The position numbers and the translations under genes were made by a program. A model generated the notes under the pieces. It had not been told where the DNA came from and did not search any database. It saw only the letters and a program-made list of their open reading frames with translations. Positions 1-64,000 of a stretch of 64,000 nt of DNA are shown piece by piece. The stretch comes from Herbidospora cretacea (GTDB lineage: Bacteria; Actinomycetota; Actinomycetes; Streptosporangiales; Streptosporangiaceae). Within the stretch, counting starts at the first letter, position 1, and the number at the start of each line of letters is the position of its first letter. The DNA is taken from positions 420,119-484,118 of the forward strand of contig NZ_BBXG01000008.1 in assembly GCF_001570605.1 (NCBI RefSeq), written 5' to 3'.

Positions 1-468
1 CACCCAGGTGCCGAGCACGGCGGCCACGTACACCGTGGTGACCCCCCGCACCAGGCTGACGAAGGCGTTGGGGTACTCGTGCGGCTGGTAGTAGTTCCCG
101 ACCGCGAACCCCACGGCCAGCAGGCCCGCCACGGCCTGCCACCACCGCACGGTCCGGTGGGCCGTCATCGCGTAGGCGGAGATCGACACGGGCATCGCCT
201 GGGCGGTCAGCAGGTAGCAGACCAGCCCGAACACCACCGAGGGCCCGGCCCAGCGCCGCCGCACCAGCATCGTCAGCGACGCCACCACCGCGCTCGCCAC
301 GGCCACCCATATCGGGGCCGAGACGGCGGAGTCGTTGGGGTCGACCAGCGCGGGAGGCAGCGTGTAGACCAGGAGCGTGGCCGACAGGGTGACGTCGACG
401 ACCCGGTTCCGGCGTTCCTGATCGAGGGAATCCCAGCGCTCCCGCCACCGGTCGATCGTCTCCCGCAT
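1..468 (-). CDS. Probable sensor histidine kinase, N-terminal membrane part (cut by window edge)
   Basis: The minus strand is open from ATG at 468 to the window start, 156 codons without a stop. The product begins MRETIDRWRERW, then has about four hydrophobic segments with a central RRRW turn (near residue 72) and a second basic turn before RWWQAVAGLLAVGFAV. A short polar N-terminus followed by a small bundle of helices is typical of the membrane sensor part of actinobacterial NarL/DesK-type histidine kinases. No kinase motif is visible because the C-terminal part lies outside the window, so another polytopic membrane protein is possible. It is divergent from the helicase gene at 608. Confidence 0.55.
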   Translation of the reverse strand, partial: MRETIDRWRERWDSLDQERRNRVVDVTLSATLLVYTLPPALVDPNDSAVSAPIWVAVASAVVASLTMLVRRRWAGPSVVFGLVCYLLTAQAMPVSISAYAMTAHRTVRWWQAVAGLLAVGFAVGNYYQPHEYPNAFVSLVRGVTTVYVAAVLGTWV

Positions 469-607
469 CCCGCCAATGTCGGGGCTCCGGAGGACCCGGC
501 AGCCCGCTGACACGCGGACTTTCCCGATCTTGTACGAACTCTCTGTCCGCCCCGCGCGGACCCGCGGCTCGTTTCGCTCTCCCGCCGCTTGGGGGCAGGA
601 TAGAGCG

Positions 608-3097
608 GTGAGCCTGATCGAGCGCCTGCCGCGGACCCCCGACCCTGATTCCCTCTTCGAGGCGTTCTCCGCGTGGAACGAGGAGCGCGGGCTCACGCTC
701 TATCCGGCGCAGGAGGAGGCGCTGATGGAGGTGGTGACGGGGAGCAACCTGATCCTGTCCACCCCCACCGGGTCGGGCAAGTCGCTGGTCGCGGCCGGGG
801 CCCACTTCGCCGCGCTGGCCAATAACCAGGTCTCCTTCTACACCGCGCCCATCAAGGCGCTGGTGTCGGAGAAGTTCTTCGACCTGTGCGCGATCTTCGG
901 GACCGAGAACGTCGGCATGATGACCGGCGACGCCTCGGTCAACGCCGACGCCCCGATCATCTGCTGCACCGCCGAGATCCTCGCCCAGGTGGCGCTCGCC
1001 GAGGGCCGTGAGGCCGACGTCGGCATGGTCATCATGGACGAGTTCCACTTCTACGCCGAGCCCGACCGGGGCTGGGCGTGGCAGGTCCCGATGCTGGAGC
1101 TCCCGCAGGCCCAGTTCGTGATCATGTCAGCGACGCTCGGCGACGTCACCCGCTTCGAGAAGGACCTCACCCGCCGCACCGGCCGCCCGACGGCCGTGGT
1201 GAAACACTCCGAGCGGCCGGTGCCGCTGGTTTATTCGTACCGGATGACGCCTCTCCACGAGACGCTGGAGGAGTTCCTGTCGACCGGGCAGGCCCCCGTC
1301 TACGTCGTCCACTTCACCCAGGCCGCCGCCATGGAGCGGGCACAGGCGCTGATGAGCATCAACATGTGCAGCAAGCCCGAGAAGGAGGCCATCGCGGCCC
1401 TGATCGGCAACTTCCGCTTCACGACCAAGTTCGGCCGCGCCCTGTCCCGGCTGGTCCGCCACGGCATCGGCGTCCACCACGCGGGCATGCTGCCCAAATA
1501 CCGCCGGCTGGTGGAGAAGCTCGCCCAAGCCGGGCTCCTCAAGGTCATCTGCGGCACCGACACGCTCGGCGTCGGCGTCAACGTCCCGATCCGGACCGTG
1601 CTGTTCACCGCGCTGACCAAATACGACGGCAACCGGGTCCGCCGCCTGCGCGCCCGCGAGTTCCACCAGATCGCCGGCCGGGCCGGGCGCGCGGGCTTCG
1701 ACGTGATCGGCTACGTCTCCTGCCAGGCCCCCGACCACGTGATCGAGAACGAACGCGCCCTCGCCAAGATCGGCGACGACCCCAAACGGCGGCGGGGATA
1801 CGCCCGCAAGAAGCCGCCGGAGGGCTTCGTCAACTGGAACGAGGAGACCTTCGAGAAGCTCCAGACCGCCGAGCCCGAGCCGCTGACCAGCCGGTTCAAG
1901 GTGTCCAACGCGATGCTGCTGGCGGTGATCAACCGTCCGGGCAACTGCTTCGAGGCGATGAAGAGCCTGCTCACCGACAACCACGAGGAGCGCAAGAACC
2001 AGCGGCGGCACATCAGCCACGCCATCGCGATCTACCGCTCCCTGCTGGCCGGCGGCATCGTCGAGACCCTGAAGGAGCCCGACGACCAGGGCCGCTACGC
2101 CCGCCTGACCGTCGACCTCCAGCAGGACTTCGCCCTCAACCAGGCGCTGTCGACCTTCGCCCTGGCGACCTTCGAGCTGCTGGCCCCCGACAGCCCCACC
2201 TACGCGCTCGACGTCGTCAGCGTGGTCGAGTCGACCCTCGACGACCCCAGGCAGATCCTGCACGCCCAGCTCAACAAGGCCCGCGGCGAGGCGGTCGCCC
2301 AGATGAAGGCCGACGGCATCGAATACGAGGAGCGCATGGAGCTCCTCCAGGAGATCACCTACCCGATGCCGCTTGAGGCCCTCCTCTTCGGCGCCTACGA
2401 GACCTACCGGCAGGGCCACCCCTGGGTCGGCGACCACACCGTCAGCCCGAAGGCGATCATCCGCGACATGTACGAGCGCGCGATGACCTTCACCGACTAC
2501 ATCCAGTTCTACGAGCTGTCCCGCTCCGAGGGCACGGTCCTGCGCTACCTGGCCGACGCCTACCGGGCCCTGTCCCGAACTGTGCCGGAACACATGAAGA
2601 CCGACGACCTGATCGACCTCATCGAGTGGCTGGGCGAGCTGATCCGCCAGGTCGACTCCAGCCTCATCGACGAGTGGGAGAAGCTGGCCAACCCGTCCGA
2701 GGCCCTGGAGCAGCGCGACGAGCTGGAGTCGAAGCTGCGTCCGGTCACGGCCAACGCGCGCGCCTTCCGGGTGCTGGTCCGCAACGCGATGTTCCGGATG
2801 GTCGAACTGGCGGCGCTCGACCAGCAGGAGACGCTGGAGGAGATGTACCCCGACGTCGACTGGGCGGCCGGGCTCGACGCCTACTACGACGAGCACGACA
2901 CGATCGGCACCGGGCCCTCGGCACGCGGCCCGGCGTTCCTGCGGATCACGGAGGAGCCGGGGGTGTGGCGGGTGCGCCAGGTCATCGAGGACCCGGCGGG
3001 CGACGGCGACTGGGGCGTCTCCGCCGACGTCGACCTGGCGGCGTCCGACGAGGAGGGCACCGCCGTGCTCCACGTGGTGGGGATCAACCGGCTCTGA
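608..3097 (+). CDS. DEAD/DEAH-box RNA helicase, DUF3516 family
   Basis: A superfamily 2 helicase of 829 residues, related to the Ski2/Mtr4 group. Motif I TPTGSGKS is at residues 52-59, motif II DEFH near 144, motif III SATLG near 174, HHAGMLPKYR near 291 and motif VI QIAGRAGRAG near 355. The long C-terminal half matches the DUF3516 region of actinobacterial RNA helicases. I chose GTG at 608 because the product then starts MSLIERLP, a few residues before the helicase fold; the frame is open up to 476 but that extension reads as Arg/Ser-rich non-coding sequence. Its role in RNA turnover or surveillance is inferred from the family. It ends one base before the convergent gene at 3099. Confidence 0.92.
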   Translation: MSLIERLPRTPDPDSLFEAFSAWNEERGLTLYPAQEEALMEVVTGSNLILSTPTGSGKSLVAAGAHFAALANNQVSFYTAPIKALVSEKFFDLCAIFGTENVGMMTGDASVNADAPIICCTAEILAQVALAEGREADVGMVIMDEFHFYAEPDRGWAWQVPMLELPQAQFVIMSATLGDVTRFEKDLTRRTGRPTAVVKHSERPVPLVYSYRMTPLHETLEEFLSTGQAPVYVVHFTQAAAMERAQALMSINMCSKPEKEAIAALIGNFRFTTKFGRALSRLVRHGIGVHHAGMLPKYRRLVEKLAQAGLLKVICGTDTLGVGVNVPIRTVLFTALTKYDGNRVRRLRAREFHQIAGRAGRAGFDVIGYVSCQAPDHVIENERALAKIGDDPKRRRGYARKKPPEGFVNWNEETFEKLQTAEPEPLTSRFKVSNAMLLAVINRPGNCFEAMKSLLTDNHEERKNQRRHISHAIAIYRSLLAGGIVETLKEPDDQGRYARLTVDLQQDFALNQALSTFALATFELLAPDSPTYALDVVSVVESTLDDPRQILHAQLNKARGEAVAQMKADGIEYEERMELLQEITYPMPLEALLFGAYETYRQGHPWVGDHTVSPKAIIRDMYERAMTFTDYIQFYELSRSEGTVLRYLADAYRALSRTVPEHMKTDDLIDLIEWLGELIRQVDSSLIDEWEKLANPSEALEQRDELESKLRPVTANARAFRVLVRNAMFRMVELAALDQQETLEEMYPDVDWAAGLDAYYDEHDTIGTGPSARGPAFLRITEEPGVWRVRQVIEDPAGDGDWGVSADVDLAASDEEGTAVLHVVGINRL

Positions 3098-3098
3098 C

Positions 3099-4088
3099 TC
3101 AGCTCCCGGCCCTGGCCAGGTCGATGATCACCAGGCGGCCGTCCTGCTGGAAGCTCAGCAGGCGGTCGTCGGAGGCGGGCACCGGGATCGCGATCCCGCC
3201 CGCCTGCACCCCCTTGGCCGGCAGCGGTTTCACCCCCAGGTCGGCCACCTGCCCCGACATCAGGTCGTAGAGGCCGGCCCAGATCTCCCCCGGCCCGGCC
3301 ATCGTGCTCGACGTGACGAACCGGTCGCGCGCGGGCCGCGAAACGGGCGGATCGGTCAGCTTGGTCGCCCGCAGCCCGGCCCCCGACCGCGCCGACGCCA
3401 GCCGGTCGGGCCCCACGCACAGGGTCACCCCGCACAGCGCACCCGCCCGGGTGGCCCGCCGCTCCCCCGTCTCGACGTTGACCGCCGTGGTGAACTCACG
3501 GGCCGGTGACCCCACCCACGGCCACTTCAGCACGTGCTGCCCGGTGGTCCCCGGCACCGCCTCCGGCCGCCCGCCCGCGTAGGGCACCCGCCAGACGCCG
3601 CCCGTGTCGGTCGACCACACGACGCCCTGGGCCGTCAGCTCCAGCCCGGTCACCGTCCCGGTCAGCGCGAACGCCGCGATGGCGACCGGATCTCCACCGG
3701 TGAGCGGCACCGACCAGATCTCGCCCACCCGGCCGGTGCCGTCGCGGCGCGCCGTCCACCAGGCGATGTGCCCGGCCCCGGCGGCCACACCGGAAGGGTG
3801 GACCACCGTCCGGGGCGGCAGCGGGAGATCGGCCAGCTCGGTGGTCTCCCCACTGCTCATCTTGTACGTGACCAGCGCCTCGGCCCGCTCGAATCCCTTG
3901 GCCACGGTCGCCAGCAGGGTGTCGTCGTCGAGGAGGAGCCGGGGCGTGACCGCCCGCCCGTCGGCCGACACGGCCGGGATGACGTGGACGGCCTGTGGCC
4001 AGAGGTTCTGCACGAGCGGGGGACGTTCGACGAGGGCGGCGCCGTTCAGCGTGCCGGCGAGCGCGAGCGTGGCGAGCAGGATGCGCAA
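3099..4088 (-). CDS. Exported TolB-like beta-propeller protein
   Basis: 329 residues, starting with a TTG codon at 4088 only a few bases after the stop of the upstream gene, so the two are probably co-transcribed. An N-terminal hydrophobic stretch MRILLATLALAGTLNGAALV looks like a signal peptide. The rest is rich in short beta-type units of the form W..PL.GG.P and LL..DTLLATV, as in TolB/WD40-like propellers (for example IWSVPLTGGDPV and VWRVPYAGGRPE). The ligand or partner is unknown. It is convergent with the helicase gene. Confident as a gene, moderate on fold, no function assigned. Confidence 0.8.
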   Translation of the reverse strand: MRILLATLALAGTLNGAALVERPPLVQNLWPQAVHVIPAVSADGRAVTPRLLLDDDTLLATVAKGFERAEALVTYKMSSGETTELADLPLPPRTVVHPSGVAAGAGHIAWWTARRDGTGRVGEIWSVPLTGGDPVAIAAFALTGTVTGLELTAQGVVWSTDTGGVWRVPYAGGRPEAVPGTTGQHVLKWPWVGSPAREFTTAVNVETGERRATRAGALCGVTLCVGPDRLASARSGAGLRATKLTDPPVSRPARDRFVTSSTMAGPGEIWAGLYDLMSGQVADLGVKPLPAKGVQAGGIAIPVPASDDRLLSFQQDGRLVIIDLARAGS

Positions 4089-4092
4089 GAGG

Positions 4093-4434
4093 TCAGCCCC
4101 CCACCGCGCCGCAGTCGGACACGAACGACCCCGTCTGGCGGCAGGTCCGCAGCGCCACGTCGGCCCCGTCGGGCGGCTTCAGGTAGTGGCGGACCACGGT
4201 CCCGGCCCCGGAGGTGTTCTCGTCGAAGCCCTGCCCGGCCCCGCCCACGCCGACGTAGGTCCGCACGGCGTGCCCGTCGGCCTCGGTGTCCCACACGTCG
4301 AGCACGCCCTGGTCGTAGACGGCCCGTCCCCCGGTCGGGGTCAGGGTCGTCACCGGGCCGCCCGCGGCCGCGCTCGCGGGCGCCGCCAGCAGGGCCGCCG
4401 TGACGACGGCGGCGACAGCGGATCTGCGACGCAT
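4093..4434 (-). CDS. Small exported protein of unknown function
   Basis: 113 residues from ATG at 4434, chosen because the product then starts MRRRSAVAAVVTAALLAAPASAAAG, a clean Sec signal peptide; an upstream ATG at 4452 would only add six residues. The mature part is about 85 residues with two cysteines near the C-terminus (RTCRQ and SDCGAV) that could form a disulfide. I do not recognise the family. It lies directly upstream of the propeller gene on the same strand, suggesting a two-gene unit for exported proteins. Confidence 0.72.
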   Translation of the reverse strand: MRRRSAVAAVVTAALLAAPASAAAGGPVTTLTPTGGRAVYDQGVLDVWDTEADGHAVRTYVGVGGAGQGFDENTSGAGTVVRHYLKPPDGADVALRTCRQTGSFVSDCGAVGG

Positions 4435-4470
4435 GCAAGCACGATAAGTCACGAATCCATAAAGCGCCCG

Positions 4471-5583
4471 TCAACCGCCGGAAAGCGCGTCTTCGACCTC
4501 GGGCACCGCGAAGTCGTCGGGGTCGTCGAGCCAGCCCACTGGGAGCAGGACCTTCTGCCGTTCGCCGCTCTTGCCGCGCGGCCCGTCGGCCGCCTCGCCC
4601 GGCCACCTCTGGTCGAGGTCGAGGCCGGACAGGCGCTCGCGCAGCTCGTCGAGGCTGGAGGCCTGGGCGGTCAGCCGCCGGGTCTCCGCGCCGACCGAGA
4701 ACGCCTTCAGATACCACCCGACGTGCTTGCGGAAGTCGGACACGCCGTGCTTCTCCGAGCCCATCACCTCGACCAGCAGCTCGGCGTGGCGCAGCAGCAT
4801 GGTCACCACCTCGCCGAGGCGCGGCTCGGCCCGCTCGGGCGACCCGTTGAACGCGTTCTCCAGGTCCCGGAACAGCCACGGCCGGCCCAGGCACCCCCGC
4901 CCGATCACCACGCCGTCACACCCGGTCTGCGCCACCATCCGCAGGGCGTCGTCGGCGGTCCAGATGTCGCCGTTGCCGAGCACGGGCACGTGGCCGGGGA
5001 CCGCCTCGCGCAGGCGGGAGACCGCGTCCCAGTCGGCGAAGCCGCCGTAGTGCTGGATGGCGGTCCGGGCGTGCAGCGCGACGGCCTGGACGCCCTCCTC
5101 GGCGGCGATCCGGCCCGCGTCGAGGTAGGTCAGGTGGTCGTCGTCGATGCCCTTGCGCATCTTGATCGTCACCGGCAGCGGCCCGGCGTTGGCCACCACG
5201 TCACGGATGATCGCCCGCAGCAGCCGTCTCTTGTACGGCACCGCCGCGCCCCCGCCCCGCCGGGTCACCTTGGGCACCGGGCAGCCGAAATTGAGGTCGA
5301 TGTGGTCGGCCAGGTCCTCTTCGGCGATCATCTTCGCGGCCCGGCCCATGATCACGGGGTCGACCCCGTAGAGCTGGATGCTGCGCGGCGTCTCGGTCGG
5401 GCCGAACCGGATCATCTCGTAGGTCAGCGGGTTGCGCTCGACCAGCGCCCGGGAGGTGATCATCTCGCAGACGAACAGGCCGCCGCCCTGCTCACGGCAG
5501 AGAGTGCGGTAGGCGCGGTTGGTGATGCCCGCCATGGGGGCGAGCACCACGGGGGGCCAGACGTCGAGCGACCCGATTTTCAT
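4471..5583 (-). CDS. dusB: tRNA-dihydrouridine synthase, DusB-like
   Basis: An FMN-dependent enzyme that reduces uridine to dihydrouridine in the tRNA D-loop. The 370-residue product has the TIM-barrel signatures APMAGITNRAYR (15-26), the catalytic cysteine in NFGCPVPK (Cys101), IKMRKG, ALHARTA and the FMN-phosphate motif GNGDI followed by GVVIGRGCLGRPW. The start is ATG at 5583 (MKIGSLDVW); the upstream in-frame sequence lacks family similarity. About 50 bases separate it from the divergent ACT gene. The length fits the family. Confidence 0.93.
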   Translation of the reverse strand: MKIGSLDVWPPVVLAPMAGITNRAYRTLCREQGGGLFVCEMITSRALVERNPLTYEMIRFGPTETPRSIQLYGVDPVIMGRAAKMIAEEDLADHIDLNFGCPVPKVTRRGGGAAVPYKRRLLRAIIRDVVANAGPLPVTIKMRKGIDDDHLTYLDAGRIAAEEGVQAVALHARTAIQHYGGFADWDAVSRLREAVPGHVPVLGNGDIWTADDALRMVAQTGCDGVVIGRGCLGRPWLFRDLENAFNGSPERAEPRLGEVVTMLLRHAELLVEVMGSEKHGVSDFRKHVGWYLKAFSVGAETRRLTAQASSLDELRERLSGLDLDQRWPGEAADGPRGKSGERQKVLLPVGWLDDPDDFAVPEVEDALSGG

Positions 5584-5634
5584 CCTCACATTGTCCTTCA
5601 CGGGAAGAAGTGGCCGGTGCATTAGCCTGGTCGC

Positions 5635-6297
5635 ATGCTGCTGCGGCTGCGGATCGCGCTGCCAGACCGTCCCGGCGCCCTCGGCGCCGTCACCCAGGCC
5701 CTCGGTGTCGCGGGCGCCGACATCATCCAGGTCGTCGTGCTCGACCGCGGCGACGAGCGGGCGGTCGACGACTTCACCGTCGCCTGGCCCGACGCCGCGC
5801 CCCGGGAGCACCTCGTCCGGGCGCTCGACGAGATCCCCGACATCAAGGTCGAGGGCGTCTGGGCCACCCGGGAGGCCCCGGGCACCTACCCGGAGCTGGA
5901 GATCCTCAAGTTCCTGACCACCGCCGGAGACCGCGCGCTGGCCACCCTGGTCGACGCGATGCCGGTGATGTTCAGCGCCGACTGGGCCGCCTGCGCGACC
6001 GAGCGGGCCCACGAGGTGGTCTGTTCGAGCTGGCGGGCCCCCGAGGCGGTCCGGTTCCCGGAGCCGGCCCCGTCCCGGCCGGTGGCCGCGACGCTGGAGT
6101 CGGGGGTCCACGTGATCCACGCCCCGCTGCCGCCGCTGGCCCTGACGCTGCTGCTGGCCCGGGTCGAGGGGCCGGCCTTCCACCGGACCGAGGTGACCCG
6201 GCTGGCCCGGATCCTCGACATCTTCCTGCTGCTGCCGGCGATCGAAGAAGGGGCCGAACGGGCTTTCCGTTCCACGAATTCGGCCAACTATTTGTAA
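5635..6297 (+). CDS. ACT-domain amino-acid-binding protein
   Basis: 220 residues. The first 75 or so form an ACT domain (LRLRIALPDRPGALGAVTQA, then ADIIQVVVLD), the small-ligand sensing fold usually binding amino acids. The C-terminal 130 residues are less conserved and include a second beta/alpha region ending in a leucine-rich helix (LARILDIFLLLPAIEE). There is no catalytic partner domain, so it is a stand-alone ACT protein, probably regulatory. It is divergent from dusB and followed by an A/T-rich stretch at 6298-6368 that could hold the promoter of the GTPase cassette. Confidence 0.82.
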   Translation: MLLRLRIALPDRPGALGAVTQALGVAGADIIQVVVLDRGDERAVDDFTVAWPDAAPREHLVRALDEIPDIKVEGVWATREAPGTYPELEILKFLTTAGDRALATLVDAMPVMFSADWAACATERAHEVVCSSWRAPEAVRFPEPAPSRPVAATLESGVHVIHAPLPPLALTLLLARVEGPAFHRTEVTRLARILDIFLLLPAIEEGAERAFRSTNSANYL

Positions 6298-6368
6298 TAG
6301 GATTGCAGCGGAATAACAATTAGTCCCGGTTTTCACCGCCTTAACACGGCGTCGCATTGACTCGCCTC

Positions 6369-8651
6369 ATGGCGAACAACGGAAGTGACTTCATCGCCGG
6401 GGAGATCAGGTCGCTACTGACCACCCGCAGGGCTCTGCTGCCGGGTGTCCAGGCGAAGATCGCGGCCTGGCGCGACACCGACCAGACGTTGGTGGAACTC
6501 GCCAGGGCGCTCGACCTGCTGCGGGAACACCCGTCGATCGACACCGACATGGCAAGCACGCTCACCCTGCCCCAGATCGCCGAACTGCGAAGTCAGATCG
6601 CCCTGACAATCGAGCAGCTGACCGCAGTGGAGGCGCGCTTCTCCCGCGACACGGTCAACATCGGGGTCAGCGGCAGCGCCCGCATGGGCAAGTCGACGCT
6701 GCTGCAGTCGGTGTCCGGCCTCGACGACCGGCAGGTCCCGACCGGCCGGGACCTGCCGGTCACCGCGGTCCGCAGCCGCATCTATCACTCGGCGACCGCC
6801 AGGCGCGCGATACTGAAACTCCATTCGCGGGAATCATTCTTAAACGAGATTATTCACCCATATCACCAGGAACTGGGAATTGCCGAGCTCCCTCGCACGA
6901 TTGATGAGTTCCGAAACCATCAGTACCCGGCCGCGACCCCCGATCTGGATCCTGATCTGGTACCGCTGCTGCGGCGGCTGCGCGAGGCGCACGAGGCGCT
7001 GTGGTCCTACGAGAAGGACCTGACCGGTGGAGAGATGACCGTGGACCTCGACGAGGTTCGCCAGTTCATCGCCTACCCCACTCATGAGGACAAATCAACC
7101 GTCACCGCTGTCGCCCGGCGCTACCTGGCGGTCCGCGATGCCCGCATCGACTGCGCGTTCCCTCACCCCGGAGTCGAACACCTGGGCATCGTCGACCTTC
7201 CCGGTCTGGGGGAGATCGCGCTGGAGGCCGAGGAGCACCATGTGCGCGGCTTGCAGCACGAAGTCGACGTCGTGCTGCTGGTGAAGAGGGCGCTGGAAGG
7301 GGCCGCATACTGGACGGCCGCCGACGGCCGCACCCTGAAGCTGCTCGACCGGGCGCGGGGGCCGATCGCGAACCGGGGTGACTTCGTCTTCCTCGTCGTC
7401 AACACCCCCGTGGGCGCGGAGTCCCTGGCCGAGCCGATGCGTGCGCACATGATGGAGAACGTCAACGACGGGCACCCGGGCAAATTCTTCACGATGCTCG
7501 ACACGAACGCGGACGACCCCGATTCGGTCCGAGCCAGTGTCCTGACACCGTTGCTCCACGCCCTCGCCACCCGCCTGCCGATCATGGACTCCGAATACCT
7601 GTCCGGCGCCGAGGAGTCCGCGAGCTCGACCAGGGCATCCCTGACCTCGGCACTCGGCGACCTCCAGGAGGCCATCCGCGGCATCCGCACGACGGGCGTC
7701 GACGAGATCGAATCGATCCAGGACAACGCGGCCAAGCTCCGCAAGAAGCTCGCCGTCGGATTGAAGAAGCTGGTCAGGCGGCTGCGCGTCCGGGCCATGT
7801 CCGAAGACGACGATCCCGAGTACGTCACGGCCATCACCGATGTCTACAACAACGTGTCGACCTGGATCGACGGCGGATTCGGAGTCGGCGAGGAGGCCTG
7901 GCTCGAAGAGGCCATGGAGACGTTCGACGCCGAGGAAGGCTTCGGGAAGTTCACCGACGACAACTTCAACCACATCCGCGTCGAGATCGCCCGCCGGTTC
8001 GCCGAACTGGACAAGTTCTACTCGGGTCAGATCGAGGACGCCCGGCGTGAGGTCGGGCTGGTCATTCGCACGCACACGGGCGTCCTGCTCGACGGGGAGG
8101 GCTCGTCCCTCCTGCGCGACCTCGCGGAATGTCTGGACAACCCACGCCTGCCGTGCCCGGCGATGCACGCCGCAGTGACGGGGCTGCTGGATCTTCGCAT
8201 GGAGTACCGCAATCACCTCCATCCCCGGCTGCGCCCTCATCTCGACTATCTGCAGATGGCCCATCGAGACCCTCGTGACGGCGAGCCCACTCGTGGTGTC
8301 GATCTCATGGCGGACGAGGAAGGCGCTCACACCTTCTACAAGCACTGCCAGAAGATGGCCCACAAGTCCGCCTACGAGATCCGCAAAGCGCTGCTACAGG
8401 GCGAGGTAACGCCGGTCCAGGTGACGTACGCAGCGGTGGAGCACTTCGTGGACGTCCTCATCCGCTCGGGCAAGTCCGGTGACTCACCTGGCTCCATACG
8501 GGAATTCGAGCGCCTGGCCCGCGCCTATCGCAACGAGATCTGGCCCGGTGTCTACCAGGGCATCGCCGAAGGAAACGTCCGGCACGACCGGGTGATCACA
8601 CTGATCGAGACCCTGCAGAAGAAAATCGACGAAGCCGGGAGGGCCGCATGA
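6369..8651 (+). CDS. Large dynamin-like P-loop GTPase, first gene of a four-gene cassette
   Basis: 760 residues from ATG at 6369 (MANNGSDFIAGE); a TTG at 6357 would add four residues. After a roughly 95-residue helical lead comes a Walker A loop GVSGSARMGKST (about 99-110), a switch-I threonine in DLPVTAVRS, and a Walker B/G3 motif DLPGLGE (about 275-281). The usual G4 NKxD is replaced by VVNTPV. The C-terminal half is mostly charged helices with a possible short hydrophobic element, a dynamin/SrfC-like layout. Its stop overlaps the next ATG (ATGA, 8648-8651), so the genes are translationally coupled. Membrane remodelling or conflict-system roles are inference from architecture only. Confidence 0.8.
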   Translation: MANNGSDFIAGEIRSLLTTRRALLPGVQAKIAAWRDTDQTLVELARALDLLREHPSIDTDMASTLTLPQIAELRSQIALTIEQLTAVEARFSRDTVNIGVSGSARMGKSTLLQSVSGLDDRQVPTGRDLPVTAVRSRIYHSATARRAILKLHSRESFLNEIIHPYHQELGIAELPRTIDEFRNHQYPAATPDLDPDLVPLLRRLREAHEALWSYEKDLTGGEMTVDLDEVRQFIAYPTHEDKSTVTAVARRYLAVRDARIDCAFPHPGVEHLGIVDLPGLGEIALEAEEHHVRGLQHEVDVVLLVKRALEGAAYWTAADGRTLKLLDRARGPIANRGDFVFLVVNTPVGAESLAEPMRAHMMENVNDGHPGKFFTMLDTNADDPDSVRASVLTPLLHALATRLPIMDSEYLSGAEESASSTRASLTSALGDLQEAIRGIRTTGVDEIESIQDNAAKLRKKLAVGLKKLVRRLRVRAMSEDDDPEYVTAITDVYNNVSTWIDGGFGVGEEAWLEEAMETFDAEEGFGKFTDDNFNHIRVEIARRFAELDKFYSGQIEDARREVGLVIRTHTGVLLDGEGSSLLRDLAECLDNPRLPCPAMHAAVTGLLDLRMEYRNHLHPRLRPHLDYLQMAHRDPRDGEPTRGVDLMADEEGAHTFYKHCQKMAHKSAYEIRKALLQGEVTPVQVTYAAVEHFVDVLIRSGKSGDSPGSIREFERLARAYRNEIWPGVYQGIAEGNVRHDRVITLIETLQKKIDEAGRAA

Positions 8652-9772
8652 CCCAGCAGGTCGCGTTCAAGGTGGGCCTGCTCGGTCCCTCCCGCGTCGG
8701 GAAGACGTCCCTGATCACCGCGCTCTTCTCCGAGGCCCAGCAGTTGCTGGCCGGAAGCGGGGTCGCGATGATGCCCGACGGCCGGGCCACCGACGACAAG
8801 ATCGCCGCCAACCGGGAGCAGCTCCAGGGCGACATCCTCGCCAGGGAGTTCTCGCCCGGAAGCCTCGCGGGCAACCTGGAGCCGTTCACCTTCAAGTTCG
8901 TCCTCGACCCCGGGGTCGCGGGCGCGCGGATCGGCATCGAGTTGCTCGACTTCCCGGGCGGCTGGCTCGACGGACGGGTGCGCAATTCACAGTCCGACGC
9001 CGACTGGGAGTCCTGCCGGGCGTTCATCACCCAGAGCACCGTTCTGCTGGTGCCGGTCGACGCGGCCCTGCTGATGGAGACCTTCGAGAAGCAGCACATC
9101 AGGTTGCTGCCCAGGTTCCTCACCACCGCCCAGGTCGACGAGGTGGTCCGGGAATGGGCCGTCAATCGCGCCAGGAGACCACACGAGCCGGCGCTGATCG
9201 CGTTCGCGCCGGTCAAATGTGAGGCCTACTTCAACGACAACGGCGGTCTCCGCAATCAGTCGCACCAACTTCGGAAGAAGTTCGACAGCGTCTACAAGGA
9301 CGTCGTCGCGACGGTCCGGGCCAACGCCCCCCACGCACAACTCCTCTACACCCCGATCGACACGATCGGCTGCGTGGAGATGGTCAAGGCAGCCTGGAAA
9401 CAGGTCGACGACGCCTGGACCTTCGACGCCATGTACCACGTCCGCAACGATCGGACGATCTCTCGGCTCGGTGCGAAAGACCTGATGACCGCGCTGTGCC
9501 AGCAGCTCATCCACGGCAAGCGGATGATGACGGCGGACGAGTCGGAGATTCTCCGCCAGCGGGCCGTCCAGGCTCGCGAACTGGCCGAACGCAGTGAGGG
9601 GTTCTTCCGCGACATCCTGATGTGGCTTAACCGGGAACGGCAGGCCCGGAACGACGCGGCGACCAGACGCGACCAGGAGTCCCAGGAGGTGGAGCGGCGT
9701 CTGATCGCTCTCGACGACGTCCTTCAGAGGATCGCCAACCGCCCGTTCGGCCCGCGCGTGCAGCGCCTCTAG
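8648..9772 (+). CDS. Second P-loop GTPase (Double-GTPase-like), coupled to the first
   Basis: 374 residues. The Walker A motif GPSRVGKT is at 13-20 and the G3 element LLDFPGGWL near 100-108, where DFPG takes the place of DxxG. A candidate G4 is APVKCE (about residue 193), a degenerate form of the TKxD class. The C-terminal 90 residues form a likely coiled coil (LRQRAVQARELAERSEG, then NRERQARNDAATRRDQE). The DFPGGW signature resembles the DO-GTPase families described in bacterial conflict systems, but I cannot run a profile search. It starts within the stop of the preceding gene and is followed after 9 bases by the membrane-protein gene. Confidence 0.78.
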   Translation: MTQQVAFKVGLLGPSRVGKTSLITALFSEAQQLLAGSGVAMMPDGRATDDKIAANREQLQGDILAREFSPGSLAGNLEPFTFKFVLDPGVAGARIGIELLDFPGGWLDGRVRNSQSDADWESCRAFITQSTVLLVPVDAALLMETFEKQHIRLLPRFLTTAQVDEVVREWAVNRARRPHEPALIAFAPVKCEAYFNDNGGLRNQSHQLRKKFDSVYKDVVATVRANAPHAQLLYTPIDTIGCVEMVKAAWKQVDDAWTFDAMYHVRNDRTISRLGAKDLMTALCQQLIHGKRMMTADESEILRQRAVQARELAERSEGFFRDILMWLNRERQARNDAATRRDQESQEVERRLIALDDVLQRIANRPFGPRVQRL

Positions 9773-9781
9773 GGGGCCGGG

Positions 9782-10792
9782 GTGCGCGTCTACCTGCGGA
9801 CCCGAGGTCATGACGTCGACTACGGGTTCATCGGCACCAGCCCGCCCCAAGCCTGGTGGCGGAAGTACAAGGACCTTCAGCTCACCGACATCGAAGCTCC
9901 GGTCGTGCTGGCGGAAGGCGATCACACGGGCTGGCGGGTCTATCTGCACGGCCTCGACTCGGGCCGGCGGGACAACCGGACCACTCTGATCAGATACGGC
10001 GTCGTGCTGGAGGGCACGGCCGACGATGACACTGCAACGGCCTATGGAATCGTCCGGGCCTGGCTGACGGCGATCACCACAGGGTCGGCAGACCTCGGCG
10101 AAGCGCTGGACAGGGCTCTCGCTCCGGTCGATCCGCTTCTGGTCGCCGAAAGCAGTGAGGACGTCAAGGCGGCCCGGGAGAAGGCCGAGGCGGCGGTCCG
10201 CGTGGCTTTCGAACCGGCCGACCTGACTGCCGGTGACCATTCCGCCCGCTGGCTGGGAGACATCGACGAGGCGAACGACCAGATCGCCTTCATGGGAGTG
10301 GTGGGCAGGTTGCTGTCCGGGCGCCCGGGGCGGGCGCTCGTCCTCACCTTCGCGGAGACTCCCGAAGATGTGGCCGGCCTGACCATGAAGGAACCGGGTG
10401 ACCTTGCTCTGCTGACCGCCCGGCCTGGCCGGGTGCCCGCCGGGGGGCGACATGTCTTGGGAAAAGCCCAGGAGGCCCACCTGCCGCCGGTGGGCCGGAC
10501 GGAGCGAGAACGACCGAGAGAAGGGCGGCCGCCGCGGAAACCGCGAATGGCGATTCCGCTGGCGCTGACTGCGACCCTGACGCTGGGGGCCACCGGGATG
10601 GGTCTGTATCTGAACTCGAGCGATCAGCCCCTCCCGGCCCCGATGGTGACGAACTCGGCGACACCGATGGCCACACCGGATCCGCTGCCGACACCAACAC
10701 TGAAACCGACGCCGAAACCGAAGAAAACCCCGAAACCGAAGAAGTCCCCGAAGTCGAAGAAGTCCCCGCCACCCGCGGAAGGCGATGGCTGA
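9782..10792 (+). CDS. Single-pass membrane protein with a Lys/Pro-rich tail, GTPase-cassette partner
   Basis: 336 residues from GTG at 9782. The N-terminal 215 residues look globular (MRVYLRTRGHDVDYGFIGTS, later LIRYGVVLEG and RALVLTFAET), then a basic linker (RERPREGRPPRKPR), one transmembrane segment (AIPLALTATLTLGATGMGLY, about 257-276) and a 60-residue low-complexity tail built from TP, KPKK and KSPK units ending at residue 336. By the positive-inside rule the folded N-terminal domain is cytosolic, with the GTPases, and the Lys/Pro tail is outside. No family recognised. The wall-threading tail suggests contact with the envelope, which is inference. Confidence 0.72.
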   Translation: MRVYLRTRGHDVDYGFIGTSPPQAWWRKYKDLQLTDIEAPVVLAEGDHTGWRVYLHGLDSGRRDNRTTLIRYGVVLEGTADDDTATAYGIVRAWLTAITTGSADLGEALDRALAPVDPLLVAESSEDVKAAREKAEAAVRVAFEPADLTAGDHSARWLGDIDEANDQIAFMGVVGRLLSGRPGRALVLTFAETPEDVAGLTMKEPGDLALLTARPGRVPAGGRHVLGKAQEAHLPPVGRTERERPREGRPPRKPRMAIPLALTATLTLGATGMGLYLNSSDQPLPAPMVTNSATPMATPDPLPTPTLKPTPKPKKTPKPKKSPKSKKSPPPAEGDG

Positions 10793-10803
10793 CGCGGCGC
10801 ACC

Positions 10804-11331
10804 ATGCAGATATCACTGCGGGACGCACCCACCCTAAACGTCTGGATCACCTGGACCAGCTCCGACGGCATCGTGGCCACAGGTGTGGTGAGCAGTCCGG
10901 GCTGGTCGGGCGCCCTGCTCGTCGAATGGAAGGAGGCGCTGCCCGGCGAGGATCTCCGAAAGATCCCCGGCGTGGTGACGTCCAGACTTCCCTTCCTCAA
11001 GGCCCCATTGGACCGGTTCTGGTCGGAGATTGACCGACACACGCCAGACTTGGCGCTGCCGGTGGATTTCGACTGGATCAAGCAGGCCGTGTTCGGTTAC
11101 ACCTGCCATCGACTGTGGCTGGACCTGGTCACCGATGATGGCGTGACGATCCAGAGCAAGGACGGGCCGCCCCATGCGATCAAGCCGAAGGAGGGCGGCC
11201 CGTTTCCCGGCAGCGCTACCTATCTGCTGGAGTGCACGGTGGACGGCGCTCCGCTCAAGATCGTGATCCACAGCGACGGCCTGCCTCATCCGAAGGATTT
11301 CCCGCGGATATGGACCCCTCAGTCGACGTGA
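10804..11331 (+). CDS. Unknown protein, last gene of the GTPase cassette
   Basis: 175 residues, ATG at 10804, 11 bases after the previous stop. The sequence has normal globular composition with several tryptophans (NVWITWTSSDG, SPGWSGALLVEW, RFWSEID) and a conserved-looking core PVDFDWIKQAVFGY followed by HRLWLDLV. No signal peptide, membrane segment or catalytic motif is apparent. It ends 13 bases inside the convergent oxidoreductase gene. Position and strand make it the fourth member of the cassette. No function can be named. Confidence 0.68.
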   Translation: MQISLRDAPTLNVWITWTSSDGIVATGVVSSPGWSGALLVEWKEALPGEDLRKIPGVVTSRLPFLKAPLDRFWSEIDRHTPDLALPVDFDWIKQAVFGYTCHRLWLDLVTDDGVTIQSKDGPPHAIKPKEGGPFPGSATYLLECTVDGAPLKIVIHSDGLPHPKDFPRIWTPQST

Positions 11332-12137
11332 TCGCGCCAGGAGTGCTCGGGCTGGTAGCCCAGCACCTTCCTGGCCTTGTCGATCGACAGCAGCGTCCCG
11401 AACTCGCCCACGTCATGGGTGAGTTCGACGCCGGGGAACTCCTCCCGCAGCAGGTCGGCCGAAGGGCGGTTCATGATCGTGTCGGCCGCCGCGATCACGA
11501 AGCTCTCCGCACCGGTGACCTCGGCGGTCAGGCCCGCCCGGCAGGCCTGGGCGACGTCGCGGGCGTCGACGTAGCCCCACAGGTTCCAGCGGCGTGAGGC
11601 GGCGCCGTCCCAGTAGGACGGCACGTTCGCGTAGTCCTCGACCAGGTGGATGTTGGAGATCCGCAGCGCCACGAAGGGGATGCCCGACCAGGCCGCCACG
11701 TGTTCGGCGGTCGTCTCGCTGACGACCTTCGACAGGGCGTAGGTCGTGGTGGGCACGGGGTAGTGGGCCTCGTCGACGGGGGCGTAGCGGGGATCGTCGT
11801 CGAAGGGCAGGCCGAGCGTGGTCTCGCTGGAGGCCCAGACGACGCGCCGCAGCTTCAGGGCGGCGGCGGCCAGGAACACGTTGGCGTTCATGGTCACGTT
11901 GCGCTGGAAGGTGACCGCCGGGGTGGCCAGGCCCGGCGCGGGGATGTTGGCCAGGTGGACGACGGCCGAGCAGCCGTCGAGGACCTCTACGGCCTGCCCG
12001 TAGTCGGTCAGGTCGGCGGCCAGCACGCCGGGGCCCGCCAGGTCGGTGGCGACCACGTCGTAGCCGTGGTCGCGCAGGTCGGCGACGACCACCTTGCCGG
12101 CCTTGCCCGCGGCGCCGGTGACACAGATGCGTTCCAT
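11319..12137 (-). CDS. NAD(P)-dependent epimerase/dehydratase (extended SDR)
   Basis: 272 residues from ATG at 12137. The N-terminal Rossmann motif is VTGAAGKAGKVV (6-17). The active-site Tyr-Lys pair of extended SDRs is TTYALSKVV, with an upstream serine in ASSETTLG. The middle carries the HLANIP cofactor-side motif. The C-terminal part (SIDKARKVLGYQPEHSWRDH) is the usual end of sugar-nucleotide epimerase-like SDRs. The substrate is unknown. The next upstream gene on this strand (12152-12802) also encodes a nucleotide-binding reductase and probably shares its transcript. Confidence 0.87.
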   Translation of the reverse strand: MERICVTGAAGKAGKVVVADLRDHGYDVVATDLAGPGVLAADLTDYGQAVEVLDGCSAVVHLANIPAPGLATPAVTFQRNVTMNANVFLAAAALKLRRVVWASSETTLGLPFDDDPRYAPVDEAHYPVPTTTYALSKVVSETTAEHVAAWSGIPFVALRISNIHLVEDYANVPSYWDGAASRRWNLWGYVDARDVAQACRAGLTAEVTGAESFVIAAADTIMNRPSADLLREEFPGVELTHDVGEFGTLLSIDKARKVLGYQPEHSWRDHVD

Positions 12138-12151
12138 GGCACGGAAGCCTT

Positions 12152-12802
12152 TCACATCCGGGCGAGACGGTTGATACCGGTCGCATACAGGATTTTCGGG
12201 GCGTTTTTCTCGCCCCGTGCCAGGGCGAGCATGGCCCTGCCGATCGCCTCGGTGGTGGTCACCATGCGCGGGAAGAGCCGGGTGAAGACCGGCCAGACCG
12301 GGGTGCCGATCTTGTAGAGCACCCGGTAGGAGCGGGTCTTGCTGGTCGCGCCGTGCAGCGCCCGGATGAAACCGGGGCGGATCGCGTAGGCCCGGTCGAA
12401 CTGCTCGAACAGCGCGTTCTCCGTCTCGGCCTTCACGCGGGCCCACATCCGGCGCCCCTTCGCGTCGGCGCCCTGGCTGGAGACGTACACGAAAGTGACG
12501 TCGCGCCGCAGCGTGCGGGCCACCTCCATGGTCGTCGTGTACGTCAGCCGCCGGTAGTCGGCCTCCTTCATCCCGGTCGAGCTCACCCCGATGCAGAAGA
12601 ACACCGCGTCGAACCCCTGGAGGAACGCCGCGTAGCCCGACGGACGGGACACGTCGGCGATCACCTCGGTCAGTTTCGGGTCGGTGACGCCGGTGGGCGT
12701 GCGCCCCACGACGAGCACCTCGGACACGTCGGGGGCGCGCAGACACTCCCGCAGGACCCCCTGGCCGACCATCCCGGTCGCCCCGAATACGATCACTCGC
12801 AC
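12152..12802 (-). CDS. NAD(P)H-binding atypical SDR protein
   Basis: 216 residues. I chose GTG at 12802 because the product then begins directly with the Rossmann strand VRVIVFGATGMVGQGVLREC; the open frame upstream reads as non-coding. The GATGMVG loop, the later FFCIGVSSTGMKEADYRRLT and VYVSSQGAD match NAD(P)H-binding proteins of the NmrA/YwnB type, which may be redox sensors or reductases. It sits 14 bases upstream of the epimerase gene, and the PPTase gene precedes it by 10 bases, so all three minus-strand genes form a compact unit. Confidence 0.83.
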   Translation of the reverse strand: MRVIVFGATGMVGQGVLRECLRAPDVSEVLVVGRTPTGVTDPKLTEVIADVSRPSGYAAFLQGFDAVFFCIGVSSTGMKEADYRRLTYTTTMEVARTLRRDVTFVYVSSQGADAKGRRMWARVKAETENALFEQFDRAYAIRPGFIRALHGATSKTRSYRVLYKIGTPVWPVFTRLFPRMVTTTEAIGRAMLALARGEKNAPKILYATGINRLARM

Positions 12803-12812
12803 ATAAACGACA

Positions 12813-13445
12813 TTACGCCTGCACCACCACAGAGGTGACGATGAGTCCGCCTCCGGCCACCCAGCGGCCCTCGAAGGCCGGTAGCGGCGAGTCGATGAGG
12901 ATCCGGGCCGTGAACACACCCTCCCCCAGGGTCACGTGGGCGTCCTCGAACCCCAGCCAGCGCCCGGTCATCGGGAACCACGCCTTGTAGACCGACTCCT
13001 TGGCGCTGAACAGCAGCCGGTCCCACGCCACCACCGGGTCGTCGGCCAGCAGGCCCGCGACCACGACCCGCTCCTCGGGCAGCGCGGCCACCCCCAGCAC
13101 GCCGTCGGGCACGGGCTGGTCGGGCTCCGCGTCGATGCCCAGGGAGATCACCAGGTCGCCGGAGGCCACGGCCGCGCCGCGGTAGCCCTCGCAGTGGGTC
13201 ATGCTGCCCACGATCCCCTTGGGCCACAGCGGTTCGCGGGTCGGGCCCCGCAGGATGGGCGCGTCGCCGTGCCCGAAGGAGGAGAGGGCCTGGCGGGCGC
13301 ACCAGCGGGCGGTCGTGAACTCGGCACGGCGGCGGGGGACCACGCGCCCGAGGGCCGTCTCCTCGTCGGGGTGGAGTTCGACGCCGGGCGGATCTCCGAA
13401 GGTCTCGTGCCACGCGACCCCGGGAGGAAGGACGGCTTCCAGCAC
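12813..13445 (-). CDS. 4'-phosphopantetheinyl transferase, EntD/Npt type
   Basis: Transfers the phosphopantetheine arm of coenzyme A to a serine of carrier proteins of fatty-acid, polyketide or peptide synthases. The 210-residue product has the three family motifs: WPKGIVGSMTHC (75-86), GIDAEP with the Mg-binding Asp105 and Glu107 (103-108), and FSAKESVYKAWFP (146-158). Length and motif order fit the EntD/Npt group that often serves secondary metabolism. No synthase gene is in this window, so its targets lie elsewhere. It is the first gene of a three-gene minus-strand unit. Confidence 0.93.
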   Translation of the reverse strand: MLEAVLPPGVAWHETFGDPPGVELHPDEETALGRVVPRRRAEFTTARWCARQALSSFGHGDAPILRGPTREPLWPKGIVGSMTHCEGYRGAAVASGDLVISLGIDAEPDQPVPDGVLGVAALPEERVVVAGLLADDPVVAWDRLLFSAKESVYKAWFPMTGRWLGFEDAHVTLGEGVFTARILIDSPLPAFEGRWVAGGGLIVTSVVVQA

Positions 13446-13499
13446 AGCGGAACCTTAGCGTGTGAAGGGTCACGGTAAAGTGACAGCCCAGGAGGTCCG

Positions 13500-13742
13500 A
13501 TGTCTGACAGCACACCCGAGTCCGCCGTCGAGGCGGAGGTGATCGACGAGCCGGCCGACGGGGTCCCCGGCGAGGAGACCACGGAAGACGAGCTCAAGCG
13601 CAAGTTCCGGGAGGCGCTCGACCGCAAGCGTCAGGCGCAGTCCGACCGCAACGGGAAGGGCGCGCGTGGAGCTTCCAAGATCCACGGCACGCATGAGGCC
13701 GCCGGCGGCAAGCGCTCGTTCCGCCGCAAGAGCGGTGGCTGA
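13500..13742 (+). CDS. DUF5302 small acidic/basic protein
   Basis: 80 residues. A strong ribosome site (AGGAGG, about 7 bases before the ATG at 13500) supports the start. The N-terminal half is acidic and probably disordered (ESAVEAEVIDEPAD), followed by a conserved helical KRKFREALDRK segment and a basic C-terminus rich in Gly, Arg and Lys (HGTHEAAGGKRSFRRKSGG). This pattern is that of the actinobacterial DUF5302 family, whose function is not known. It is divergent from the PPTase gene. Confidence 0.85.
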   Translation: MSDSTPESAVEAEVIDEPADGVPGEETTEDELKRKFREALDRKRQAQSDRNGKGARGASKIHGTHEAAGGKRSFRRKSGG

Positions 13743-13844
13743 CATCCGCTGAATGGGGCCGCCCTCGGAGGGGGGACTTCCGATCCGCGTGATCCAGGCG
13801 CACTATGGAAAGTGACATCCTGGGCGAAATCGCATGGAGCGGCT

Positions 13845-14528
13845 GTGCATAGTCACCTTCCGGCGGCGGTCCCGCTGCTGTCCCGTGGAAAGCACCGCAA
13901 CCCGCGCAAGGGCGCGTGTTTCATGGAGTTCGCGTCCTACCTGGCCGGAGAACGATGGAGTGACCATCCGGCCTGCACCCACCCGCTGCTGGCCGCCATG
14001 GCCCGGCTGGTCAACGACTACACCACCGACGCCAACCGGCAGCGGCTGACGCCGCTGATCCCGTCGGTGATCGGGCTGACGACCAACGACCCGCGGGCCG
14101 ACGTCCGCATCGCGCTGCGCGCCGCCACCACGGCCCTGCCGGTGGTCGCGGCCGAGCGCCAGCTGGCCCTCGCGGTCTCCGTGCTGGCCTCCGAACACGT
14201 GCTCGCCGACCTCGAGGGCCGCGAACCCGGCCTCGAACCGGCCAGCCAGGAGGCGCTCGACCTGGTGCCCGAGGCGGCGCGCTGGGCCTACGGCTTCCGC
14301 AGCGGGGTCAAGGTCTCCCGCCGCGGTTTCCGCCGCTACGCCGCCCCGAACACCGTTCAGCTCGCGGTCCGGGGCATCTCACAGGCGTGTGCCGACGACC
14401 CGGACGCGATCCTGCGTGACCTGCTGACCGCCGCCATCGACGACGTGCGGGCCCTGGTGCCCGGCGGGTTGCCGGGCGATGATCACGTCGAGACCCGGCC
14501 GTTGACGGCCTTCAAGGCGGGTCGATAG
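13845..14528 (+). CDS. Conserved actinobacterial protein of unknown function
   Basis: About 227 residues from GTG at 13845, which has GGAG seven bases upstream; the frame is also open to a GTG at 13812. The product has a basic start (RGKHRNPRKGACFMEF) then SYLAGERWSDHPACTHPLLAAMARLVND, and a helical body. I recognise the core (the ME-F/Y-AGERWSDHPxCTHPLLA pattern, shortened here) from uncharacterised actinomycete proteins but know no function. The conserved Cys and His of the CTHPLL region could bind metal. Its 3' end overlaps the convergent PAP2 gene by 46 bases. Confidence 0.8.
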   Translation: MHSHLPAAVPLLSRGKHRNPRKGACFMEFASYLAGERWSDHPACTHPLLAAMARLVNDYTTDANRQRLTPLIPSVIGLTTNDPRADVRIALRAATTALPVVAAERQLALAVSVLASEHVLADLEGREPGLEPASQEALDLVPEAARWAYGFRSGVKVSRRGFRRYAAPNTVQLAVRGISQACADDPDAILRDLLTAAIDDVRALVPGGLPGDDHVETRPLTAFKAGR

Positions 14529-15226
14529 AGCGCCCCTCCCGCGAGGATCGCCACACAGGCCGCGCCGAGCATGAAGCCCCAGCTCACGTCGGTCAGGTGG
14601 TGCATGCCGCGATAGAGGCGTGAGGCGGCGATGGCCAGCGGGATGCCGAGGCCGAGCGCCAGCAGCAGCCACCGGAGGATGGCGTGCCGGTGCAGGTGGA
14701 GCATCAGCACGGTGGCGACGCCCAGATAGAAGGCGACCCCGGCGCTGGTGTGCCCGGAGGGCCAGCTCGACGTGGGCGGCGCCGGGTCGAGGCGGGCCAC
14801 CTCGGGCCGGGGCCGCTGGGAGACGACGGTGGAGGCCAGGAAGATCAGCGACTGCGCCCACACCGAGAAGATCAGGAACACCGACTCACGCCAGCGCTTG
14901 TACGCGATCCTGAAGCCGATCGCGAAGATCGCGGTGGCCACCACGATGACCGGGGTGTCGGAGAACGACGAGACGACGTCGGTGACGCCGTTCCAGAATC
15001 CCGACCGCTCCCCCGCGATCTCCCGGCTGACCGCCTCGTCCCGCTCGATCAGCCAGGTGTCCCCCAGCACGTTCACGAGCAGCAGGCCGGTGCCGAGCGT
15101 GGCGATCAGCAGGGCGAACAGGGGCAGCAGGATGCGCCGCCCGACCTCTTTGACGTCGACCCGTTGCCAGGGACGCAGGGGTGAGTGACCCGCCTCAGTG
15201 GTTTCGGCGAGACGTGTGGCGACCAT
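14483..15226 (-). CDS. PAP2-family membrane phosphatase
   Basis: 247 residues from ATG at 15226, preceded by GGAG six bases upstream; a TTG at 15238 would add four residues. Six hydrophobic segments are predicted. The phosphatase signature is SQRPRPEVAR (motif 1), PSGHTSAG (motif 2) and SRLYRGMHHLTDV (motif 3) with the catalytic histidines. Members act on undecaprenyl-pyrophosphate or phosphatidic acid at the outer face of the membrane. The adjacent gene on the same strand is a second PAP2 protein of different sequence. Confidence 0.9.
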   Translation of the reverse strand: MVATRLAETTEAGHSPLRPWQRVDVKEVGRRILLPLFALLIATLGTGLLLVNVLGDTWLIERDEAVSREIAGERSGFWNGVTDVVSSFSDTPVIVVATAIFAIGFRIAYKRWRESVFLIFSVWAQSLIFLASTVVSQRPRPEVARLDPAPPTSSWPSGHTSAGVAFYLGVATVLMLHLHRHAILRWLLLALGLGIPLAIAASRLYRGMHHLTDVSWGFMLGAACVAILAGGALYRPALKAVNGRVST

Positions 15227-15288
15227 TGGGGGCTCCAATCTCGGGCTCGACGCCGTCCAAGTGGGGTTTCATCTCAAGTACGTGAGGA

Positions 15289-16047
15289 TCAGCGGGGCTC
15301 GTGGGCGACCTTCGGGGCGACGGACTCCGGCTCGACGCCCTGCATGTGGGGTTCGACCGGCGGCCGGCCCATCCTCCGCCGCCAGGCCTCGAAGGCCGCG
15401 GTGGTGGCGAACACGACGACCAGCGCCAGGATGATCCCGGCCACCACGTCGCTCACCCAGTGGACCCCCAGGGCCACCCGGGTGAACGCGACCGTCAGCG
15501 ACACCAGCGCCGCCACGACCCAGGCCACGGCGCGCCAGACGCCGTGCAGCACCGGCAGCAGGACGAGCACCAGCGTGACCGCTCCCAGCGCCGCGTTGAG
15601 GGCGTGGCCCGAGGGGAACGACCAGCCGGGCGCCCACGAGACCGGTTCGGGCAGCATCGGCCGGGCCCGCTCGACGACGACCTTCACGGCCAGCCCGATC
15701 ACACCGCCCACGATCACGGTCGTGACCGCCCAGATGGCCAGCCGGGGCGCGCCGCGCAGCACCATGTACACCGCCGCGCCGCCGACCAGCACCCGCCAGG
15801 TCTCCGGCGCGAGGGCGTCGGTGATGAACCGCATGACGTCGGCGAAGGCGGGATTCTGCAGCGCGTACGCGTGCAGGTCGGCGGCCACCCCCTGGTCGAG
15901 CCGGTTCAACGGGGTGAAGGCGCTCTTCACCAGGACGAGCAGCAACATGAACGGGACCAGCAGGATCGCGGCCGCCAGGGCCGCCACTGTGAGCCGTGCG
16001 CCCAGGGCGCCGTCAGGTCCCGACATCCATCGGCGCATCTCCGTCAT
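15289..16047 (-). CDS. Second PAP2-family membrane phosphatase
   Basis: 252 residues, ATG at 16047. The signature is VVERARP (motif 1), FPSGHALNAALG (motif 2) and TRVALGVHWVSDVVAG (motif 3); about six membrane helices. The short cytosolic C-terminus ends PPVEPHMQGVEPES. It is only distantly similar to the neighbouring PAP2 protein, so the pair is not a recent duplication. Lipid-phosphate recycling for wall synthesis is the family role; the exact substrate is not shown. Confidence 0.9.
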   Translation of the reverse strand: MTEMRRWMSGPDGALGARLTVAALAAAILLVPFMLLLVLVKSAFTPLNRLDQGVAADLHAYALQNPAFADVMRFITDALAPETWRVLVGGAAVYMVLRGAPRLAIWAVTTVIVGGVIGLAVKVVVERARPMLPEPVSWAPGWSFPSGHALNAALGAVTLVLVLLPVLHGVWRAVAWVVAALVSLTVAFTRVALGVHWVSDVVAGIILALVVVFATTAAFEAWRRRMGRPPVEPHMQGVEPESVAPKVAHEPR

Positions 16048-16084
16048 GGACGCCCGTGCTACCCCGCCGGACGCCGGACGAACA

Positions 16085-16690
16085 TCAACAGCCGACGCGC
16101 AGCGGCACCTTCACCGACCAGCGGCCCGAGGCCGCGTCCTGGGCGCGGGCGTAGGCGTTGGGGGCCCCGGAGCAGTGGGGCAGGCCGGTCTTCTTGCCCC
16201 AGCTCCCGCCGGGGTAGCCGGCGAACTCGGCGGCGGCGATCACGCCGCTCCAGACCAGGTCGCCGTCGGCGCGGCGGACGTAGAGCTTCACCTGGCCCAC
16301 GTTGTAGTGGCTGCCGTTGAGCTTCACGACGTGCTCGTTGGTGGTGATCCACAGTTTCGCGCGGACCTGGCGGGACTCGTTGGCCGCGTTGTCGGCCCGC
16401 GCCTGGTCTCGGACCGAGGGCAGGACGCAGACGTCGTCCTCGTGGAAGGCCTCGCGCCAGACGTAGCCGTCCTCGCAGGCGTGGCTGTCGTCCAGCCAGC
16501 GGGTCGTCTTGAGGGCGTTGTCGGCGAGGGTGCGGGCCCGCGTCGCGGGGGTCACGCAGACCTTGTCGGCGGGGCGGGCGGCGCGCCAGACGTACCCCTC
16601 ACGGCAGAGCTGCGGGGCCGCGGCGGCGTGGACGGGGGCGGCCAGTGCGCCGAGCACGAGGGCGGCGGCCGTGAGGGTTCGCAGGATCAT
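16085..16690 (-). CDS. Exported protein with a twice-repeated Cys/GYVWR module
   Basis: 201 residues from ATG at 16690 (GGAG eight bases upstream). A signal peptide (MILRTLTAAALVLGALAAPV) is followed by two tandem modules of about 38 residues: CREGYVWRAARPADKVCV and CEDGYVWREAFHEDDVCV, each ending P..R...ADNA. The paired cysteines in each module suggest disulfides. The C-terminal 85 residues are beta-rich (WITTNEHVVKLNGSHYNVG) with two more cysteines. The same module appears once, diverged, in the exported protein at 47074. No function known. Confidence 0.82.
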   Translation of the reverse strand: MILRTLTAAALVLGALAAPVHAAAAPQLCREGYVWRAARPADKVCVTPATRARTLADNALKTTRWLDDSHACEDGYVWREAFHEDDVCVLPSVRDQARADNAANESRQVRAKLWITTNEHVVKLNGSHYNVGQVKLYVRRADGDLVWSGVIAAAEFAGYPGGSWGKKTGLPHCSGAPNAYARAQDAASGRWSVKVPLRVGC

Positions 16691-16870
16691 CGGTGGTGCT
16701 CCAGAAGGGCGCGGGTGTTGCCCTCCCTTATGCACCAGGGTGCCTGCAGACTCCTTGCAAACCCGTGTCAACCGGATGCGGCCCTGCTCGCCAGGCCGAT
16801 GCGGGCTGCTGCGACATGCTCTCGGCGCTCCGGCTGACCCGCCCGCCGTCGGGCGGCGGCATCCACGTGG

Positions 16871-16987
16871 ACTGTGCTGGAACACGAAGGCGGCCACCGC
16901 GATCGGGAGCGATCGGCGGTGGCCGCGGTAGAGGTAGGCGAGCGTCCGGAGCGGGTGCCCGCCTCCGAAAGCGATGGTCCAGTTCAC
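16871..16987 (-). pseudogene. Fossil N-terminus of an ABC transporter
   Basis: From GTG at 16987 the minus strand reads NWTIAFGGGHPLRTLAYLYR, then SLPIAVAAFVFQHS, matching the way many actinobacterial fused ABC exporters begin (basic GGGHP.RTL..LYR lead, then the first membrane helix ending KHSP). After about 39 codons similarity stops and the frame runs into repetitive non-coding sequence. No ABC domain remains nearby. I read it as a 5' remnant. The rest of the gap 16691-17055 shows only GC-rich palindromic sequence and a terminator-like hairpin. Confidence 0.5.
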
Positions 16988-17011
16988 CCATTGAGGTCCC
17001 CGGCGTAAGAA

Positions 17012-17032
17012 ATCTACAGGTTCAGGGTAGAT
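17012..17032 (-). terminator. Possible terminator hairpin after the exported protein gene
   Basis: The arms ATCTAC and GTAGAT enclose a nine-base loop 24 bases beyond the stop of the minus-strand gene at 17056. On that strand the hairpin is followed by TTTC. The stem is short and the T-run weak, so this is a modest call. Confidence 0.4.
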
Positions 17033-17055
17033 CTTCGCTTATCAGGATTAACGGG

Positions 17056-17550
17056 TCATACCGTGGCGTAAACGAGCTTCCAGACGCCGCCGTAGAGGCA
17101 CTGGTCGGAGACGACGACCTTCTTGCGCTTGGGCTCGGAGCAGACCTTCAGCTCGACGAGGGTCGCGTGCTGGAAGGCGAAGCTGTAGGACGCCGGGGTC
17201 TTGTAGGTGCAGTCGCGGTAGACCTTGTGGGTGAAGGGCTGGGCGCCGTTCTTCTGGTAGGTGATCCGGAAGATCGCGTAGCCGCAGTTGGTGCCCTTGT
17301 TCAGGTCGGTGATCTTGCCGCTGACCTTGATGTTCGCGTCTTCGATGACGGCGCCGGGGTTGGTGATGACGCCGGTGAGGCCGCCGTTGGCGTAGGCCTT
17401 CTTGCCGGAGCTGTAGCGCTCGAACTTCTTGGCGGGGGCCTGCTGGGTCAACCCGGTCTTCGAGGCGACCGGGGCGTTGTCGGCGAAAGCGGGGGCGGAG
17501 GGGACGAGGACGATGGCGAGAGCTGCGACGAGGCCACCAAGGAGGCGCAC
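17056..17550 (-). CDS. Small exported protein of unknown function
   Basis: 164 residues from GTG at 17550, chosen because AAGGGAA lies seven bases upstream and a clear signal peptide follows (LLGGLVAALAIVLVPSAPAFA). The mature part is beta-rich and basic, with cysteines in NCGYAIFRITYQ, YRDCTYK, LKVCSEPKRKK and SDQCLYGG, probably two disulfides. The pattern of a secreted immunoglobulin-like or lectin-like fold is possible but unproven. No family recognised. Confidence 0.78.
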   Translation of the reverse strand: MRLLGGLVAALAIVLVPSAPAFADNAPVASKTGLTQQAPAKKFERYSSGKKAYANGGLTGVITNPGAVIEDANIKVSGKITDLNKGTNCGYAIFRITYQKNGAQPFTHKVYRDCTYKTPASYSFAFQHATLVELKVCSEPKRKKVVVSDQCLYGGVWKLVYATV

Positions 17551-17631
17551 GGCTGGTTCCCTTCGGGGGGTTTCTGCTGTTGTGGTATTACCATCTCGGA
17601 ATCTCCTTGCACGCCACTTACGATCCGGTTT

Positions 17632-17922
17632 ATGACAGTGCTGAACACGCGCCGGGTCGCCTGGGACGCCGCGCGTGTCTTCGTCCAGGCGTCGACGTCG
17701 GACGCCTACTGGTGGCTGGGCGACATGGTCAACCGCCACCTGGGTGTCATGTACCAGCTCAAGCTCGCCGAGACCCGGCTGCGAATGCTGGAGGACGACG
17801 CGGTGACCGTCGTGGAGACCGGCGCGTGGCGGGCCCGGCTCGACGATCTGCTGGCCGGCCGGCCGGACCTGACGCCCCTCGTCGCCGACCTCACGAAGGA
17901 AACGGTCGCCCGCCTTCCCTAG
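17632..17922 (+). CDS. Small helical protein of unknown function
   Basis: 96 residues from ATG at 17632 (MTVLNTRRVAWDAARVF). The frame is open far upstream, but that part reads as shadow of other sequence; the ATG product is consistently helical with WWLGDMVNRHLGVMYQLKLA and ETRLRMLEDD. It is divergent from the exported protein gene at 17550 and 33 bases ahead of the dehydrogenase gene. It may be the first gene of that transcript. No recognisable domain. Confidence 0.6.
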   Translation: MTVLNTRRVAWDAARVFVQASTSDAYWWLGDMVNRHLGVMYQLKLAETRLRMLEDDAVTVVETGAWRARLDDLLAGRPDLTPLVADLTKETVARLP

Positions 17923-17955
17923 GGTGGCCTTCATGACTTTTGAGAGGGTTCGCTG

Positions 17956-18966
17956 ATGCGCGCCGTCGTCTACGACGCCTTCAAGGAGCGGCCGTCGGTG
18001 CGCGAGGTGCCCGATCCGGTGGCGGGGCCGGGCGAGGTGGTCGTGCGGGTCGAGGCGACCGGGCTGTGCCGTAGCGACTGGCACGGCTGGCAGGGGCACG
18101 ACGCCGACATCCAGACCTTCCCGCACGTGCCGGGGCACGAGTTCGCCGGTGTGATCACCGGCGTCGGGCCGGGGGTCACCGGCTGGGCGACCGGCGACCG
18201 GGTGACCGCGCCGTTCATCATGTCCTGCGGCGTCTGCGGCGAGTGCCGGAGCGGGAACCACCAGGTGTGCCCGGCGCAGACCCAGCCGGGGTTCACCCAC
18301 TGGGGGTCGTTCGCCGAGTACGTCGTGGTCCGCGACGCCGCCGTGAACCTGATCGCGCTCCCGGCCGACCTGTCGTTCGGGGCCGCCGCCGCGCTGGGGT
18401 GCCGGTTCGCGACCGCGTTCCGCGCCGTCGTTCACCAAGGGCGGGTACGTCCCGGCGAATGGGTGGCCGTCCACGGCTGCGGCGGGGTCGGGCTGTCGGC
18501 GGTGATGATCGCGGCGGCGGCCGGGGCCCGGGTGGTCGCGGTCGACGTCCATCCCGACGCCCTCGCCCTGGCCGCCGCGGCGGGCGCGACCGAGACGCTG
18601 CCGCCCGGCCGGATCGACCGGCTGGTCTCCGTGACGGGCGGCGGGGCCCATCTGTCGATGGACGCCTTCGGCAGCCCCGGGACCTGCGCCAACTCGATCA
18701 ACAGCCTGCGCAGGCGCGGGCGGCACGTGCAGATCGGGCTGCTGCCCGAGGGCGCGGACCTGCCGATGGGCCGGGTCATCGCGTGGGAGCTGGAGATCCT
18801 CGGCAGCCACGGCATGCCCGCCCACGCCTATCCCGAGATGCTCGCCCTCATCGAGAGCGGCTCGCTGGTGCCCGACCTGCTGATCACCAGGACCATCTCC
18901 CTGGACGAGGCCGCGGAGGCGCTCGTCCAGGGAGGCCGGCCCGGGGTGACGCTGATCAGCCCTTGA
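17956..18966 (+). CDS. Zinc-dependent alcohol dehydrogenase
   Basis: 336 residues of the medium-chain dehydrogenase family. The catalytic zinc ligands are in [10 protein letters not shown] (Cys38) and [12 protein letters not shown] (His/Glu). The structural zinc site keeps four cysteines in [16 protein letters not shown]. The NAD(P) fold has [14 protein letters not shown] and a following acidic VDVHPDA that favours NAD. The substrate is unknown; alcohol or sorbitol-type oxidation is the family role. Its 3' end overlaps the convergent copA gene by 11 bases. Confidence 0.92.
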
Positions 18967-21061
18967 AGCCGCGCAGCCGCAGGCTGTTGCCGACCACGAA
19001 GGCCGACGACAGCGCCATCGCGGCCCCGGCGATCATCGGGCTGAGCAGGCCGAGGGCGGCCAGCGGCAGGGCGGCGACGTTGTAGGCGAAGGCCCAGAAC
19101 AGGTTGCCCTTGATGATCCGCAGCGTCCGCCGGGACAGCCGGATGGCCGACGCGGCCACCCGCAGGTCGCCCCGCACCAGCGTCAGGTCGGCGGCCTGGA
19201 TGGCGGCGTCGGTGCCGGTCCCCATGGCCAGGCCGAGATCGGCCTGCGCCAGCGCGGCGGCGTCGTTGACCCCGTCGCCCACCATGGCCACGACCCGGCC
19301 CTCGGCCTGGAGGCGCTTCACCGCGTCGACCTTGCCGGCCGGCAGGACCCCGGCGATCACCTCGTCGATCCCGACCTGGTCGGCGACCCGGCGCGCGACC
19401 CCCTCGTGGTCACCGGTCAGCAGGACGGGCCGCAGGCCGAGCGCTCTGAGTTCCTTGACGGCCGTCGCCGACGAGGGCTTGAGGACGTCGCTGACCCTCA
19501 TGAGCGCGGCGTGCTCACCGTCGATCGTGACGGCGATGCCGTCGCCGGCCCGGCCGACGGCCACCTCGCGGCCTTCCACCCGGCCGCGGACCCCCTCGCC
19601 GGGAGTGGCCGCGAAATCGGCGACCGGCGGGAGGTTGGCGTGGCCCCGGGTGAGGGCCTTGGCGATCGGGTGCTCCGAGGCGTGCTCGACCGCGGCGGCC
19701 AGGCGGCGGACGGTCTCCTCCTCGAAGCCGGGCGCGACCGTCACCTCGGTGAGGGTCATCCGGCCCTCGGTGACCGTGCCCGTCTTGTCGAGCACGACGG
19801 TGTCGACCCGCCGGGTCGACTCGAGCGCCTCGGGCCCCTTGATCAGGATGCCGAGTTGGGCTCCCCGGCCGGTCCCGACGAGCAGCGCGGTCGGGGTGGC
19901 CAGCCCGAGCGCGCACGGGCAGGCGATGATCAGCACCGCCACGGCGGCGGTGAAGGCGGCCGTCGCGCCCGCGACCGGGAGCCAGAAGCCGAGCGTGCCC
20001 ACGGCCAGGGCGATGACGATCGGCACGAACACGCCGGAGATCCGGTCGGCCAGCCGCTGGACGCGGGCCTTGCCGGTCTGGGCCTCCTCGACCATGCGGG
20101 CCATCTGGGCCAGCGTGGTGTCGGCCCCGACCCGGGTGGCCCGCACGACCAGGCGTCCCCCGGCGTTGACGGTCGCGCCGGTCACCGCGTCGCCCGCGCC
20201 GACCTCGACCGGCATCGACTCGCCGGTGAGCATCGAGGCGTCGACCGCCGACGCGCCCTCGTGGACGACGCCGTCGGTGGCGATCTTCTCACCGGGCCGG
20301 ACCACGAACAGGTCGCCCGCCTTGAGCATCTCGGCCGGGAGACGGGTCTCGACGCCGTCGCGGAGCACCGCGACGTCCTTGGCGCCCAGTTCCATCAGGC
20401 CGCGCAGCGCGTCTCCGGCGCGGCGCTTGGCGCGGGCCTCGAAGTAGCGCCCGGCCAGCAGGAACGCGGTCACGCCCGCGGCGGTCTCCAGGTAGATGTT
20501 GCCGGCCCCGTCGATGCGCTCGATCGCCAGCGAGAACGGGTGGACCATGCCGGGCGTCCCGGCCGTGCCGAGGAACAGCGCCCACACCGACCAGCCGAAA
20601 GCGGCCAGCGTGCCGAGGGACACCAGCGTGTCCATGGTCGCGGCGCCGTGGCGGAGGTTGGTCCAGGCCGCCTTGTGGAAGGGCCAGCCGGCGTAGGCGA
20701 CGACCGGTGCGGCCAGGGTGAGCGAGAGCCACTGCCAGTAGGTGAACTGGAGGGCCGGCACCATCGCCATCGCGATGACCGGGACGGCCAGCACGACGGC
20801 GGTGATCAGCCGGTTCCTGAGCGGGTCGCTCTCCTGGGCCTTCTCGGCCTCCTCGGGCAGCGTCGCGCTGTATCCGGCCTTCTCGACCTCCTCGACCAGG
20901 GCCCGGACGGAGACGCCCGGCGCGAAGACGACGTTGGCCTTCTCGGTGGCGTAGTTGACCGTGGCGGTCACGCCGTCGAGCCTGTTGAGCTTGCGTTCGA
21001 TGCGGTTGGCGCATGACGCGCAGGTCATGCCGCCGATGGAGAGCTGGATCAGATTGGACAT
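18956..21061 (-). CDS. copA: Copper-exporting P1B-type ATPase CopA
   Basis: Pumps Cu(I) out of the cytosol. The 701-residue product starts with one heavy-metal-binding domain ([15 protein letters not shown], Cys14 and Cys17), then eight membrane helices with the CPC metal site in [13 protein letters not shown] (near 380), the phosphorylation motif DKTGTVT (near 424), the HP site in [12 protein letters not shown] and the hinge [12 protein letters not shown] (near 595). Start ATG at 21061, two bases after the stop of the upstream gene. It is the last gene of an operon with csoR, copZ and an exported protein. Confidence 0.96.
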
Positions 21062-21063
21062 GT

Positions 21064-21939
21064 CTATCCCGCCAGCGTGAACGACGCGGTGCGGACCTCG
21101 CCACCGTGCTTGAAGTCGAAGAACAGCCGGTAGGAGCCGCCTTCGCGGGGCACCTCGGCCATGAAGACCACCCCGGTCATCCCGGACATCGGGTGGACGT
21201 GGAGGTAGGCCAGGTCGCCCGCGCGCAGCGCCACCAGGTGGCCCTGGGCGCCCAGGTAGGGCTCCAGATCGCCGACCGGCTCGCCGTCCTTGCTGACCGT
21301 GATGGACAGCGGGGAGGGCTGGCCCGGGTTCATCTCGCCCTGGAGGGTGACGGTGTAGCCGTCGACCTCCGACGTCCGGCTCGTCTCCGGGAACGGATCG
21401 GGGCGGAAGTCGCCCTGAGCGGTCAGGTCGGCGCCGAGGGTCAACGCCGGGCCGCCCTCGGCGGCGAAGTCGGCGTACATCCGGTAGGTGCCGGGCTCCG
21501 GGAGGGTGAGCGGGGTGGTCCAGGTGCCGTCGGGGGCCAGTTCCGGGTGCAGGTGCTGGAAGCCGCCCAGGTCCCGGGGTGCCACGATGAGGTGCAGCTT
21601 CTTCTCGTGGGCCACCTGGTAGGCGGTGACCGGCTCGCCGTCGGGGCCGAGCACGTGGAAAGAGAAGTCGTGGCGCTCGCCCGGCTTGAGCGTGGTGGTC
21701 ACCGGGCGCAGGCGGTAGCCGTCCTGGGAGATCTGCAGGCCGCCCGGCACGTGCCCGGCCGGCTCCGCGCTCCCCTCGTGGGCGTGGCCTCCTGCCTCCG
21801 CGTGCTCCTCGGGCTCGGCCGAGTAGTCCGCGTAGCGGCGTGGGAGGTCGTCCTCCTGGGTCTGGCCGACCGCGTGGGCCCCGCCGAAGACGACGGCGAG
21901 GCCCGCGGCGAAGACGCCCAGCTTGGTGACGGTGTTCAC
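21064..21939 (-). CDS. Exported copper-operon protein, His-rich, metal-binding candidate
   Basis: 291 residues from GTG at 21939, which overlaps the copZ stop (GTGA). An N-terminal membrane anchor or signal ([21 protein letters not shown]) is followed by an acidic, His-rich linker ([13 protein letters not shown]) and two beta-sandwich-like parts with HLHPEL and [12 protein letters not shown]. Such proteins recur in actinobacterial copper operons; an extracytoplasmic copper-binding role is inferred from the operon and His/Met clusters. I do not know a characterised member. Confidence 0.82.
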
Positions 21940-22148
21940 GCCGGGCCGACCAAGGTGTAACCGGCCTCCTCGACCGCGGCCTTGACGGCGGCCTCGTCGA
22001 CCGGGCTCTCACTGGTCACGGTCACCCGGCCGGCCGGCACGTCGACCTTGACGTCGCTGACCCCGGCGATCGCGCGGACCTCCTCGGAGACGGAGCTCGC
22101 GCAGTGGCCGCAGGTCATGCCGGTGACGGAGTAGGCGGTGACGGTCAT
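21936..22148 (-). CDS. copZ: Copper chaperone CopZ
   Basis: 70 residues, a single heavy-metal-associated domain with the Cu(I) site [15 protein letters not shown] (Cys13 and Cys16) and the ferredoxin-like pattern. It carries copper to CopA and to CsoR. The gene lies between csoR and the exported protein, with a four-base overlap downstream. Confidence 0.94.
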
Positions 22149-22172
22149 GACGAATCCTCTTTCAGATGTGTG

Positions 22173-22454
22173 TCAGGAACGGACGAGACGGGCGATGGCG
22201 TCGGATGCTTCCTTGATCTTGGCGTCGGCCTCGGGCCCGCCCTTGGCGGTCGCCTCGGCGACGCAGTGGGCCAGGTGCTCCTCCAGCAGCGCGAGCGCGA
22301 ACGACTGCAGCGCCCGGTTGGCGGCGGAGACCTGCGTCAGCACGTCGATGCAGTACTTGTCTTCCTCGACCATCCGCTGCAGACCCCTGACCTGCCCCTC
22401 GATCCGCCGGAGCCGCTTCAGATGGTCTTGCTTGTGACCGGTGTATCCGTGCAT
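22173..22454 (-). CDS. csoR: Copper-sensing repressor CsoR
   Basis: 93 residues from ATG at 22454 (MHGYTGHKQDHLKRLRRIEG). The Cu(I) ligands Cys35, His60 and Cys64 are present (KYCIDVL and EEHLAHC), as is the basic N-terminal helix that contacts DNA. As a CsoR/DUF156 repressor it is released by Cu(I). It is the first gene of the copper operon, and two GC-rich palindromic operators lie 30-90 bases upstream, so it probably represses itself together with copZ and copA. Confidence 0.95.
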   Translation of the reverse strand: MHGYTGHKQDHLKRLRRIEGQVRGLQRMVEEDKYCIDVLTQVSAANRALQSFALALLEEHLAHCVAEATAKGGPEADAKIKEASDAIARLVRS

Positions 22455-22486
22455 CGCGACCTCCCCGGGTCTTCGTCCTCGCGAAA

Positions 22487-22540
22487 TACTACCCCTAGGG
22501 GGTACTGGTATCGAATCTAGCATACCCCCAGGGGGTTTAC
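22487..22540 (-). promoter_or_regulatory. Twin CsoR-type operators
   Basis: Two C-run/G-run palindromes: TACCCCTAGGGGGTA at 22490-22504 and ATACCCCCAGGGGGTTTAC at 22522-22540. Both match the CsoR operator pattern (about five C, short centre, five G, flanked by TA). They sit just upstream of csoR in its probable promoter, about 30 bases centre to centre, or three helical turns. Confidence 0.82.
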
Positions 22541-22799
22541 GAGCAAGCGATGCGGCGCTGTGCCGGATGTTCGCGTTGATCGCCATTCACGAGCCGCCTG
22601 GCGGCACGGGACAGGTGTCGCTCGTCCCGCACGCCCGGGACGATGCTGCTGGTCGGGCCAGCCGTCACGGTGGCTCCAGCATCGGGATGCTCGACATCGA
22701 GTGGGAAACGACGCCGCTGATATCGGGATGCGGTCGCCGGTCTGGACCACCTCGGCGCTCGACCCGCCGGCCCGACGAGGGTGAAGTGGTCGACGGATC

Positions 22800-23528
22800 C
22801 GTCGTTTCCGCCGTCCCTGCTGCGAGTGAGGAACGTCGTGGTGGCCCTGCCGGGCGGGTGCTGGCGCGGGATGGTCGTTATCCGGGCCCGCCGGGATGGC
22901 GAGTCCTCGGCGGTCCGGCGGGCCAAAGGCGACTGAGTGGGAGTGGGGACGGTCGCGACCGACTCGGGCCTATGAGTCGAGGTGAGGGCGGTCGGCGACG
23001 ACAACCCCTGGCGAGGTTCCGGCGGCTGGTGGGGGACGCGCAGAACTCGGCGACGCGGGCGCAGCGCATCGCCCACCGGTCTCTCGGGGGGTCACGGCGG
23101 TGGTGTGCACGCTGCTCAGGCGGCCCGACGAGGCGGTGGCGGCCACCGTCGCCGCAGAGCCGGCATCGCGCGCAACTACGCCGGAGTGCGGCCCGACAAC
23201 AGGACGGGCGCGGTCAGGGAGCTTCCGGCCCAGGGACGCAGGGTCGCGAAGGTCGGTGACGACGTGACGCCCGCGCCGTGCGGGCTGGCGTCGGCATCGC
23301 CATCGGGGCGGGCACCGACGTCGGCGTCGCGTCGGCTGGGGTCATCCTCGCCGGGGACGACCCCAGGGCCGTACCGGCGGTCAGGGATCTCTCCCGGGCG
23401 GCGTACCGGAAGATGTTGCGGGTTACGACCTCATTTCGGTCCTCTGAGCGCGCCGGCTCCTGCTGCCGATGTCGGCCTCCGCCGTCGTGGTCGCCATCGG
23501 CGCTCAGTTGGTGCGCAGGCTCTCGTAG
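22800..23528 (+). pseudogene. Decayed copper-type P-ATPase
   Basis: Successive frames on the plus strand carry pieces of one P1B-ATPase in the correct order: GTVATDSGL then an in-frame stop and VEVRAVGDD (22943-23002, actuator domain), RRLVGDAQNSATRAQRIAHR (23020-23079), DEAVAATVAAE (near 23130), YAGVRPDNRTGAVREL with VAKVGDD (to about 23265), GIAIGAGTDVGVASAGVIL (from 23287) and LPMSASAVVVAIGAQLVRRL to a stop at 23528. Parts between are deleted, including the CPC and DKTGT regions. The tail overlaps the last codons of convergent glgA. The stretch 22541-22800 holds no gene I can support. Confidence 0.75.
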
Positions 23529-24679
23529 AGCTCTTTCGTGCGTTCGGCGATGGCCGGCCAGGAGAAGGAGGCGACCGCGCGGGCCCGGCCCGCCCTGCCC
23601 ATCCGGGTGGCCAGGTCGCGGTCGGCGAGCAGGCGGTTGACGTCGGCGGCGATGGCGCGGGCGAAGACGGCCGGGTCGCGCGGTTCGCCGTGCTCACCTG
23701 CGTCGATGGGCACCAGCAGGCCGGTCTCGTCGTGGGCGACCACCTCGGGGATGCCGCCGGTCGCGGTGGCCACGACGGCGGTCTGGCAGGCCATCGCCTC
23801 CAGGTTGACGATGCCCATGGGCTCGTACACGGACGGGCAGACGAAGACGGTCGCGTGGGTGAGGATCTCGATGATCTCCGGGCGCGGGCGCATTTCGGTG
23901 ATCCAGATGACGCCCTCGCGGGTGGCCTGGAGCTCCTCGACCAGGGCGGTGACCTCGGTGGCGATCTCCGGTGTGTCCGGGGCGCCGGCGCAGAGCACGA
24001 GCTGGGCGGCCGGGTCGAAGTCGCGGGCGGCCCTGAGCAGGTGGGTCAGGCCCTTCTGGCGGGTGATCCGGCCGACGAAGACCACGTAGGGCTTGGTCGG
24101 GTCGATGCCGTGCCTGAGCAGGGCGGCGTTCCCCGGGGCGGGCGCGTACTCGTCGGTGTCGATGCCGTTGTGGATCACGGTGACCCGGTCGGGGTCGATC
24201 TCCGGGTAGACGGCCAGGACGTCGCGGCGCATGCCGCCGGACACCGCGATGATCGCGTCGGCGGCGGCTAGGGCGGTGCGCTCGGCCCAGGACGACAGGA
24301 CGTAGCCGCCGCCGAGCTGCTCGGCCTTCCACGGCCGGTGCGGTTCGAGGCTGTGGGTGGTGGCGACGTGGGGGATGCCGTACAACATCTTGGCGACGTG
24401 GCCGGCAAAGTTGGCGTACCAGGTGTGGGAGTGCACCACGTCGGCGCCCGCGCAGGCGGCGGCCATCTCCAGATCGGTCCCGAGGACCTGGAGAGCGGCG
24501 TTCGCCGAGGTCAGGCCCGGTGGGGTGGAGTAGGCGTCGGCTCCTTCGCGGGGCGCGCCGAAGCAGCGGACCCGCGCGTCGAGGAGCTTTCGCAGCTCCC
24601 GCGAGAGGTATTCGATGTGCACACCCGCGCCACCGTAAACGTCGGGCGGGAACTCACGGCTCAAAAGATCGACACGCAT
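23504..24679 (-). CDS. glgA: Glycogen synthase, actinobacterial GlgA/GlgM type
   Basis: 391-residue GT-B glycosyltransferase. It has the N-terminal REFPPDVYGGAGVHIEYL, the KTG-like sugar-nucleotide loop replaced as usual in this group, VFVGRITRQKGL in the linker, and the GT4-type E-x7-E motif CPSVYEPMGIVNLEAMAC. Mycobacterial relatives make maltose-1-phosphate from ADP-glucose and glucose-1-phosphate, feeding the GlgE pathway. It is divergent from glgC (49 bases between starts), so a shared regulatory region is likely. Confidence 0.93.
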   Translation of the reverse strand: MRVDLLSREFPPDVYGGAGVHIEYLSRELRKLLDARVRCFGAPREGADAYSTPPGLTSANAALQVLGTDLEMAAACAGADVVHSHTWYANFAGHVAKMLYGIPHVATTHSLEPHRPWKAEQLGGGYVLSSWAERTALAAADAIIAVSGGMRRDVLAVYPEIDPDRVTVIHNGIDTDEYAPAPGNAALLRHGIDPTKPYVVFVGRITRQKGLTHLLRAARDFDPAAQLVLCAGAPDTPEIATEVTALVEELQATREGVIWITEMRPRPEIIEILTHATVFVCPSVYEPMGIVNLEAMACQTAVVATATGGIPEVVAHDETGLLVPIDAGEHGEPRDPAVFARAIAADVNRLLADRDLATRMGRAGRARAVASFSWPAIAERTKELYESLRTN

Positions 24680-24728
24680 ATGCGCAGCCTAGTGTTTGCG
24701 ACCGTTTTGACGGGTTAAGGTCTGCGTC

Positions 24729-25955
24729 ATGAGGGTCATGGCAATTGTGCTCGCCGGTGGTGAGGGTAAGCGGCTGATGCCGCTGACTGCGGACCGGGCC
24801 AAACCGGCGGTGCCGTTCGGCGGCATCTACCGGCTGATCGACTTCGTCCTGTCGAACCTGGCCAACGGGCACTATCTCCAGATCGTGGTCTTGACCCAGT
24901 ACAAGAACCACAGCCTGGACCGGCACATCTCGCGGACCTGGCGCCTGTCGGCGATGCTCGGCAACTACGTGACGCCGGTGCCCGCCCAGCAGCGCCTGGG
25001 TCCCCACTGGTTCTCCGGGTCGGCCGACGCCCTCCTCCAGAACCTCAACCTGGTCTACGACGAGCTGCCCGACCACGTGATCGTGTTCGGCGCCGACCAC
25101 ATCTACCGCATGGATCCGCGCCAGATGGTCGAGCAGCACATCGACTCGGGCGCCGACGTGACGGTGGCCGCGATCCGCCAGCCGCTGGGGCTGTCGGACC
25201 AGTTCGGCGTGATCGACACCGACCCGACCGGCCGCCGCATCACCGCGTTCCGCGAGAAGCCGAAGGACGCCGTCGGCCTGCCCGACTCCCCCGGCGAGAT
25301 CTACGCCTCGATGGGCAACTACGTCTTCCGCACCCAGGCCATGATCGAGGCCGTGCGGGAGGACGCCCTGGACCCCAACAGCAAGCACGACCTGGGCGGC
25401 AACATCATCCCGATGATGGTCAAGGCCGGCAGCGCCGAGGTGTACGACTTCAAGAACAACATCGTCCCCGGCTCGACCGAGCGGGACCGCGGCTACTGGC
25501 GCGACGTGGGGACCCTGGACGCCTACTACGACGCCCACATGGACCTGATCTCGCCCCACCCGGTCTTCAACCTGTACAACGACCGCTGGCCGATCTACAC
25601 GGGCCACGACCCGCTGCCCCCGGCCAAGTTCGTCCACAACGACGGCGACCGGGTCGGCCGCGCGATCGACTCGCTGGTCTCGGCCGGGGTGATCATCTCG
25701 GGCGGCCTGGCCCTGCGCTCGGTGCTGTCGCCGGGCGTGATCCTGCACAGCCACGCCCAGGTCGAGGACTCGGTCCTGATGGGCAACGTGAAGGTCGGCC
25801 GCGGCGCGATCGTGCGCCGGGCCATCGTCGACAAGAACGTCGTCATCCCGGACGGCGCCCGCATCGGCTTCGACCTGGAAGAGGACCGTCAGCGTTTCTC
25901 CGTCACCGACGACGGCGTCGTGGTGATCGGCAAGAACGAGATCATCGACCGTTGA
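24729..25955 (+). CDS. glgC: Glucose-1-phosphate adenylyltransferase
   Basis: 408 residues. Makes ADP-glucose from ATP and glucose-1-phosphate, the committed step of alpha-glucan synthesis. It shows [25 protein letters not shown] split across residues 8-32, the substrate motif [23 protein letters not shown] and [13 protein letters not shown], then a left-handed beta-helix C-terminus. Divergent from glgA. The last 14 bases overlap the convergent membrane-protein gene. Confidence 0.97.
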
Positions 25956-26529
25956 TGCGCCAGGTGGGCTCGACGACCGTCCAGGCGTCGGCCCACTCCC
26001 GGCGGACCCGGCGCCACACCAGCACCCGGGTCAGGCCGAGCAGGGCGCAGGTCCCGACGATCGCCATGAGCGGCACGCCCGTCCCCACGGTCAGCGCGGC
26101 CACCACAGTGGTCTCGCGATCACGCGGATGCGGCACGACCTTGCCCTGCGCGTCGGTGTAGATCGTCACCTTCTGGCCTTTGACCGCCAGGACGGGCGCC
26201 TGGATCAGCCCTTCGTGGCTCCGGCCGTCGAGCCCCTGCCAGCTGGCCGGGACGGTCGCGGTGGCCGGGGCGTTGACGCTGGTGTGCATGCGGGCGTCGC
26301 CCAGCAGTGTCGCCTCGGTGGCGTGCCGGGCATGGGCCTGTTCGTGCTCGGTATGTATGCCCTCGCCGTAGGCCCTGGTCCCCAGCACCAGCCCGCACAC
26401 CACAGCGGCGAGCATGACGAGAACCGCCAGCCGGCGGACCGCGGCCTCGACGCGGTCACAAGGGCGGCGCAGCGGGTTCCGGTCGAAGCCGAGCCAGCGC
26501 CGGAACCGGATCACGGGATTTGCAGCCAT
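25942..26529 (-). CDS. Two-helix membrane protein, Rv1733c-like
   Basis: 195 residues from ATG at 26529 ([20 protein letters not shown]). The first membrane helix is about 35-57 ([20 protein letters not shown]), then an extracytoplasmic part of about 90 residues with the phrase [14 protein letters not shown], and a second helix ([20 protein letters not shown]) before a Trp-rich tail ending EPTWRINGR. This layout is that of actinomycete Rv1733c-type membrane proteins, often tied to dormancy or envelope stress, function unknown. Confidence 0.85.
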
Positions 26530-26629
26530 CTCCCCACCTCTAGGGAGACCTACCACTTCACATCCGGTTTATGCCTATTTCCGGATTTGCGAGCGAGGCT
26601 TTCTGACGGTTCGGGTTACGCTCTGGGAC

Positions 26630-27256
26630 GTGCGCCCAGCCCTCGCCGCCCTCGCCGCGCTGCTCCTGCTCACGGCCTGCTCCAAGCCCGCACCGAAGCC
26701 CCTCCCGGGCACCGAGGTGCCCACAGGTTTCCACCGCATCGGCGGCACCGCCAACGGCGTGTCGATCGGCGTGCCGACAAGCTGGAAGAGCGTCGATCTG
26801 GCCAAAGACAGCTTCGAGACGGAACTGGCCGCCACCGGCCTGACCGGCTCCGCGCTGGAACAGGCCAGGCAGGGGCTCCAGGCGCTCACCTCCGCCAAGG
26901 CCGTGTACGCCCTCGACCCCGCCAGCCAGAAGGAGTCGAAGCAGAACTTCGTCACCAACCTCAACGGCTTCTGCCAGCCGAGTGTGGGCGGCTCCAACGA
27001 GGCCCTGATCGAGCAGGCCAAGCAGCAGCTGACGAATGTGGGCGCCACGATCACCGAGGCGGCTCCGGCGAAGGTCGGGGCGGGCCAGGGGGTGCGGATC
27101 ACGTACAGCCTGAAGATGCCGGCCGGGACGGTCCAGGGCACCCAGTACTACGCCCACTCCACCCACAGCACCACCTGCGTGATCACCCTCACGACCGATC
27201 TACCCGGCAAGGAGAGCCTGTTCGAGCAGATCGGCTCGACGATCAGGACTCTGTGA
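26630..27256 (+). CDS. Lipoprotein of unknown function
   Basis: 208 residues from GTG at 26630, chosen because it gives a lipoprotein signal RPALAALAALLLLTACSKPA with lipobox LTAC (Cys18). The mature part keeps FHRIGGTANGVSIGVPTSWK and VRITYSLKMPAGTVQGTQYY with a late STTCVITL strand, like lipoprotein domains that follow a short proline linker. The stop overlaps convergent mscS by 14 bases. Confidence 0.83.
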   Translation: MRPALAALAALLLLTACSKPAPKPLPGTEVPTGFHRIGGTANGVSIGVPTSWKSVDLAKDSFETELAATGLTGSALEQARQGLQALTSAKAVYALDPASQKESKQNFVTNLNGFCQPSVGGSNEALIEQAKQQLTNVGATITEAAPAKVGAGQGVRITYSLKMPAGTVQGTQYYAHSTHSTTCVITLTTDLPGKESLFEQIGSTIRTL

Positions 27257-28271
27257 TCCGCAGCCGGGGCAGGCCTTCCGGATAGTTCTCCCGGATCCAC
27301 GTCACCAGATGCTCCCGCACGTCACACCGCAGATCCCAGGCGCTCGCCGAGTCGGCCGCCGACATCAACGCGCGGATCTCCACCAGCCCGTTGGGCAGCA
27401 CGTCGGTGACCTGGAGGGTCCAGTCCTTCTGGTCCCAGAGCGGATTGTCCTTGATCGCCCGATGCAGCTCGGCCCGCAGCTCGGGGATCGGCACCGCCCA
27501 GTCGACCCTGAGGTAGACGCTCCCGAGAATCCGGCTCTCGTGCCGGGTCCAGTTCTCGAACGGGTTGTTGGCGAAATGGGAAACGGGGAGGATCAGCCGC
27601 CGCTCGTCCCAGAGCCGCAGCGACACATAGGTGAGGGTCAGCTCCTCCACGCGCCCCCACTCGCCCTGGACCACCACGACGTCGTCGAGCCTTATGGCAT
27701 CGGAGAAGGCGAGCTGGAGCCCCGCCAGCAGATTGCCCAGGGTCGACTGGGCGGCGATCCCGACCAGCACCCCCGCGATCCCCGCCGACGCGAGCAACCC
27801 CGCCCCCAGCGCCCTGACCTGAGGAAACGTGAACAGCATCGCCCCGAGCGCGATCACGACGACCACAGCGGCACAGACCCGCCGCACCAGCGCGATCTGC
27901 GTCCTGATCCGCCGCGCCCGCCGGTTGGCCGCCCCTTCGACGAGCACCAGCCGTTCCAGCACGACATCCGTCACCGCATAGGCCGCCTGGATGACGAGCC
28001 AGGTCACACAGAAGATCAGCGCGATCGCGGTCAGGTGCCCGGCCCAGCCCTCGGCCTCCGGCGGGATCAGACCACGGTCGTAGACGGCGGTGGCGGTGAC
28101 GAGCGCCGCGGTCACGAACCCGGGCCACGTGCAGCGCCGGACCAGCGGCCCCGCGAGGGCCCACCTTTCGCCGATCAGCCGCGAGCGCAGGATACGCCGC
28201 ACCAGCTCAACCGCGACGAGAGCGGCGAGCACGGCGATGGCGAGGGAGATCCAGTTCCATGCGTCCGTCAC
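27243..28271 (-). CDS. MscS-family mechanosensitive channel
   Basis: 342 residues from GTG at 28271. Four or five hydrophobic segments, then the pore helix and beta domain of the family: LGAGLLASAGIAGVLVGIAA, NLLAGLQLAFSDAIRLDDVV and the following VVQGEWGRVEELTLTYV. A soluble alpha/beta C-terminus follows. The channel releases solutes on hypo-osmotic shock. No operon partner. Confidence 0.92.
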   Translation of the reverse strand: MTDAWNWISLAIAVLAALVAVELVRRILRSRLIGERWALAGPLVRRCTWPGFVTAALVTATAVYDRGLIPPEAEGWAGHLTAIALIFCVTWLVIQAAYAVTDVVLERLVLVEGAANRRARRIRTQIALVRRVCAAVVVVIALGAMLFTFPQVRALGAGLLASAGIAGVLVGIAAQSTLGNLLAGLQLAFSDAIRLDDVVVVQGEWGRVEELTLTYVSLRLWDERRLILPVSHFANNPFENWTRHESRILGSVYLRVDWAVPIPELRAELHRAIKDNPLWDQKDWTLQVTDVLPNGLVEIRALMSAADSASAWDLRCDVREHLVTWIRENYPEGLPRLRITES

Positions 28272-28336
28272 GGAACGAGGTCATCACATTTCTAGCTATT
28301 TGTCAGATTTTTGCCAGCCAGACAGATCGTCCAGTC

Positions 28337-29263
28337 CTATTGCCGGATTCCCAGGTCGGTGAGGATGTCTCTCGATCTGGTGGTCTCGACGCGTAGCCAG
28401 TCACGGAAGTCCGGGCCGTCGAGGTAGAGCGGGGCCCAGTGGTGGCGGTGGCAGGAGGCCGACCACTCCGCTGAGGTGCTGACGCCTCGGCAGATGTCGA
28501 GCAGGTGGGCGCGGTCCTCCTCCCGGAGGGTTCCCGGGGCGAGGAGGCCGCGCCAGTCGGCGTGGATGTGGCGTACGCCCGATTCCATCAGGGTCGGCGC
28601 GTCGACCTCGGGCAGGCGTTCGGGGGCCGAGACGGCGAGGGCTCTGATGCGGCCCGCGCGGATCTGCGGGGCGAGCTGGGCGACGCCGCCGACGCCGGCG
28701 GCGACGCGGCCTTCGAGGAGGGCGCCGATGAGGCCGTCCTTGTCGGGGAAGGCGGCGTAGTCGACGAGCCGGGGGTCGGCGCCGAGGCCCTTGGCGATGA
28801 GGCCGCACAGCACGTGGTCGGCGCCGCCGTAGGTCCGGCCGCCCATCAGGATCGAGCCGGTGCTCCTGCGCAGGGTGGCGGCCAGGCCGTCGAAGTCGCG
28901 GATCTCGGTGCCCATCGGGGCGACGACCACGGCCCACTCCCCCGCCATGCGGGCGAGCGGGACGGTTCCGGCCGTGTTGACCAGGGCCGGGCCCGCGACG
29001 AGCAGCCTGCCGCTGCTCCGGCCCTCGGCGAAGCCCCTGATCGTGGTCCGGTGGCCGTCGCAGGTGGTGACGTCGACGGCGTGGGCGAGGCCGCGCTCCC
29101 TCACCACCGTCCGCAGCTCGTGGGCGAACCGGTCGTCCTGGCCACCCACCGCGGCCGGGACGACCAGGGAGAGCGGCACGCCCAGCGGACGTGGGTCAGC
29201 CCCGCAGCCGGCGGCCAATGCGGCAATCCCGGCTCCCCACAGGAGGAACTCCCGACGCCGCAC
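28337..29263 (-). CDS. Orphan TctC-like (Bug family) substrate-binding lipoprotein
   Basis: 308 residues. The N-terminus [20 protein letters not shown] combines a twin-arginine pattern with a lipobox (LAAGC). The body matches tripartite tricarboxylate transporter binding proteins: VVPAAVGGQDD near the start, a GGRTYGGADHVLCGLI ligand loop, YAAFPDKDGLIGALLEGRV and the C-terminal ADWRGLLAPGTL. The TctA and TctB membrane subunits are absent here, so either they are elsewhere or the protein works as a receptor. It is divergent from the GntR regulator at 29391. Confidence 0.85.
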   Translation of the reverse strand: MRRREFLLWGAGIAALAAGCGADPRPLGVPLSLVVPAAVGGQDDRFAHELRTVVRERGLAHAVDVTTCDGHRTTIRGFAEGRSSGRLLVAGPALVNTAGTVPLARMAGEWAVVVAPMGTEIRDFDGLAATLRRSTGSILMGGRTYGGADHVLCGLIAKGLGADPRLVDYAAFPDKDGLIGALLEGRVAAGVGGVAQLAPQIRAGRIRALAVSAPERLPEVDAPTLMESGVRHIHADWRGLLAPGTLREEDRAHLLDICRGVSTSAEWSASCHRHHWAPLYLDGPDFRDWLRVETTRSRDILTDLGIRQ

Positions 29264-29358
29264 TCCGCCCTCCCTTCGGTTACACGATGAGCATATGTCC
29301 GATTACTCAGCGCTACCCCGGCGGGGTCGGGGTTGACGGGTGATCACTTCATCAATTA

Positions 29359-29372
29359 ACTAATGCATTAGT
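29359..29372. promoter_or_regulatory. Perfect palindrome ACTAATGCATTAGT, probable GntR operator
   Basis: A 14-bp perfect inverted repeat in an A/T-rich island between the divergent TctC and GntR genes, 18 bases before the GntR start. Its size and position suit a dimeric YtrA-type repressor controlling its own operon. Confidence 0.72.
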
Positions 29373-29390
29373 GGAATGAGGTGATGGACG

Positions 29391-29777
29391 GTGATCGAGT
29401 TCTCGCTCGACAAGAGGTCGGGTGTGGCGACGTACATGCAGATCGTCCAGCAGGTCGAACAGGCCATGCGGCTCGGGCGGCTGGGCCCCGGCGACCGGCT
29501 GCCGACGGCGGCGGAGGTGGTCGGACGGCTGGCCATCAACCCGAACACGGTGCTGCGCGCCTATCGGGAGCTGGAGTCCCGGGGCCTGGTGGAACCCCGT
29601 CCGGGGCTGGGCACCTTCGTCCAGCGCTCCCTGGCCCGGCCCCGCGACCCCGCGCTGGAACGGCGGCTGGCGTCATGGGTCCGGGAGGCGCGAGCGGCGG
29701 GGCTGGGCCCGGACGACATCCGGGCCCTCCTGGAGTCGGCCCTGTCCGGCGGACTCACCGGGGAGGCGACGGCATGA
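29391..29777 (+). CDS. GntR-family regulator, YtrA subfamily
   Basis: 128 residues, GTG start. The winged helix is complete: VATYMQIVQQVEQAMRLG, GDRLPTAAEVVGRLAINPNT and VLRAYRELESRGLVEPRPGLG, followed by a short dimerisation helix, the small size typical of YtrA regulators. These normally repress a linked ABC exporter and respond to wall-active antibiotics. Here the ABC ATPase and permease follow. Confidence 0.93.
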   Translation: MIEFSLDKRSGVATYMQIVQQVEQAMRLGRLGPGDRLPTAAEVVGRLAINPNTVLRAYRELESRGLVEPRPGLGTFVQRSLARPRDPALERRLASWVREARAAGLGPDDIRALLESALSGGLTGEATA

Positions 29778-29877
29778 CGACCGACAGCTGGTGTCACGAA
29801 ATTTCGGCACGACTCCCCGCAGCCCCCCACTCTCCGATGAGACACGCGTCCACGCCGTGCCGCGGGGAGGCCAGGGC

Positions 29878-30777
29878 ATGAATCAGGACTTCATCACTGA
29901 CGCTTCGGAACTCGCGCTGGAGGTGGCCGGGGCCGGGCTCCGTTACGGCCGCACCTGGGCGCTGCGCGGGTGTTCCGCCCGGGTGCCGCGAGGGCGGGTG
30001 GCCGCTCTGGTCGGGCCCAACGGGGCGGGGAAGTCGTCGTTGATGCGCCTGGCCGTCGGGCTGCGGCGGCCCGACGAGGGCCACGTCACGGTGTTCGGGC
30101 GGCCTCCGCGTGGCGCGAACCTGGCGCGGGTCGCGTTCGTCGCGCAGGACAAACCCCTCTATCCCGAGCTCACCGTCGCCGAGACGGTCAAAGCCGGCGC
30201 GGCGCTGAACCCCCACTTCGACACCCCGGGGGCCCGCAGACGCCTCGACGACCTGGGGATCCCGCCGCGCAGGACGGTCCGCCGGCTCTCGGGCGGGCAG
30301 CGCGCCCAGGTCGCGATCACGCTGGCCATCGCCAAGCGGGCCGATCTGCTCGTGCTCGACGAGCCGCTGGCCAATCTCGACCCGCTGGCCCGCCACGAGG
30401 TCATGGAGGGGCTCATGGCCGCGGTCGCCGAGCGGGGGCTCACCGTGCTGCTCTCGTCGCACGTGGTCGCCGAGCTGGCCGAGGTCTGCGATCACCTGAT
30501 CCTGGTCTCGCGGGGAAGGGTGCAGGTCGCCGGGGGCATCGAGGAGCTGGTGTCCGCGCACCGGCTGCTGGTGGGTCCTTCCGGTACGGCTCCCGCCGGA
30601 GCCTACGACGTCATCGGCAGCAGCGAGACCGAGCGGCAGACCACGTTGCTCGCCAGGGTCCGCGGCCCGATCCACGACCCCCGCTGGACCACGCGGGAAC
30701 TCTCCCTGGAGGACATGGTGCTCGGCTATCTCCGCGCCCCCGACGCGGTCCTGGCCCCGAGGCCGGTGGCGCTGTGA
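29878..30777 (+). CDS. ABC transporter ATP-binding protein
   Basis: 299 residues from ATG at 29878, with GGAGG nine bases upstream. Walker A GPNGAGKSS (about 47-55), Q-loop VAQDKPLYPE, signature RLSGGQRAQVAIT, Walker B LLVLDEPLANLDP and the H-loop SSHVV. The C-terminal 80 residues are variable. It is the motor for the adjacent permease, probably an exporter induced through the YtrA regulator. The 100-base gap after the GntR gene holds a possible 35-codon frame (29774-29881) without recognisable content. Confidence 0.93.
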   Translation: MNQDFITDASELALEVAGAGLRYGRTWALRGCSARVPRGRVAALVGPNGAGKSSLMRLAVGLRRPDEGHVTVFGRPPRGANLARVAFVAQDKPLYPELTVAETVKAGAALNPHFDTPGARRRLDDLGIPPRRTVRRLSGGQRAQVAITLAIAKRADLLVLDEPLANLDPLARHEVMEGLMAAVAERGLTVLLSSHVVAELAEVCDHLILVSRGRVQVAGGIEELVSAHRLLVGPSGTAPAGAYDVIGSSETERQTTLLARVRGPIHDPRWTTRELSLEDMVLGYLRAPDAVLAPRPVAL

Positions 30778-31397
30778 CCTGGCTGGCCGTCCGGCAACAC
30801 CGGATCCGCATGATCAGCATGGCCCTCGTGGTCGTGCTCTGGGCCGGGTTCGTCACCGTCGAACGCCTATATCCGGGCGTGCGGGGGATCTCGGCGAGCC
30901 TGTTCGCCTACCTGCCGCTGGTCATGGGCGTGTTCCTGGGCGCGCCGCTGCTGTCCCGGGAGTACGAGCGCGGCACCCACCAGTTCGCCTGGACCCAGAG
31001 CGTGACGCGCGGCCGGTGGCTGGCCCCCCAGGTCGTCACCGCCGCCGTCCTCGCGCTGGTCACGACGGGGCTGGTCGTCGGGCTGATCTCGTGGTCGCTC
31101 AGCCGGCTCCCCCACGAGCTGTCCGGCGCGCTCCCGTTCACGTGGGCGCTGTTCGCGGTCGCCCTCGGCACGTTCTGGAGCGCGGTCACCCGGCGGACCA
31201 CCGTCGCGATGGGCTCGTCGTTCTTCGGCGTCGCCGCCTGCCAGCTGATCGCCGAGGGGCTGCGCAACCGGGCGGCCCGCGAGTTCGGCTGGGCCCCCGC
31301 CACGCTCGGCGCGGTGGAGGCCGCGATCACAGCCGGACTCGCGGGCGCCCTCGTCGCGGGCGCGTGGTGGTTCGTCACGCGCCGCGACCCCGGCTAG
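30774..31397 (+). CDS. ABC transporter permease
   Basis: 207 residues from GTG at 30774; the start overlaps the ATPase stop (GTGA), so translation is coupled. Five or six hydrophobic segments, with the ABC-2-type patch GAPLLSREYERGTHQFAWTQ and QSVTRGRWLAPQ between the second and third, which fits permeases of small antibiotic or peptide exporters. It ends four bases inside the convergent aldo/keto reductase gene. Confidence 0.88.
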   Translation: MTWLAVRQHRIRMISMALVVVLWAGFVTVERLYPGVRGISASLFAYLPLVMGVFLGAPLLSREYERGTHQFAWTQSVTRGRWLAPQVVTAAVLALVTTGLVVGLISWSLSRLPHELSGALPFTWALFAVALGTFWSAVTRRTTVAMGSSFFGVAACQLIAEGLRNRAAREFGWAPATLGAVEAAITAGLAGALVAGAWWFVTRRDPG

Positions 31398-32299
31398 ACA
31401 TCCAGCCGGTCGAGCTGCCCGGGGGAGAGCCGGGGCAGGTCCAGCAGTTCGTCCAGCTGGGTGATCGTGGACGGCCCGATGATCGGGCTGACCCCGTTCG
31501 CGAGCAGCCAGGCCAGCACGACCTGGTTGCGGGTCGCGCCGAGGTCGTCGGCCACCTGGGCGAGCGCGGCGAGCCTGCGCGTGGTCCCGGGGTGGTCGTA
31601 GGCCTCGGGGAAGGGGCGCTCGGGTCGTACATAGGAACCTGAGACCAGGGGCGTGTAGGCCCACAGGTCCAGGCCTTCCGAGGCCACGTAGTCGAGGGTC
31701 TCGTCGGTCACCCACGCGAACCGGTGGTTGACGCCCTCCACCTGGGTCCAGGGCCTCGGGGTCGTGTACGAGTAGCGCAACTGCAGAGCCGAATAGGGCG
31801 CGCCCAGGGCGCGGGCCCGCTCGACCCGCCACGTGGGGTGGTTCGAGACGCCGACGCGGCCGGTCAGGCCGTCGGCGACCAGGCCCGCCAGCGCGCCGGC
31901 CGTCTCCTCAAGGGGGACCGACCGGTCCTCCATGTGGGTCCAGAAGAGGTCGACGTGGTCGATCCCGAGGCGGCCGAGGCTGAGGTGAAGAGCCTCCTTG
32001 AGGGCCCGCGCCGACAGGCCCTCCCGGCTGGCGGGCCACTCCCCCGCGCCGACCGGCTCGGCCCCGGCCTTGGTCGCCAGGGTGAGCCGGTCGCGCAGGC
32101 CCGGACGGGCGGCCAGCCAGCGGCCCAGGAGCCGCTCGCTCTGGCCGCCCCGGCCACCGGGGTCGTTCCAGAACGCGTAGCAGTTCGCGGTGTCGATCAC
32201 CGTGCCACCGGCGTCGACGAACCGGTCGAGCAGCGCGAAGGAGGTGCGTTCGTCGGTCAGGGTGCCGAAGTTCATGGCCCCGAGCACAAGGGAGGTCAT
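31394..32299 (-). CDS. Aldo/keto reductase
   Basis: 301 residues from ATG at 32299. The NADPH-dependent TIM-barrel family is shown by VIDTANCYAFWN (catalytic Asp and Tyr), LATKAG (Lys), DLFWTHMEDRSVP (His), GVSNHPTWRVERA and SPIIGPSTITQLDELL near the end. It is the first gene downstream of the cellulase on the same strand (35 bases between), so it may be co-expressed with plant-polymer breakdown; that link is inference. Confidence 0.9.
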   Translation of the reverse strand: MTSLVLGAMNFGTLTDERTSFALLDRFVDAGGTVIDTANCYAFWNDPGGRGGQSERLLGRWLAARPGLRDRLTLATKAGAEPVGAGEWPASREGLSARALKEALHLSLGRLGIDHVDLFWTHMEDRSVPLEETAGALAGLVADGLTGRVGVSNHPTWRVERARALGAPYSALQLRYSYTTPRPWTQVEGVNHRFAWVTDETLDYVASEGLDLWAYTPLVSGSYVRPERPFPEAYDHPGTTRRLAALAQVADDLGATRNQVVLAWLLANGVSPIIGPSTITQLDELLDLPRLSPGQLDRLDV

Positions 32300-32317
32300 G
32301 GCACACCACCCTGAACC

Positions 32318-32333
32318 CTGGAGCGCACTCCAG
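32318..32333. promoter_or_regulatory. Inverted repeat CTGGAGCGCACTCCAG between cellulase and reductase
   Basis: Six-base arms around a four-base centre, starting two bases after the cellulase stop. The form resembles both a small hairpin and a LacI-type operator (CebR sites have a related GGAGCGCTCC core). No T-run follows, so an operator or processing hairpin seems as likely as a terminator. Confidence 0.45.
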
Positions 32334-32334
32334 G

Positions 32335-33684
32335 TCAAACCTGGGTGCATCCCGGGATCGACGGCACCCCGCTGCTGCCCGGCCGGGTGGCCTGGAAGCC
32401 GAACTGGGTGCTCTGGCCCGAGCCCAGGCTGGCGTTGTAGTCCATGCCGCGGATCGTCACGCTCGAACCGCTGACCGAGACCTGCGAGCTCCAGTTCGAG
32501 GTGATCTGGTGGCCCGACGGCAGGGTGAAGGGCAGCGACCAGTTCGAGGCCGGGCCGGTCAGCGTGAACTGGGCGACGTAGCCGCCGCCCCACTGGTCGA
32601 ACCTGACGGTGCAGTTGCCGGTCTGGCCGCCTCCGGAGGTGGTCGTCACCGACGCGGTGTTCGACTGCGACGAGACGTTCCCGGCGGCGTCGTAGGCCGT
32701 CACGTAGAACTGGTAGGCGGTCGAGGCGCTCAGCCCGGTCGCGCTGAACGAGGTCGACGACGAGGTCCCGACCTGGGTGAACGACCCGCTGGACCCCTGG
32801 CGGCGGAAGATCCGGTAGCCCGCCACGCCGACGTTGTCCGACGAGGCGCTCCACGACAGGTTGGTCGAGTTCGACGTCGTGCCGCCGCCGTTCAGGTTCG
32901 AGGGGGCGCTGGGCGCGGTGGTGTCGTTGGAGCCGCCGCTGGTCGAGTAGGTGAAGTTGTTCACCGTCAGCCCCGCGCCGCCGATCCACGGCTCGAACCC
33001 GGCCTGGACGCTGGTCAGGTACCACGACCGCTGCGCGTAGCCCCGGGAGACCGCGTCGCTGTAGAAGGTGTTCACGGCGAAGTCCATCGAGGAGGTGGCG
33101 GACGTGCGGACGTACGAGATCACGTTCCAGCCGATGTTGCCGAACCAGACCTGCCAGGTCCCCCCGGCCAGGTTGACCGTCCCGACCTGGCTGCCGATCG
33201 GCTGGATGGAACCCTGACGGTTGAGCCAGATCATGACCTCGGCGCCGGTGTTCTGGCCGTCGGTGCGGGGCGTCGGGTCGAACCAGATGTCGTAGGCGGC
33301 GTCCCACGTGCCGCTCGACGGGTAGCTCATGCTGACGCTGGTCCGGACGTTGCCGAACGCCGAGGAGGAGGCCTGCATGGGCAGGTTGCTGCCGGTCGAG
33401 CAGGTGGCATAGTGGCACCCGGCGTAGATCGTCGGGTAGGAGGCCGGGGCGCCGTTGGTGGCGTTGTTGTGGTTGGCCGACTGGATCGTGAAGCCGCCCG
33501 ACTGGTTGACGTCGATGCACTGGGAGGTGTTCGCGCCCCAGACGTTGTTGATCACGACGTAGCGGCCGGACTGGATGGTGGTGGATCCGTACTTCTCGCA
33601 GATCACGGGTGCGGCCTGCGCGGGGGTGACGCCGAAGAGCACGAACCCGCCGAGCAGCGCCGCCACAAGGGCGATGCGTCTCAT
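32335..33684 (-). CDS. Secreted GH12 endoglucanase with Fn3 and CBM2 domains
   Basis: 449 residues. Signal peptide 1-24 (cleavage after TPAQA), GH12 catalytic domain about 25-258 with the nucleophile glutamate in GAEVMIWLNRQG and the acid/base glutamate in GFEPWIGG, fibronectin type III about 268-350 (APSAPSNLNGGG to TASVTTT), and a family 2 cellulose-binding module about 355-449 (NCTVRFDQWGGGYVAQFTLT, with the bracketing cysteines). It cleaves beta-1,4-glucans outside the cell. Confidence 0.95.
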   Translation of the reverse strand: MRRIALVAALLGGFVLFGVTPAQAAPVICEKYGSTTIQSGRYVVINNVWGANTSQCIDVNQSGGFTIQSANHNNATNGAPASYPTIYAGCHYATCSTGSNLPMQASSSAFGNVRTSVSMSYPSSGTWDAAYDIWFDPTPRTDGQNTGAEVMIWLNRQGSIQPIGSQVGTVNLAGGTWQVWFGNIGWNVISYVRTSATSSMDFAVNTFYSDAVSRGYAQRSWYLTSVQAGFEPWIGGAGLTVNNFTYSTSGGSNDTTAPSAPSNLNGGGTTSNSTNLSWSASSDNVGVAGYRIFRRQGSSGSFTQVGTSSSTSFSATGLSASTAYQFYVTAYDAAGNVSSQSNTASVTTTSGGGQTGNCTVRFDQWGGGYVAQFTLTGPASNWSLPFTLPSGHQITSNWSSQVSVSGSSVTIRGMDYNASLGSGQSTQFGFQATRPGSSGVPSIPGCTQV

Positions 33685-33766
33685 GTCACGGACGCTAGAA
33701 CCGCCCGGTGAACCGTCCTACCGCCGCTGATCCTTTTCGGTGGCGACCTGCGCCGGAGCCTGAAAA

Positions 33767-34300
33767 TTACAGCAGCACGCCTTCGAGGAAGAGGTCGAGC
33801 AGCCGCTCCTGCCTGGCGGGGTCGCTCTCGCACGACCACGCGATGCCGTGGACGATCGCCGCCAGGTCGGGCTGAGTGAGGTCGGGCCGCACCGCGCCGG
33901 TCTCCTTCGCCTTCGCCAGCAGGCCGGCCGAGATCGAGAAGAGCGACTCACACTGTCCGTGCAGGGGCGATTCGGGGTTGTTGACCGCCACGGCCAGCTC
34001 GGCGGTGAGCCCCCGGGTGGCGGTGATGTGGTGGAGCTGGGCCAGCAGCCACCCGCGGAGCGCGCGGCCCGGGTCGCCTGCGGTCAGGTCGCGCGCGGTG
34101 GCCGCCATCGCCTCGAAGCGGTCGCGGAGCACGGCCAGGATCAGATCCTGCCGGGTCGGGAAGTGGCGGTAGAGCGTGCCGACGCCCACCCCGGCGGCCT
34201 TGGCGATGTCCTCGAGCGACGCCTCGGTGCCGTTCGCACCGAAGGCCGCCGCGGCCTCGGTCAGCAGGCGCTCGTAGTTGCGGCGCGCATCGGCCCTCAC
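33767..34300 (-). CDS. TetR-family repressor
   Basis: 177 residues from GTG at 34300. The DNA-binding region is ASLEDIAKAAGVGVGTLYRH with the following FPTRQDLILAVL. The ligand domain has no recognised binder. It is divergent from an MFS exporter gene, and two near-identical inverted repeats lie in the 87-base gap, so it very probably represses the exporter and itself. Confidence 0.92.
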   Translation of the reverse strand: MRADARRNYERLLTEAAAAFGANGTEASLEDIAKAAGVGVGTLYRHFPTRQDLILAVLRDRFEAMAATARDLTAGDPGRALRGWLLAQLHHITATRGLTAELAVAVNNPESPLHGQCESLFSISAGLLAKAKETGAVRPDLTQPDLAAIVHGIAWSCESDPARQERLLDLFLEGVLL

Positions 34301-34320
34301 GGCAAACTCCCTTGCATAAG

Positions 34321-34359
34321 CGGAGGCAGCCTCCGTATATTTACCGGAGTCGGCCTCCG
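34321..34359. promoter_or_regulatory. Twin TetR operators between repressor and exporter
   Basis: CGGAGGCAGCCTCCG at 34321-34335 is a perfect 7-1-7 inverted repeat, and CGGAGTCGGCCTCCG at 34345-34359 is the same site with one mismatched pair. They are 24 bases apart centre to centre, just inside the divergent promoter region, as expected for cooperative TetR-dimer binding. Confidence 0.85.
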
Positions 34360-34387
34360 ATTATTTTATCGCCTGAAGGGCCTCCCC

Positions 34388-35761
34388 ATGAACCCTCGCC
34401 AGCGCGTCACGCTGCTCGTCATCGCCCTCGCCCAGCTCATGCTGATCCTCGACGGCACGATCGTGACCGTCGCCCTTCCCGGCATCCAGGAGGAACTCGG
34501 CTTCAGCCCCGGAGGGCTGTCGTGGGTGATGAACGCGTACATGCTGGCCTTCGGCGGCCTTCTCCTGCTCGGCGGCCGGGCCGGCGACATCCTCGGCCGC
34601 CGCCGCGCCCTGATGGCGGGAGTCCTGGTCTTCACCCTGGCCTCGCTCCTGGGCGGCTTCGCCCCCGGCCCCGAGGCCATGATCGCCTCCCGGGTGCTCC
34701 AGGGCGTCGGCGGCGCCCTGGCGGGACCGGCCGGCCTGGCGCTGATCACCGGCAACTTCCCCGAGGGGCCACTGCGCAACCGGGCCATCGCCGTGTTCAC
34801 CTCGGTCGGCGCGGCGGGGGCCGCGATCGGGCTGCTCGCGGGCGGAGCGCTGACCGACCTGGTGTCCTGGCGCTGGGTGATGTTCGTGAACGTCCCGATC
34901 GGCCTGGCGATCCTGGCCCTGGCCCCCGTGGTCGTCCGCGAGACCCCGCGCGTGCCCGGCCGCTTCGACCTGGCCGGCGCCGTGACCGCCACGACCGGCT
35001 CCACCGGCCTCGTGTACGGCCTGGTCCGCGCCTCCGACCGCGGCTGGGACGACGGATGGGCCCTCGCGTCCCTGCTCGGCGGGGTGCTGCTGCTCGCGCT
35101 CTTCGTCCGGGTCGAACGGCGCGCGGCCCAGCCGGTCATGCCGCTGCGACTGCTCGGCGAACGCTCCCGCGTGGCCGGTTACGCCTCGATGCTGCTGCTC
35201 CCGGCCGCGATGATGGGCACGTTCTTCTTCCTCACCCAGTTCGTGCAGTCGGGCCTCGGCTACTCGCCCCTCCAGGCGGGCCTCGCCTTCCTCCCCCTGG
35301 CCCTGACCATCCTGACGCTGTCGCAACTCGCGGGCCGCATCCTGCGCGTGGTCAGCCCGCAGCGCGCGTCGGTCGCGGGCATGCTGCTGATCCCGGCCGG
35401 CCTGGTGTGGTTGTCCCGCGTCGACCCGGCGACGGCGTACTTCCCGGGCGTGTTCGCGCCGCTGGTCATCCTGGGCGTGGGCGCGGCGGCGGCTCTGGTC
35501 GTGATGAGCATGCGCATCATCAACGGCGTCCCGGCCGAGGACGCGGGAGCGGCGTCGGGCCTGCTCCAGGCCATGCAGCAGATCGGCGGCTCGCTGGGCC
35601 TGGCGATCCTGGTGACCGTCCACGCGTCGGCGGGCCTGTCCGCGACGTTCCTGACGGCGGCGGGCTTCGCCCTGCTGTCCCTGCTGATCGTGACCGTCCT
35701 CCGGCCCCGGCAGGCGGCGCCGGAACCGGAGAACGGACGGCCCGTGGTCACTCCACGGTGA
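34388..35761 (+). CDS. MFS multidrug exporter, DHA2 (14-helix) type
   Basis: 457 residues from ATG at 34388. Motif A GGRAGDILGRRRALMAG, motif C GAAGAAIGLLAGGALTDL and the DHA2 opening LMLILDGTIVTVALPGIQ are present, with about 14 membrane helices. Drug or metabolite export driven by protons is the family role; the TetR neighbour suggests induction by its substrate. The 3' end overlaps convergent glmS by 14 bases. Confidence 0.93.
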   Translation: MNPRQRVTLLVIALAQLMLILDGTIVTVALPGIQEELGFSPGGLSWVMNAYMLAFGGLLLLGGRAGDILGRRRALMAGVLVFTLASLLGGFAPGPEAMIASRVLQGVGGALAGPAGLALITGNFPEGPLRNRAIAVFTSVGAAGAAIGLLAGGALTDLVSWRWVMFVNVPIGLAILALAPVVVRETPRVPGRFDLAGAVTATTGSTGLVYGLVRASDRGWDDGWALASLLGGVLLLALFVRVERRAAQPVMPLRLLGERSRVAGYASMLLLPAAMMGTFFFLTQFVQSGLGYSPLQAGLAFLPLALTILTLSQLAGRILRVVSPQRASVAGMLLIPAGLVWLSRVDPATAYFPGVFAPLVILGVGAAAALVVMSMRIINGVPAEDAGAASGLLQAMQQIGGSLGLAILVTVHASAGLSATFLTAAGFALLSLLIVTVLRPRQAAPEPENGRPVVTPR

Positions 35762-37565
35762 CGCTCTTGGCGAGGTTGCGGGGCTTGTCGACGTCGCGGC
35801 CCAGCGCCACCGCCGCGTGGTAGGCGAAGAGCTGCAGCGGGATCGACAGGAGGATCGGGTCGAGCTCGTTCTGGTTCTTCGGAACGACGATGCAGTCGTC
35901 GGCCTGGTCGGTCTCGCGGTGGCCGACCATGAGGATGCGGCCGCTGCGGGCGCGGATCTCGCCCAGGGTGGTGAGGTTCTTGTCGAGCATCTCGTCGTCG
36001 GGCACGATCGCGACCGTCGGCATCTCCGGGCCGATCAGGGCCAGGGGGCCGTGCTTGAGCTCGCTCGCGGGGTAGGCCTCCGCGTGGACGTAGGAGACCT
36101 CTTTGAGCTTCTGCGCGCCCTCGCGGGCCACCGGGTAGCCGCGCACCCGGCCGATGAACATCATGCCGGGCGAGGCGGCGTACTTGTGGGCGAGGGAGCG
36201 GATGTGCTCCTCCTGGGTCAGGATCTCCTTGATCTGGTCGGGGAGCGCGCGCAGGCCCTCGCAGATGCGGCGGCCGTCGGCGGGTGAAAGGTCGCGGACG
36301 CGGCCCAGGTGCAGGGCCAGCAGGGCGAAGGCCGCCGCCGTGGAGGTGAAGGCCTTGGTGGAGGCGACGGAGACCTCGGGGCCGGCGTGGAGGTAGACGC
36401 CGCCGTCGCACTCGCGGGCGATGGCCGAGCCGACCGTGTTGACGATGCCGAGGACGCGGCCGCCCTTGCGCTTGAGCTCCTGCACGGCGGCCAGGGTGTC
36501 GTAGGTCTCGCCCGACTGGCTGATGGCGACGTACAGGGTGTCGGCCTCGACGACGGGGCTGCGGTAGCGGAACTCCGAGGCCGGTTCGGCGTCGGCGGGG
36601 ATGCGGGCGAGCTCCTCGATGAGCTGGGCGCCGATCTGGCCCGAGTAGTAGGCCGAGCCGCAGCCGATGATCTTGACCCGCTTGAACGAGCGCGTCTCGC
36701 GGGCGTCCATGTTGAGGCCGCCCAGGTGGGCGACGTGGAAGCGGTCGTCCAGACGGCCGCGCAGGGTACGGGCGATCGTGTCGGGCTGCTCGGAGATCTC
36801 CTTGAGCAGGTAGTGCTCGTAGCCGCCGGTGTCGTAGTTGGCGGTCTCCCAGTCGACGGTCAGCGGCTCCTTCGCGGTCTCGCGCGCGTCGCCGCCGAAG
36901 GTGTGGAAGCCGTCGGCCTTCAGCACGGCCAGCTCGCCGTCCTCCAGGTGGACGACCTGGCGGGTGTAACGGACCAGCGCGGCCACGTCGGAGGCGGCGA
37001 ACATCTCCTTCTCGCCGATGCCCAGCACGATCGGGCTGCCCAGCCGGGCCACCACGACCTCGCCGGGGCGCTGCGCGTCGACGACGGCGATGCCGTACGT
37101 GCCGACGACGCTTTTCAGGGCCCGCCGCACGGCGTCCTCAAGGGAGTCGGTCTCCTCGACGGCGCGGCTGACCAGGTGGGCGAGGACCTCGGTGTCGGTC
37201 TCGCTGAGGAACTTGACGCCCTCGCCCTCCAGACGCTGCCGCAGCGCGTCGGCGTTCTCGATGATGCCGTTGTGGACCACCGCGATGCGCTCGTCGGACG
37301 ACAGGTGGGGGTGGGCGTTGACATCGCTCGGCACGCCGTGGGTGGCCCACCGGGTGTGCCCGATGCCGGTCGTGCCCTTGAACCGGGCCGGCATCACGGC
37401 CGCCAGGTCGGCCACGCGGCCCTTGACCTTGCGCGTCTTCAGCGCCTTCGACGCGACGACGGCGACGCCCGCGGAGTCGTAGCCGCGGTATTCGAGCCTC
37501 TGGAGCCCCTCCAGCAGAATGGGCGCGGCGTCCTTCGGCCCGACGTAGGCCACGATTCCGCACAT
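35748..37565 (-). CDS. glmS: Glutamine-fructose-6-phosphate aminotransferase
   Basis: 605 residues. Makes glucosamine-6-phosphate for wall synthesis. I chose ATG at 37565 so that Cys2 (MCGIVAYVG) is the N-terminal nucleophile after Met removal; GGAGGG lies eight bases upstream. The amidotransferase half has GIGHTRWATHG and NGIIENADALR; the two SIS domains carry CGSAYYSG, SQSGETYDT and ELKHGPLALI. No riboswitch-type ribozyme is visible upstream; a small gene ends five bases before it. Confidence 0.97.
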   Translation of the reverse strand: MCGIVAYVGPKDAAPILLEGLQRLEYRGYDSAGVAVVASKALKTRKVKGRVADLAAVMPARFKGTTGIGHTRWATHGVPSDVNAHPHLSSDERIAVVHNGIIENADALRQRLEGEGVKFLSETDTEVLAHLVSRAVEETDSLEDAVRRALKSVVGTYGIAVVDAQRPGEVVVARLGSPIVLGIGEKEMFAASDVAALVRYTRQVVHLEDGELAVLKADGFHTFGGDARETAKEPLTVDWETANYDTGGYEHYLLKEISEQPDTIARTLRGRLDDRFHVAHLGGLNMDARETRSFKRVKIIGCGSAYYSGQIGAQLIEELARIPADAEPASEFRYRSPVVEADTLYVAISQSGETYDTLAAVQELKRKGGRVLGIVNTVGSAIARECDGGVYLHAGPEVSVASTKAFTSTAAAFALLALHLGRVRDLSPADGRRICEGLRALPDQIKEILTQEEHIRSLAHKYAASPGMMFIGRVRGYPVAREGAQKLKEVSYVHAEAYPASELKHGPLALIGPEMPTVAIVPDDEMLDKNLTTLGEIRARSGRILMVGHRETDQADDCIVVPKNQNELDPILLSIPLQLFAYHAAVALGRDVDKPRNLAKSVTVE

Positions 37566-37570
37566 AGAGT

Positions 37571-37834
37571 TCACCCTCCGTAGATGATCCGGCGGAGCTG
37601 GCGCTGTGACAGCTCCGGTGCCGCGACCCGGCGCGCGGGCAGCTCCATGGCCACCCGACGGAAGATCTCGTCGTTGCCGAGCCCGCGTGCCCGCATTTCG
37701 GCATGCCTACGCCTCACGTAGGTCTCCGTTGTCTCGCCGAAGTAGCTGAGCACGTCGGCGACCACCCTCGCCGCCTCACCCGGGCCGAGCGAGGTCGTCC
37801 GCATGAGGTGGGCGATGAGGTCGTCGTACGGCAC
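37571..37834 (-). CDS. Small protein of unknown function, coupled to glmS
   Basis: 87 residues, MPYDDLIAHLMRTTSLGPGE, mostly helical (RVVADVLSYFGETTETYVRR, RGLGNDEIFRRVAMEL) with a basic C-terminus ending RRIIYGG. The last codons contain the ribosome site of glmS, five bases between stop and start, so translation of the two is probably linked. I do not recognise a characterised family. Confidence 0.78.
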   Translation of the reverse strand: MPYDDLIAHLMRTTSLGPGEAARVVADVLSYFGETTETYVRRRHAEMRARGLGNDEIFRRVAMELPARRVAAPELSQRQLRRIIYGG

Positions 37835-37894
37835 AGAGATGGACCTTACGGAGGAGAAACCGGGAATACCAAGAATCCTGCCCGGAATCGGGCA

Positions 37895-39283
37895 TCAAAC
37901 CCCGTTTCTGTACGTCCACCTCCCGGCGAGCACCGTTCCGAGGATCTCCGGGTTCCGCAGATCCGCCAGGTCACCCACGATCACCAGGTCGGCCTCCGCG
38001 CCGATCTCCAGGCTCGCGCGGCCTCCGGCCGCCGCCGCGAGGGCGGTCTCCAGCGGGATGGCCTGCTCCGGATGCCAGGCCGGCCGGTCGTCGTCGGTCC
38101 GGGTGACGGCCGAGGCGATCCCGTCCCACGGGTCGAGCGGCGACACCGGCGCGTCGGACCCGATCTCGATGGTCCCCCCGGCGGCCAGCAGGTCGGCGAA
38201 GGCGTAGGCCCGGTCGGTCCGCCCCGACCAGTGGACGTCGGCGACCTCGCGGTCGTCGGGCTGGTGGGCGGGCTGCACCCCGGCGACGAGCCCCGGCAGG
38301 GCGAACCGGGGGAAGTCCTCGCGGGAGACGAGCTGGGCGTGCTCGATCCGCCCCCGGCAGCCGAGGTCGTGGAAGGCGTCGAGGGCGATGGTGACGGCGT
38401 CGTCGCCGATGGCGTGCACGGCGGGGTGGATCCCGTTCCGGCTCGCCAGCGCCATCGTCCCGGCCAGCTCCTCCGGAGGGAGCTCCAGGAGCCCTCGGGA
38501 GGTCGTGCCGGGATAGGGGTCGGCGCAGTAGGCGGTCCGGGTGTTGAGAGACCCGTCCACGAACATCTTCACCGGCCCGACCCGCAGGAGGTCGGTGATC
38601 TCCTGTCCGGTACGCAGCCCGCGCGCGATCGCCTCGTCCAGGCGGTCGCGGGGGATCGAGCAGGCCACCCGCACATCGGTCGGGCGGCGCTGCCAGTCGC
38701 TGACGTTGTCGGCGTACTCGAAGTCGATGATCCCCGTCACGCCGCGCGCCGCCGCGGCCGTCATGGCCTCGGTCACCCACGCGTCCAGCTGCTCGGCCGG
38801 GGGCGGCGGCAGCGCGGCCAGGCCCCGGAAGCAGTCGCCTTCGAGCAGGACCCCGGTCGGGTGGTCGCCCCGCCCGATCAGCGACAGGGCCGCCTGGCTG
38901 AACCACGCGGTGTGCAGGTCGTTGCTGACCAGCACGATCGGGTGTTCCTGAGGCAGCAGGTCCTTGTGCATCTCGTCGGCCCAGAAGGCGTCCCTGAAAC
39001 CGAATCCGAGGGTGGGCTCCCCAGGTCGTACGGAAGACAGGATGAGGGAGACGGCGTGCGCGGCGGAGGTCGCGGCGGACAGGTCGGCGCGGCGGCGGTT
39101 CTGGGCCCACTGCACGGAGTGCACGTGGGCGTCCACGAGACCGGGGAGCACGGTCGCGCCCTGGAGGTCGACGATCTCGTCGGGGGTGATGTCGCCGGGG
39201 CTGACGACCCGCCCGGCCGAGACGGCGAACGCGGTGAGCGGCCCACCGACCCCAACCTGGGCATTCCTGAACAGGAGAGACAT
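37895..39283 (-). CDS. Amidohydrolase, YtcJ-like
   Basis: 462 residues of the metal-dependent amidohydrolase superfamily. Metal ligands appear in LVDAHVHSVQW, the later NGIHPAVHAIGDDAV, GRIEHAQLVS and EIGSDAPVSPLDPW; a lysine of VGPVKMFVDGSLN is the likely bridging residue. Substrates of this branch are mostly unknown. It is divergent from the carboxypeptidase gene at 39351. Confidence 0.9.
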   Translation of the reverse strand: MSLLFRNAQVGVGGPLTAFAVSAGRVVSPGDITPDEIVDLQGATVLPGLVDAHVHSVQWAQNRRRADLSAATSAAHAVSLILSSVRPGEPTLGFGFRDAFWADEMHKDLLPQEHPIVLVSNDLHTAWFSQAALSLIGRGDHPTGVLLEGDCFRGLAALPPPPAEQLDAWVTEAMTAAAARGVTGIIDFEYADNVSDWQRRPTDVRVACSIPRDRLDEAIARGLRTGQEITDLLRVGPVKMFVDGSLNTRTAYCADPYPGTTSRGLLELPPEELAGTMALASRNGIHPAVHAIGDDAVTIALDAFHDLGCRGRIEHAQLVSREDFPRFALPGLVAGVQPAHQPDDREVADVHWSGRTDRAYAFADLLAAGGTIEIGSDAPVSPLDPWDGIASAVTRTDDDRPAWHPEQAIPLETALAAAAGGRASLEIGAEADLVIVGDLADLRNPEILGTVLAGRWTYRNGV

Positions 39284-39350
39284 GCCCTAAACCTTATTTG
39301 TCAGTCTTTGTGTCTTTATAGGGGGTATGGTCCGTGTGCATGCTTAAGGG

Positions 39351-40739
39351 ATGCTTGCTCCAGACCTGACGCGTGAACTCGGCACCGTCCCCGACTACGA
39401 CCGGTTCGCCACCGTCGACGAGGTCAACGAGTACCTGACCCGCGTCGCCGCCACCTACCGCGGCCTGGCCTCGATCGACCGCATCGGCACCTCCCGCCTC
39501 GGCGATCCCCTCCTGTGCCTGACCGTCGGCGACGGCGACCGCGACATCGTCGTCGCCGCGGGCCCCCACCCCAACGAGCCCATCGGCGGCCTGACGGTCA
39601 TGCACCTGGCCACCCGCCTGTGCGAGGACCCCGCGGTCCGCAACGGCGCCCGCTGGCACATCGTCGGCTGCCTCGACCCCGACGGCACCCGGCTCAACGA
39701 GGGGTGGTTCGCCGGGCCGTACACCAAAGCCCACTACGGCCGGCACTTCTACCGCCCCGCCGGGGACGAACAGGTCGAATGGACCTTCCCCTTCACCTAC
39801 AAGCGCTCCTATTTCGACCGCGTCCTGCCGGAGACGCTGGCCCTGATGCGCCTGATCGACCGCACCCGCCCGGCCTTCCTGACCACCCTCCACAACGGGG
39901 AGCTGGGCGGCGTCTTCTACTACCTGTCCCGCCCCGAACCCGAACTCCAGACCGTCCTGGCCGAACTCCCCGAGCTCTTCGGCCTCCCCCTGCACGTCGG
40001 CGAACCCGAGCACCCCGCGATCGGCCAGCTCGCCCCCGCGATCTTCCTCACCCCGCGCATGGAGGAGACCTACGACTACGTCGAGGCGCTCGGCCAGGAC
40101 CCCACCGAGGTCATCACCGGCGCCGCCTCCGACACCTACGCCGCCCGCTGGGGCACCCTCTGCCTGACCGCCGAACTCCCCTACTGGGTCGACCCGGCCG
40201 CCGGGGACACCTCGGAGACCTCGATCCCGTACGGGGAACTGATCCGCGCCCAGGCCGCCCACCTGCGCGAGACCGCCCAGATCCTGGAGGAGACCCTCAC
40301 CGGCGTCACCGCCGACCTGGTCAGCTCCTCCCCCTTCATCCGCGCCTCGCGCTTCTTCATCCCGATGCTGGCCAGCATCGCCGCCACCGACGAGAACCGC
40401 TCGACCGCCCCCTCGGCGTCCCGCTGCGCGACCGCCGCCGAGGTGTCGTCGTGCCGCGACCTCGTGCACAGCTACCGGCTGCGGTTCGGCGGCATGCTGC
40501 TGCGCGCCCTCGAAGGGGAGATGGCCATCGGGAACGGCACCCCCGCCATCCGCCGCGGCTGCCGCGCCCTGTCGGAGACCTACGAAAAATGGTGCATAGA
40601 CGCAGAAAACGAGATGTCCGACGAGACGATACCCATCGCTCACCTGGTGGCCATCCAGTACGGCGCGATCCTCGCCGGGGCGCGGCACGCGCTTGGTGCG
40701 CACGAGCACCCGGGAAACACGCTAAAGTCTTCTTCGTGA
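39351..40739 (+). CDS. M14-family zinc carboxypeptidase-like protein
   Basis: 462 residues. The zinc-binding HxxE is in AAGPHPNEPIGGLTVMHL, a third histidine follows in TLHNGELGGVFYYL, and a long helical C-terminus (ILEETLTGVTADLVS) is present. No signal peptide, so it appears cytosolic, as in other actinobacterial M14-type proteins of unknown substrate. The stop lies 30 bases before the first tRNA. Confidence 0.85.
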   Translation: MLAPDLTRELGTVPDYDRFATVDEVNEYLTRVAATYRGLASIDRIGTSRLGDPLLCLTVGDGDRDIVVAAGPHPNEPIGGLTVMHLATRLCEDPAVRNGARWHIVGCLDPDGTRLNEGWFAGPYTKAHYGRHFYRPAGDEQVEWTFPFTYKRSYFDRVLPETLALMRLIDRTRPAFLTTLHNGELGGVFYYLSRPEPELQTVLAELPELFGLPLHVGEPEHPAIGQLAPAIFLTPRMEETYDYVEALGQDPTEVITGAASDTYAARWGTLCLTAELPYWVDPAAGDTSETSIPYGELIRAQAAHLRETAQILEETLTGVTADLVSSSPFIRASRFFIPMLASIAATDENRSTAPSASRCATAAEVSSCRDLVHSYRLRFGGMLLRALEGEMAIGNGTPAIRRGCRALSETYEKWCIDAENEMSDETIPIAHLVAIQYGAILAGARHALGAHEHPGNTLKSSS

Positions 40740-40769
40740 GGCCGGGTCCTGCGGGGCTCGGAAGATCAC

Positions 40770-40841
40770 GCGGAAGTGGCTCAGGGGTAGAGCATCACCT
40801 TGCCAAGGTGAGGGTCGCGGGTTCGAATCCCGTCTTCCGCT
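40770..40841 (+). tRNA. tRNA-Gly (anticodon GCC), copy 1
   Basis: Full cloverleaf: acceptor GCGGAAG/CTTCCGC, anticodon loop TTGCCAA in a CACC/GGTG stem, T-loop GGTTCGAATCC. CCA is not encoded. It is identical to the copy at 40987. Confidence 0.97.
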
Positions 40842-40842
40842 C

Positions 40843-40913
40843 GGTGGAGTGGCCGAGAGGCGAGGCAGCGGCCTGCAAAGCCGCGTACACGGGTTCAAAT
40901 CCCGTCTCCACCT
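40843..40913 (+). tRNA. tRNA-Cys (anticodon GCA)
   Basis: Acceptor GGTGGAG/CTCCACC, anticodon loop CTGCAAA in a CGGC-type stem, T-arm GGGTTCAAATCCC. One base after the first Gly tRNA. Confidence 0.97.
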
Positions 40914-40986
40914 CTAGGTCGTCACGAGATCTCGTGAAGTCCGCTAGAGTAAGAACGTGTCGCGGAGGTTAAGCCGAAGCGGCCAC

Positions 40987-41058
40987 GCGGAAGTGGCTCA
41001 GGGGTAGAGCATCACCTTGCCAAGGTGAGGGTCGCGGGTTCGAATCCCGTCTTCCGCT
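40987..41058 (+). tRNA. tRNA-Gly (anticodon GCC), copy 2
   Basis: Identical in all 72 positions to the copy at 40770, with three identical bases upstream and four downstream, so it is a local duplication. Confidence 0.97.
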
Positions 41059-41071
41059 CGGAAGTTTGCTT

Positions 41072-41143
41072 GGACGATTAGCTCAGCGGGAGAGCGCTTC
41101 CCTGACACGGAAGAGGTCACAGGTTCAATCCCTGTATCGTCCA
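41072..41143 (+). tRNA. tRNA-Val (anticodon GAC)
   Basis: Acceptor GGACGAT/ATCGTCC, anticodon loop CTGACAC in a CTTCC/GGAAG stem, T-loop GGTTCAATCCC. It is the last gene of the array, followed by a strong terminator. Confidence 0.97.
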
Positions 41144-41147
41144 CTCT

Positions 41148-41205
41148 CGAAGACGGGCGACCTGCGGTCGCGACTTTTGTCGCTCCGCGGGTCTTCTTCG
41201 TTTTT
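41148..41205 (+). terminator. Rho-independent terminator after the tRNA array
   Basis: A long stem: CGAAGA/TCTTCG outer arms, CCTGCGG/CCGCGGG middle arms with one G-U pair, and GCGAC/GTCGC around a TTTT loop, then TTTTT at 41201-41205. Confidence 0.85.
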
Positions 41206-41639
41206 ACACGGGGGGACGACCCCCCGAACCCCCCGATACGAGAGGGCTGACGCCCCCTCGCGCTCCCCCTGGTCCGCTGTCGCGGCCCCTTCGTCGCTTT
41301 CGCTCCGGGTCGCTTCGCTCCTTGCGAAGGGCCCCGCCCCTCGCGCTCCCCGCACAGGCCTCGCTTCGCTCGGGCGGATCTCGCTTCGCTCGGATTGAGT
41401 TTGTGGGTCTCAGCTGGCCGGGGAGCCAACTCGGGAGCCAATTCTCAGGCGGCTGCTTAAGTCACTATCGGCGGCTTTCCCACATGCCGCGCTTGAGCGG
41501 ACTGGGCACATTGCTCCCTTATGGCCCGGGCTCGATGCATGTGGGGAAAGCGCCTGGGCGGACTGGCGATTGCTTGCGAGGGCTGTGGCTCGCGTTCGAT
41601 CTGCTGCCTTGCGGTGCTGTGGGGGTCGCGACTGGGGGG
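41206..41639. repeat. Gene-free stretch with short GC-rich repeats
   Basis: Holds three exact copies of TCGCTTCGCTC (41310, 41361, 41381), two copies of CCCCTCGCGCTCCCC (near 41254 and 41337) and a C-run/G-run near 41214-41240. After about 41410 I see no repeat or gene that I can support. This resembles the simple repeats seen near tRNA genes in Streptosporangiales chromosomes. Confidence 0.6.
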
Positions 41640-42512
41640 TCACGCGGGATCTGGGAGGTTTATCGAGGCCAGTTTCTTTTCGTCGGTCACTATTTTGATC
41701 TCTGTGATTCGGTTCTCGGTCACGGTGAATGCCATGAGGGACAGGGGGGTGCCGTTTTCTCGCCGGGTCAGGAAGCCGGGGAGGCCGTTGACTCGGACGG
41801 ACTGTCCTTGGGTTGCCTTGCCGGTGGTGGCTCTGGAGGTTGCGCCTGCGGCTACCTGAGTGGCGCCGAGGATGACCACCTTGCTCTCGGGGGTGTCCAC
41901 GGTCAGTTTCACCTCTGGGTGGAGGACTCGGAGCAGGGCCTCGAAATCGCCCTCTCGGGCGGCTGTCAAGAAAGCCTGGACTAGCTGGCGCTGTTCTCGT
42001 CCTGCGGTCGGCGGGTGGTCGGGGGTGCGTACTTTTCTTCTGGCTCGGCTGGCCAGCATTTTGGTGGCGTCGGTGGATTTGCCGAGGATGTGGGCGATCT
42101 CGTCGAAGGGGACCCCGAACAAGTCGTGGAGGACGAAGGCCAGGCGCTCGCTCGGGGTCAGGGACTCCAGGACCACCAGGAGGGCCAGGCCCACCGAGTC
42201 CGCTATGGCGGCGTTCTCCTCCGGGGCGGGACCGTTGTCCGCCGTCACGACTAGGTCGGGCAGCTGGTCTTCCCGGTGGGTCTGGCGGGATCTCAGGAGG
42301 TCGAGGCTGATTCGGCCGACCACTGTGGTCAGCCAGGCGGCGAGGTTGTGGATGGTGCCGGTGTCCTGGCGGGAGAGCCTTAGCCAGGCCTCCTGGACGA
42401 CGTCTTCCGCGTCGGCGTGGGAACCGAGCATGCGGTGGGCTACGGCGTGCAGGCGGGGGCGCTGGGCTTCGAACGCCTCGTCCACCGGGATTTTCGGGGT
42501 GGGGCCGGACAT
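41640..42512 (-). CDS. SigJ/ECF41-like sigma factor with C-terminal SnoaL-like domain
   Basis: 290 residues. Region 2 is near 10-80 (AVAHRMLGSHADAEDVVQEA), region 4 near 110-165 (LTPSERLAFVLHDLFGVPFD, HILGKSTDATKMLASRARRK), then a SnoaL/NTF2-like domain to the end with the NGLPGF signature. In this class the C-terminal domain controls activity in place of an anti-sigma factor. The DGGGK motif common in ECF41 is replaced by DTPES. The divergent CMD gene is the usual partner. Confidence 0.92.
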   Translation of the reverse strand: MSGPTPKIPVDEAFEAQRPRLHAVAHRMLGSHADAEDVVQEAWLRLSRQDTGTIHNLAAWLTTVVGRISLDLLRSRQTHREDQLPDLVVTADNGPAPEENAAIADSVGLALLVVLESLTPSERLAFVLHDLFGVPFDEIAHILGKSTDATKMLASRARRKVRTPDHPPTAGREQRQLVQAFLTAAREGDFEALLRVLHPEVKLTVDTPESKVVILGATQVAAGATSRATTGKATQGQSVRVNGLPGFLTRRENGTPLSLMAFTVTENRITEIKIVTDEKKLASINLPDPA

Positions 42513-42514
42513 GG

Positions 42515-42541
42515 TGTTACCTTCCTCGGTGCTGCTCCGTC
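42515..42541 (+). promoter_or_regulatory. ECF41-type promoter for the CMD gene
   Basis: TGTTACC at 42515-42521, a 16-base spacer and CGTC at 42538-42541 fit the known ECF41 promoter pattern (TGTCACA, 16, CGTC) and lie about 55 bases before the CMD start, right beside the sigma-factor gene. Confidence 0.65.
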
Positions 42542-42595
42542 ATCGGTCATGACGTGCCTAGACGGGCACAGGTAACCGATGAAGGGGCAGAAACG

Positions 42596-43045
42596 ATGGA
42601 AGCACGGATGAAGAGCCGGGCGGACGCCGATGTGACGACGGCCGTACGGCATCTCTACAAGGCTGTTCACTCCGGCGGGGTCGATCCGCGGCTGCTCGGG
42701 CTAGTGCATGTGCGGGTCAGTCAGATCAACGGGTGCAGCCCGTGTGTCTTCGCTGGGGTGGCCACCGCCAAGAAGCACGGGGAGACCGATGAGCGGCTGC
42801 ACAACCTGGTCGCGTGGCGGGAGACGCCGTTCTTCACCGAGGCGGAGCGGGCGGCGCTCGCGCTGGCCGAGGCGGCCACCCGCATCCAGGACGGCGCGCC
42901 GGGGGTGACCGACGAGATCTGGGACGCGGTGGCCGCTCACTTCGACGAGAAGCAGCTGGCGGCGCTCAATCTGGAGATCGCGCTGACCAACTTCTTCAAC
43001 CGGATCAACCGTACTCTCCGGGAGCAGGCCGGGAAGGCCTGGTGA
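42596..43045 (+). CDS. Carboxymuconolactone decarboxylase / AhpD-like protein
   Basis: 149 residues from ATG at 42596, with GAAGGGG nine bases upstream. The AhpD-type thiol motif is complete in NGCSPCVFAG (CxxC), with the following helix ATAKKHGETDERLHNLVAW. Such proteins are peroxidase-like and are the standard target of ECF41 sigma factors, often acting against oxidative stress. Confidence 0.93.
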   Translation: MEARMKSRADADVTTAVRHLYKAVHSGGVDPRLLGLVHVRVSQINGCSPCVFAGVATAKKHGETDERLHNLVAWRETPFFTEAERAALALAEAATRIQDGAPGVTDEIWDAVAAHFDEKQLAALNLEIALTNFFNRINRTLREQAGKAW

Positions 43046-43046
43046 G

Positions 43047-43910
43047 CTAGCCCACTCCCAGGGCGGTGGCGGCGGTCTCCAGGGCGGCGAGGTGGTCGTC
43101 CACGGTGCGGAGGCCGGCGTTCATCGTGTTGATCGAGATGTGGGTCGCGCCGTGGTTCCGCCACTCTTCGGCCAGGACGGCCAGCGCCTCGGGGTCGCCC
43201 TGCCAGGACAGGCGGCCCTCCATGCCCAGGGTGGCGGGGTCGCGGCCCGCCGCGGTCGCGGCCTCGTCCACGGCGGCCTTCGCCTCGGTCAGTTTGGGGC
43301 CGGGGGGCATCTGCGGGAACCAGCCGTCGGCCAGGCGGCCCGCGCGGCGGTAGGCGGGGGGCGACTGGGCGCCGAACCAGACCGGGATCGGGCGCTGCAC
43401 CGGGAGCGGGGCCAGGCCCGCGCCGGTCACCCGGTCGAACTCTCCCGTGAAGGTGAGGGAGGGTTCGGTCCAGAGGCGGCGGAGGAGGGGGACCTGCTCG
43501 TCGATGCGGCGGCCTCTGGTGGTGAAGTCCTCGCCCAGGGCCTCGTACTCGACGTGGTTCCAGCCCAGGCCCACTCCCAGGCGGAACCTCCCGTTGGTGA
43601 GGATGTCGACCTGGGCGGCCTGCTTGGCGACCAGGGCCGTCTGGCGCTGGGGCAGGATGATGATCCCGGTCACCAGCTCCAGCGAGGTCAGGGCGGCCAG
43701 ATAGCCGAACAGGACCATCGGCTCGTGGAAGGTCGTGTGGACGTTGTAGGGGCCGTTCCAGTTCTCGTGTACGGCCGGGTCGGCGCCCAGCACGTGGTCG
43801 TAGGCCAGCACGTGGCCGAAGCCGAGTTCCTCGACCCGCTGTCCGTAGGCGCGCACCGCGCCCACGTCTGCGCCGATCTCCGTCTGCGGGAAGACTACGC
43901 CGATCCGCAT
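43047..43910 (-). CDS. LLM-class F420-dependent oxidoreductase
   Basis: 287 residues of the luciferase-like monooxygenase fold: MRIGVVFPQTEIGADVGAVR, GYLAALTSLELVTGIIILPQ, GRFRLGVGLGWNHVEYEALG and PVWFGAQSPPAYRRAGRLAD are typical of F420-dependent members. The substrate is unknown. It converges with the CMD gene, one base apart. Confidence 0.9.
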   Translation of the reverse strand: MRIGVVFPQTEIGADVGAVRAYGQRVEELGFGHVLAYDHVLGADPAVHENWNGPYNVHTTFHEPMVLFGYLAALTSLELVTGIIILPQRQTALVAKQAAQVDILTNGRFRLGVGLGWNHVEYEALGEDFTTRGRRIDEQVPLLRRLWTEPSLTFTGEFDRVTGAGLAPLPVQRPIPVWFGAQSPPAYRRAGRLADGWFPQMPPGPKLTEAKAAVDEAATAAGRDPATLGMEGRLSWQGDPEALAVLAEEWRNHGATHISINTMNAGLRTVDDHLAALETAATALGVG

Positions 43911-43961
43911 CTGCTGCTCCTCCTGAAGATCGCTCTCTGGACTGTCATTCCCCGTTCGGGG

Positions 43962-44168
43962 TCAGTTGGTTCTGGTGTTCGCGAGGTGTTCGCTCAGGTA
44001 GCCGACCCAGATTCGGCCGGTCTCGCCCGCCGCGTCGTCGAGGACGTAGATCCTCGGTGCCCGGGGAGCCCACCTGCGTGACGTGATGTGCGCGCCTCCA
44101 TGAGGATCCTCCCGCCGGGACGGGAACGTCCTGGCCTCAGCGGAACCTGGAGTTGCCGGTCTTGGGGC
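43962..44168 (-). pseudogene. C-terminal fragment of an unrecognised protein
   Basis: The minus strand reads a coding-like tail ending at a stop at 43962: HITSRRWAPRAPRIYVLDD then GETGRIWVGYLSEHLANTRT. The upstream frame stays open but loses protein character above about 44168, and no start or ribosome site is clear. I read it as the remnant of a longer gene. The rest of 43911-44243 shows nothing I can support. Confidence 0.4.
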
Positions 44169-44243
44169 GCGTCGGCGAGCGGGCGGTTCTGTCAGTGGCG
44201 TCGTTCACACTCTCCCTCACATGCGTCTTTCCGAGGGGGTTCC

Positions 44244-44885
44244 GTGGCGGGGCGGAAGAAGAAGGGCCGGGGCGAGGAGTTCTGGCTGCTGGTCGCGGTG
44301 GTCGGGGTCGTCGTGGTGGCCACGGTGTGGTGGTTCGCCAGGACGTATCCGGAATGGGCCATCGCCGCGGGGATTCTGCTGCTGGTGGCGATCATCGGCG
44401 GGCTGGTCCTCCGCCACCGCTCCATCGAGGCCGACCGGCGGCGCTTCCTGGCCGCGAACACCGAGCTGGCGCGGGTCGACCGGCTCTCGGGCCCGGAGTT
44501 CGAGCGGCTGATCGCCGAACGGCTGCGCGGCGACGGGTTCCGTCAGGTCACCCGGCGCGGCGGCACGGGTGACGGCGGGGTGGACATCACCGCCAACGCG
44601 TTCGGTCACGGGCGTTATGCCGTGCAGTGCAAGCGGTATCGGGGCACCGTCGGCGCGCCGGAGGTGCGCAACTTCCTGGGGGCGCTGGCGAACGCCTTCT
44701 CCGGGCACACCGGCATTCTGGTCACCTCGGGAAAGCTGACCCGGCAGGCCAAGGCCGAGGCCGCGACGGCCCGGCAGCCGCTGATCATCCTCGAACGCGA
44801 CGAACTGGCCGACTGGTTACTGGGCGACATCACCCTGCTTCCCGCCCCACCCAGGCACCCGCCCGCCGAGGGCGAAGTCGCCTGA
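44244..44885 (+). CDS. Membrane-anchored Mrr-type restriction endonuclease
   Basis: 213 residues from GTG at 44244 (GAGGGGG five bases upstream). Two membrane helices (about 12-56, with FWLLVAVVGVVVVATVWWFA) precede a Mrr-like nuclease core: SGPEFERLIAERLRGDGF, the catalytic Asp of GDGGVDI and Gln-x-Lys in YAVQCKRYRG, then the family tail VRNFLGAL..HTGILVTSGK. Mrr proteins cut methylated DNA; the membrane anchor suggests a different target, for instance entering DNA. Confidence 0.88.
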   Translation: MAGRKKKGRGEEFWLLVAVVGVVVVATVWWFARTYPEWAIAAGILLLVAIIGGLVLRHRSIEADRRRFLAANTELARVDRLSGPEFERLIAERLRGDGFRQVTRRGGTGDGGVDITANAFGHGRYAVQCKRYRGTVGAPEVRNFLGALANAFSGHTGILVTSGKLTRQAKAEAATARQPLIILERDELADWLLGDITLLPAPPRHPPAEGEVA

Positions 44886-44904
44886 ACCCGGCCGCTCGGC
44901 GCAG

Positions 44905-45040
44905 GCCTGTGACGGCATACCGCACAGGGACTCGATCACCTCAGCCCTGTTGGCTCCCTACCCAGCTCCCCCAGCTGGATGTGAGCCTGTGAGGGTATGC
45001 CTTGCGCAGCCTCCATGACCTCAGCCCAACCGTGGCTCCC
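44905..45040. repeat. Two diverged copies of a 55-base repeat
   Basis: Copies at 44905-44958 and 44985-45040 share GCCTGTGA.GG.AT.CC, then CTC.AT.ACCTCAGCCC and GGCTCCC (about three quarters identical). Two weaker copies may follow near 45055 and 45130. The whole gap 44886-45202 holds no gene that I can support. Confidence 0.55.
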
Positions 45041-45202
45041 ACGGCTCGGCACGAACGTGTGTGGCATGCGGATCACCTCCGCCCGACTGAGCCACTACAG
45101 GACTCCTCGTGCTCGGCGCGAGCCGTGGCTAGGTACCGCACGGGACCTCGATCGCCCTCGCAGGGCCGGGTCCTTCTCTGACTCGCGGGGCCTCACGGCG
45201 GC

Positions 45203-46921
45203 TCAGTCGACGCTCGGCTGGTGTTTCCAGACGCGGCCGTGGAAGACGAAGTAGCCGTCGCCCTGGGGTGAGGCAGGGAGGGACTCGACGCGGAGCGTGG
45301 CGTAGCGGCCCTCGGTGCTGCGGGCGCAGAGTTGGTCGCCGGGCCGTAGGTCGGCGAAGGCCACGTTCTTTCTCCAGGTGGTGACCTGGGCGCAGCGGGT
45401 GGGGGTCGCGTCGGGGTGGGGCTCGATTTTCGCCAGGGCGGCTGACTTGGCGGTGTGGAGGTGGCCGGGTTTCATCCAGAGGTCGCCGTTGGGGGCGCCG
45501 GCGGGGTTGTCGAGTTCCTGGCGCCAGTAGTCGATCTCCACTGAGGCGAAGCCGGGCTCGGTGGCGTGCAGTTTGACCTGGCGTTCCTCGTTCACCTCAC
45601 CAGGCGGGTCGATGGGCCCGGGCGGGGGTGAGGCCGGGTCTGCGGTGCGGACGTCTGCGGGGGGCTCGGTCTGGAGTTGCGGCAGGATCACCGTGATCGA
45701 CACGGGCACGGAGATCGTGAGGACCGGGATCAGGATCAGCAGCGGCATGCGCCGTCGACGACGGCCACCGTGTGGTGGGGTGATGACGGTTTCGTCGTGG
45801 AGCGCTCCAAAGGGGACGCCGCCGGTCATCGCCGTGCAGGCGCGGACCAGGTCCTCGGCCGTGGGGCGGTCGGCCGGGTTCTTGGCCAGGCAGCGTTCGG
45901 CCAGGTCGCGGAGTCTCGGGTCGGTGACGCCGGACAGGTCGGGGGGCTGTTCCACGACGCGGCGGAGGACGGCCTGGTCGGTGGGGCCCTCGCCGAACGG
46001 GGGACGGCCGGTGAGGGCGTACACGAGGAGGGAGCCGAAGGCGAAGACGTCGGCGGCGGGGCCGGTGTGGCGGTCGTCGGCGATCTCCTCGGGGGCCATG
46101 AAGGCGGGGGTGCCGACGCGCTGGCCGGTCAGGGTGAGCTGGGTGCCGCCGACGGCGCGGGAGATGCCGAAGTCGATCAGGCGGGGGCCGTCTTCGGTGA
46201 GCAGGACGTTGGCCGGTTTCAGGTCGCGGTGGACGATCCCGGCGGTGTGGACGGCGGCCAGCGCCTCGGCAAGGCCGGTCGCGATCGTGGTCACCACCGC
46301 CGGGGGCAGGGGGCCCGCGTCGCGCAGGGAGGGGCCGGGCACGTAGGCGACCGCGAGCCAGGGCGGGCCCTCGGCGGGGTCGGGGTCGGCGTCTATGAAG
46401 GCGGCCACGTAGGGGCTGTCGACGGTCTTGAGGGCGCGGATCTCGTGGGCGAAGCGGCGGCGGAACAGCGGGTCGTCGGCCAGTTCCGGGCGGATGAGTT
46501 TCACCGCCGCGACCTCGCCGTCGCCGCGTTCGCCCAGGTAGACCTGGCCCATCGCGCCCGCGCCGAGACGGGCCCACAGCCGGAAGCCGCCTGCTTCCAG
46601 GGGTCCCCTGGCGGCCAAGGGGCGGACGGGTTCTCCTCGCCGGGCCAGGTCTTCGGCCTTGGCTCTGCGGCGTCGGCGTTCCATGTCCCGCACGAGGTCG
46701 TCGTCGCCGTCGCAGGCCCGCACGTAGGCCTCGACCATCTCGGCGGTGGGCAGCGTGTAGCCCGAATCTGCCTGGGAGAGGCTGGAGAACGCCACGTTGG
46801 CGGCCCTGCCCATGTCCCGGTAGGAGGGACGTCCCGCCTGGTCTCTGAGCCGCCGTAATTCGGCGGCGAACGCGGCGACCGGGCCGTCGGCCTCGTCGAC
46901 CACTCTCTTCTCGCGTGCCAA
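45203..46921 (-). CDS. HTH-serine/threonine kinase with extracytoplasmic domain
   Basis: 572 residues from TTG at 46921, six bases after GGAGG; a GTG six codons later is the alternative. N-terminal XRE-like part (1-80, SYRDMGRAANVAFSSLSQAD), kinase domain about 115-365 with G-loop GAGAMGQVYLG, Lys141, HRDLKPAN (Asp233), DFGIS and TPAFMAPEE, one membrane helix (MPLLILIPVLTISVPVSITV) and a secreted C-terminal domain of about 170 residues with two cysteines. Probably senses an outside signal. Divergent from the exported protein at 47074. Confidence 0.9.
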   Translation of the reverse strand: MAREKRVVDEADGPVAAFAAELRRLRDQAGRPSYRDMGRAANVAFSSLSQADSGYTLPTAEMVEAYVRACDGDDDLVRDMERRRRRAKAEDLARRGEPVRPLAARGPLEAGGFRLWARLGAGAMGQVYLGERGDGEVAAVKLIRPELADDPLFRRRFAHEIRALKTVDSPYVAAFIDADPDPAEGPPWLAVAYVPGPSLRDAGPLPPAVVTTIATGLAEALAAVHTAGIVHRDLKPANVLLTEDGPRLIDFGISRAVGGTQLTLTGQRVGTPAFMAPEEIADDRHTGPAADVFAFGSLLVYALTGRPPFGEGPTDQAVLRRVVEQPPDLSGVTDPRLRDLAERCLAKNPADRPTAEDLVRACTAMTGGVPFGALHDETVITPPHGGRRRRRMPLLILIPVLTISVPVSITVILPQLQTEPPADVRTADPASPPPGPIDPPGEVNEERQVKLHATEPGFASVEIDYWRQELDNPAGAPNGDLWMKPGHLHTAKSAALAKIEPHPDATPTRCAQVTTWRKNVAFADLRPGDQLCARSTEGRYATLRVESLPASPQGDGYFVFHGRVWKHQPSVD

Positions 46922-47073
46922 CCCCAGCCTCCACGAACACACGTAGAACCGGGCTCGCAGCCTAGCCGCCGGACCGTGTGTTCGGCGGTCGTTCGCGCTT
47001 TGTGCGGGCCTCTCCCGCACATCCTCCCCGGCCGGGAATCTGGCCTCACCAGCCACTTGACCAGGAGGAACCG

Positions 47074-48300
47074 ATGTCAGCGACGTCGCGGACCCGCACC
47101 GCCAGGGCCGCACTCACCTCACTCGCCGGGCTCGCGCTGGGCCTGGCCGTGCTCACCCCCCAGCCGGCCGCCGCGGCCGGGCCGTGCCCCGACGGGAAGG
47201 TCTGGGCGCAGGCGCACGCCACCGGCGACCACCGGTGCGTCTCCCCCACCGAGGTCGGCCGCCGGATGACCCCGTTCGACCCGGCCCGGCACGGTTTCAG
47301 GTTCGACAACCAGTTCCAGACCCAGCCGGTCGCCGAGGTGCGGTTCGGCGGGCTGTGCGGTGGGTGGTCGTACGCGGCCCTCGACCACTTCTTCCACGGC
47401 CGGCCGATCCCCACCCAGAACACCGTGCCGCCGGACGGGTCGGTGCTGCACCGCTACCTCTACGACCGCCAGATCGAGTCGATCACGCCGAACCTCGACA
47501 AATGGACCGAGCTGACGGTGAACCCGTTCGGGTGGCGCACCGCCGAGTTCTTCAACTGGGGACTCCAGGGGTTCAACGGGGGCCGGCTGCAGGAGCTCCG
47601 GGAGGGCATCGACGCCGGGAGGCCGGTGCCGCTCGGCCTGTTCAAGCCGACGGGGAACCTGCTCGGCCCGCACCACCAGGTCATCGCCGTCGGCTACGAG
47701 CTCGGGCGGTACGCCGGGGACTTCGGGCCGCACCAGACCGACCTGCGGATCTTCGTGCTGGACCCGAACTTCCCCGGCCGGGTCAGCACCCTGGTGCCGC
47801 AGCCGTCGACGCACACGTACACGTATCTGGAGCACCCGGACAAGGTGTGGCGGACCTACTTCGTCGACACCCGTTACCGGCCCCGGAACCCGCCGGTGTT
47901 CCCCAACCCTCCCGCGCCCGTTCCCCACATGGTCAACGAGCTGATCGTGGAGCTGACGACGGGCGGGGACGACCTGCGGGGCGGGAGCGACAACGTCAAC
48001 GCGACGATCGAGATCGACGGGCAGCCGGCCGTCGTGGTGCCCAACCTGAACCGGGGGGCGCGGTGGATCGGCTGGCACACCCAGACGGTCCGCATCCCGC
48101 TGACCCGGCCCGCGCCGCCCGCCCATTTCGCCCGGCTGACGCTGACGACGACCTTCGGCGGCGGCATCGGCGGTGACAACTGGAACCTCGACCGCCTGAA
48201 GATCAGCAGCCCGCAGGGCAAGGTCTTCTTCGAGCGCTCGGGCGCCCCGCTGGTCCGCTTCACGGGCGACAACCGCCCGTTCATCGCCCCGCTCCGCTGA
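47074..48300 (+). CDS. Exported protein with cysteine-peptidase-like residues and a GGDDLRGG domain
   Basis: 408 residues from ATG at 47074, GGAGGAA upstream. Signal peptide 1-35, one diverged copy of the Cys/VW module (CPDGKVWAQAHATGDHRCV), then a catalytic-looking core with Cys95 (FGGLCGGWSYAALDHFFHG), His201 (HHQVIAVGYE) and Asp230 (FVLDPNFPG), in papain order. The C-terminal 120 residues hold VELTTGGDDLRGGSDN and TTFGGGIGGDNWNLDRLKIS, a beta-sandwich binding domain seen in many actinomycete secreted proteins. Peptidase activity is inference. Confidence 0.83.
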   Translation: MSATSRTRTARAALTSLAGLALGLAVLTPQPAAAAGPCPDGKVWAQAHATGDHRCVSPTEVGRRMTPFDPARHGFRFDNQFQTQPVAEVRFGGLCGGWSYAALDHFFHGRPIPTQNTVPPDGSVLHRYLYDRQIESITPNLDKWTELTVNPFGWRTAEFFNWGLQGFNGGRLQELREGIDAGRPVPLGLFKPTGNLLGPHHQVIAVGYELGRYAGDFGPHQTDLRIFVLDPNFPGRVSTLVPQPSTHTYTYLEHPDKVWRTYFVDTRYRPRNPPVFPNPPAPVPHMVNELIVELTTGGDDLRGGSDNVNATIEIDGQPAVVVPNLNRGARWIGWHTQTVRIPLTRPAPPAHFARLTLTTTFGGGIGGDNWNLDRLKISSPQGKVFFERSGAPLVRFTGDNRPFIAPLR

Positions 48301-48675
48301 CCGCACCGGACCAGGCCCGGCTCCTCGACCGGCCACACGGCCTGAACAGGAACCGGGCCTGACACCGGGCTCACGACCGCCCACGCCAGCGTCCTGAGGA
48401 GCCAAACCAGACCGGGCCCTCGATCGGCCGCGTCGACCTGAGCGAAGACGACCCAAATCCGTAGTCGCCCGATCCTTTTGAGAGGGGTGGCCACTCCTCT
48501 GTCGTCGGGGAGCGGTCCGGGCGCGGGTGGTGGGCGCCGGTTGCGGGGCGGAGCGGGGGCGGTGGTCGGGGCCGGGGTGGGCGGAGCCGTAACGGAAGAA
48601 GAAGGCTTTGTACGGCCGCGGAAGTTTTAACCCCGCCGGAGGCTCTCTTCGCGGGGCGCGTGGTGGTGTGGGAAT
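48301..48675. other. Intergenic region, one near-palindrome
   Basis: No gene is supported here. AGAGGGGTGGCCACTCCTCT at 48481-48500 is a near-perfect 20-base palindrome (one mismatched pair) and could be an operator for the operon starting at 48676. The rest is GC-rich repeats of G-run type. Confidence 0.4.
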
Positions 48676-49743
48676 GTGGGAAACGAGAAGATCGCGCGGG
48701 TGCGGGCGCGGCCGGTGGTGGTGCCGATGGCGCGGCCGCTGCGCACCGCTTCCGGGGCGGTGGCGGACGCTCCCCTCGTCCTGTTCGACCTGGTCACGAG
48801 CGGTGGGGTCACCGGGCGGTCGTACATCTTCGCTTACGACGCGGCGCTCCTGCCCGCCCTCGTCTCGGTCGCCGACGGGATCGCGGAGAGTCTCACCGGC
48901 AGGTCTGTCGCCCCGGCCCGCCGGATGTGGGAGCTCCAGGATCGGTTTCGGCTTCCGGGTATGCAGGGGCTGGTCGGCATGGTCGTGTCGGGGATCGAGA
49001 TGGCGCTCTGGGACGCCCTCGGCCACCTCACCGCGAAACCCGTCGCGACGCTGCTCGGCGGGGAGCCCGTCCCGCTGCGGGCCTATGACAGCTACGGGAT
49101 GGCGGAGCCCGGCCAGGAGCTCAAGGACTCGGTCGACGCCGGGTTCCGGGGCGTGAAGATCAAGCTGGGGTACCCCGACGCCCGGCGGGACGTCGAGGTC
49201 GTCAGCCGGGTCCGGGAGATCATCGGGCCGGAGGTCGCGTTGATGGTCGACTACAACCAGTCCCTCACCCCGCAGGAGGCGCGCCGCCGCATCGACAGCC
49301 TGCGCGAGTTCGACCTCTACTGGATCGAGGAGCCCGTTCCCGCCGAGGATCTCGCCGGGCACGCCTATGTGCGCCGCACCACGGGAGCCATGATCCAGAC
49401 CGGTGAGAACTGGTGGTTCCCCGAGGGGTGCCGGGCCGCCATCGCGGCGGGGGCGTGCGATTTCGCCATGTTCGACCTCATGAAGATCGGCGGGTTCACC
49501 GGCTGGACGCTCGCCGCCGGGCAGGCCGGCGCGGCCTCGCTCCCGGTCTCCAGTCATCTGTTCGTCGAGGCCAGCGCGCACGCGATGGCCGTCACCCCGT
49601 CGCCCGGGTGGGTGGAGTACCTCGACCTGGCCGGGCCGGTCGTGCGGGAGCCCTGCCGGCCGGTCGACGGGCACATCACCCCGAAAGGGCCGGGGCTGGG
49701 CATCACGTGGGACGAGGACGCGATCGAAAGGCTTTCACCATGA
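48676..49743 (+). CDS. Enolase-superfamily enzyme, mandelate-racemase subgroup
   Basis: 355 residues. The barrel residues of the mandelate-racemase subgroup are all present: the KxK of GVKIKLGYP (near 160-162), Asp of LMVDYNQS, Glu of WIEEPVP, Glu of QTGENWW, Asp of FDLMKIGG and His of PVSSHLFVEASAH. So it abstracts the alpha proton of a carboxylate, as a racemase or acid-sugar dehydratase. It starts a three-gene operon with ATGA overlaps. Confidence 0.9.
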   Translation: MGNEKIARVRARPVVVPMARPLRTASGAVADAPLVLFDLVTSGGVTGRSYIFAYDAALLPALVSVADGIAESLTGRSVAPARRMWELQDRFRLPGMQGLVGMVVSGIEMALWDALGHLTAKPVATLLGGEPVPLRAYDSYGMAEPGQELKDSVDAGFRGVKIKLGYPDARRDVEVVSRVREIIGPEVALMVDYNQSLTPQEARRRIDSLREFDLYWIEEPVPAEDLAGHAYVRRTTGAMIQTGENWWFPEGCRAAIAAGACDFAMFDLMKIGGFTGWTLAAGQAGAASLPVSSHLFVEASAHAMAVTPSPGWVEYLDLAGPVVREPCRPVDGHITPKGPGLGITWDEDAIERLSP

Positions 49744-50648
49744 GGATCCTGGTCGTGGGCGCCGGGGCGGTCGGCGGATATTTCGGCGGGCGGCTCGTCC
49801 AGGCGGGGCGGGACGTCACGTTCCTGGTCCATCCCCGGCGGGCCCGGCTCATCGAGCGGCGCGGGCTGCGGATCACCGGACTGGGCGAGGAGACGACGCT
49901 GCATCCGTCCACGGTCCTGGCGGATGAGATCACCGCGCCGTTCGACCTGGTCCTGCTGTCGGTGAAGGCCACCGCGCTCCCCTCCGCCATGGACGATCTC
50001 GCGTCGGCGGTCGGGCCGGAGACGCTCATCCTGCCGACGCTCAACGGGATGCGGCACATCGACGCGCTGGAGGCGCGGTTCGGTGAGCGGGCGGTGCTCG
50101 GCGGGGTGGCGATGGTCAGCACGACCGTCGACGACGAGGGGGACATCGTCCGGCTGGCCGACGTGCAGAGCCTCACCTACGGCGCGCGCGGCGGCCCGGC
50201 CCCGGACCAGCTCGTCGGGGTGCTCGGCGGGGCGGGTTTCGAGACCCGTCAGTCGGCGGACATCGTCGCCGACATGTGGGCCAAATGGGTGTTCATCGCC
50301 TCGACCGGGGCGGTCACCTGTCTGATGCGGGGGACGATCGGGGAGGTCGCGTCCACCCCCGGCGGGGCCGGTTTCGCCGAGGCGGTCCTGGACGAGTGCG
50401 CGGCCGTCGCCGAGGCCGCCGGGCACCCGGTGCCGAAGGAGACGCTGGAGAGCACCCGCCAGACGGTCACCGCGCCCGGGTCGCCGCTGACGTCGTCGGC
50501 CTACCGCGACCTGGTCGGCGGACGGACGGTCGAGGTCGAGGAGATCTTCGGCGACCTCGCGGCGCGCGCCCGGCAGCTCGGCACGCCGGTCCCGCTGCTC
50601 GACCTGGTCACCCTCAACCTCCGCGTCTACCAGGGACGACAGGCATGA
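49740..50648 (+). CDS. Ketopantoate-reductase-like dehydrogenase
   Basis: 302 residues. N-terminal [19 protein letters not shown] binds [22 protein letters not shown] and [20 protein letters not shown] match PanE/ApbA. The middle helical part has [16 protein letters not shown] and the catalytic lysine. Because it is inside a catabolic operon rather than with pantothenate genes, reduction of a 2-keto acid other than ketopantoate is likely. Confidence 0.9.
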
Positions 50649-51796
50649 CCGCCCAGTTCGGCGACTTCCAGAACGAGATCTACGCGGGCGGCCTGCGGGG
50701 GCTGCGGCCGGGGCTGCCGATGACCTTCGACGATCTGGAGGCCAGGGCCGAGCCGGCGCTGCCGCCGTCGATCTGGTCGTATGTCGCGGGCGGTGCGGGC
50801 GACGAGCACACCCAGCGCGCCAACGTCGCGGCGTTCCGGCGCTGGGGGCTGGTCCCGCGCATGCTGGCCGGGGCCGCGCGGCGCGACCTCTCCATCGATC
50901 TGTACGGTATGCGCCTGCCCACCCCCCTCTTCATGGCCCCGATCGGGGTGATCGGCCTCTGCGCCCAGGACGGCCACGGCGACCTGGCCGCCGCCCGGGC
51001 GGCGGCCCGCACGGGCGTTCCGATGATCGCCTCGACGTTCTCCGTGGACCCGATGGAGACGGTCGCCGCGGAGTTCGGCCGGACGCCGGGCCTGTTCCAG
51101 CTCTACACCCCCGCCGACCGCGACCTGGCCGAGAGCCTGATCCACCGCGCGGAGGCGGCCGGGTTCGGGGGCGTCGTGGTCACCCTCGACACCTGGGTCA
51201 CCGGCTGGCGCCCCCGCGACCTGAGCACCGCCAACTTCCCGCAGCTCCGCGGCTTCTGCCTGGCCAACTACACCTCCGACCCGGTCTTCCGCGTCCCCGG
51301 CGAGGACGTGAGTGACACCGTCGCCCGCTGGGCGAAGATCTTCGGCAACCCGCTGACCTGGGACGACCTCCCCTGGCTCCGCTCGACCACGAAGCTGCCG
51401 CTCCTCCTGAAGGGCATCTGCCACCCCGACGACGCCCGCCGCGCCAAAGACGCGGGCGTGGACGGGATCTACTGCTCCAACCACGGCGGCCGTCAGGCCA
51501 ACGGCGGCCTGCCCGCCCTCGACGCGCTGCCCGGCGTGGTCGAGGCGGCCGGCGGGCTGCCGGTGCTGTTCGACTCGGGCGTCCGTTCGGGCGCCGACGT
51601 GGTCAAGGCTCTCGCGCTCGGGGCCACCGCCGTCGGGATCGGCCGCCCGTACGCCTACGGGCTCGCGCTGGGAGGCGCCGACGGGATCGTCCACGTGCTC
51701 CGGACGATCCTCGCCGAGGCCGACCTGATCATGGCCGTGGACGGCTATCCGACCCTCGCCGACCTCACCCCGGAGGCCCTGCGGCGCACGGCCTGA
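50645..51796 (+). CDS. FMN-dependent alpha-hydroxyacid oxidase (lactate monooxygenase-like)
   Basis: 383 residues. The family features are [48 protein letters not shown], the FMN-binding [11 protein letters not shown] and the active-site SNHGGRQ (His, Arg), then [16 protein letters not shown]. Such enzymes oxidise lactate, mandelate or glycolate to the keto acid or its decarboxylated product. Third gene of the operon, coupled by ATGA. Confidence 0.93.
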
Positions 51797-51837
51797 CCGG
51801 CGGGTGCGCCCCCGCAGGGCACCCGCCGGAAAAGCTA

Positions 51838-51907
51838 ACGCATTATCGCGTCAACCGGAATATTGACTTTTCCGATCTCGAATTGGAAAGACCCGACAAA
51901 TGCCGTC
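51838..51907. repeat. AT-rich block A, possible cryptic peptide tail
   Basis: Just 3' of the exported-protein gene on the minus strand. Its reading on that strand is TAFVGSFQFEIGKVNI. It shares AATATTGACTTTT and CCGACAAA.GCCGTC, at the same 49-base spacing, with block B at 53307-53355. GC content is far below its surroundings. Confidence 0.6.
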
Positions 51908-51908
51908 A

Positions 51909-53234
51909 CTATTCCACGTCGACGGTGAACTCCTGCCACGCGGTCTGCGACGCGAACGGCCCTCCGTTGGCCTGGATGCGCCAGCGGAGCCGCCAGCCAT
52001 CCCGCAGAACCCCCTCGGGCACGGCGATCCGCACCTCTTCGCCCGTGGCGGGGTAGTCCTCGTCCAGGCCCGACCAGATGTAGCCGGCGCCCTGCTCCGG
52101 CGCGTCCGGGTGGTGCTCGATCTCGAAGACCACGTACGTCGACTGGATGAACGGATGCGTCACGACGGTCCGCACCTCCGGGGTCAGGCTCGGGACCACC
52201 GTCACCCCTCCCGACGTGGACGACGGGGTGAGTTCGGGCGCGCCGATCTCGGGGAGGGCACTGGACACGGTGCCGGACTTCCACGGCGACCAGGCGGAGA
52301 CCGTGCCCGCCGTCGTGTTGTGGGCGCGGGCGCGCCAGCGGATCCGCCAGTCGTCCTGCACCAGCCCCTCGGGGATCCGGAGCGACGGCTTGGGGTTGGT
52401 GGACGGGGGCGTGGTGGCGGTCCAGATCAGCCCGCTGCCCTGGGCGGGGACGGCGGGATCGTGGCCGACCTCGAACTCGGCGGCCAGCGCGCCCCCGGCC
52501 GGGTCGGTCAGGTACGCGGCCACCCGGGGAGCCGGGCCGCGCACCCAGATGTCGTCGCCCTCCTGATGGCTCTCCGGCATGTACGCGCCGCTCGTGTGGG
52601 GGGCCGAGTAGGCGTCCATGGTGATCGAGAGGATGGGGACGGTGGAGCTCTCCCTGGTCCTGAACTGCCACAAGCCGTCGTCGGTCGTCTCGTCCGGAGA
52701 CTGGAGCACCAGGCCGTGGTTGTCCGTGCCGGACTCCCATTCCTGGACGATGTCCGTCACCGGCCACTCCACCGTGTCGGGGTAGACGGCGCAGAACTTC
52801 GTGACCCCCTTGGTGGCGACCTGGGCGTCGTCGGACGTCGAACCGGGCGTGTTGCCCCAGTGCAGGAAGCCGGCGGACCAGGCGTCGGTGACCCGGCGCA
52901 CCTGGATCCCCTCGCCCACCACGGGCCCGCACGCCGGCGAGCCGGTGGCGGTGAGCCGCAGCGTGGCCGACCGGATGACGCCCTCGGGCAGCGAGGAAAG
53001 GTCGAACCGCAGGTAGCCCCGGCTCACGCTGCCGGGGCGGCTGCCCGCCGAGAGGCTCGACTGATCGGGCCGCGCGGGCGAGTTCGCGTCGTGGGCGGTG
53101 GACACCCCCACGTCGTCGGCCGGACCGAGGTTCCGCACGACGACGAGGCTCGGCGGATCGGCCGCCGCAGGGGACGGGACGGCGGCCGGTGCGGCCGCCG
53201 TCAGCAGTGTGACCAGCAGGGAGAGCGCCCTCAT
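51909..53234 (-). CDS. Exported DNRLRE-type repeat protein
   Basis: 441 residues from ATG at 53234 (AAGGAGCC upstream). Signal peptide MRALSLLVTLLTAAAPAAV, then a DNRLRE domain (SRGYLRFDLSSLPEGVIRSA, AWSAGFLHWGNTPGST, WPVTDIVQEWESG) and two beta-domains with PEGLVQDDWRIRWRARA and PEGVLRDGWRLRWRIQ, a visible internal duplication. DNRLRE proteins are large cell-surface or secreted structural proteins. The stop is followed directly by the AT-rich block A. Confidence 0.88.
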   Translation of the reverse strand: MRALSLLVTLLTAAAPAAVPSPAAADPPSLVVVRNLGPADDVGVSTAHDANSPARPDQSSLSAGSRPGSVSRGYLRFDLSSLPEGVIRSATLRLTATGSPACGPVVGEGIQVRRVTDAWSAGFLHWGNTPGSTSDDAQVATKGVTKFCAVYPDTVEWPVTDIVQEWESGTDNHGLVLQSPDETTDDGLWQFRTRESSTVPILSITMDAYSAPHTSGAYMPESHQEGDDIWVRGPAPRVAAYLTDPAGGALAAEFEVGHDPAVPAQGSGLIWTATTPPSTNPKPSLRIPEGLVQDDWRIRWRARAHNTTAGTVSAWSPWKSGTVSSALPEIGAPELTPSSTSGGVTVVPSLTPEVRTVVTHPFIQSTYVVFEIEHHPDAPEQGAGYIWSGLDEDYPATGEEVRIAVPEGVLRDGWRLRWRIQANGGPFASQTAWQEFTVDVE

Positions 53235-53306
53235 CAGGCTCCTTGGGATGCGGAGACGATCAATGGCATCGCGCAAGGAAACTAACAAATTCTCCCGTTA
53301 AATCGA

Positions 53307-53355
53307 AATATTGACTTTTGCAGAATCGAAGACGAAATGACCGACAAACGCCGTC
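53307..53355. repeat. AT-rich block B, possible cryptic peptide tail
   Basis: Lies between the exported-protein genes, directly after the TAG of the gene at 53355. On that strand, in frame after the stop, it reads TAFVGHFVFDSAKVNISI then a stop. It is about three quarters identical to block A over 49 bases without gaps, with several differences at third codon positions. Confidence 0.6.
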
Positions 53356-54425
53356 TATTTGCGGTGAGGGCCGGTCATCACCATTCGGTCGGTCGATTCC
53401 TGGGCGGGACCGGTGCTCTCCGGCGAATAACTGTTGCCGGGCGGCGGGACGAAAGTCGCCCCCGCCCGCACCAGCAGTGTCGTGCCCGGGATGTGGGCCG
53501 TGACGCCGCCGCCGGGGTGGGTGACCATGCCGAAGGCGCGGCCGGGCGGCGGCTTGGGCGCGGCGAACCTGGTCCACTTCCCCGCCCGGCTCTGCCAGAG
53601 CGGCTGGTCGAGGCCGTAGTCGAACCAGACGCCCCCGGCGCCGTCGGGCTCGATCTCCTCCGGCGGGGCGGTGCGCGGCGGGGCCGAGGTCGTCCACTTG
53701 CCGCCACGCCGGTGCAGGACGGGAAGGCGGTCGCCGTCCAGGACCGAGCGACCGGCGAGCCACAGTTCTCCGTTCTTGCCGACGGCCACGTCGTCGAGCC
53801 GGAGGATCGAGCGGCTGCTCTTCGGCGCGGTCACCGGCACGGCGGTCAGGGCGCGGCCGTTCCAGCGGTACACGGCAGGAAGGCCGCCTTCGATGTCGTC
53901 GTAGACGGGCTTGCCCGACTTGTGGCGGCCGACGACCCAGACATCCTTCGCGCTCCGGGCGTGGATGGCGCCGATCTCGAATTTGGCCGGAGTGGGCACG
54001 GTGTGCCAGCGCCTGCCGTCGTACCGGATCAGTTTCCCGCGCTCCGCCAGCCACGCCCCGCCGCCGGGGACGGCGGCCAGGAGGTCGGCCCGGCCGGGGC
54101 GCATGGACCGCCAGACCTTCGTGTCCCAGCGGTAGGCGGCGAACTCGGTGAGCACCCACACGTGGCCGCGTGACGCGGTGGACAGGGCGGCGACGGAGCC
54201 CGGCGGCTGGGGCGCCACCCGCCACCGCCTGCCGTCGAAGCGTTCGAGCACGGCGGGCTGCGATCCGGCGGCCCAGATGTTGTCCGGGCCACCGGCCGAC
54301 ACCAGGCCGAAGGCATCGTGACCGGCGCGGGGCTTGAGGGGCGCGTACCGCCAGACGGACGTGTCGGCGGCCGGGGCCACCCCCACGCTGCCGGCCAGAA
54401 CCGCTGCGAGAACGACTAAGTGCAT
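53355..54425 (-). CDS. Exported beta-propeller protein
   Basis: 356 residues. Signal peptide MHLVVLAAVLAGSVGVAP, then repeated units of the form W..xxG....L.RFDGRRW and DNIWAAGSQ, DVWVVGRHKSG, ELWLAGRS, GVWFDYG, like an 8-bladed propeller of the WD40/PQQ style. Divergent from the RCC1 gene at 54552. Role unknown, probably surface-associated. Confidence 0.85.
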   Translation of the reverse strand: MHLVVLAAVLAGSVGVAPAADTSVWRYAPLKPRAGHDAFGLVSAGGPDNIWAAGSQPAVLERFDGRRWRVAPQPPGSVAALSTASRGHVWVLTEFAAYRWDTKVWRSMRPGRADLLAAVPGGGAWLAERGKLIRYDGRRWHTVPTPAKFEIGAIHARSAKDVWVVGRHKSGKPVYDDIEGGLPAVYRWNGRALTAVPVTAPKSSRSILRLDDVAVGKNGELWLAGRSVLDGDRLPVLHRRGGKWTTSAPPRTAPPEEIEPDGAGGVWFDYGLDQPLWQSRAGKWTRFAAPKPPPGRAFGMVTHPGGGVTAHIPGTTLLVRAGATFVPPPGNSYSPESTGPAQESTDRMVMTGPHRK

Positions 54426-54551
54426 GTTGCATTATTTCGACGGATCGTCATCTTTTGCGTCAAACGACCAATCTGGTGGGTGATCCACCGTGTGACACGG
54501 CGTTCCACGCGGGTGAACTCCTGCTGGAACGCCTTCCCTGATGTGAGAGCG

Positions 54552-55958
54552 ATGAAGATTCTGGCCGCCGCGCTGGCGGTCGTCGCGGCGCTCGCCGCGT
54601 TCACCCCCGAGCCTCAGTGGTCCGGGACGAAGTTCTGGGCCTGGGGGCTGAACACCAGTGGCCAGTTCGGCGACGGCACCACCACCGGCAGCCCCAGCCC
54701 CACGCTCGTCGGCCGGTTGCCGGCCGGCCACCCCTATCACCCCGTCGCGGCCCGCATCCGGCAGGTGGCGACCGGCGGCACGTTCAGCGCCGGGGTCAAC
54801 GACCGGGGGAACGTGTTCCAGTGGGGCGGCCTCCCCGGTGTCGTCGACGCGACGACCCCGCAGCAGGTCTACGGCCTGCCCTACGTCACCGCCGTCTCCG
54901 TCGGCGACCGGCACGTCCTGGCGCTGGCCACCGACGGGACCGTCTGGGCGTGGGGCGACAACACCTACCGCCAGCTGGGTGACGGCACGACCACCAGCAG
55001 GCCCGTTCCCCGGCAGATCGCCGGCCTGACCGGCGTCCGCAGCGTGTCGGCCGGATACCGGTACAGCCTGGCCGTCAAGCTCGACGGCACGGTCTGGGCC
55101 TGGGGCCACAACGGCTACGCCGAACTCGGCGACGGCACGACCGTCAACCGGCCGGTCCCCGTCCAGGTCACCGGCATCTCCGGGGTCCGGACGGCCCTCG
55201 CCTCGCGCAGCGGCGTCCACTCGGCGGCGGTGAAGACCGACGGCACGGTCTGGACCTGGGGCGGCAACGCCTCCGGGCAGCTCGGCATCGGGGCGGCGCC
55301 CCGGTCGTACGTGCCGGTGCGGGTGCCCGGCATCACGGACGCGGTGATGGTCATGCCCGGCGAGAAGTCGACCTTCGCGATCGCCGGGGGCCGTCTGTAC
55401 GCCTGGGGCGACAACACCGATGGACGTCTCGGCGACGGCACCACCACGGCGAGGCGCACCCCCACGATCACCCCGATCATGGGCCTGACCTGGGCCGACC
55501 CCGGCATGGGCGGCACCTCGGCCGGGACCACCGCCGACGGCGACGTGCTGACGTGGGGCGACAACACCGCCGGCGCGCTCGGGACCGGGTCCGCGGCACC
55601 CTTCAGCACGACCGCCGAGCCCGTCGACATCAGCGCCACGGTGAGCACGATCTCCGTGGGCCGCTCGACCGTCCTGGCCGTCACCGGCGTCCAGCAGCCC
55701 GACCCGACCCCGACCGACCGGCCGAGCCCGCCGACCACGGTGCTCGTCCCCGACGTGACCGGCCTGTTCGAGGACACCGCCGTCACCCGGATCACCTCGG
55801 CGGGCCTGCGCCTGGGCGCGGTGATCCCGTGGGTCGACCGGCTGTGCAACGACGTCGACCAGGTCACCGGCCAGAGTCCCGACCCCGGCACACCGGTTGC
55901 CCTCGGCTCCGACGTCGACATCACCGTCGCCGTCGCACCGGCCGGACCGTGCCCGTGA
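54552..55958 (+). CDS. Exported RCC1-repeat protein with a PASTA domain
   Basis: 468 residues from ATG at 54552 (MKILAAALAVVAALAAFTPE). Six RCC1-type blades repeat WAWG.N..GQ.GDGT (for example WAWGDNTYRQLGDGTT and WAWGHNGYAELGDGTT), and the C-terminus has a PASTA domain (VPDVTGLFEDTAVTRITSAG) with two cysteines. PASTA domains bind peptidoglycan, so it may sit on the wall. It is divergent from the propeller gene and 120 bases before the NADAR gene. Confidence 0.9.
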   Translation: MKILAAALAVVAALAAFTPEPQWSGTKFWAWGLNTSGQFGDGTTTGSPSPTLVGRLPAGHPYHPVAARIRQVATGGTFSAGVNDRGNVFQWGGLPGVVDATTPQQVYGLPYVTAVSVGDRHVLALATDGTVWAWGDNTYRQLGDGTTTSRPVPRQIAGLTGVRSVSAGYRYSLAVKLDGTVWAWGHNGYAELGDGTTVNRPVPVQVTGISGVRTALASRSGVHSAAVKTDGTVWTWGGNASGQLGIGAAPRSYVPVRVPGITDAVMVMPGEKSTFAIAGGRLYAWGDNTDGRLGDGTTTARRTPTITPIMGLTWADPGMGGTSAGTTADGDVLTWGDNTAGALGTGSAAPFSTTAEPVDISATVSTISVGRSTVLAVTGVQQPDPTPTDRPSPPTTVLVPDVTGLFEDTAVTRITSAGLRLGAVIPWVDRLCNDVDQVTGQSPDPGTPVALGSDVDITVAVAPAGPCP

Positions 55959-56077
55959 CCGGCCGGAAGCCGAAGCAGACCGCCCCGCCCACCCGGAACG
56001 ACCAGCGCCGCCCGAGACCGGCGCCCACGCCGAAAACCCCACGGCGGAGTGTCGCCCCCGCCCGCTAGTTTGGCCGG

Positions 56078-56647
56078 GTGACGTTACCCCGCTCCGTCGA
56101 GGAGGCCGTGGCCGCCGAGGCGTCCGGCCGGCCGCCGCGCTACCTCTACTTCTGGGGCCACCGCCCACCTCGCGACGGCGGGGTGGGCGCGGGCTGCCTC
56201 AGCCAGTGGTGGGAGGCCGAGTTCACCGAGGACGGCCACGTCTTCCGCTCGGCCGAGCACTACATGATGGCCCACAAGGCCTGGCTCTTCGACGACGCCG
56301 AGACCGCCGCCGCCGTCCTCGCCGCGCCCCATCCTGGCGAGGCGAAGAAACTCGGCCGCCAGGTCCGCGACTTCGACGAGGCGGTCTGGACGGCCCGCCG
56401 CTTCGCCGTCGTGGTCCGCGGCAGCACCGCCAAGTTCGGCCAGCACCCCGACTTGCGCGACTACCTGCTCGGGACCAGGAACCGGGTGCTGGTGGAGGCC
56501 AGCCCGTACGACCGCGTGTGGGGCATCGGCCTGACCGCCGCCGACGAGCGCGCGGCCTCGGCGTCGACGTGGCAGGGGCTCAACCTGCTGGGCTTCGCCC
56601 TGATGGAGGCCCGAGACCGGCTGTCGGAAGCGTCACCGTCATCGTGA
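56078..56647 (+). CDS. NADAR-family N-glycosidase-like protein
   Basis: 189 residues from GTG at 56078. The NADAR (DUF1768) signature is YFWGHRPPRDG, SQWWEAEFTEDGHVFRSAEH, YMMAHKAWLFDD and the later EASPYDRVWGIG..LTAADE with the catalytic Asp/Trp region. Members hydrolyse N-glycosidic bonds of riboflavin intermediates or ADP-ribosylated DNA, sometimes as partner of DarT toxins. No DarT is near. The end overlaps convergent kdpD by 68 bases. Confidence 0.87.
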   Translation: MTLPRSVEEAVAAEASGRPPRYLYFWGHRPPRDGGVGAGCLSQWWEAEFTEDGHVFRSAEHYMMAHKAWLFDDAETAAAVLAAPHPGEAKKLGRQVRDFDEAVWTARRFAVVVRGSTAKFGQHPDLRDYLLGTRNRVLVEASPYDRVWGIGLTAADERAASASTWQGLNLLGFALMEARDRLSEASPSS

Positions 56648-59117
56648 GCCCTCCCCCGGGCGTCTCGTCCGGGGTGAGCGAGCCGCCCATGGCCTCCGCC
56701 AGGCCGCGTGACAGGGCCAGCCCCAGGCCGACCCCCGAGTGGTTGTCGCGGTCGCCGAGGCGCTGGAACGGCTGGAACACCTGGTCGTGGGCCTCCGGCG
56801 GGATGCCGGGGCCCCGGTCGACGACGCGGATCTCGACCTTGTTGTCGTGGGAGCTGGCGGTCAGCAGCACGTAGTCTGGGCTGTAGCGCAGCGCGTTCAG
56901 GACCAGGTTGGCCAGGACCCGCTCCAGCAGGGCCGGGTCGGCGTTCACCTCGGGGAGGTCGTCCGGCACGTCGATCCGCACCCGGGGGTCCTCGACGGCG
57001 CGCGGCAGCACCTCGGCCAGGGCGACCGGTTGCGAGACGACGCCGAGGACGCCGGCCTGCAACCGGCTCATGTCGAGGAGGTTCTCCACCAGCCGGGTCA
57101 GCTTCACGAGCGACTCGTCGGCGGTCTCCAGCAGTTCGGCCTCGTCGGAGGGCGACCAGGTCACGTCGGTGCTGAGCAGGCTCTCGACCGCCGCCTTGGC
57201 CGAGGCCAGCGGGGTGCGCAGGTCGTGGCTGACGGCGGCGAGCAGGGCGGTGCGCATGCGGTCGGCCTCGGCCAGCGGCTTGGCCTGCTCCGCCTCCTCC
57301 TCCAGGCGGCGCTGGCGCAGCGCGACGGCGGTCTCGGCGGCGAAGGCCTCCAGGACGCGGCGGTCGGAGGCGCCCAGCAGCCGTCCCCGGACGGCCAGCA
57401 CCAGCCTCTCGTCGATCACCACGTCGGTGTCGGAGACGCCGGGGCTCGTGCACGGCACGCCGCCCGCGCTGGCGACGATGCGCCACGCCTCGGGGTCGGC
57501 GCGGTCGTCGGGGGCGGCGGGGCCCCGGCGTTCGAGCAGGGTCACCGAGGTCAGGCCGTAGGTCTCGCGGAGGCGGGCCAGCAGGGACGGCAGCGCCGCC
57601 TCCCCGCGCAGGACGTGGCCCGCCAGGGTCGACAGGACCTCGGCGTCGGCGCCCGCCATGGCGGCCTCGCGCGTGCGGCGGGCCGCCAGGTCGACCACGA
57701 GGCTCACCAGGACGGCGACCAGGACGTACACGAACAGAGCCAGCAGGTTCTGCGGGTCGGCGACGGTGAGCTTGTCGACCGGCGGGGTGAAGAAGTAGTT
57801 GAGCAGCAGGAAGCCGAGGACGGCGGCGGTGATGGCCGGCCACATGCCGCCGACCAGCGCGACGATCACGACCATCAGCAGGAACAGCAGGATCTGGCCG
57901 GGCAGCGCGAGCAGATGGCGCAGCGGGTAGACCACGGCCGTCAGCGCGGGCATCCCGGCCAGCGCCGTCGCCCATCCGGCGACGCGGCGGGTGCGGGTCA
58001 GCGCGGCGCGGGAGCCGGGGCGCGGCAGACCCCGCCGCGCCTGCTGATGGGTGATCATGTGGACGTCGATCGACCCCGACCGCGCGATCGTCTCGGCGCC
58101 CACCCCCCGGAAGAGGATCTGGGCCAGCCGCCCGCGCCGCGAGGCGCCCAAGACGAGCTGGGTGGCGTTCACCCCGCGGGCGAAGTCGAGCAGCGCCCGG
58201 GGCACGTCGTCGCCGACGACCTGGTGGTAGCTCCCGCCCAGCGACTCGACCAGGGCCCGCTGCCGGGCGAGGTGGACGGGGTCGCCCCCGATCAGGCCGT
58301 CGCCCCGGGTGACGTGGACGGCCTGGAGGTCGGCGCCCTTGGTCCGGGCCGTCACCCGGGCGGCGCGGCGGATCAGCGTGTCGCCCTCGGGGCCGCCGGT
58401 CAGCGCCACGACGACGCGCTCGCGGGCCTCCCAGGTGGTGGCGATGCCGTGTTCGGCGCGGTAGCGGTCGAGCTGGTCGTCGACCCGCCCGGCCACCCAG
58501 AGCAGCGCCAGCTCGCGCAGCGCGGTCAGGTTGCCGACCCGGAAGTAGTTGGACAGGGCGGCGTCGACCTTCTCGGGGGCGTAGACGTTGCCGTGGGCCA
58601 TCCGGCGGCGCAGCGCCTCGGGCGACATGTCGACCAGCTCGATCTGGTCGGCCCGCCGGACCACCTCGTCGGGCACCGTCTCCCGCTGCGGCACGCCGGT
58701 GATCTCCTCGACGACGTCGTTGAGTGACTCCAGGTGCTGGACGTTCACCGTCGTCACCACGTCGATCCCGGCGTCGAGCAGCTCCTCGACGTCCTGCCAG
58801 CGCTTGGCGTTGCGGGAGCCCGGCACGTTGGTGTGGGCGAGCTCGTCGACCAGGGCCACCTTCGGGCGGCGGGCCAGCACGGCGTCGACGTCCATCTCGG
58901 TGAAGGCCGCGCCCCGGTGGACGAGCTCGCGCCGGGGCACCGCCTCCAGACCGGCCAGCAGCGCCGCCGTCTTCGGGCGGCCGTGCGTCTCGACCAGGCC
59001 GACCACGACGTCGCGGCCCCGGTCACGGGCGCGGCGGCCCTCGCCGAGCATCGCGAAGGTCTTGCCGACGCCCGGCGCGGCGCCCAGGTAGACGCGCAGC
59101 CTCCCCCGAACCGTCAT
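56580..59117 (-). CDS. kdpD: KdpD-type osmosensitive K+ sensor kinase
   Basis: 845 residues. N-terminal KdpD domain with Walker-type GAAPGVGKTFAML, a universal-stress-protein-like domain about 225-350 (VVVALTGGPEGDTLIRRAAR), four helices about 390-480 (DUF4118), a GAF region, HisKA with SHDLRTPLASAKAAVES (His near 630) and an ATPase with NLVLNALRYSP and GVGLGLALSRGL. The usual kdpE and kdpFABC are absent; the APC permease gene just upstream on the same strand is the only possible partner here. Confidence 0.94.
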   Translation of the reverse strand: MTVRGRLRVYLGAAPGVGKTFAMLGEGRRARDRGRDVVVGLVETHGRPKTAALLAGLEAVPRRELVHRGAAFTEMDVDAVLARRPKVALVDELAHTNVPGSRNAKRWQDVEELLDAGIDVVTTVNVQHLESLNDVVEEITGVPQRETVPDEVVRRADQIELVDMSPEALRRRMAHGNVYAPEKVDAALSNYFRVGNLTALRELALLWVAGRVDDQLDRYRAEHGIATTWEARERVVVALTGGPEGDTLIRRAARVTARTKGADLQAVHVTRGDGLIGGDPVHLARQRALVESLGGSYHQVVGDDVPRALLDFARGVNATQLVLGASRRGRLAQILFRGVGAETIARSGSIDVHMITHQQARRGLPRPGSRAALTRTRRVAGWATALAGMPALTAVVYPLRHLLALPGQILLFLLMVVIVALVGGMWPAITAAVLGFLLLNYFFTPPVDKLTVADPQNLLALFVYVLVAVLVSLVVDLAARRTREAAMAGADAEVLSTLAGHVLRGEAALPSLLARLRETYGLTSVTLLERRGPAAPDDRADPEAWRIVASAGGVPCTSPGVSDTDVVIDERLVLAVRGRLLGASDRRVLEAFAAETAVALRQRRLEEEAEQAKPLAEADRMRTALLAAVSHDLRTPLASAKAAVESLLSTDVTWSPSDEAELLETADESLVKLTRLVENLLDMSRLQAGVLGVVSQPVALAEVLPRAVEDPRVRIDVPDDLPEVNADPALLERVLANLVLNALRYSPDYVLLTASSHDNKVEIRVVDRGPGIPPEAHDQVFQPFQRLGDRDNHSGVGLGLALSRGLAEAMGGSLTPDETPGGGLTMTVTLPTAGLGPPSGRSPAG

Positions 59118-59289
59118 CCGCGCCGGTCACCCGCCGGGACGCCGGAACGGCGGCGGGAACCGGCGCGGGCGCATGCCGCCCCGGCCGGGCGGTCGCGTTC
59201 CCTCCCGGCGCGGGCGGCCCGGCGGGCGTCGCTCGCGGTCGGTGGTGCCTCTCGGGAGCATTCGACGTTCACCCCCCGATGCTTTCAGG

Positions 59290-61170
59290 TCATCCGACAT
59301 GGACGTGCGGCCTCCTCAGCGGATCGGGCTCGGCCAGCCGGAGCACCTCGCGGGTCAGCGGGGGCACGTCGCCGCCGCCGAAGATCAGGTACCGGAGCAT
59401 CTCGGTGATCGGGTTGCCCTCGGTCCAGTGGAAGTAGATGTTGGGGACCTCGCCGGTCCGGTCGCGGAGGTAGAGCAGCAGCGCGGCCAGGGCGTTGGCC
59501 ACGGTGGAGCTCTCCACCCTGAGCACCTTGTTGCCGAACCGCTCCTCGCCCCGGACGTAGAGCTCGGTCTCGAACTCCGACGCGTCGCTGACCGTGACCT
59601 CGACGAACATCGCCTGCTCGGAGGAGCGCAGCCGGTGCATGAACCAGTTCTCGCGCAGCTTGTCGTTGTATTCGGCCTGGTCGCGGCGTTGCGGCTCGTT
59701 GGCGATGAGGTGCAGCTCCCCGGAGCAGCACTCGTTGACGAACTCCTCGGCCAGCGGGTCGAGCCGCACCCGCGTCACCCGCAGCTCGGTCGAGCGGGTG
59801 GCCCGCGAGATGAGCGAGGTGACCACGATGGCCACGATGAAGAACCCGGCGATCCTCACCCCGTCGGGCCGTTCGACGACGTTGTCGATCAGCGTGTACG
59901 CCAGCACGGCGCTGATCACCCCGAATCCCCAGGCGGCCTTCGTCCGGCGTTTGGCCCGGGTGGACAGGCAGCTCGCGATGGCCGCCGACAGCATCAGCAC
60001 GAGCACGCCGGTGGCGTAGGCGCCGGCCTGCTGGTCGACGTCGGCGTCGAAGATGAAGGTGATGACGAAGGCGATGGCGGTGAGGATCAGCACCAGCGGC
60101 CGGACCGCCGAGGCCCATTCGGGGGCCATGCCGTAGCGGGGCAGGAACCGGGGCACCAGGTTGATCAGGCCGGCCATCGCCGAGGCGCCGGCGAACCAGA
60201 GGATGGCGATGGTGCTGACGTCGTACAGGGTGCCGAACCACTCGCCGAGATAGGCGTGCGCGAGGTAGGCGAGCGCCCGGCCGTTGGCGCTGCCGCCGGG
60301 CTGGAACTCGTGCGCCGGGATCAGCAGCGTCGTGACGAAGCTGCTCAGGATCAGGAACACGCTCATGATCAGCGCGGCCGTGGTGAGCATCGTGCGGGTG
60401 CTCCTGATCCGGCGCGGGATGTCCCCCCTGATCACCGGCATGACGGCGACCCCGGTCTCGAAGCCGGACAGGCCGAGCGCGAGCCGGGGCATGACGAGGA
60501 GCGCCAGGCCGATCATGGCCAGCGGGGAGGAGTGCCTTTCCTCCAGCAGGCGCTCCCAGGCGCCGAGCACGGCGGGGTCGGTCACGACGTGCTCGATGCC
60601 GGCCGCCACGACCACGGCGTTCAGGCCCAGGTAGACCATGACCAGCACGGTCGCCACCCCGACGGCCTCGGTGAAGCCGGTCAGGAAGATCGCCCCGAGG
60701 GCGGCCAGCAGGACCAGTGTGATCGGGATCTCCTGGCCCTTCAGTAAGGCGGGGGCGAAGGGGTTCTCGATGATGTGGGCGGTCGCGTCGGCGGCCGAGA
60801 GCGTCATGGTGATGACGAAGTCGGTGCCCGCGAAGCCGAGCAGGCAGAGCACGAAGAGCTTGCCCTGCCACGCCGGGACGAGCCGCTCCAGCATCGCGAT
60901 GGAGCCCGCGCCGTGGGGGCTCTCCCCCGCGACGTGGCGGTAGACGGGCAGCGCGCCGAACAGGGTCAGCGCCACCAGGAACAGCGTCGCGACCGGTGAC
61001 AGCGCGCCGGCCGCGAGCGCGGCGATGCCCGGCTGGTAGCCGAGCGTGGAGTAGTAGTCGACACCGGTCAGGCACATGACCCGCCACCAGGCGTGCTTCT
61101 CCGCCGGGCCGTGTTCCAGCTGACCTCGGTCGGCCGTGAGCCCGTTCAGGAGCCACCCCCGCAGGGTCAC
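59290..61170 (-). CDS. APC-superfamily permease with soluble C-terminal domain
   Basis: 626 residues from GTG at 61170 (AAGGGGG upstream); an ATG at 61185 would add five residues. About 12 membrane helices with [20 protein letters not shown] and [20 protein letters not shown], and a cytosolic C-terminus of about 160 residues ([17 protein letters not shown]). Relatives include amino-acid permeases and the KimA K+ transporter. Linked to kdpD on one side and a small ABM protein on the other, so K+ uptake is a possible role. Confidence 0.83.
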
Positions 61171-61204
61171 GGCCACCCCCTTCATCGACGAAGGGGGAGA
61201 TTTC

Positions 61205-61510
61205 TCATGATCGCAGGTGGCCGTCGTAGAACCCGACGGGGGTGGCCTCTTCCCGGTGGGGGGTGCCGTCGAGGCGCTGCCCGAGGGTCCTGGTGAACGC
61301 GAGGAACGCCTCGAACCGCAGCAGGGCCTGGAGGTCGTCGGTGGTGACGACGTGGACGAAGGTCAGCCCGTCGTCGAGCCGGTAGGACTGGTAGGTGATC
61401 CCGCCGGGCCGTTCCCGGGCCAGTTCGGCGAAGACCTCCTGGGCGAGGCGCACGTTCTCCTCGGCCTTCTCCTGGTCGGCGACGCGGTAGCGGATGATCT
61501 GGGTCGGCAT
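61205..61510 (-). CDS. ABM-domain (antibiotic biosynthesis monooxygenase-like) protein
   Basis: 101 residues with ferredoxin-like ABM features: [40 protein letters not shown] and a Phe-rich end [11 protein letters not shown]. It is the first gene of a likely unit with the permease and kdpD. The substrate is unknown. Confidence 0.8.
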
Positions 61511-61658
61511 GGCCAGACCCTATCGACCGGGGTCACGCGCGTCCCATTTCGCCGGAAAAGCTCCCCTTCGCAGGGGGCTTCTGGAGCGACCTTGGAAAAA
61601 CTGTCGGCAGGACGTGACAGAGTCGCCGTCACCCGAAAACCTGTTCGAAGGAGCTCGC

Positions 61659-62420
61659 ATGCTCACGACCGACTACCTGCCGGGCGCCCCCTGCTGGGTC
61701 GACCTGGGCTCGCCCCGCACCGACGCCTCCGTCACGTTCTACGCGGCCGTGCTCGACTGGGACTTCGAGTCGGCCGGGCCCTGCGCGGGCGGCTACGGCT
61801 TCTTCCGTCACGGCGGCAAGATCGTCGCCGCGGTCGGCCCGCTCGACGAGGAGGGCGCGAGCTCGGCCTGGACGATCTATTTCGCCACCCCCGACGCCGA
61901 CGAGGCGGCGGCCCGCGCCGAGAAGGCGGGCGGCACCGTCCGGGTGGCCCCCTACGACGTGTTCGACGACGGCCGCGCCGCCGCGCTGACCGACCCGGCC
62001 GGGGCCGACTTCGCGATCTGGGAGGGCCGGGGCCGCAAGGGCCTCGACGCCGTGACCGAGCCCGGCAGCCTCGGGTGGACGGAGCTCTACGTCGCCAGCC
62101 CGCCCGCCGTGGCGCCCTTCTACGAGGCGACCCTCGACCACCAGTCGATCGAGGCCACCGTGGCCGGGGTCGGCTACACCACGATCCGGCTGCCCGGCGG
62201 CGACCGCCCGACGATCGGCGGGGTGATCACCCTCAACCCCGGCACCAAACCGTTCTGGCTGCCCTATTTCGAGGTCAGAGACGTCGACGCGGCCGTCGAG
62301 GCGACCGTCGCCGAGGGCGGGACCATCCTCGACCCGCCCGTCTCGGTCGAGACCGTGGGCCGTTTCGCCGTGCTGGCCGACCAGTTCGGCGCCCGCTTCG
62401 CCGTGATCACGAGCCCCTGA
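61659..62420 (+). CDS. VOC-family protein (two glyoxalase-like domains)
   Basis: 253 residues from ATG at 61659 (GAAGGAG upstream). Two repeats of the beta-alpha-beta-beta-beta unit: APCWVDLGSPRTDASVTFYA with ADFAIWEGRG, and GSLGWTELYVASPPAVAPFY with FAVITSP. Similar two-domain VOC proteins occur in Streptomyces as antibiotic-resistance or lyase proteins; the substrate is unknown. Confidence 0.9.
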   Translation: MLTTDYLPGAPCWVDLGSPRTDASVTFYAAVLDWDFESAGPCAGGYGFFRHGGKIVAAVGPLDEEGASSAWTIYFATPDADEAAARAEKAGGTVRVAPYDVFDDGRAAALTDPAGADFAIWEGRGRKGLDAVTEPGSLGWTELYVASPPAVAPFYEATLDHQSIEATVAGVGYTTIRLPGGDRPTIGGVITLNPGTKPFWLPYFEVRDVDAAVEATVAEGGTILDPPVSVETVGRFAVLADQFGARFAVITSP

Positions 62421-62445
62421 ACCGGATGATTTAACACAGGGACCT

Positions 62446-62473
62446 CCCGTTTCACATCGTGTTCACAAACGGG
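62446..62473 (+). promoter_or_regulatory. Possible GlnR-type site or hairpin before glnII
   Basis: CCCGTTT (62446-62452) and AAACGGG (62467-62473) form an inverted repeat 79 bases before the glnII start; the enclosed TTCAC and the GTGAAC on the other strand recall GlnR half sites. It could equally be the terminator of the VOC gene. Confidence 0.4.
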
Positions 62474-62551
62474 CAATGGACATGAAATGGCTTCTTGGGA
62501 ATCTCGGCGTGGCGACCAGAGACGCGGTGCGCCTCCGAGGAAGGGAAAGAC

Positions 62552-63571
62552 GTGACGTTCAAGGCCGAGTACATCTGGATTGACGGCACTGAGCCGGTCG
62601 CGAAGCTCCGGTCCAAGACCAAGGTGCTGGCGGACGGCGCCGAGCTCCCCACCTGGGGCTTCGACGGTTCGAGCACCAACCAGGCCGAGGGTCACGACTC
62701 CGACCGAGTGCTCAAGCCGGTCTTCTCGTGTCCCGACCCGATCCGGGGCGGCGACAACGTGCTCGTGCTGTGTGAGGTCTACAACGTCGACGGCTCGGCC
62801 CACCCGAGCAACACGCGCGCGCTGCTGACCCCGATCGCCGAGCAGTTCGCCGACCAGGAGTCCTGGTTCGGCATCGAGCAGGAGTACACCTTCTTCAAGG
62901 ACGGCCGCCCCTACGGCTTCCCGGTCGGCGGCTTCCCCGGCCCGCAGGGCCCCTACTACTGCGGCATCGGCGCCGACGAGGTCGTCGGCCGTGACATCGT
63001 CGAGGCCCACCTCGACGCGTGCATCGAGGCCGGCCTGAAGATCTCCGGCATCAACGCCGAGGTCATGCCCGGCCAGTGGGAGTTCCAGATCGGCCCGGCC
63101 AGCCCCCTCGAGGTCTCCGACCACATGTGGATGGCGCGCTACCTGCTCTACCGGATCGCCGAGGACTACGGCGTCTCCGCCACCCTCGACGCCAAGCCCG
63201 CCAAGGGTGACTGGAACGGCGCCGGCGCCCACACCAACTTCTCCACCAAGGCCATGCGCGAGGGCTACGACGCGATCATCGCGGCGTGCGAGGCGCTCGG
63301 CGGCGAGGGCAAGGTCGAGGAGCACATCTCGGGCTACGGCTTCGGCATCGAGCAGCGCCTCACCGGTCTCCACGAGACCGCGCCCTACAACGTCTACAGC
63401 TACGGCGTGTCCAACCGCGGCGCCTCGGTCCGCATCCCGTGGCAGGTCGAGGTCGACAAGAAGGGCTACATCGAGGACCGCCGCCCCAACGCCAACGCCG
63501 ACCCCTACGTGGTCACCCGCCTGATCACCAACACCTGCTGCTCGGTCCTCGAGGCCAAGGGTCTCGTCTAG
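62552..63571 (+). CDS. glnII: Type II glutamine synthetase
   Basis: 339 residues from GTG at 62552 (GAGGAAGGGAAAGA upstream). Makes glutamine from glutamate, ammonia and ATP. The eukaryote-like GSII features are WGFDGSSTNQAEGHDSD, EQEYTFF, NAEVMPGQWEFQIGP and GDWNGAGAHTNFSTKAM. Actinomycetes carry it beside GlnA. The stop TAG lies inside the CTAG that borders the IS element. Confidence 0.97.
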   Translation: MTFKAEYIWIDGTEPVAKLRSKTKVLADGAELPTWGFDGSSTNQAEGHDSDRVLKPVFSCPDPIRGGDNVLVLCEVYNVDGSAHPSNTRALLTPIAEQFADQESWFGIEQEYTFFKDGRPYGFPVGGFPGPQGPYYCGIGADEVVGRDIVEAHLDACIEAGLKISGINAEVMPGQWEFQIGPASPLEVSDHMWMARYLLYRIAEDYGVSATLDAKPAKGDWNGAGAHTNFSTKAMREGYDAIIAACEALGGEGKVEEHISGYGFGIEQRLTGLHETAPYNVYSYGVSNRGASVRIPWQVEVDKKGYIEDRRPNANADPYVVTRLITNTCCSVLEAKGLV

Positions 63572-63625
63572 ATGTACTTGGCCGAGATCTTGGTGACACG
63601 TGGCCGCAGGTGATTGATCATGAAG

Positions 63626-63677
63626 AAGACCTCCGGGCGTAGTGGAGTTAGCCGCTTCACCCACGCACGGAGGTCTT
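63626..63677 (+). promoter_or_regulatory. Inverted repeat hiding the transposase ribosome site
   Basis: AAGACCTCCG (63626-63635) pairs perfectly with CGGAGGTCTT (63668-63677). The second arm contains the GGAGG of the transposase (start 63679), so a transcript from outside would fold it away, while one started inside the loop would not. Confidence 0.7.
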
Positions 63678-63678
63678 G

Positions 63679-64000
63679 ATGGGTCACGCTAACGCCCGGC
63701 TGACGTTTCACGGCAGATGCCTGCTGGTTCGCCGTGTCGTGTTCGACGGCCGACCTGTCGCGCACGTGGCCGCCGAACTGGGCGTCTCACGCCAATGCGC
63801 TCACCGATGGGTCCGCCGTTACCACCAGGAAGGCTGGCCCGGCCTGGAAGAACGGCGCAGCGGACCCCGCACCAGCCCCCGCCGCACCCCGCCCGACATC
63901 GAGCAGCGGGTCCTGGTGGCGCGCGCCGAGCTGCGGGCCGGACCCGACCGGCTCGCAGCCGCCACCGGAGTGCCGGCCCGGACCATCACCCGGATCCTGC
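63679..64000 (+). CDS. IS481-family transposase, N-terminal part
   Basis: At least 107 codons from ATG at 63679, cut by the window. The product has an HTH of IS481 style (AHVAAELGVSRQCAHRWVRR then YHQEGWPGLEERRSGPRTSP) and a second helix-turn-helix (RAELRAGPDRLAAATGVPAR). The DDE catalytic part would follow. Five bases separate GGAGG from the ATG. Confidence 0.92.
   Translation, partial: MGHANARLTFHGRCLLVRRVVFDGRPVAHVAAELGVSRQCAHRWVRRYHQEGWPGLEERRSGPRTSPRRTPPDIEQRVLVARAELRAGPDRLAAATGVPARTITRIL

What the first reader, a model, noticed from the sequence alone, without database searches (positions are those of the whole stretch)
6369..11331. Four-gene cassette with two GTPases, a Lys/Pro-tailed membrane protein and an unknown protein
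Two unlike P-loop GTPases are translationally coupled and followed at 9 and 11 bases by a one-pass membrane protein and an unrecognised protein. None has a standard housekeeping role, the flanks are unrelated, and the second GTPase has the DFPGGW signature of Double-GTPase proteins in bacterial conflict systems. The set may be an envelope-linked defence or stress device of undescribed type.
Basis: partly seen in the sequence, partly recalled or inferred. Interest (0 to 1): 0.76.

Follow-up and report, generated by a model that had tools for sequence, protein, structure and literature searches.

The report
Exchangeable dynamin and GTPase membrane cassette
A four-gene block in a soil actinobacterium encodes a dynamin-like protein, a second GTPase, a membrane-anchored partner and a fast-changing small protein; the first three recur side by side in distant bacteria, sometimes beside caspase-like protease genes, so it looks like an undescribed membrane guard or immunity device.

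Summary
In detail: A (6369-8651), B (8648-9772), C (9782-10792) and D (10804-11331) form a tight operon. A is a bacterial dynamin-like protein by fold (Z 19-21 to SynDLP and mitofusin). B is a distant DO-GTPase2 relative. C is usually tail-anchored; its cytosolic domain weakly resembles longin/roadblock GTPase-regulator folds. D is a fast-evolving slot. Linkage is real: of 42 non-duplicate loci whose A is at least 30% identical to the window's, 38 carry B, 36 B and C, and 35 have A-B-C consecutive, across several phyla. The block is accessory: A occurs in 15 of 297 genomes of the order, and 5 of 7 same-genus genomes show the empty site. It is GC-poor, with about 2-4 times the synonymous divergence of its flanks. 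Seven of 28 actinobacterial type-I loci have CHAT (caspase-like) protease genes within 10 kb (0.28 expected in 27 genomes; post hoc), some operon-like; the window's own copy has none. Best reading: a membrane-anchored two-GTPase switch that senses attack or damage and remodels the membrane and/or, where present, fires a protease. Defence is inferred, not shown. DFPGGW and the Lys/Pro tail are not defining features.

The parts
6369..8651 (+). A: bacterial dynamin-like GTPase, 760 aa
   Evidence: AF2 model pLDDT 89; VIA Z 21.5 mitofusin-1 5yew, 20.9 SynDLP MGD 9em9, 19.3 SynDLP 7zw6 (625 aligned, rmsd 26.1), 18.7 IniA 6j72; Foldseek BDLP 2j69 E 2.7e-13; Pfam Dynamin_N E 0.0016, below cut-off
6672..6695 (+). 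A: P-loop GSARMGKS
   Evidence: G, G, K and S each in 67 of 68 rows, gap in the other
7194..7211 (+). A: DLPGLG (G3) motif
   Evidence: D, P and G in 68 of 68 rows, L in 63
8648..9772 (+). B: small GTPase related to DO-GTPase2, 374 aa
   Evidence: Pfam DO-GTPase2 E 0.0017, 18.5 bits against a cut-off of 27; 43 of 62 members match at E<=0.01, best 4.1e-12
8948..8965 (+). B: DFPGGW (G3 region)
   Evidence: D and G in 62 of 62 rows, W in 48
9209..9229 (+). B: PVKCEAY, perhaps in the place of NKxD (G4); the assignment is inference
   Evidence: P and E in 62 of 62 rows, C in 61, Y in 59, K in 58
9782..10792 (+). C: cytosolic alpha/beta domain, one membrane helix, variable tail, 336 aa
   Evidence: model pLDDT mostly over 90 for residues 1-220; no Pfam family at E<=1
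10550..10606 (+). C: predicted membrane helix (residues 257-275) after an Arg/Lys-rich stretch
   Evidence: 36 of 39 alignment rows have a strong helix after residue 150, 28 of these 36 within 16 residues of the C-end
10804..11331 (+). D: fast-evolving fourth-slot protein, 175 aa
   Evidence: slot occupied in 25 of 28 actinobacterial type-I loci by my gene caller; several unalignable groups
6273..11314 (.). accessory block absent from this site in 5 of 7 same-genus genomes (own included)
   Evidence: block 65.8% GC, flanks 71.2 and 70.9%

Best explanation
A horizontally exchanged, membrane-anchored two-GTPase surveillance module. C sits in the membrane by its C-terminal helix; its cytosolic longin/roadblock-like domain holds and regulates B, a Ras-like switch related to DO-GTPases. 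On membrane disturbance or infection B changes state and recruits or releases A, a dynamin-like GTPase without a strong hydrophobic segment of its own, which assembles on the membrane. In the window this may itself be the output (sealing, tethering or breaking the membrane). In a minority of relatives the output is a CHAT/caspase-like or TIR-NTPase effector encoded beside the block, perhaps docked through the fast-changing protein D. Shown: gene order, linkage, the fold of A (model), accessory status, rapid divergence of C and D, proximity of CHAT genes in some loci. Inferred: the fold class of C, a physical complex, the order of events, the trigger, the role of D, the defensive purpose.
For: A-B-C consecutive in 35 of 42 non-duplicate loci with A>=30% identical; over all loci with a called A, down to remote relatives, 61 of 75 have B and 56 have B and C. 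A, B and C divergences correlate, r 0.90-0.93 over 35 loci (shared ancestry not removed). Dynamin fold of A. C tail-anchored; 38 of the 50 VIA rows shown for C are longin/roadblock chains by my reading of titles. Patchy presence and empty site, lower GC; dS 0.49-0.89 in the block against 0.23-0.26 in four flanking genes, amino-acid identity A 76, B 74, C 51, D 40% against 93-96%. CHAT genes by type-I loci L030, L089, L095, L098, L099, L102, L112 and type-II loci L038, L041; caspase-domain genes in L089, L102, L112; TIR-NTPase in L100. Enrichment P about 2e-8, or 5e-7 with the similar L089 and L102 counted once; post hoc. CATRA genes within 10 kb in L030, L095, L098, L099, L108. Precedent: DynA of B. 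subtilis delays phage lysis (PMC8844932, abstract).
Against: No experiment. The window copy has no CHAT gene beside it; of the five CHAT matches of its genome the one on the same contig is about 200 kb away. Most relatives lack one too: 21 of 28 actinobacterial type-I loci, 3 of 5 type II, 5 of 5 type III; among the other loci scanned only L131 has one, about 6 kb off. CHAT genes may share variable islands with any accessory block. The fold match of C is weak (best Z 3.6) and TagF, not a longin protein, heads the list. No PADLOC match for any of the four. 4 of the 42 closer loci and 14 of the 75 have no B.
Confidence: 0.5

Rival explanations
1. An envelope-maintenance device (IniA- or DynA-like membrane repair under antibiotic or osmotic stress) with no immune role; C anchors it, B gates it, D tunes it.
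For: A's nearest folds are membrane-remodelling dynamins including IniA and SynDLP; the window copy and most relatives have no effector gene beside them. A DO-GTPase occurs in some psp operons and is predicted to act in membrane stress (PMC11237479, passages).
Against: Patchy and exchanged at a fixed site, unlike core maintenance genes; C and D diverge fast; CHAT neighbours in a minority.
Confidence: 0.25
2. A divergent branch of the GAP1/DO-GTPase conflict systems of Kaur et al. 2020, with C as a reduced GAP1.
For: B's profile match to DO-GTPase2; those systems also join GTPases to membrane parts and variable components (PMC7159879, section 29).
Against: No GAP1-N2 hit among the called proteins of the neighbourhoods, by a profile made from eight same-genus sequences; C does not align with that profile's sequences by hhalign; DFPGGW in place of the DxxGE of the GAP1-locus GTPases of the same genome; 'dynamin' does not occur in the paper's main text. 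GAP1-N1, GAP1-M and GAP1-C were not searched.
Confidence: 0.12
3. A selfish or mobile-element function (addiction, transfer or plasmid maintenance).
For: Patchy presence; one full-length relative on a Streptomyces plasmid.
Against: No match in the phage records or in the viral contigs as searched; 10 of 72,556 plasmid records match, 1 over most of A; the block holds A-D with no room for a recombinase gene.
Confidence: 0.08

Closest known systems
GAP1-N2/DO-GTPase systems (Kaur et al. 2020, PMC7159879; passages and section 29 seen)
   Same: DO-GTPase2-related GTPase, membrane-linked components, constant core with variable parts, frequent in Actinobacteria
   Different: no GAP1-N2 found; window B lacks the DxxGE motif; a dynamin-like protein and a tail-anchored C instead
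Bacterial dynamin-like proteins (BDLP, SynDLP, IniA, DynA)
   Same: fold of A; DynA has a reported anti-phage role (PMC8844932, abstract)
   Different: none that I recall is encoded with a Ras-like GTPase and a tail-anchored partner; A has no strong hydrophobic stretch (maximum 19-residue hydropathy 1.15)
MglA-MglB and Rag-Ragulator (recalled as mechanism, not as family)
   Same: small GTPase held or regulated by roadblock/longin proteins; Ragulator is membrane-anchored (recalled)
   Different: no sequence relation found; fold match of C weak (Z at most 3.6)
CHAT/caspase and CATRA modules
   Same: neighbours of some relatives
   Different: not beside the window block; association partial and tested post hoc

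Membership tests
Bacterial dynamin-like proteins (A) | GTPase domain with P-loop and DxPG, plus a helical neck/stalk in the dynamin arrangement | tested here: met
   motifs; predicted model matches SynDLP, IniA, BDLP and mitofusins; rmsd over whole chains is high, so only the domain make-up is claimed
Bacterial dynamin-like proteins (A) | GTP-dependent self-assembly on membranes | not testable with these tools
   needs protein
DO-GTPase2 (Pfam PF19993) (B) | score over the curated cut-off | tested here: not met
   18.5 bits against 27 for the window copy; 43 of 62 members match at E<=0.01, cut-offs not shown per member
GAP1/DO-GTPase system | GAP1 protein encoded next to the GTPase | tested here: not met
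   no GAP1-N2 hit among the called neighbourhood proteins; the genome's GAP1-N2 match lies on another contig, C6; GAP1-N1 not searched
GAP1/DO-GTPase system | conserved glutamate in Walker B | tested here: not met
   window B reads DFPGGW; E at that fifth position in 7 of 62 rows
Longin/roadblock proteins (C) | longin or roadblock fold | tested here: inconclusive
   38 of the 50 VIA rows shown by my reading of titles, but Z 3.6 at best and TagF first; no Foldseek match at E<=0.001; no Pfam match
Anti-phage systems in PADLOC 2.0 | match to a PADLOC model | tested here: not met
   no family at E<=1 for A, B, C or D; whether the library holds an Eleos model was not checked

The most novel reading that the evidence does not exclude
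A bacterial membrane immune device built like a miniature Rag-Ragulator joined to a mitofusin-like dynamin: a tail-anchored longin/roadblock platform (C) holds a Ras-like switch (B) that controls dynamin assembly (A) and, through a fast-evolving adaptor (D), can release caspase-like CHAT proteases for programmed death.
Probability: 0.28. Interest if true: 0.9.

Novelty: new variant of a known kind. Interest (0 to 1): 0.74.

Why it matters
It would give bacterial dynamins, DO-GTPase relatives and, in some genomes, CHAT proteases a shared and testable pathway, and would add a membrane-based switch to known prokaryotic immunity. If the C-B pair is a roadblock-like GTPase platform, it would bear on how eukaryotic membrane GTPase control arose.

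Tried and rejected
Rejected: housekeeping role (15 of 297 genomes of the order); GAP1 membership; phage origin.

Led nowhere: PDB sequence profiles for B and C gave rows I take as generic P-loop or chance matches; for A the rows are weak (SynDLP 0.0018, Irgb10 0.002; the top row, a TetR protein at 0.00014, I take as chance). The promoter scan found none. The first profile comparison of type-I and type-II C was weak (P 0.0038, N-terminus on N-terminus); iterated searches later joined them (drift is possible, and a few odd hits there suggest some). Type-III C'' did not align usefully with either. The PADLOC scan of flanking genes (147 proteins; 181 were eligible, 148 drawn and one more left out by me) had matches (mads, PD-T4-6, MTase_II, caspase) but no control, so it carries little weight. 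Class-level search: 58 of 394 genomes matched, but only 6 (own included) over most of A; the other 52 matched in fragments of the GTPase region.

Corrected on the way: GAP1-N2 frames of minus-strand hits were wrong and put right; for the same reason two of the five empty-site stretches printed show the wrong end, but its BLAST coordinates stand. The linkage count (33 of 33 with B, 32 with B and C, 31 consecutive) used only loci present in alignment A8; one search repeated it over all 87 non-duplicate loci with an A, giving 38, 36 and 35 of 42, and these lower numbers are the ones I use. A CATRA gene near L095, overlooked at first, was added.
Full report
OBSERVATION. The four ORFs lie as described: A 6369-8651, B 8648-9772, C 9782-10792, D 10804-11331, all on +, with a 4-base overlap and then 9- and 11-base gaps. 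D converges on an epimerase-like gene on the other strand. The window lies in an 8.28 Mb genome. A same-genus genome (G098) carries the locus on a contig of 180,287 bases, the length of the contig titled Herbidospora mongoliensis, so the genus is probably Herbidospora (inference).

WHAT A IS. A 68-row alignment gave a model with mean pLDDT 89. VIA-align places it with mitofusin-1 (Z 21.5, 337 aligned, rmsd 5.4), SynDLP MGD (20.9), full SynDLP (19.3, 625 aligned but rmsd 26.1, so the domains are arranged differently), IniA (18.7), a bacterial dynamin pair (5oxf, 18.3) and BDLP (16.3). Foldseek's best is BDLP, E 2.7e-13. The P-loop G, K and S, a Thr (T132), D-x-P-G and an Asn (N345) are each kept in at least 67 of 68 rows.

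WHAT B IS. Pfam gives only sub-threshold matches (MMR_HSR1, DO-GTPase2 and others), but 43 of 62 members match DO-GTPase2 at E<=0.01, best 4.1e-12, and 1 of 62 DO-GTPase1. The D-F/Y-P-G motif and a P-x-K-C-E-x-Y motif are nearly constant. The same genome has a separate GAP1-N2 locus on contig C6 with two proteins over the DO-GTPase2 cut-off, which read DTAGE and DPSGE. Kaur et al. describe DO-GTPases as having a conserved Walker B glutamate (PMC7159879, passages); window B has none there.

WHAT C IS. The model of residues 1-220 is confident. In 36 of 39 alignment rows a strong membrane helix follows residue 150, in 28 of these within 16 residues of the C-end; the window copy's helix is weaker and its Lys/Pro tail is one of several variable ends. 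Other members have N_BRCA1_IG (2 of 55) or WD40 (1 of 55) domains. Foldseek gave no PDB match at E<=0.001 (best 0.0034, TagF). In the VIA second look TagF is first (Z 3.6), but 38 of the 50 rows shown are longin or roadblock proteins by my reading of titles. All Z values are under 4, so this is a lead, not an assignment.

WHAT D IS. A small gene follows C on the same strand within 250 bases in 25 of 28 actinobacterial type-I loci, counted from the table after dropping the duplicates L084, L085, L101 and L104 (misses: L028, where a truncated D-like frame is visible, L108 and L114). Iterated searches split these proteins into six groups of two or more and several singletons; the window's D groups only with its same-genus relative. 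One group has repeats that look like TPRs to me.

LINKAGE. In the order, A was found in 15 of 297 genomes and B in 11 of 297; each of the 11 B matches lies next to an A match. The neighbourhoods show three layouts: type I A-B-C(-D), type II A-B-C', type III GTPase-C''-A. A scan of 84,980 species genomes with a six-row alignment of A, by two short peptide patterns and so not exhaustive, returned 77 loci, from Actinobacteria, Proteobacteria, Cyanobacteria, Spirochaetes, Synergistota, Planctomycetes and others by title. Of 75 with a called A, 61 have B within 2.5 kb downstream and 56 have B and C; the 14 without B include six cyanobacterial loci and two contig-end cases. Over all 87 non-duplicate loci of both searches, 42 have an A at least 30% identical by pairwise alignment: 38 of these have B, 36 B and C, 35 consecutive A-B-C. 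The four without B are L033 (type III at a contig edge), L120, L127 (contig end) and L138 (A in two pieces). A, B and C distances correlate at 0.90-0.93 over 35 loci, not corrected for species history. The A of Lampropedia and Gluconobacter (Proteobacteria, 41-42%) is nearer to the window's than some actinobacterial ones (33%), which suggests horizontal transfer.

ACCESSORY STATUS. DUS and epimerase flanks are present in all 7 same-genus genomes searched. The gap between them is 5.7-5.8 kb in two and about 0.7 kb, room for the ACT gene only, in five; alignment puts the block at about 6273-11314. The block is 65.8% GC against 71.2 and 70.9% in the flanks. Between the two carriers dS is 0.49-0.89 in the block and 0.23-0.26 in four flanking genes; amino-acid identity falls from A 76% to D 40%, against 93-96%. 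So the block was probably exchanged at this site, and C and D evolve fastest. There is no match in 50,697 phage records or in the viral contigs as searched; 10 plasmid records match.

EFFECTOR NEIGHBOURS. Pfam identifies CHAT domains in genes near the block in L030, L089, L095, L098, L099, L102, L112, L038 and L041, caspase domains in L089, L102 and L112, and a TIR/SEFIR-NTPase in L100. In L099 D and the CHAT gene overlap by 4 bases; in L089 they are 12 bases apart, with a caspase gene 32 bases on; in L038 a CHAT gene overlaps A by 4 bases. In 27 type-I genomes (own included) there are 122 CHAT matches in 228.5 Mb; 0.28 would be expected within 10 kb of A, and 7 loci have them (P 2e-8; 5e-7 if L089 and L102 count once). 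The 28th locus, L027, has none. This test was chosen after seeing the neighbours and does not control for variable islands. Type III has none in 5 loci, and of the remaining loci scanned only L131 has one. CATRA-N genes occur in 12 of 31 genomes searched and lie within 10 kb of A in L030, L095, L098, L099 and L108 (0.03 expected, also post hoc). Kaur et al. 2021 mention CATRA as a caspase-dependent ternary conflict system (PMC8195603, one passage).

NOVELTY. Ten paper searches listed no description of this combination; the library is open-access only and several listings were cut to the best 10-20 papers. 'Dynamin' does not occur in the main text of PMC7159879. PMC10482375 (passages) mentions Eleos in Actinobacteria; Eleos is a dynamin-like defence system by recall, and A gave no PADLOC match.

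VERDICT. A real, conserved and exchanged membrane GTPase module, best read as a guard or immunity switch; the defensive role and the parts played by C and D remain to be tested.

Noticed in passing
L108:8980-15573: A type-I A-B-C block is followed convergently by type-III C'' and GTPase genes, so two layouts sit side by side.
   Followed up: no
L103, L141, L151, L153-L157: In a spirochaete and several Synergistota loci two B genes lie between A and C, as expected if B works as a heterodimer.
   Followed up: no
L139 and L150: The A homologs are called at 1305 aa, perhaps a fusion in cyanobacteria.
   Followed up: no
window:6240-6300: The ACT-domain gene before the block has a different C-terminus from its empty-site orthologs, as if the block replaced its last codons.
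   Followed up: partly
G000 contig C6, about 360-365 kb: The same genome carries a separate GAP1-N2/DO-GTPase2 locus.
   Followed up: partly
L095:14166-19188: CHAT, a small gene and a CATRA-like gene lie in a row downstream of the block.
   Followed up: partly
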